Shown here: in pieces, positions 1-16,359 of the stretch
How positions within the stretch are numbered: position 1 is the first letter of the stretch
Layout of the letters: each line of letters starts with the position of its first letter
Assembly (NCBI GenBank): GCA_030622125.1
Contig: JAUXGM010000037.1
Span: forward strand, 1 to 16,359
DNA from: a bacterium
Lineage (GTDB): Bacteria > AUK180
Direction: 5' to 3'
DNA: 16,359 bases
The notes under the pieces: model-generated
Database searches by the model: none
The model's input: only the letters and a program-made list of their open reading frames with translations
What the model was told of the DNA's origin: nothing
Position numbers and translations under genes: made by a program

Positions 1-130
1 ACCCGAAAATCCCTAAATTTTTTGCTTTCAAATTATATCCTTCTATAAATTTTCATTTAATATATTCTACCACTTTAAATTTTAAATTCAAACCTTTTTC
101 ATCTTTTTCTGATTCTTTTATTTTATTCCC

Positions 131-317
131 GTTTCAGTCCAATAGTCGTTTGACTGTTTGACTATGGCAATTTATATTATTTCCCAATATTACTTATTTT
201 TATCTTGTTTCAGTCCAATAGTCGTTTGACTATTTGACTATGGCAATTTATATTATTTTCCAATATTACTTATTTTTATCTTGTTTCAGTCCAATAGTCG
301 TTTGACTGTTTGACTAT
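131..317. repeat. Three 35-bp repeats at 76-bp period (tandem repeat, CRISPR-like)
   Basis: Copies lie at 131-165, 207-241 and 283-317. The middle copy has one change (TGACTATTT for TGACTGTTT). Each begins GTTTCAGTCCAATAGTCG and contains an inverted pair ATAGTC/GACTAT plus the tight hairpin AGTC-GTTT-GACT. Read on the minus strand the unit ends GGACTGAAAC, like the conserved 3' end of many CRISPR repeats. The two 41-bp intervals (166-206, 242-282) differ at a single base, which is typical of a 76-bp tandem duplication and not of independently acquired spacers. No cas gene is in the window. The repeat itself is certain; the CRISPR reading is only possible, as a degenerate or duplicated mini-array. 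Confidence 0.85.
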
Positions 318-454
318 CATTTTTTTAGATGAGTAATGGATAAAATTATTTTTTCACTTTTTAAATTCATTTCAAATTTCATTGAGTAAATTCTGAAACT
401 GTTAACCCCGTAGATATATTTATTCCGTAGATATACTATCAGCGGAACTATCAA

Positions 455-513
455 CGGTGTCAAAATGTTTATCCCTCACCTTTGAAAAAGATGTGGGGTC
501 AACCTTGACACCG
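455..513. repeat. 9-bp inverted repeat with 41-nt loop
   Basis: CGGTGTCAA (455-463) is perfectly complementary to TTGACACCG (505-513). Inside the loop CCTCAC (474-479) can pair with GTGGGG (493-498) with one G-T pair, and TTGAC (505-509) can alternatively pair with GTCAA (498-502). It lies 26 bp beyond the stop of the minus-strand methyltransferase, so it could act as a transcript-end structure, or be the end of a lost mobile element. There is no strong U-tract, so a classical intrinsic terminator is not supported. Confidence 0.5.
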
Positions 514-538
514 ATCATAGTTTAAATGTTTTTAAATT

Positions 539-2044
539 TTATTCGCGATAGATAATAAATTCTTGAACTATTTTTTTATTATATGCTTTCCAACCACCTC
601 TAAAATCTCTACTTGTTACACTAATAAAGTCTTCCATTCGCTTTGAATTGAGTTGTTTTAATAACTTTTTATTATTACCTTCATATTTTATACAATATCC
701 GGAATAAAATGTTGCTTCTTTATTTTTATGATAGATAAAATTAGTTTTTTTATTCATTGGTGAAAATAGTATTTTTTCACCAAAGCTCGTATTTAAACTT
801 TGAGTTCTTCCAAATGCATACCAAGCAACCGGATTTGGTTTCCCGTTATCTCTTTTATCTAAAAACTTTTTTACCGATTGTAAATATTTATATGCAAAAG
901 GAAAGTTAATTTTTAATTCTTCCTCAGGAATAATTATATGTTGGTTATTTACTTTTTTATAGGGAAATAAAATATATTCTTTTATTGATTCATTAGCTTT
1001 TTTAAGTGTTGAAACTTTTATAATTGGTTTTAATATATTCTTTTCTATTTTAACAACATTATTATATTTTGAAGCCAAATAAATATAATCTCCTTTTTCT
1101 TTTTCAATGGGCATTATATAAATCTTGTCAGATAATGTTGTTATGCCAACATGTATTTTTGCAATATCACCAAGCCTTTTTCCATTTTCTGTTATGATTT
1201 TATTAATTGATAGTTGCCAAAATTTTTGCTTTTTTAATTCAGAAAACTTTATAAACCTTTTCCTAAATTTAGTTTTTGTATCTGCCAATTGAAATAAAAA
1301 AAATTCTCTCTTCTTTTTATCAAAAATTACTATGGCACTATAAGTAGTTGCATCTTCAAACAATTGAATATGTCTGTAGTTTGTTATTTGAATTAAATTT
1401 TTATGTGAAATGAAATAATTTCTTAAATCTTTTGCGGTGTCGGTGTGAAAAAAAGTATTTGGTGTTATATAACCGCACTTACCTGTACTTTTTAATAAAC
1501 TTATTGCCAATTCATAAAAAGCAATATAAATATCAGTTGAACCGGATTTACAAAAATGATAATTTTCTTGAATAAATTTACGTTTTTCTAAATCTAAATG
1601 TTGTATTCGAATATAAGGGGGGTTGCCCACGATATAATCAAATTTTTTAAGAACTGAATGAGAATGAAACAAATTATCTTGCAACCCTCCATTATGTAAA
1701 GAATTTACTTTAAAAATATTCCACTTAACATTAATATTATACGGTTCAATGATTTTATTTAGCTTATTGATCGCAGTTAAAATAGCAGATTCATCAATAT
1801 CCCAACCATATACATACGATAAATTATTTTTTATCTCATTTGAATTTTTTGAAAATTCTATAATTCTTTCAACTATTTTTATAAGAAATCTGCCATCTCC
1901 ACAAGCAGGGTCTAAAATTGTTTTTTTTAATATGTTCTCCGTATTATAGCCGATATCATCAAGTATTTTGTTAACAATAAAAAATGGTGTGAAAATTCGT
2001 CCTGTTAATTTTTTTTTGCTATATTTTTTTACAAGTGAACCCAT
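539..2044 (-). CDS. Type II adenine-N6 DNA methyltransferase (gamma class)
   Basis: This 501-residue protein transfers a methyl group from S-adenosylmethionine to adenine N6 in a specific DNA site. Motif X-like GRIFTP lies near residues 15-20, the AdoMet motif I DPACGDGRFL at 45-54, WDIDE (motif II) at 81-85 and the catalytic NPPY at 141-144. That order (X, I, IV, then a target-recognition half) is the TaqI/Eco57I-like gamma arrangement. The C-terminal half contains LGDIAKIHVGITT, typical of the recognition-domain start in this family. The start is supported by GGAAG at 2050-2054. It begins 1 bp after the stop of the upstream endonuclease gene, so the two are translated from one message. The recognition site cannot be read from the sequence. 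Confidence 0.9.
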   Translation of the reverse strand: MGSLVKKYSKKKLTGRIFTPFFIVNKILDDIGYNTENILKKTILDPACGDGRFLIKIVERIIEFSKNSNEIKNNLSYVYGWDIDESAILTAINKLNKIIEPYNINVKWNIFKVNSLHNGGLQDNLFHSHSVLKKFDYIVGNPPYIRIQHLDLEKRKFIQENYHFCKSGSTDIYIAFYELAISLLKSTGKCGYITPNTFFHTDTAKDLRNYFISHKNLIQITNYRHIQLFEDATTYSAIVIFDKKKREFFLFQLADTKTKFRKRFIKFSELKKQKFWQLSINKIITENGKRLGDIAKIHVGITTLSDKIYIMPIEKEKGDYIYLASKYNNVVKIEKNILKPIIKVSTLKKANESIKEYILFPYKKVNNQHIIIPEEELKINFPFAYKYLQSVKKFLDKRDNGKPNPVAWYAFGRTQSLNTSFGEKILFSPMNKKTNFIYHKNKEATFYSGYCIKYEGNNKKLLKQLNSKRMEDFISVTSRDFRGGWKAYNKKIVQEFIIYRE

Positions 2045-2045
2045 A

Positions 2046-2843
2046 TTATCTTCCGTAAGTTTTTCCTTTGGTTAAATTAATAAATGCTTTAATAAAGTTT
2101 TCAAAATTAGAAACTTTTTTTAAATATTCTAATGTGCTTTTGTCAAAATCATTTGTTTCTAAATCTTCTGGTTTAAGAAATTTTACTTTTACTTTTGGTA
2201 ATAATTTTTTATGAAATTTTAATTTATCGATTTCTTCAATATTACCCTTTTCGTATTTTTTAACAATTTTAAAAAATTCGCTTTCATCATCGGTTTCAAT
2301 AAAAGAGATATGTATTATATCCGGTTTATGGTATAAATTTTCTGCTTTATCATTATTTAATTTTAAATACTTTTTAATGTTTTGAGAATTGATATGTTCG
2401 ATTTTAGTAAAAGTTTTTTTGTCGGAGCTGTAATAAGGCATTTTATACTTAAAAACCAACATTTGCCCATATAGGAATTCATTCCTTCTTAAATTTGCAG
2501 TTTCACCGAGCATATTTTCAAAATAATTATTTGAATTTTGCTTATAATTGGAAGTTATAAATTTAAAACCAATACCCGAAATAGGTTTGTTTTTATAAAA
2601 AACTGTAATATCAACATCTTTTGAGTAATACTTCCCTTCTAAATTATATTCTTTTCCGTCACCAATTCCCATTGATTTTATAGTAAAATTATTTTTTTTA
2701 CCCCCAAGTTTTTTTAAAAGAATTTCAGAAATACATTGGTGCATTGGAACAATTTTTTTACTACTTCGTGGATGTGTTGAAAGATACTTTTTGTATCCCT
2801 CTTCCAAACTTTTTCTAAATTTTTCATTTAAAGCAGATTTCAT
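2046..2843 (-). CDS. Probable type II restriction endonuclease
   Basis: 265 residues, first gene of a two-gene unit with the adenine methyltransferase, which is the main reason for the call. The core KDVDITVFYKN...GIGFKF (about residues 75-95) has the shape of a PD-(D/E)XK nuclease: Asp76/Asp78 on one strand, then FK with Lys94 on the next. The usual acidic residue two before the lysine is Gly92, so either another acid (for example Glu69 or Glu114) substitutes or the enzyme is altered. A conserved-looking segment, SNYKQNSNNYFENMLGETAN, follows at about 98-117. From memory, similar segments occur in predicted restriction enzymes; I could not check this. The ATG at 2843 has a strong GGAGG (2850-2854) six bases upstream. 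It should cut the site its partner methylates. Confidence 0.72.
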   Translation of the reverse strand: MKSALNEKFRKSLEEGYKKYLSTHPRSSKKIVPMHQCISEILLKKLGGKKNNFTIKSMGIGDGKEYNLEGKYYSKDVDITVFYKNKPISGIGFKFITSNYKQNSNNYFENMLGETANLRRNEFLYGQMLVFKYKMPYYSSDKKTFTKIEHINSQNIKKYLKLNNDKAENLYHKPDIIHISFIETDDESEFFKIVKKYEKGNIEEIDKLKFHKKLLPKVKVKFLKPEDLETNDFDKSTLEYLKKVSNFENFIKAFINLTKGKTYGR

Positions 2844-2915
2844 ATTGAGCCTCCATATCCATAATCAAAAAATATTTATTATTGCATAGCTTTTTTCTCA
2901 AGCTGCTCTTAATAG

Positions 2916-2944
2916 AGTATAACAAAAACAAATAAAAAAAACAA
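2916..2944 (-). promoter_or_regulatory. Putative promoter of the restriction-modification pair
   Basis: On the minus strand TTGTTT (2939-2944) and TATACT (2916-2921) are separated by 17 bp. Transcription would start near 2909, giving a leader of about 65 nt before the endonuclease ATG. The leader contains a small AGCT/AGCT pairing around 2888-2904. The AT-rich background makes chance matches common, so confidence is modest. Confidence 0.4.
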
Positions 2945-2946
2945 AC

Positions 2947-3306
2947 TCAATCATTATTTTTTTTCTCTGCTTCTTTTTCACCAGTAGCCGATTTATCATA
3001 TACTTCCACTGCATAGAACTCTTCATTCGTTCCTGCTGATATAAAACCATGCGAATTAATTATAATTACACCGGGATTTTCATCTTTATTTATTGTTATT
3101 CTTTTAATAAAATCCAGAAAATTAACCTCTTGTGGAGCAGGATTATTAGTCACATCAATATCAATTACAGCATGAAAATGGTCTGTTCCAGTCGGATGAA
3201 TTTCTCCAAATGTACAGTTTACTCTATTGTAATTATGAGGGTCAGTGGCACAATGTTTTAAAATATTTGAAGGACTTTTTCTGAAAGTTGCAACCCGACC
3301 CTTATT
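2947..3306 (-). pseudogene. Start-less open frame; probable gene remnant
   Basis: Reading minus, this frame begins directly after the TAA of the nucleotidyltransferase gene (3307-3309), in the same frame, and runs 119 codons to TGA at 2947-2949. That is long for a chance frame in DNA this AT-rich. The translation looks protein-like (for example FGEIHPTGTDHFHAVIDID, and later NPGVIIINSHGFISAG). There is no ATG or TTG in it; the only GTG (3151-3153) would give 68 residues and has no Shine-Dalgarno sequence. I read it as the 3' part of a gene that lost its 5' end, or the tail of a longer protein now cut by a stop. I do not recognise the family. A genuine 68-residue protein is the alternative. 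Confidence 0.45.
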
Positions 3307-3858
3307 TTAATTATTTTCAATATTCTTAAAAAGCTCAGAATAATTGCCATCTAATGATTTGTCAAATTCTTTCAACCATTTTAAAATATATTCATGATCA
3401 TAATCCGAGTTCTTTAATAAAATGTTTTTGACATCTTCCATGTCCTTTGCTCTGCCGGATATAATTTTATGAATAATAAGGTCCTCTAAAGAAATAAAAT
3501 TAACTTCCGTTTTCTCAATTTTTACTTTTTTGCTTTTCTCGATAGCTTGCTTTTCATAATATGAAAACGAAAATACAATATCAACCCTTATCTTAGTTTT
3601 TTCGTCAATTAAAGGGAGAATATATGTTTTTTTGACAAATTCCCCCGGTTGCTCAACAAGTACCTTCAGATGTAATTTTTTAGTAACAATTTCAATTATC
3701 TTTTCAAATGCTTCTAAACCTACTCCCAAAGTGATGTCAATATCTTTTGTCATTCTTAGTTCGCCGTATATTAAAACGGCTTGACCGCCAACAACCATAT
3801 ATGGAATGGAATTATTATTGAATTGTTTGGCAATTTCAGAAAGTAATTTTTTAAACAC
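3307..3858 (-). CDS. Nucleotidyltransferase, toxin-antitoxin-like (AbiEii/DUF6036 type)
   Basis: 183 residues with a minimal polymerase-beta-type nucleotidyltransferase core: VVGGQAVLIYG at 22-32 (the glycine pair), then TKDIDITLG with Asp39 and Asp41 as metal ligands, and a third acid at Asp93 in RVDIVF. The helical tail has the segment SLEDLIIHKIISGRAKDMED (about 123-142) seen in this group. Such proteins are often the toxin or NTP-transferring half of two-gene modules that modify tRNA or a partner protein; the target here is unknown. Its ATG overlaps the end of the 65-codon upstream gene by 8 bp, so the two are translationally coupled. In-frame coding-like sequence continues beyond its TAA (see 2947-3306). 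A role in defence is inferred from the neighbouring restriction-modification genes. Confidence 0.8.
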   Translation of the reverse strand: MFKKLLSEIAKQFNNNSIPYMVVGGQAVLIYGELRMTKDIDITLGVGLEAFEKIIEIVTKKLHLKVLVEQPGEFVKKTYILPLIDEKTKIRVDIVFSFSYYEKQAIEKSKKVKIEKTEVNFISLEDLIIHKIISGRAKDMEDVKNILLKNSDYDHEYILKWLKEFDKSLDGNYSELFKNIENN

Positions 3859-4048
3859 TATTGATCTCTTTTACAAATTTAATTAAATGCTCAATACCAT
3901 CAAGAGGGTTTTTTAATGGCAAGATTTTTAAATATATTGCTTCTTCCAGCATTGATTCTAATATAGCATATTTTTCATCAATGGTAAGTTTTTCATTTTG
4001 TATAAAATTCTTCTCAAATTTTTCAAATGTTTTCTTATCTTTTACCAT
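3851..4048 (-). CDS. Small partner protein of the nucleotidyltransferase
   Basis: 65 residues, charged and predicted helical, with the segment LTIDEKYAILESMLEEAIYL followed by KNPLDGIEHLIKF. From memory, small proteins with a similar pattern (helix, then a P-L-D/E-G motif, then a hydrophobic helix) often sit directly before nucleotidyltransferases of this class. By position and size it is the likely antitoxin or partner of the downstream enzyme, whose start lies within its last codons. It has no ribosome binding site: a TATAAT ends 5 nt before its ATG, so the message may start at the start codon. Function is inferred; no DNA-binding motif is evident. Confidence 0.7.
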   Translation of the reverse strand: MVKDKKTFEKFEKNFIQNEKLTIDEKYAILESMLEEAIYLKILPLKNPLDGIEHLIKFVKEINSV

Positions 4049-4053
4049 ATTGA

Positions 4054-4082
4054 ATTATAATATTTTTAATGCTTTTTTTCAA
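4054..4082 (-). promoter_or_regulatory. Promoter for a probably leaderless toxin-antitoxin-like message
   Basis: Minus strand TTGAAA (4077-4082), 17-bp spacer, TATAAT (4054-4059). Only 5 nt separate the -10 box from the ATG at 4048, so initiation at the usual distance would fall on or next to the start codon. No Shine-Dalgarno sequence is present. The -35 box overlaps the last codons of the upstream methyltransferase gene, so the pair would have its own promoter. Confidence 0.6.
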
Positions 4083-5238
4083 GTATAAATTTGTTGAATT
4101 TTTTGTCAACAATAATTCCCGTTTCAGGGGTTTCTTTCCATAAATAGTGTGGATATGCGGTTATTTTATAATCGGAAAATAATAATTTTTCTACTTTCCA
4201 TTTGGTAAAATAGGTTTTTAGTTTTTCTACTGTTGAATTATCGCCCCAGTGTATTACTTTATTTTTTGACATCAAACTTATCCCATAAGGAGGGGTTCGT
4301 TTCCATATTCCATAGCCGCTTTCCACCTCTTCTTCATCGGAATCATAATAGATCGCATCTTTTTCTATAAATGAAAGATAGAATAAAAATGAAAATCTTT
4401 CGGCAGATGATAGTTCACTAATTTCCTGTGAAAGATCTTCTACCTGTTCCGCCCTTTTAAGTAAATGACCAAGTGATTTAATATTTTTCTTATAATCGGA
4501 CATTATACTACTTGTTCCCGTAAAGGTTAAAAACCTTACCGAAAGTAATGGAGTTCCCTCAAATATATTACCTTTTTTTACAAATTTGCAAAGCATTTCC
4601 AAACCTCTGGTAAGAAGCGGAATAATTACTGTTCCGCCATCGCTTAATTGTGTATACCAGGGAATGTCGGGAGTAGCACATGTTACGATTATTGATTCAT
4701 AAGGAGCTTTTTCCTTATAGCCGATCCCACCATCTGCAACAATAACTTTAATATTTTTTCCGGCTCTTTTAATATTTTCTTTCGCCTGGCTCGCAACATT
4801 GGATTCAATTTCGGTAGTTATTATATTATCCTGTCCTACGATTTCCGATATTATCGATGAATTATATCCCGATCCCGTTCCTATTTCCAATACCCTATCG
4901 TTAACGGAAATATCTGCGATATCGATCATATAAGCAACAAGCGACGGCTGAGAACAGGTAGATAAAACATCCTTATCTTTTACTGCAACCACCAATGGTG
5001 TATCTACATAGATCTCTTTTAAAAGTTCCTCTGCCGGATTGTCATAATCAAACTTTTTGAAGCTCCATTCATTTTTTTTCTCATCGCAAAACCATATTTT
5101 AGGAATGAAAAAGTGCCTATAAATTTTAGTAATTGCCTGATAAGTATTAGGTTTTATCTTCCTTTTAAATGCAGAAGCGAACTTCTTTTGAACTTCATAA
5201 TCCAATTTTTTTTTGTAATTCTCAATTATTTGCTCCAT
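4066..5238 (-). CDS. Protein-L-isoaspartate O-methyltransferase-like enzyme, long form
   Basis: 390 residues against about 210 for ordinary Pcm. The central PCMT fold is clear: STCSQPSLVAYM (93-104, the SQP substrate motif), VLEIGTGSGYNSS (116-128, AdoMet loop), TTEIE (141-145), ADGGIG (168-173) and IPWYTQLSDGGTVIIPL (192-208). The family transfers methyl from AdoMet to isoaspartyl carboxylates in damaged proteins. About 70 residues precede this core and 180 follow it, which resembles methyltransferases tied to peptide-modification systems (FxLD or ATP-grasp types); no precursor peptide or maturase is visible here, so repair or another carboxyl methylation is equally possible. The ATG has GAGG (minus strand, 5244-5247) five bases upstream. 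It diverges from the branching-enzyme gene through a shared promoter region. Confidence 0.82.
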   Translation of the reverse strand: MEQIIENYKKKLDYEVQKKFASAFKRKIKPNTYQAITKIYRHFFIPKIWFCDEKKNEWSFKKFDYDNPAEELLKEIYVDTPLVVAVKDKDVLSTCSQPSLVAYMIDIADISVNDRVLEIGTGSGYNSSIISEIVGQDNIITTEIESNVASQAKENIKRAGKNIKVIVADGGIGYKEKAPYESIIVTCATPDIPWYTQLSDGGTVIIPLLTRGLEMLCKFVKKGNIFEGTPLLSVRFLTFTGTSSIMSDYKKNIKSLGHLLKRAEQVEDLSQEISELSSAERFSFLFYLSFIEKDAIYYDSDEEEVESGYGIWKRTPPYGISLMSKNKVIHWGDNSTVEKLKTYFTKWKVEKLLFSDYKITAYPHYLWKETPETGIIVDKKFNKFILEKKH

Positions 5239-5254
5239 TTTAACCTCACATTGT

Positions 5255-5283
5255 ATTATAACTGTTTTTTATGAAAAAATCAA
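5255..5283 (-). promoter_or_regulatory. Promoter of the isoaspartate methyltransferase-like gene
   Basis: Minus strand TTGATT (5278-5283), 17-bp spacer, perfect TATAAT (5255-5260). The expected start near 5248 leaves a leader of only about 10 nt, with the GAGG ribosome site at its very 5' end. Its -35 box lies 4 bp from the -35 box of the divergent plus-strand promoter, so a single bound factor could affect both. Confidence 0.6.
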
Positions 5284-5287
5284 TCAC

Positions 5288-5316
5288 TTGCTTTTTTTTA
5301 TAAAAAATAATATAAT
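5288..5316 (+). promoter_or_regulatory. Promoter of the long plus-strand operon; leaderless start
   Basis: TTGCTT (5288-5293), 17-bp spacer, perfect TATAAT (5311-5316). The ATG of the GH57 gene is at 5323, 6 nt after the -10 box, which is where transcription should begin. There is no Shine-Dalgarno sequence, and the only nearby upstream ATG (5314) runs into a stop after two more codons. A leaderless message is therefore likely. Confidence 0.65.
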
Positions 5317-5322
5317 GAAATT

Positions 5323-7005
5323 ATGAAAAAGAAAGATTTTGTACTTGTATTACACATGCATTTACCGTATGTTGTAAACCATGGGACATGGCCTCATGGT
5401 ATGGATTGGCTTTTCGAAGCCGCTGCAGAAACCTATATACCACTTATTCAAATGTTGGATAACCTTTATAGAGATAATATACCTGTTTCTATGACCGTGA
5501 ATATTACGCCGATACTACTTGAACAATTCAATATGAACGAGTTTAAAGAGGGTTTCAAGGATTACCTTTCAAACAAAATAAAAAATGCTATTGACGACGG
5601 CATCTATTTTCAAAAAACGAAACAAACCAATTTAGCTGAATTAGCTTGCTTCTGGGAAAATTTTTATAAAGCAACCTACGATTACTTTGAAAATATTGAT
5701 GAAGATCTCATTAAAAGATTTAAAGGGATACAGGAGCGTGAGCAGATCGAGATAATTACCTGTGCGGCAACACACGGTTATTTTCCGCTTCTTGGTAATG
5801 ATGAAGCGATAAGAGGACAGGTCGGAACCGCTGTTGAGACATATAAAAAATATTTCGGCAAAAAACCAAAAGGTATCTGGCTTCCGGAAAATGCTTATAG
5901 ACCGGCGTATAAATGGATCTCGCCATTTGGCGGTAAAACTGTAAATAGAAAAGGAATTGAAGAGATACTTTCAGAGTTCGGTATAAGATATTTTTTTATA
6001 GACACCAAACTTATTAAAAACAGTAAAGCAAGAGGTGTCTATCTTGATAGATTCAAAGGGTTACAGATATTATGGAAACAATTTAGGAAGCAATATACAT
6101 CCGAAGATCTTAAGAAAGAACTATCGGAACACTCTACATACCTTGTTTATGAACACGATAAGAACCCTGTTTATTCACTTGTCCGAGATGAAAAGACCGG
6201 TTCTCAGGTTTGGAGTGCAAAACATGGGTATCCCGGTGATGCAAATTATCTTGAATTCCATAAGAAAAAATTTCCTGGTGGACATAAATATTGGCGGGTT
6301 ACCGGTTCCGGTATCTCTTTGGGAGATAAGCTTGAATACGACCCGGACAAGGCATTAAATATGGTAAATATGCATGCAGATCATTTTCTTTCTCTTCTTG
6401 AATCCATTGCAAAAGGACTTAACAATAAAAATGAAACGGGGATTGTTGCACTTTATGATGCCGAACTTTTCGGGCATTGGTGGTTTGAGGGCGTCAAGTG
6501 GATAGAACTTTTATTCAGAAAACTCTATAATAATCCGTACATTGATCCGACAAAAGGGTATGAGCATATTAAAAAAAGACCGATAGTGGGGCATGTTTCC
6601 TTGCCGGAAGGCTCGTGGGGACAGGGTGGTTTTCATTATATCTGGCTCAATGATTGGACAAAATGGACATGGAAATATATTTACAAAGCGGAAAATAGTT
6701 TTAAGAAATTCATTAAAAATAGAGATCAAAATGATAAATTAGGAAATAAAATTTTAGAACAAATGGCAAGAGAACTTCTTCTATTAGAATCATCCGACTG
6801 GCAATTTCTGATCTCTACCTGGTCGGCAAGGGATTATGCAGAGGATAGAGTAACATTTCATTGGGATAATTTTGAGGCATTGGCAGCAAAATACATTGAT
6901 TATAAAAGTACAAAAAAATGGGAAAAAGCAGATGAAAATCTTCTCTCCCATTTAGAAAAAGTTGACAATGTATTTTCCAAAATAGATCTTGATAATTGGG
7001 GATAA
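5323..7005 (+). CDS. GH57 1,4-alpha-glucan branching enzyme
   Basis: 560 residues, within the usual size of GH57 branching enzymes (EC 2.4.1.18), which cut an alpha-1,4 glucan and re-attach the piece by an alpha-1,6 bond during glycogen synthesis. Family motifs are complete: HMHLPY (11-16), ATHGYFP (149-155), NDEAIRGQVGTA (159-170), GIWLPENAYRPA with nucleophile Glu189, and LYDAELFGHWW with acid/base Asp379. The C-terminal third has the helical DUF1957-like region including WQFLISTWSARDYAEDR. There is no signal peptide, so it acts in the cytoplasm. It is first in the plus-strand run and overlaps the ribosome site of the ABC ATPase. A related GH57 4-alpha-glucanotransferase or amylase is less likely given the WLPE..Y and DAE.FGHWW context. 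Confidence 0.88.
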   Translation: MKKKDFVLVLHMHLPYVVNHGTWPHGMDWLFEAAAETYIPLIQMLDNLYRDNIPVSMTVNITPILLEQFNMNEFKEGFKDYLSNKIKNAIDDGIYFQKTKQTNLAELACFWENFYKATYDYFENIDEDLIKRFKGIQEREQIEIITCAATHGYFPLLGNDEAIRGQVGTAVETYKKYFGKKPKGIWLPENAYRPAYKWISPFGGKTVNRKGIEEILSEFGIRYFFIDTKLIKNSKARGVYLDRFKGLQILWKQFRKQYTSEDLKKELSEHSTYLVYEHDKNPVYSLVRDEKTGSQVWSAKHGYPGDANYLEFHKKKFPGGHKYWRVTGSGISLGDKLEYDPDKALNMVNMHADHFLSLLESIAKGLNNKNETGIVALYDAELFGHWWFEGVKWIELLFRKLYNNPYIDPTKGYEHIKKRPIVGHVSLPEGSWGQGGFHYIWLNDWTKWTWKYIYKAENSFKKFIKNRDQNDKLGNKILEQMARELLLLESSDWQFLISTWSARDYAEDRVTFHWDNFEALAAKYIDYKSTKKWEKADENLLSHLEKVDNVFSKIDLDNWG

Positions 7006-7007
7006 TA

Positions 7008-7919
7008 TTGAGTATAATCAAAACAAAAAATTTGACCAAGATATACAAAAAGGGAAGAAAAAAAATTCGGGCACTTCATAACCTAAATCTTTCTGTTGAT
7101 GAGGGAACTATATTTGGTTTTTTAGGCAGGAACGGTGCAGGTAAAACAACAGCGATCAAACTTTTTTTAGGACTTCTTCGTCCAACCTCGGGAAATATTT
7201 CAATACTTGGGAAAAATCCCGATAATATAGATATAAAGAATCAAATAGGATATCTTCCGGAGATTTCATATTTAGACAAGGATTTTACCGCATGGGAGTT
7301 ATTAAAATTCTTCGGCAATTTCTTTAAGATAGAGCGGAAGGTAGTTGAAGAAAGAATTGACGATCTGCTTTCACAATTCGGACTTTTAACCTTTAAAGAT
7401 ACAAAAATAGGAGATTTTTCCAAAGGGATGCTTCAAAAAATCGCAATAATCCAGGCATTGTTACATCAACCGAAACTTTTAATACTTGATGAACCCACAG
7501 AAGGACTGGATCCTATTTCACAACATGAGATCAGAGAATTCGTTAAAAATGAGAAGAAGAAGGGCAACACAATATTTCTTTCCTCTCATTATCTTGATGA
7601 GGTTGAAGAACTTTGTGATGTTATCGGAGTTTTACATAAAGGTAAACTCCTGCGATATGGGGAAAAAGATAAACTTTTACAGTATAAAATAATGTATACC
7701 TTTATAATAAAAGGAAAAAGCATAGAGAGTATCGTTTCTAAATACAATGGTAAGCCGTTTTTAAATGACTGCTATAAACTTCATATCAGTCTGAATGAAA
7801 AAGAGAATTTTACTAATTTATTAAATAGGAATAAGATAGAAATTGTTGAATTTTATAGAGAGAGAGAAGAGATCGCTGATTTTTTTCTAAGAACGATCGG
7901 AGAGAGTAAAAATGAATAA
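7008..7919 (+). CDS. ABC-2 type transporter ATP-binding protein
   Basis: 303 residues from the TTG at 7008, chosen because GGGG (6998-7001) sits six bases upstream and the product then starts SIIKTKNLTKIYKKG, as family members do; a TTG at 6996 would add four residues. It is the ATPase that powers an export or membrane-handling complex with the next gene. Walker A GRNGAGKTT is at about 40-48, the signature is FSKGMLQ (137-143, a variant of LSGGQ), Walker B LLILDEP at 157-163, and the switch histidine is His194 in FLSSHYLDE. A C-terminal domain of about 80 residues follows, as in many ABC-2 ATPases. Its end overlaps the permease start by 8 bp. The substrate is not evident. Confidence 0.93.
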   Translation: MSIIKTKNLTKIYKKGRKKIRALHNLNLSVDEGTIFGFLGRNGAGKTTAIKLFLGLLRPTSGNISILGKNPDNIDIKNQIGYLPEISYLDKDFTAWELLKFFGNFFKIERKVVEERIDDLLSQFGLLTFKDTKIGDFSKGMLQKIAIIQALLHQPKLLILDEPTEGLDPISQHEIREFVKNEKKKGNTIFLSSHYLDEVEELCDVIGVLHKGKLLRYGEKDKLLQYKIMYTFIIKGKSIESIVSKYNGKPFLNDCYKLHISLNEKENFTNLLNRNKIEIVEFYREREEIADFFLRTIGESKNE

Positions 7920-8679
7920 AATATTAAATATGACAAAATTTACATTCTTAAAACTTGTAAAGAACAAAATACTCTATGGAATATTCTTTTTAAATCTTAT
8001 ATTTATTTATTTATTAAAGGGATTAAATCTTTTTGAAATCGGTGCTCACCCGCTTGTAATAATTGACTCAACACTTTATATCTATGAAATAATGGGTTTT
8101 ATCCTGCTCCTTGCCGTGATTGCAAATAACATCAGAAGGGAAATTGAAACAAAGAATATCTATCTTGTCCTTTCAAAACCCGTAACCAAGGTGGAATACA
8201 TATTGGGAAAGATATTCGGGATATACATTTTATTTGCAATATTTACCCTACTTACAATTATTGAAATTTTGATCTTTATGTCCCCTATTACAAAGGAATA
8301 TACCGGACTTTTTATTCTTGCGATCATCTTTAAGGCATTCTACCTTTTTATATTCACAGGAATACTTATTTTCTTTTCTCTTTTTCTTAGACCTACGATC
8401 ATGGTGGTAATCTCAATTATTACTTTCTATTTTGCAGGATTAAATCTTGATTATATTGAATTGATCATAGGAAGCAGTTATCCATCGATAATTGTAAATT
8501 TATTGAAATTCATAAAATTTATTCTTCCGAACGGAAATTATCTTGACCTGCGATTTGCTGCAATGCAGCTTACCAATATCCCCTTTTCTTATTTTATTGC
8601 TTCAATACTATACATTATCGGGTATATGGGATTTATTGTTCTTTTATCCGGCTGGATATTTAAAAACAAGGAATTTTGA
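7912..8679 (+). CDS. ABC-2 type transporter permease
   Basis: 255 residues, very hydrophobic, with about six predicted membrane helices (roughly 21-36, 57-72, 102-124, 131-157, 162-177, 228-248). The cytoplasmic segment ETKNIYLVLSKPVTKVEYIL after helix two matches the coupling region of ABC-2 permeases, which contacts the ATPase. Family members export lipids, polysaccharides, drugs or proteins, or work in gliding-type complexes; nothing here identifies the cargo. The gene overlaps the ATPase by 8 bp, and its TGA shares a base with the next ATG (8679), which points to stoichiometric translation. Confidence 0.88.
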   Translation: MNKILNMTKFTFLKLVKNKILYGIFFLNLIFIYLLKGLNLFEIGAHPLVIIDSTLYIYEIMGFILLLAVIANNIRREIETKNIYLVLSKPVTKVEYILGKIFGIYILFAIFTLLTIIEILIFMSPITKEYTGLFILAIIFKAFYLFIFTGILIFFSLFLRPTIMVVISIITFYFAGLNLDYIELIIGSSYPSIIVNLLKFIKFILPNGNYLDLRFAAMQLTNIPFSYFIASILYIIGYMGFIVLLSGWIFKNKEF

Positions 8680-9092
8680 TGAAAAAACAGACAATAGTGA
8701 CCATTTTATTTTTTATTCTGATATTTCTTTTTTTTATTCTATTTATTAATTATTCAAAGAATTATAAAAATTATATATTGGTGCCGAACTCTATTCACCG
8801 TCACGGCGGGAAACAACACATTGCAAATGATTTAACAAAAAACAGAGGGAAAAAGACAGTGAATAGTGAACAGTTAATAGTGAATAGTGAAAAAAAAGAA
8901 AAAACAGCGGGACATTCCTCCGGTGTATCCCAGAAAGAACATCGCAACCATCATCACCATCAATTGGATTATATTCATCTAAGAATATTAAATCATCCAT
9001 GGAACAATAAAAAGATAATTGAAATGATCTTTGTGCAAGCGATCTTTTTTTTGATTCTTTCTTCTCTATTATTTGTAAAAAATTTTAAATGA
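8679..9092 (+). CDS. His-rich protein with two membrane helices, ABC cluster
   Basis: 137 residues from the ATG overlapping the permease stop; a TTG three bases earlier is possible but poorer. A membrane helix at about 6-24 and a second at about 113-132 bracket a polar loop of about 90 residues. The loop is rich in histidine (eleven, including HHHH at 91-94) and may bind metal; that is inference. Residues 61-75 are encoded by a short repeat, AGTGAATAGTGAA twice, of the kind usually found between genes. I do not recognise the family. The 4-nt ATGA overlap with the following gene and its place between permease and TPR-like protein make it a likely subunit of the same transport machine. Confidence 0.7.
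   Translation: MKKQTIVTILFFILIFLFFILFINYSKNYKNYILVPNSIHRHGGKQHIANDLTKNRGKKTVNSEQLIVNSEKKEKTAGHSSGVSQKEHRNHHHHQLDYIHLRILNHPWNNKKIIEMIFVQAIFFLILSSLLFVKNFK
8858..8891 (+). repeat. Dispersed-type repeat embedded in a coding region
   Basis: AGTGAATAGTGAA occurs at 8858-8870 and again at 8879-8891, a 21-bp period, followed by an A-rich run. The translation is VNSEQLI-VNSE. Sequences built from the words AGTGAA, AACAGT and AATAGT are, as I recall, a widespread class of short intergenic repeats. Here the unit keeps the frame and adds a hydrophilic linker. Confidence 0.65.
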
Positions 9093-9766
9093 ATAAAAAG
9101 ATATTTTTTCTTATTTTAATATTTATTGTAATATTCGGTACATCTTCAACTTATTTTAATTTTTCACTACCGCCAAAAAAAATCGATATTGTAAACAGTA
9201 ATATCTTTTCGCTATTGATGGGAAGATATCGTGAATTTCTCTCCGAGTTTTTATGGAACAGAGTAGATATTTATCACCATATGTGGGAATTTTCCGGAAA
9301 ATCGACATCAAATGAAAACGGTTCTCTCTACCTTTTGAAATTCGCAACGGTTTTGAACCCGCATTTTGTAAAAGCTTATGCGCTTGGATCCTTTATCCTG
9401 TATAAATACAATAAAAAGAAAAAAGAAGGTAAAGAATTTTTATTGGAGGGAATCAGAAAAAATCCGGAAAGTTATACCCTATGGAAGGAACTTACTTTTT
9501 TTCACTATTTTACGGAAAAAAATGACAAAAAGGCATATTCCTCAGGAAAAACAGCATTCAAATTCATAACGGATGCTGATCTAAATGAAGATGATGCATT
9601 GGTATTTATAAGAACACTCGGAAGAACCAGCTTTAAATTTAAAAAATACGGTGAGGCTCAGAAATATTATTCTATATTAAAACGACGGAAACACTTAAAT
9701 TCAAAAGATAAAAATGAAATGAATAAAATTATGGAGGTCATAAATGACAAAAAAGCAGGGCATTAA
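9089..9766 (+). CDS. Membrane-anchored TPR-like protein, ABC cluster
   Basis: 225 residues. One N-terminal membrane helix (about 5-20) acts as anchor or uncleaved signal; the rest is helical and hydrophilic and should lie outside the cytoplasmic membrane. LLKFATVLNPHFVKAYALGS (82-101) and EGIRKNPESYTLWKELTFFH (120-139) have the spacing of tetratricopeptide helices, and ALVFIRTLGRTSFKFKKYGE continues the pattern. TPR scaffolds bind partner proteins. The gene overlaps the His-rich gene by 4 nt and the aminopeptidase by 23 nt. Together with the ATPase, permease and His-rich protein it forms a four-gene cassette; the role of the cassette is unknown. Confidence 0.72.
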   Translation: MNKKIFFLILIFIVIFGTSSTYFNFSLPPKKIDIVNSNIFSLLMGRYREFLSEFLWNRVDIYHHMWEFSGKSTSNENGSLYLLKFATVLNPHFVKAYALGSFILYKYNKKKKEGKEFLLEGIRKNPESYTLWKELTFFHYFTEKNDKKAYSSGKTAFKFITDADLNEDDALVFIRTLGRTSFKFKKYGEAQKYYSILKRRKHLNSKDKNEMNKIMEVINDKKAGH

Positions 9767-11150
9767 AAAAGAATCTCTCGATTTCCAATTGAAGAACCTC
9801 TGGTCGGTTTACTCTAAGAAAGAGGAGAAAGATGTAATGACTTTTGCTGAAAATTACAAGGTATTTTTAGATCTTTCCAAAACAGAACGAGAGGTATATG
9901 ATTTTATGTTGGAAAAGGCACAGAAAAATGGATTTAGTGAAAAACTGACAAAAGGTGCAAAAAAGATAATCATCGGGAATCGGGAAAAAGCTCTTGCGAT
10001 TGTTTATCTTGGAAAGTTACCTTTGACAAAGGGCTTCCGACTTATTGGGGCACATATTGATTCCCCGCGTCTTGATCTTAAACAGAAACCGTTTTTTGAA
10101 GACACAAATATTTCGCTTTTAAAAACCCATTATTACGGTGGGGTTAAAAAATATCAATGGGTATCAAGACCATTAGCAATTCACGGTGTTGTAGTAAAAG
10201 AAAACGGAGAAAAGGTAAGGATCACCGTCGGTGAGGATGAAAAAGATCCCGTCTTCGTTATCCCCGACCTTCTGCCTCATCTTGCAAGAAAAATTCAAGA
10301 TACAAAAAAAGCCAATGAAATTGTCATAGCGGAGAACCTGAATCTTATCGCTTCTCAGAAAGAAGTAATAGATGAAGAAGAAAAAAGGAAACTTGTCAAG
10401 TTTTTACTAACACTACTCAATGAAAAATACGGTATAAATGAAGAAGATTTTGTATCGGCTGATATAGAGATCGTTCCGGCGGATAAGGCAAAGGATGTCG
10501 GATTTGATAGAACCTTTATAGGTGCTTATGGACATGATGATAGAGTCTGTGGATATAGTGCATTTAAAGCAATCTCCGATCTAAAGGAACAACCGCAGTA
10601 TACCTCAATCGCCTTTTTTGTTGATAAAGAGGAAATTGGAAGTGATGGACCGACAGGGGCTCAATCCAATTTTATTTTGGATATTATAGTCAAATTACTT
10701 TCTTTGCAGGGGAAGAAAACCGATCTTGCTACAATTAATGAGATCTTTAATAATTCCGAGGCACTCTCCGGTGATGTCAATGCCGCTGTTAACCCGATGT
10801 ATAAAGAAGTTCATGAAATCAATAATGCAGCGATATCGGGATATGGGGTCATCCTAACAAAATTCACGGGATCCGGAGGAAAATATTCTTCGAACGAAGC
10901 GACTGCTGAATTTACTGCAAAGATTAGAAAAATCTTTAATTCCAATAATGTTCATTGGCAATTTGGAGAACTTGGTAAAGTAGATGAGGGTGGTGGTGGA
11001 ACAATAGCAAAATGTATCTCAAAATGGGGAATAAGTACGATAGATTGTGGTCCCGGAATATTGGGAATGCATTCTCCTTACGAGATCGTTTCAAAGGCAG
11101 ACCTTTATGAAACCTATAAGGCATATAAGGGATTTTTCTTATTTAAATAA
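9744..11150 (+). CDS. M18 family aminopeptidase
   Basis: 468 residues, the normal length for peptidase family M18, dodecameric dinuclear-metal enzymes that remove N-terminal residues from peptides in the cytoplasm. Metal and catalytic motifs are present: GAHIDSPRLD (His104, Asp106), GAYGHDDRVCGY (Asp265/Asp266, bridging), DKEEIGSDG (Glu296 general base, Glu297 ligand), SGDVNAAVNP (Asp344, where AHA of many relatives is NAA) and GMHSPYE (His443). The start is fixed by GGAGG at 9733-9737, six bases before the ATG, inside the end of the preceding gene. It probably salvages amino acids from peptides. No link to the transport cassette is shown beyond co-transcription. Confidence 0.95.
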   Translation: MTKKQGIKKESLDFQLKNLWSVYSKKEEKDVMTFAENYKVFLDLSKTEREVYDFMLEKAQKNGFSEKLTKGAKKIIIGNREKALAIVYLGKLPLTKGFRLIGAHIDSPRLDLKQKPFFEDTNISLLKTHYYGGVKKYQWVSRPLAIHGVVVKENGEKVRITVGEDEKDPVFVIPDLLPHLARKIQDTKKANEIVIAENLNLIASQKEVIDEEEKRKLVKFLLTLLNEKYGINEEDFVSADIEIVPADKAKDVGFDRTFIGAYGHDDRVCGYSAFKAISDLKEQPQYTSIAFFVDKEEIGSDGPTGAQSNFILDIIVKLLSLQGKKTDLATINEIFNNSEALSGDVNAAVNPMYKEVHEINNAAISGYGVILTKFTGSGGKYSSNEATAEFTAKIRKIFNSNNVHWQFGELGKVDEGGGGTIAKCISKWGISTIDCGPGILGMHSPYEIVSKADLYETYKAYKGFFLFK

Positions 11151-11169
11151 TTTAATGGAGGACTAACTA

Positions 11170-12876
11170 ATGCGATTAGGCGATATGCTTATAAAAAACG
11201 GATTGATCAACCAGGAGCAATTGGAACAAGCTCTGGAAATACAAAAAAAATCAAAGGAAAGATTGGGTTCAATATTAGTAAGTGAAGGATTTATCGAGGA
11301 AGATAAGATGTTAATTACACTACAGGATCAACTTGGTGTAATGGCAATAAATCTTGACGAATGGCCTGAAATAGAACCCGATATCTTAAAACTCATACCG
11401 GCAAAAATAGCAAAAAAAAATAAAGTGATACCAATTGAAAAATTAGCCGATACATTAACAGTAGCCATGCTTGATCCCACCGATGAAAAATTAAAGGAAG
11501 ATCTTGAATTTATTACTCATCTTTCAATTAGTCCGGCAATCTCAACGAAGAGAAGTATTGCTGCTGCTATTGAAAAATATTATCAATCTGCAACTGAACA
11601 ATTGATGGAACAAACCGAAGGATTTGATGATACGATCAGAGAGATAGAATCAGAAGAGGATATCGAGGGTTTTGATGAGCAATTGGAAGATCAAATCTCC
11701 GGTAAAGACAAACCAATGGTAAAGCTTGTCAATCAAATTGTTCAGGGAGGGATCACTATGGGAGCTTCCGATATTCACATAGAGCCATTTGAAAAATTCG
11801 TTAAGCTTAGATACAGAGTAGATGGTGATTTAAAAACCGAAAGAACATTTAAAAAAAATCTGATTACCGGAATTGTTGCAAGAATTAAGATCATATCACA
11901 TCTTGATATATCTGAAAAAAGAGTCCCTCAGGATGGTAAAGCAAGGGTAAAATACGGAAATAGAAAGATAGACCTTCGTGTAGCTACCGTACCTTGTGTT
12001 CACGGAGAAAAAGTTGTTATAAGAATTCTTGATAAAGGAGGTGGCAAGGTAACATTGGATATGCTCGGATTAGAACCTGAGCAACTTGAACATTTTAAAG
12101 CTGCGATTGAACAACCATGGGGAATGATACTTATCACCGGACCGACAGGATCCGGTAAAACATATACCTTATCAACATCTCTTGAACTTTTAAATAGCGA
12201 TAAAGTTAATATTATGACGGCAGAAGACCCTGTGGAATTTGATATTGAAGGTTTGAATCAGGTAGAAACGAAACCGGATATCGGTTATACCTTCGCAACT
12301 GCCCTTAAAGCATTTTTAAGAGCTGATCCTAATATCATTATGATCGGTGAAATTAGAGATCTTGGAACGGGAGATATTGCAATTAAGGCAGCTCAAACAG
12401 GGCATCTTGTATTTGCAACGCTTCATACCAATTCCGCACCGGATACTATTGCAAGATTGGAAAATATGGGGATTGAACCGTTTAATATAGCAAGTTCGCT
12501 TATAATGGTCGTGGCACAGCGGATGGTAAAAAAGATATGTTCAAAGTGTAAGGTCGTAGATGAAAGTATCACTGATGATGTTAAGAGACAACTCGGAATA
12601 CCGGAAGATAAGTTGGCGGAAACGAATTTATATAAAGGTACGGGGTGTCCTAAATGTCGAAATACGGGTTATAAAGGTAGAACGGCGGTTTTTGAGATCC
12701 TTTGTGTCGACGAAGTAATACGAAAACAAATAAATGAAAAGGCGTCGGTGGATGTAATTAAAAAAACTGCAAGAGCACAAGGAATGCATACCTTGAGAGA
12801 ATCAGCGGTTATAAAGGCATTAAAGGGACTAACAACCGTTGAAGAAGTCTTTAAAAATACAATGGCTGATGCATAA
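11170..12876 (+). CDS. PilB/GspE-type assembly ATPase
   Basis: 568 residues. An N-terminal MshEN/T2SSE_N domain (1 to about 140, starting RLGDMLIKNGLINQEQLEQA) precedes an acidic linker and the N2D and ATPase domains. Walker A GPTGSGKT is at 324-331, the Asp box AEDPVEF at 351-357, Walker B IIMIGEIRD at 389-397, the His box TGHLVFATLHT at 410-420, and a zinc-binding tetracysteine (Cys457, Cys460, Cys493, Cys496) follows, as in PilB and GspE. It is the cytoplasmic motor that extends type IV pili or drives type II secretion. GGAGG (11157-11161) supports the start. No PilC, PilT, pilin or secretin gene is in the window, so pilus versus secretion cannot be decided. Confidence 0.93.
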   Translation: MRLGDMLIKNGLINQEQLEQALEIQKKSKERLGSILVSEGFIEEDKMLITLQDQLGVMAINLDEWPEIEPDILKLIPAKIAKKNKVIPIEKLADTLTVAMLDPTDEKLKEDLEFITHLSISPAISTKRSIAAAIEKYYQSATEQLMEQTEGFDDTIREIESEEDIEGFDEQLEDQISGKDKPMVKLVNQIVQGGITMGASDIHIEPFEKFVKLRYRVDGDLKTERTFKKNLITGIVARIKIISHLDISEKRVPQDGKARVKYGNRKIDLRVATVPCVHGEKVVIRILDKGGGKVTLDMLGLEPEQLEHFKAAIEQPWGMILITGPTGSGKTYTLSTSLELLNSDKVNIMTAEDPVEFDIEGLNQVETKPDIGYTFATALKAFLRADPNIIMIGEIRDLGTGDIAIKAAQTGHLVFATLHTNSAPDTIARLENMGIEPFNIASSLIMVVAQRMVKKICSKCKVVDESITDDVKRQLGIPEDKLAETNLYKGTGCPKCRNTGYKGRTAVFEILCVDEVIRKQINEKASVDVIKKTARAQGMHTLRESAVIKALKGLTTVEEVFKNTMADA

Positions 12877-12891
12877 ACAAAAGGAGATATT

Positions 12892-13659
12892 ATGAAAAAG
12901 AGAATTGCTTTGATCTTGATTTTATTATTAGCGTTTTTAGGTTGCAAAAACAGTGGCAAGGAAGAGGCTGTCGAAAGAAAATTTACTACCGAAAAAACAA
13001 TGGAGCAGCAGAGCACCGGAACACCGGAGAAAAAAGAAAAAACATTAGCATCAACACCAAACATGGAACAAAATACAATTGACAATGGACAATTGACAAT
13101 GGACAATGAAAAAAAAGAAATAAGAAGTAAAGAAGGTGTCGAAAAAGAAAAAAAGATAGAAAGCATACCAAAAAACTACAAAACAAAGATCACAAATATT
13201 ACCAAAGGGGTTGATAATTATGAAGTCACATTTGACAATCTGATCGTAGTAAAAAATGTAAGAATAGAAAATAATCATTTGATCTTTCCTTATTCTACAT
13301 CGGGAGAGAGAAAATATTATTTTATCTGGGCAAATGAAAAAGAATTATTGGCAAAGTTTTACACGGAAATTTTAAATAATAAAGTTTCCTCTTACCAGGG
13401 AAAACCCGTAATTACAGGAATAAAGATCAAAAAATACGAAAGCAGCAGTTTAAAAGGCTGGGCGGATGTTGAACTTGATAATGAATTTACGGTAAAAAGT
13501 ATCCCAATCTTTATGGGTGGTAGATACAATAAAAATAATATCGGGGAACCCGCTGTAAAAGTCGATGGAAAATATGTTCCGATGGTAACATTTAAAGATA
13601 AAATATGGAAAAACGAATTACAGGAAGCAATATTCAAAAAATATTCATCATTGGAATAG
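12892..13659 (+). CDS. Lipoprotein with two SpoVG-like domains
   Basis: 255 residues. The N-terminus is a lipoprotein signal with lipobox AFLGC, Cys18 being the lipid-modified residue, so the mature protein should be tethered outside the cytoplasm. Residues about 20-95 are a charged, low-complexity linker that includes NTIDNGQLTMDNEKKE, encoded by a 14-bp DNA repeat. Two similar domains follow: 99-161 (YEVTFDNLIVVKNVRI ... ELLAKFYTEIL) and 173-251 (ADVELDNEFTVKSIPI ... ELQEAIFKKY). Both match the order of SpoVG (I-x-I strand, D-[ND/E]-x-hydrophobic-V-[KH]-[DNS]-h-x-I, a loop, then a C-terminal helix). SpoVG is normally a single-domain cytoplasmic nucleic-acid-binding protein. The resemblance is by eye. 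An AGGAG sequence lies about seven bases before the ATG. Confidence 0.7.
   Translation: MKKRIALILILLLAFLGCKNSGKEEAVERKFTTEKTMEQQSTGTPEKKEKTLASTPNMEQNTIDNGQLTMDNEKKEIRSKEGVEKEKKIESIPKNYKTKITNITKGVDNYEVTFDNLIVVKNVRIENNHLIFPYSTSGERKYYFIWANEKELLAKFYTEILNNKVSSYQGKPVITGIKIKKYESSSLKGWADVELDNEFTVKSIPIFMGGRYNKNNIGEPAVKVDGKYVPMVTFKDKIWKNELQEAIFKKYSSLE
13075..13110 (+). repeat. Dispersed-type 14-bp repeat embedded in a coding region
   Basis: ACAATTGACAATGG occurs at 13075-13088 and 13089-13102 and starts a third copy (ACAATG) at 13103, followed by an A-rich run. Tracts built from ACAATTG and ACAATGG are, as I recall, a common class of intergenic repeats in several bacterial groups. Here the tract is translated as part of the lipoprotein linker without breaking the frame. 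Confidence 0.7.
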
Positions 13660-14090
13660 TTTTTTTTCTTTTTACAGCTGTTATTCAGGGAAAGGAAAGC
13701 TTTTTACATGAAAAAAAACCGTTTATACGGTTGGCTCAATCACTTATTTTACCGGGATGGGGACAATTTTCAAATAAAAAATATCTGAAATCATCCATCT
13801 TTTTTTCTACAGCAGTAATTAGTGTTTTTGCAACAATGAATAGCTACAACTCATTAGATGATTCCTTCAATAATTATAATAGAGAAATGGAATTGGGAAA
13901 TATTACTTATGCAAATGAACTTTATGATAAGTATAAAAATAAATTTACACTTCATCAATATCTGATAACTACCGTAATTATTTTCTGGGGGTTAAATTCA
14001 TTGGATGCCTTTTTTGATGCCCATTTTCTTAAGATAAATATTAAGAAAGACAATGAGAACCTAAAATTGTATATTGAAAAAGAGTTTTAA
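13605..14090 (+). CDS. Small membrane protein with PGWGQ motif (DUF5683-like)
   Basis: 161 residues. A signal or membrane helix spans about 12-28, then RLAQSLILPGWGQFSNKKYL (42-61), a motif seen in DUF5683-like and related small membrane proteins of unknown function, followed by hydrophobic stretches at about 64-78 and 116-134. The ATG at 13605 lies 55 bp inside the lipoprotein gene in another frame with no good ribosome site; there is no later ATG before the PGWGQ motif, so this start or a nearby non-ATG codon must be used. Its TAA shares a base with the next ATG. The family assignment rests on the short motif only, so function is unknown. Confidence 0.68.
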   Translation: MEKRITGSNIQKIFIIGIVFFLFTAVIQGKESFLHEKKPFIRLAQSLILPGWGQFSNKKYLKSSIFFSTAVISVFATMNSYNSLDDSFNNYNREMELGNITYANELYDKYKNKFTLHQYLITTVIIFWGLNSLDAFFDAHFLKINIKKDNENLKLYIEKEF

Positions 14091-16135
14091 TGTTTAGATT
14101 CATTCACTTCAGCGATACACATCTTGGTGATCATTTTCCTGATAACCGAAAAGCAAATTTGGATGATTATCGTGGAAAGGATTATTTTGAAAATTATTTT
14201 CGGATTATTGATTTTATTCTTCACAATCATAAGAATATCGATTTCATTATCCATACCGGAGATTTTTTTGACAGCGACGATCCTTCCCTTTTTGTGCAAG
14301 AACTTGCATTAAAGCCACTTCAAAAAATTGATAAATTGGGAATACCCTTTTTTTTACTGAAAGGTAATCATGAAAGAACCGGAATACCGAAAATATTTTA
14401 TAATTCTATAAAAAACTTGATAGTTTTTAATTCACCTCAATTTAAAAAGATAGAGATTGGAAAAGCAAAAATAACCATTACGGGCATTCCGTATCTAAAA
14501 AAGAAAGAAGGAAAATTATCGGCATTATTTAAAAGAACACTTGAAGAGACAAAAATAGAGGAGAATAGAGGCGATTTTAACATCTTGATGGCACATCAAT
14601 TATTGGAAGGGGCTGCTGTGGGCCCGGATGGATATAGATTTAGACCTTATTCTAAGGTTTTAACACAAGCGGCAATACCTGATTTTTTTGATTATGTTTC
14701 TGTCGGACATATCCATCGTCATCAGGTAGTGAGAAATAAATATACAAGAAAGAACAACATATTTATATCGGGTTCTCAGGAAATGATCACCTTTTCGGAG
14801 ATCGGTGAAAGAAAAGGTTTTTACTATGTAACTGTAAGTGATAACAGACGAATTAACGCTAAATTCATTTCCTTACCCGTACGTCCAATGTTTGAATTTA
14901 CATTAGACCTTGCAAATAAAAGTAGAAAGGAATTATTAAAATTGATGAATGAAACCATAGATAGGATACCTGAAAATGGTTATGGAAAAATACGGCTTGA
15001 TGGAAAAATTCCAAAGGCATTCTTTAAAGAACTTCCGCTTGATAAATGCAGAAAGAAAGCATATAAATGCCATTTTTCTTTTAAGCATCTCAAGATAATC
15101 GGAGATGATTCTAATATAATTATTCTTCCGGATCATGATAATAAGGGGATGAAAGGTCTCTTACTCAATTTAGATATTACCTCTTCAAAATTAAGAAAAA
15201 TACCAAAAGAAGCGGGGATATATTTTTATAAAGACAAAGAAGATAAGGTAATTTATATAGGCAGAAGCAAAAATATATACAGAACAATACAAAATAATAT
15301 AAAAAACAGTATTTTCTCTTTAAGTCATCGAGAACTGTTGGAAAAAATACATACCATTGAATATCAATTTGAAGAAAATGAACTTTTTGCGATACTCGAT
15401 GAGATCGGACTGAAAAAACAATTTCGTCCGATTTACAACAGAAAAATATTGTTTTCTAAAGAATATTCCTATCTTACTCTAAAAATTAAAAACGGACTGC
15501 CCTATTTTTCCATAATCTCAAGTGTCAACGGAAATGAAAAACATTTACTTGGTCCGCTTATTAACGGGAATGAATTGGAAAGAACAGTATTAATATTAAA
15601 AAATAAACTGAATTTCCCTACTTGTGATGGAAATTTTTACAATTCACCGAATCAATGCATCAAATATGTTTCAAATAAATGTATCGCTCCCTGTAAAAGT
15701 AAAAAGTCGGCAAGAAGATACAGAAAATTGTTCTATGATTTCTTTACATCGCCCTTATTTATCTTAGAAAAGATAGTTAGTCGAACAAATGAATCTAAGG
15801 TAGGTCGCATAAAGGAATTAATTAAACAAATAACGGAAATAAAAAAGATATTGGCTCTTAATGGTATCTATACTATGAAAAACTATGAAGAAATTAATTC
15901 TACACTGCTTATTTTAAAAAAAGGCAGAATTATGCACAGTGAATCGATAAAAGAACCAAAAATTTCAGAGGCAAATATACAAAGATACAAAAAATTACTT
16001 AATTCCTATAATGTTCCCAAATTTCTAACCCCGAAAGAATTCGAGGACGGACTCATTCTGTTGAAGAATATAGAAAACAAAAACCTAATTTCGATTTTTG
16101 CAAAGTTTCAGAAACATATTGGATTTTACTTGTAA
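14090..16135 (+). CDS. SbcD/Mre11 phosphoesterase fused to UvrC-type GIY-YIG region
   Basis: 681 residues in one unbroken frame. The N-terminal half is an SbcD/Mre11-type nuclease with all metal-binding motifs: FSDTHLGD (Asp9, His11), HTGDFFD (Asp58), KGNHE (Asn93, His94), MAHQ (His169) and GHIHRH (His207, His209), then a cap-like region to about 360. From about 368 it matches the start of UvrC: IPKEAGIYFY and VIYIGRSKN (GIY 376-378, YIG 389-391), EENELFAIL (Glu431), FRPIYN (Asn450), and four cysteines (512, 523, 531, 535) spaced like the Fe-S cluster ligands of UvrC. The catalytic arginine position reads Thr399, with Arg398 next to it. A helical tail of 140 residues follows. There is no helix-hairpin-helix or RNase H half of UvrC and no SbcC in the window. 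A DNA-end or repair nuclease is likely. Confidence 0.85.
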   Translation: MFRFIHFSDTHLGDHFPDNRKANLDDYRGKDYFENYFRIIDFILHNHKNIDFIIHTGDFFDSDDPSLFVQELALKPLQKIDKLGIPFFLLKGNHERTGIPKIFYNSIKNLIVFNSPQFKKIEIGKAKITITGIPYLKKKEGKLSALFKRTLEETKIEENRGDFNILMAHQLLEGAAVGPDGYRFRPYSKVLTQAAIPDFFDYVSVGHIHRHQVVRNKYTRKNNIFISGSQEMITFSEIGERKGFYYVTVSDNRRINAKFISLPVRPMFEFTLDLANKSRKELLKLMNETIDRIPENGYGKIRLDGKIPKAFFKELPLDKCRKKAYKCHFSFKHLKIIGDDSNIIILPDHDNKGMKGLLLNLDITSSKLRKIPKEAGIYFYKDKEDKVIYIGRSKNIYRTIQNNIKNSIFSLSHRELLEKIHTIEYQFEENELFAILDEIGLKKQFRPIYNRKILFSKEYSYLTLKIKNGLPYFSIISSVNGNEKHLLGPLINGNELERTVLILKNKLNFPTCDGNFYNSPNQCIKYVSNKCIAPCKSKKSARRYRKLFYDFFTSPLFILEKIVSRTNESKVGRIKELIKQITEIKKILALNGIYTMKNYEEINSTLLILKKGRIMHSESIKEPKISEANIQRYKKLLNSYNVPKFLTPKEFEDGLILLKNIENKNLISIFAKFQKHIGFYL

Positions 16136-16167
16136 AAGAATTCGGTATTTAAATAATAATATTAACC

Positions 16168-16192
16168 ACAGATTAGACAGATTTGACAGATT
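16168..16192. repeat. Three ACAGATT words at 9-bp period
   Basis: ACAGATT occurs at 16168-16174, 16177-16183 and 16186-16192, preceded by TTAACC. As I recall, the wording (ACCACAGATT.. ACAGATT.. ACAGATT) is a common intergenic repeat type in many bacteria. It lies 33 bp after the stop of the fusion nuclease gene. Confidence 0.6.
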
Positions 16193-16231
16193 AAAATTAT
16201 TAAAGTCAGAAAAAACTTTAGAATCTATCTT

Positions 16232-16359
16232 TAAATTTTCAGTTTAAGTGATTTTACTAAATCACTTTTCATTAAATCTTTTTTTAAAGTAGAAAATTAA
16301 TTTTCTAATAATTAAAAAGATTTAGAATAATGAAATTTCATTTCATAACTGAAAATTTA
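16232..16359. repeat. Nested inverted-repeat structure at the window end
   Basis: Outer arms TAAATTTTCAGTT (16232-16244) and AACTGAAAATTTA (16347-16359) are perfectly complementary. Inside lie a hairpin AAGTGATTT-TACT-AAATCACTT (16246-16267), an 11-bp pair TAAATCTTTTT (16273-16283) with AAAAAGATTTA (16314-16324) that encloses an 18-bp perfect palindrome (16290-16307), and a 14-bp palindrome (16329-16342). As RNA or a cruciform this gives a multi-branch junction. The whole stretch is AT-rich, but the arm lengths exceed what I would expect by chance. It may be a mobile miniature element or a repeat unit; the right edge may continue beyond the window. Confidence 0.6.
16246..16270 (+). terminator. 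Possible weak transcription terminator
   Basis: The perfect 9-bp hairpin AAGTGATTT-TACT-AAATCACTT is followed by TTC and further T-rich sequence, 110 bp after the last stop codon of the plus-strand operon. The stem has only two G-C pairs and the T-tract is short, so termination here would be inefficient; the hairpin may instead belong to the surrounding repeat structure. Confidence 0.3.

Follow-up and report, generated by a model that had tools for sequence, protein, structure and literature searches.

The window, which here means the whole analysed stretch of 16,359 nucleotides of bacterial DNA, carries at positions 14090-16135 of the forward strand one ATG-started frame of 681 amino acids, whose start codon overlaps the stop codon of an upstream DUF5683 gene by a single base (TAATG). 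This frame is a real fusion that joins an Mre11/SbcD-type phosphoesterase to the GIY-YIG/Cys4 front of UvrC (Table 1). An earlier note on this DNA had described it as an SbcD/Mre11-UvrC fusion, a description that is borne out by profiles, PDB matches and predicted folds. In Pfam, residues 2-210 match Metallophos (E 6.5e-18) and residues 375-449 match GIY-YIG with an E-value of 9e-4 and a score of 20.0 bits, which slightly misses the cut-off of 22.6 bits. In NCBIfam, the first half of the protein matches Mre11_Sulfo (E 1e-27), and residues 366-547 match UvrC models with E-values down to 2e-23. Sequence searches of the PDB return archaeal and bacterial Mre11/SbcD proteins for residues 1-302 and the N-terminal domain of UvrC (1yd6) for residues 364-456. 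The profiles thereby recover a GIY-YIG domain in the C-terminal half and, together with the 1yd6 fold, uphold the proposal that GIY-YIG and Cys4 follow each other in the order found in UvrC.

Table 1. Features of the fusion gene and of its upstream neighbours in the window
Feature	Position	Strand	Basis
Lipoprotein-like gene, C-terminal SpoVG domain	12892..13659	+	neighbour in all four relatives; SpoVG E 5.5e-9
DUF5683 gene upstream of the fusion	13605..14090	+	precedes the fusion in G002 and G003 too
Mre11/SbcD-like calcineurin-type phosphoesterase domain, residues 1-265	14090..14884	+	Metallophos, Mre11_Sulfo, PDB, fold, ligands
Mre11-type cap domain, residues 266-337	14885..15100	+	model aligns with Mre11/SbcD nuclease and cap structures to residue 332-335
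Linker, about residues 338-364	15101..15181	+	low model confidence, pLDDT < 50 at 331-361
UvrC-type GIY-YIG domain, residues 365-460	15182..15469	+	profiles, alignment, PDB match, fold
Codon 399, Thr in the catalytic Arg slot; Arg at 398	15284..15286	+	GIY-YIG alignment
UvrC-type Cys4 box, C512, C523, C531, C535	15605..15709	+	alignments
C-terminal tail, poorly conserved	15710..16132	+	profile searches, identity, pLDDT

The AlphaFold2 model of the fusion has good confidence across most of residues 1-310, and its residues 1-332 align with the nuclease and cap domains of MjMre11 (Z 29.1 over 292 residues, rmsd 3.5, 24% identity), while the modelled GIY-YIG domain aligns with UvrC 1yd6 (Z 16.3 over 94 residues, rmsd 1.4). 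Confidence in the full-length model is low past about residue 450, and a separate model of the C-terminal half supports the GIY-YIG domain only; no claim is therefore made for the tail, whose residues 541-681 show no recognised fold. The phosphoesterase ligands D9, H11, D58, N93, H94, H169, H207 and H209 are all intact, and those listed in the earlier note (Asp9, His11, Asp58, Asn93, His169, His207 and His209) are conserved across the five fusions of the family and the relatives. The GIY-YIG half retains G376-I-Y, Y389-I-G, E438 and N450. An E-to-D change in its metal-binding Glu was considered and ruled out by the alignment, in which E438 is the conserved Glu. Neither an RNase H-like second nuclease nor an HhH region is matched in Pfam or NCBIfam, the chain stopping at residue 681, and Pfam detects no UVR motif in the diverging tail, the region in which split partners elsewhere give UVR-like matches (E about 1e-3).

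The component families are known, and their combination, an SbcD-type phosphoesterase with GIY-YIG, was not found described. The fusion shares with SbcD/Mre11 the phosphoesterase fold, the motifs D, H, D, N/H, H and HxH, and the cap, but it scores below the SbcD cut-off of TIGR00619 (53.9 versus 77.65 bits) and differs from SbcCD/Mre11-Rad50 in belonging to a separate clade, in having no detected SbcC and in carrying a GIY-YIG module after the cap. With UvrC it has in common the order and fold of GIY-YIG followed by Cys4, but it lacks the RNase H-like nuclease and a detected UVR motif, its catalytic Arg is replaced, and an ordinary UvrC is encoded separately in the same genome. Compared with Cho of the E. 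coli type, the fusion reaches 28 bits where the NCBIfam Cho cut-off is 367 bits, with a match that ends at residue 488. The Cho-like and Cho-like+Exo proteins (PRK07883) share GIY-YIG and C4 with it, the +Exo forms being also fused to a nuclease; a UVR-like motif occurs in the split partners, and residues 363-545 of the fusion score 99 bits against PRK07883.1-4. The Cho-like+Exo (DEDD-GIY-YIG) proteins, however, bear an N-terminal DnaQ exonuclease where the fusion has its Metallophos/Mre11-type domain. No phosphoesterase-GIY-YIG form appears in the GIY-YIG domain table of Dunin-Horkawicz 2006 (PMC1564403), and the searched literature, whose coverage leaves out most subscription papers, contained no phosphoesterase/SbcD-GIY-YIG fusion, in agreement with the earlier note, which knew of no described SbcD partner for GIY-YIG.

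The fusion occurs in one open frame in all five genomes of its family, which represent four genera, with full-length identities of 32-41%, and it is absent from two genomes of a sister family in the same class. The earlier note had named a stop or frameshift within residues 350-370 as evidence against a fusion; none of the five genomes has one. Fragmentation of the source genome into 192 contigs would favour an assembly or annotation artefact uniting two genes; nevertheless, the one-frame fusion has been assembled independently in the four other genomes, and separate fusions occur elsewhere. Because the same fusion recurs throughout the family, it does not represent an assembly chimera, and an artefact of either kind is extremely improbable. 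Both halves are under purifying selection in the one species pair compared, the closely related G001 and G004, with dN/dS values of 0.045 for the phosphoesterase and 0.081 for GIY-YIG. Pairwise identity within the family is 47% in the phosphoesterase, about 27% in the GIY region and 22% in the tail, and the Cys4 box is invariant in all five members, even where GIY-YIG has decayed.

The catalytic Arg of the GIY-YIG domain was scored in an alignment of 55 UvrC-type GIY-YIG domains. It is kept in every UvrC (22/22), every DnaQ-GIY-YIG protein (14/14), every separate partner gene (9/9) and every fusion from outside the family (5/5), so that all 28 of the 28 partner domains outside the family possess it. 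Within the family, the slot is occupied by Thr399 in the window, by Ala in G001 and G004, and by Met in G003, which is also devoid of the Tyr of both half-motifs and of the Asn. The Arg is thus lost from four of the five family proteins, which span three of the four genera, but not from G002 (L005), whose GIY-YIG residue set is complete. On these residues, weak or no incision is predicted for the GIY-YIG half of the window fusion, and the single-strand incision that the earlier note had assigned to this half is not supported for the window copy. In R.Eco29kI, substitution of the corresponding Arg (R104A) strongly reduces cleavage without abolishing it, DNA binding being largely retained (PMC1952068), and relatives of R.Hpy188I have the Arg relocated to a non-homologous position (PMC2630997). 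Owing to such residual activity of Arg mutants, to the migration of the Arg and to the presence of Arg398 beside the slot, some incision by this half is still conceivable.

Among 386 genomes sampled, a small minority contain the phosphoesterase subfamily by profile search, and the profile identifies at least 80 loci in named metagenome-assembled genomes from many phyla. Among the matches listed, a UvrC-type GIY-YIG domain is fused or adjoining in 25 of 80 loci, consisting of four fusions, seven adjacent genes (five downstream and two on the opposite strand) and 14 DnaQ-GIY-YIG genes directly upstream. The same architecture was recovered in every other genome of the family, as the earlier note had suggested checking, and the pairing extends more widely, over many phyla. 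Outside the window family, fused forms are represented by four planctomycete/Phycisphaerae loci and also by G261 (L048). A GIY-YIG gene comes directly downstream in the same orientation, often with an overlap, in G064 (L007), G213, G216/L066, L061, L070, L109 and L116, and adjoins on the opposite strand in L078 and L095. The upstream DnaQ-GIY-YIG genes encode proteins of about 590 aa in Aminicenantes, Desulfobacterales, WOR-3, Myxococcota, Nitrospiraceae and others, and their stop overlaps the phosphoesterase start in 10 of the 14 loci. The other loci of the 80 have no GIY-YIG gene in the stretch examined, several of these stretches being truncated. By our own estimate, chance adjacency of a few-copy gene in a 3000-gene genome is of the order of 0.1-0.3%. 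The unfused phosphoesterase relatives mostly end shortly past the cap, in frames of about 340-380 aa. Apart from GIY-YIG genes, few neighbours are conserved, and the two largest neighbour clusters, without a phosphoesterase or GIY-YIG match, looked like shadows of overlapping frames. In four Desulfobacterales loci (L074, L089, L094 and L102), a divergent gene for a dynamin-like GTPase lies on the minus strand upstream of the DnaQ-GIY-YIG/phosphoesterase pair. At L047 482-1495 (-) in G296, a phosphoesterase of the window-fusion clade is interrupted by TGA.

Genes for XPD/DinG-type helicases are located near the phosphoesterase in L075, L080, L084, L115, L121 and L067, and genes for DinB polymerases in L128, L083 and L067. 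Helicase, DnaQ-GIY-YIG and Mre11-clade phosphoesterase form an apparent three-gene operon in L075 (positions 1-5032) and also in L080, L084, L115 and L121; this operon looks like an undescribed repair module, and the N-terminus of the L075 helicase has a weak PD-(D/E)XK match. Compared with the fusion, the operon (L075, L080, L115) shares the phosphoesterase clade and a UvrC-type GIY-YIG domain but keeps the parts in separate genes and adds DnaQ and a helicase, and its DnaQ forms did not align in the Cys4 box. Repeated linkage of this kind suggests that the two parts are partners in DNA repair, in an association so far undescribed. A further helicase-UvrC linkage is seen in G064, where the gene of a DnaQ-DinG fusion helicase (L141 790-5465) overlaps the start of ordinary uvrC.

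In the phosphoesterase tree, the subfamily forms one clade apart from ordinary SbcD with a support of 100, within which the window family constitutes a clade (100) and the planctomycete fusions another (95), while the G261 fusion falls within a group (support 99) whose other phosphoesterase genes are unfused. This branching implies at least two fusion events; the tree was built by a quick method, and exact placement is unsure given the long branches. In the GIY-YIG tree, the DnaQ-GIY-YIG domains stand apart at 100/100 and the split partners group with L048 at 93/95; the grouping that would bear on a descent of the window's GIY-YIG half from split partner genes, that of the 18 partner and fused domains, has a support of 31/30 only.

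Mre11/SbcD nucleases are generally thought to work through the Rad50/SbcC ATPase. The repair genes of the source genome were surveyed by single family searches, in which no SbcC was found, the best TIGR00618 match being one of 28 bits to a 1206-aa frame of SMC size. The four other family genomes also yielded no SbcC, and the best TIGR00618 matches are mainly SMC-sized frames (1189-1206 aa, source genome included). SbcC is likely absent from the source genome, a missed gene being possible because this genome is 96% complete. A search with the fusion as query found no second SbcD and no Cho in the source genome. The genome encodes UvrB (959 bits), an ordinary UvrC of 529 aa and, not near the fusion, an XPD/DinG-type helicase in an 829-aa ORF on contig C25. 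Among the genes that the earlier note had proposed to look for, uvrC is accordingly present, while sbcC and cho were not found; its description of a fusion that does without SbcC and without the second UvrC nuclease stands, with no SbcC found in genome or family and no match for such a nuclease. The ordinary UvrC gene (L002 472-2061 (-), C24) has a GTG start and no recognisable HhH region at its end, and shows no clear continuation in another frame.

We propose, with a probability of roughly 0.5, that the fusion is an Mre11-type repair nuclease that works independently of SbcC, with a GIY-YIG/Cys4 half that mainly targets it to DNA or repair complexes. According to this proposal, the protein would act in chromosomal DNA-damage repair as a metal-dependent DNA nuclease of the Mre11 type, without SbcC, and would have covalently joined a Cho-like (GIY-YIG and Cys4) partner module that is encoded by a next-door gene in other bacteria. 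In the intact two-part arrangement, a nick made by the Cho-like nuclease close to a lesion or branched structure would expose a strand for the phosphoesterase to degrade or trim; in those operons that also encode them, the DnaQ exonuclease domain and the XPD/DinG-type helicase may assist strand removal. In the window lineage, the GIY-YIG half would mainly act in binding or targeting, either of damaged or branched DNA or of a repair complex, a role suggested by the fully kept phosphoesterase site and the loss of the GIY-YIG catalytic Arg. Counting against the repair proposal, the gene of the window family lies beside DUF5683 and SpoVG-type lipoprotein genes, not beside repair genes; the SpoVG domain is normally that of a cytoplasmic nucleic-acid-binding regulator.

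The two halves could instead form, as the earlier note envisaged, an enzyme with two nucleases in which both sites cut; the role of the Arg would then be taken by R398 or another residue. GIY, YIG, Glu438, Asn450 and Cys4 are intact in the window fusion, the Arg is kept in G002 and in all extra-family fusions, and it can move in R.Hpy188I relatives (PMC2630997). However, the residue is conserved in all extra-family domains examined, whereas four family members have Thr (window), Ala (G001/G004) or Met (G003, where both half-motif Tyr residues have also gone) in its place, and these replacements make a doubly active enzyme rather unlikely. Loss could also have gone further, leaving the GIY-YIG half as a decaying vestige of a formerly useful partner, with only the phosphoesterase mattering in the window family. 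The lower identity of the GIY region and tail (about 27% and 22%, against 47%) and the stepwise loss of catalytic residues are what such decay would produce, but the invariant Cys4 box, the frame kept in four genera and the dN/dS of 0.081 in the GIY-YIG half (G001 versus G004) argue otherwise, and we regard a mere remnant as quite unlikely.

A role of the pair in anti-phage or anti-plasmid defence, in place of housekeeping repair, is more improbable still. Nuclease-helicase sets are common in defence, and the helicase beside some relatives scores 409 bits against the type-IV DinG model of PADLOC; nevertheless, the fusion, the split pair and the L075 phosphoesterase have no PADLOC match at E 0.001, DinB genes are neighbours elsewhere, and each of the five family genomes has the fusion among conserved neighbours, unlike typical defence islands.

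The proposal of an SbcC-independent repair nuclease with a targeting GIY-YIG half allows a broader and more tentative extension, in which an SbcC-free Mre11-clade nuclease and a Cho-like or DnaQ-Cho-like GIY-YIG protein, often with an XPD/DinG-type helicase, might constitute a widespread undescribed repair machine. Such a machine would provide a nick-and-resect pathway parallel to UvrABC and SbcCD, and the window family would represent its fused form, the incision subunit having turned into a DNA-targeting module. A multi-phylum clade that repeatedly pairs or fuses with a UvrC-type nuclease, in some genomes without a detected SbcC, suggests that Mre11-type enzymes also take part in a pathway of the excision type. 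This role can be tested on the split pair (G064, Neomarinimicrobiota, Riflebacteria) and on the DnaQ/helicase operons, and the window family offers a natural experiment in its fusions with and without the catalytic GIY-YIG Arg.

Elsewhere in the window, a gene for an Eco57I-type DNA methyltransferase (539-2843, minus strand) comes right after a 265-aa gene without a Pfam match, which is possibly its restriction endonuclease. Additionally, a gene at 3307-3858 on the minus strand encodes a DUF6036/AbiEii-like nucleotidyltransferase, a possible toxin of a type IV toxin-antitoxin pair.
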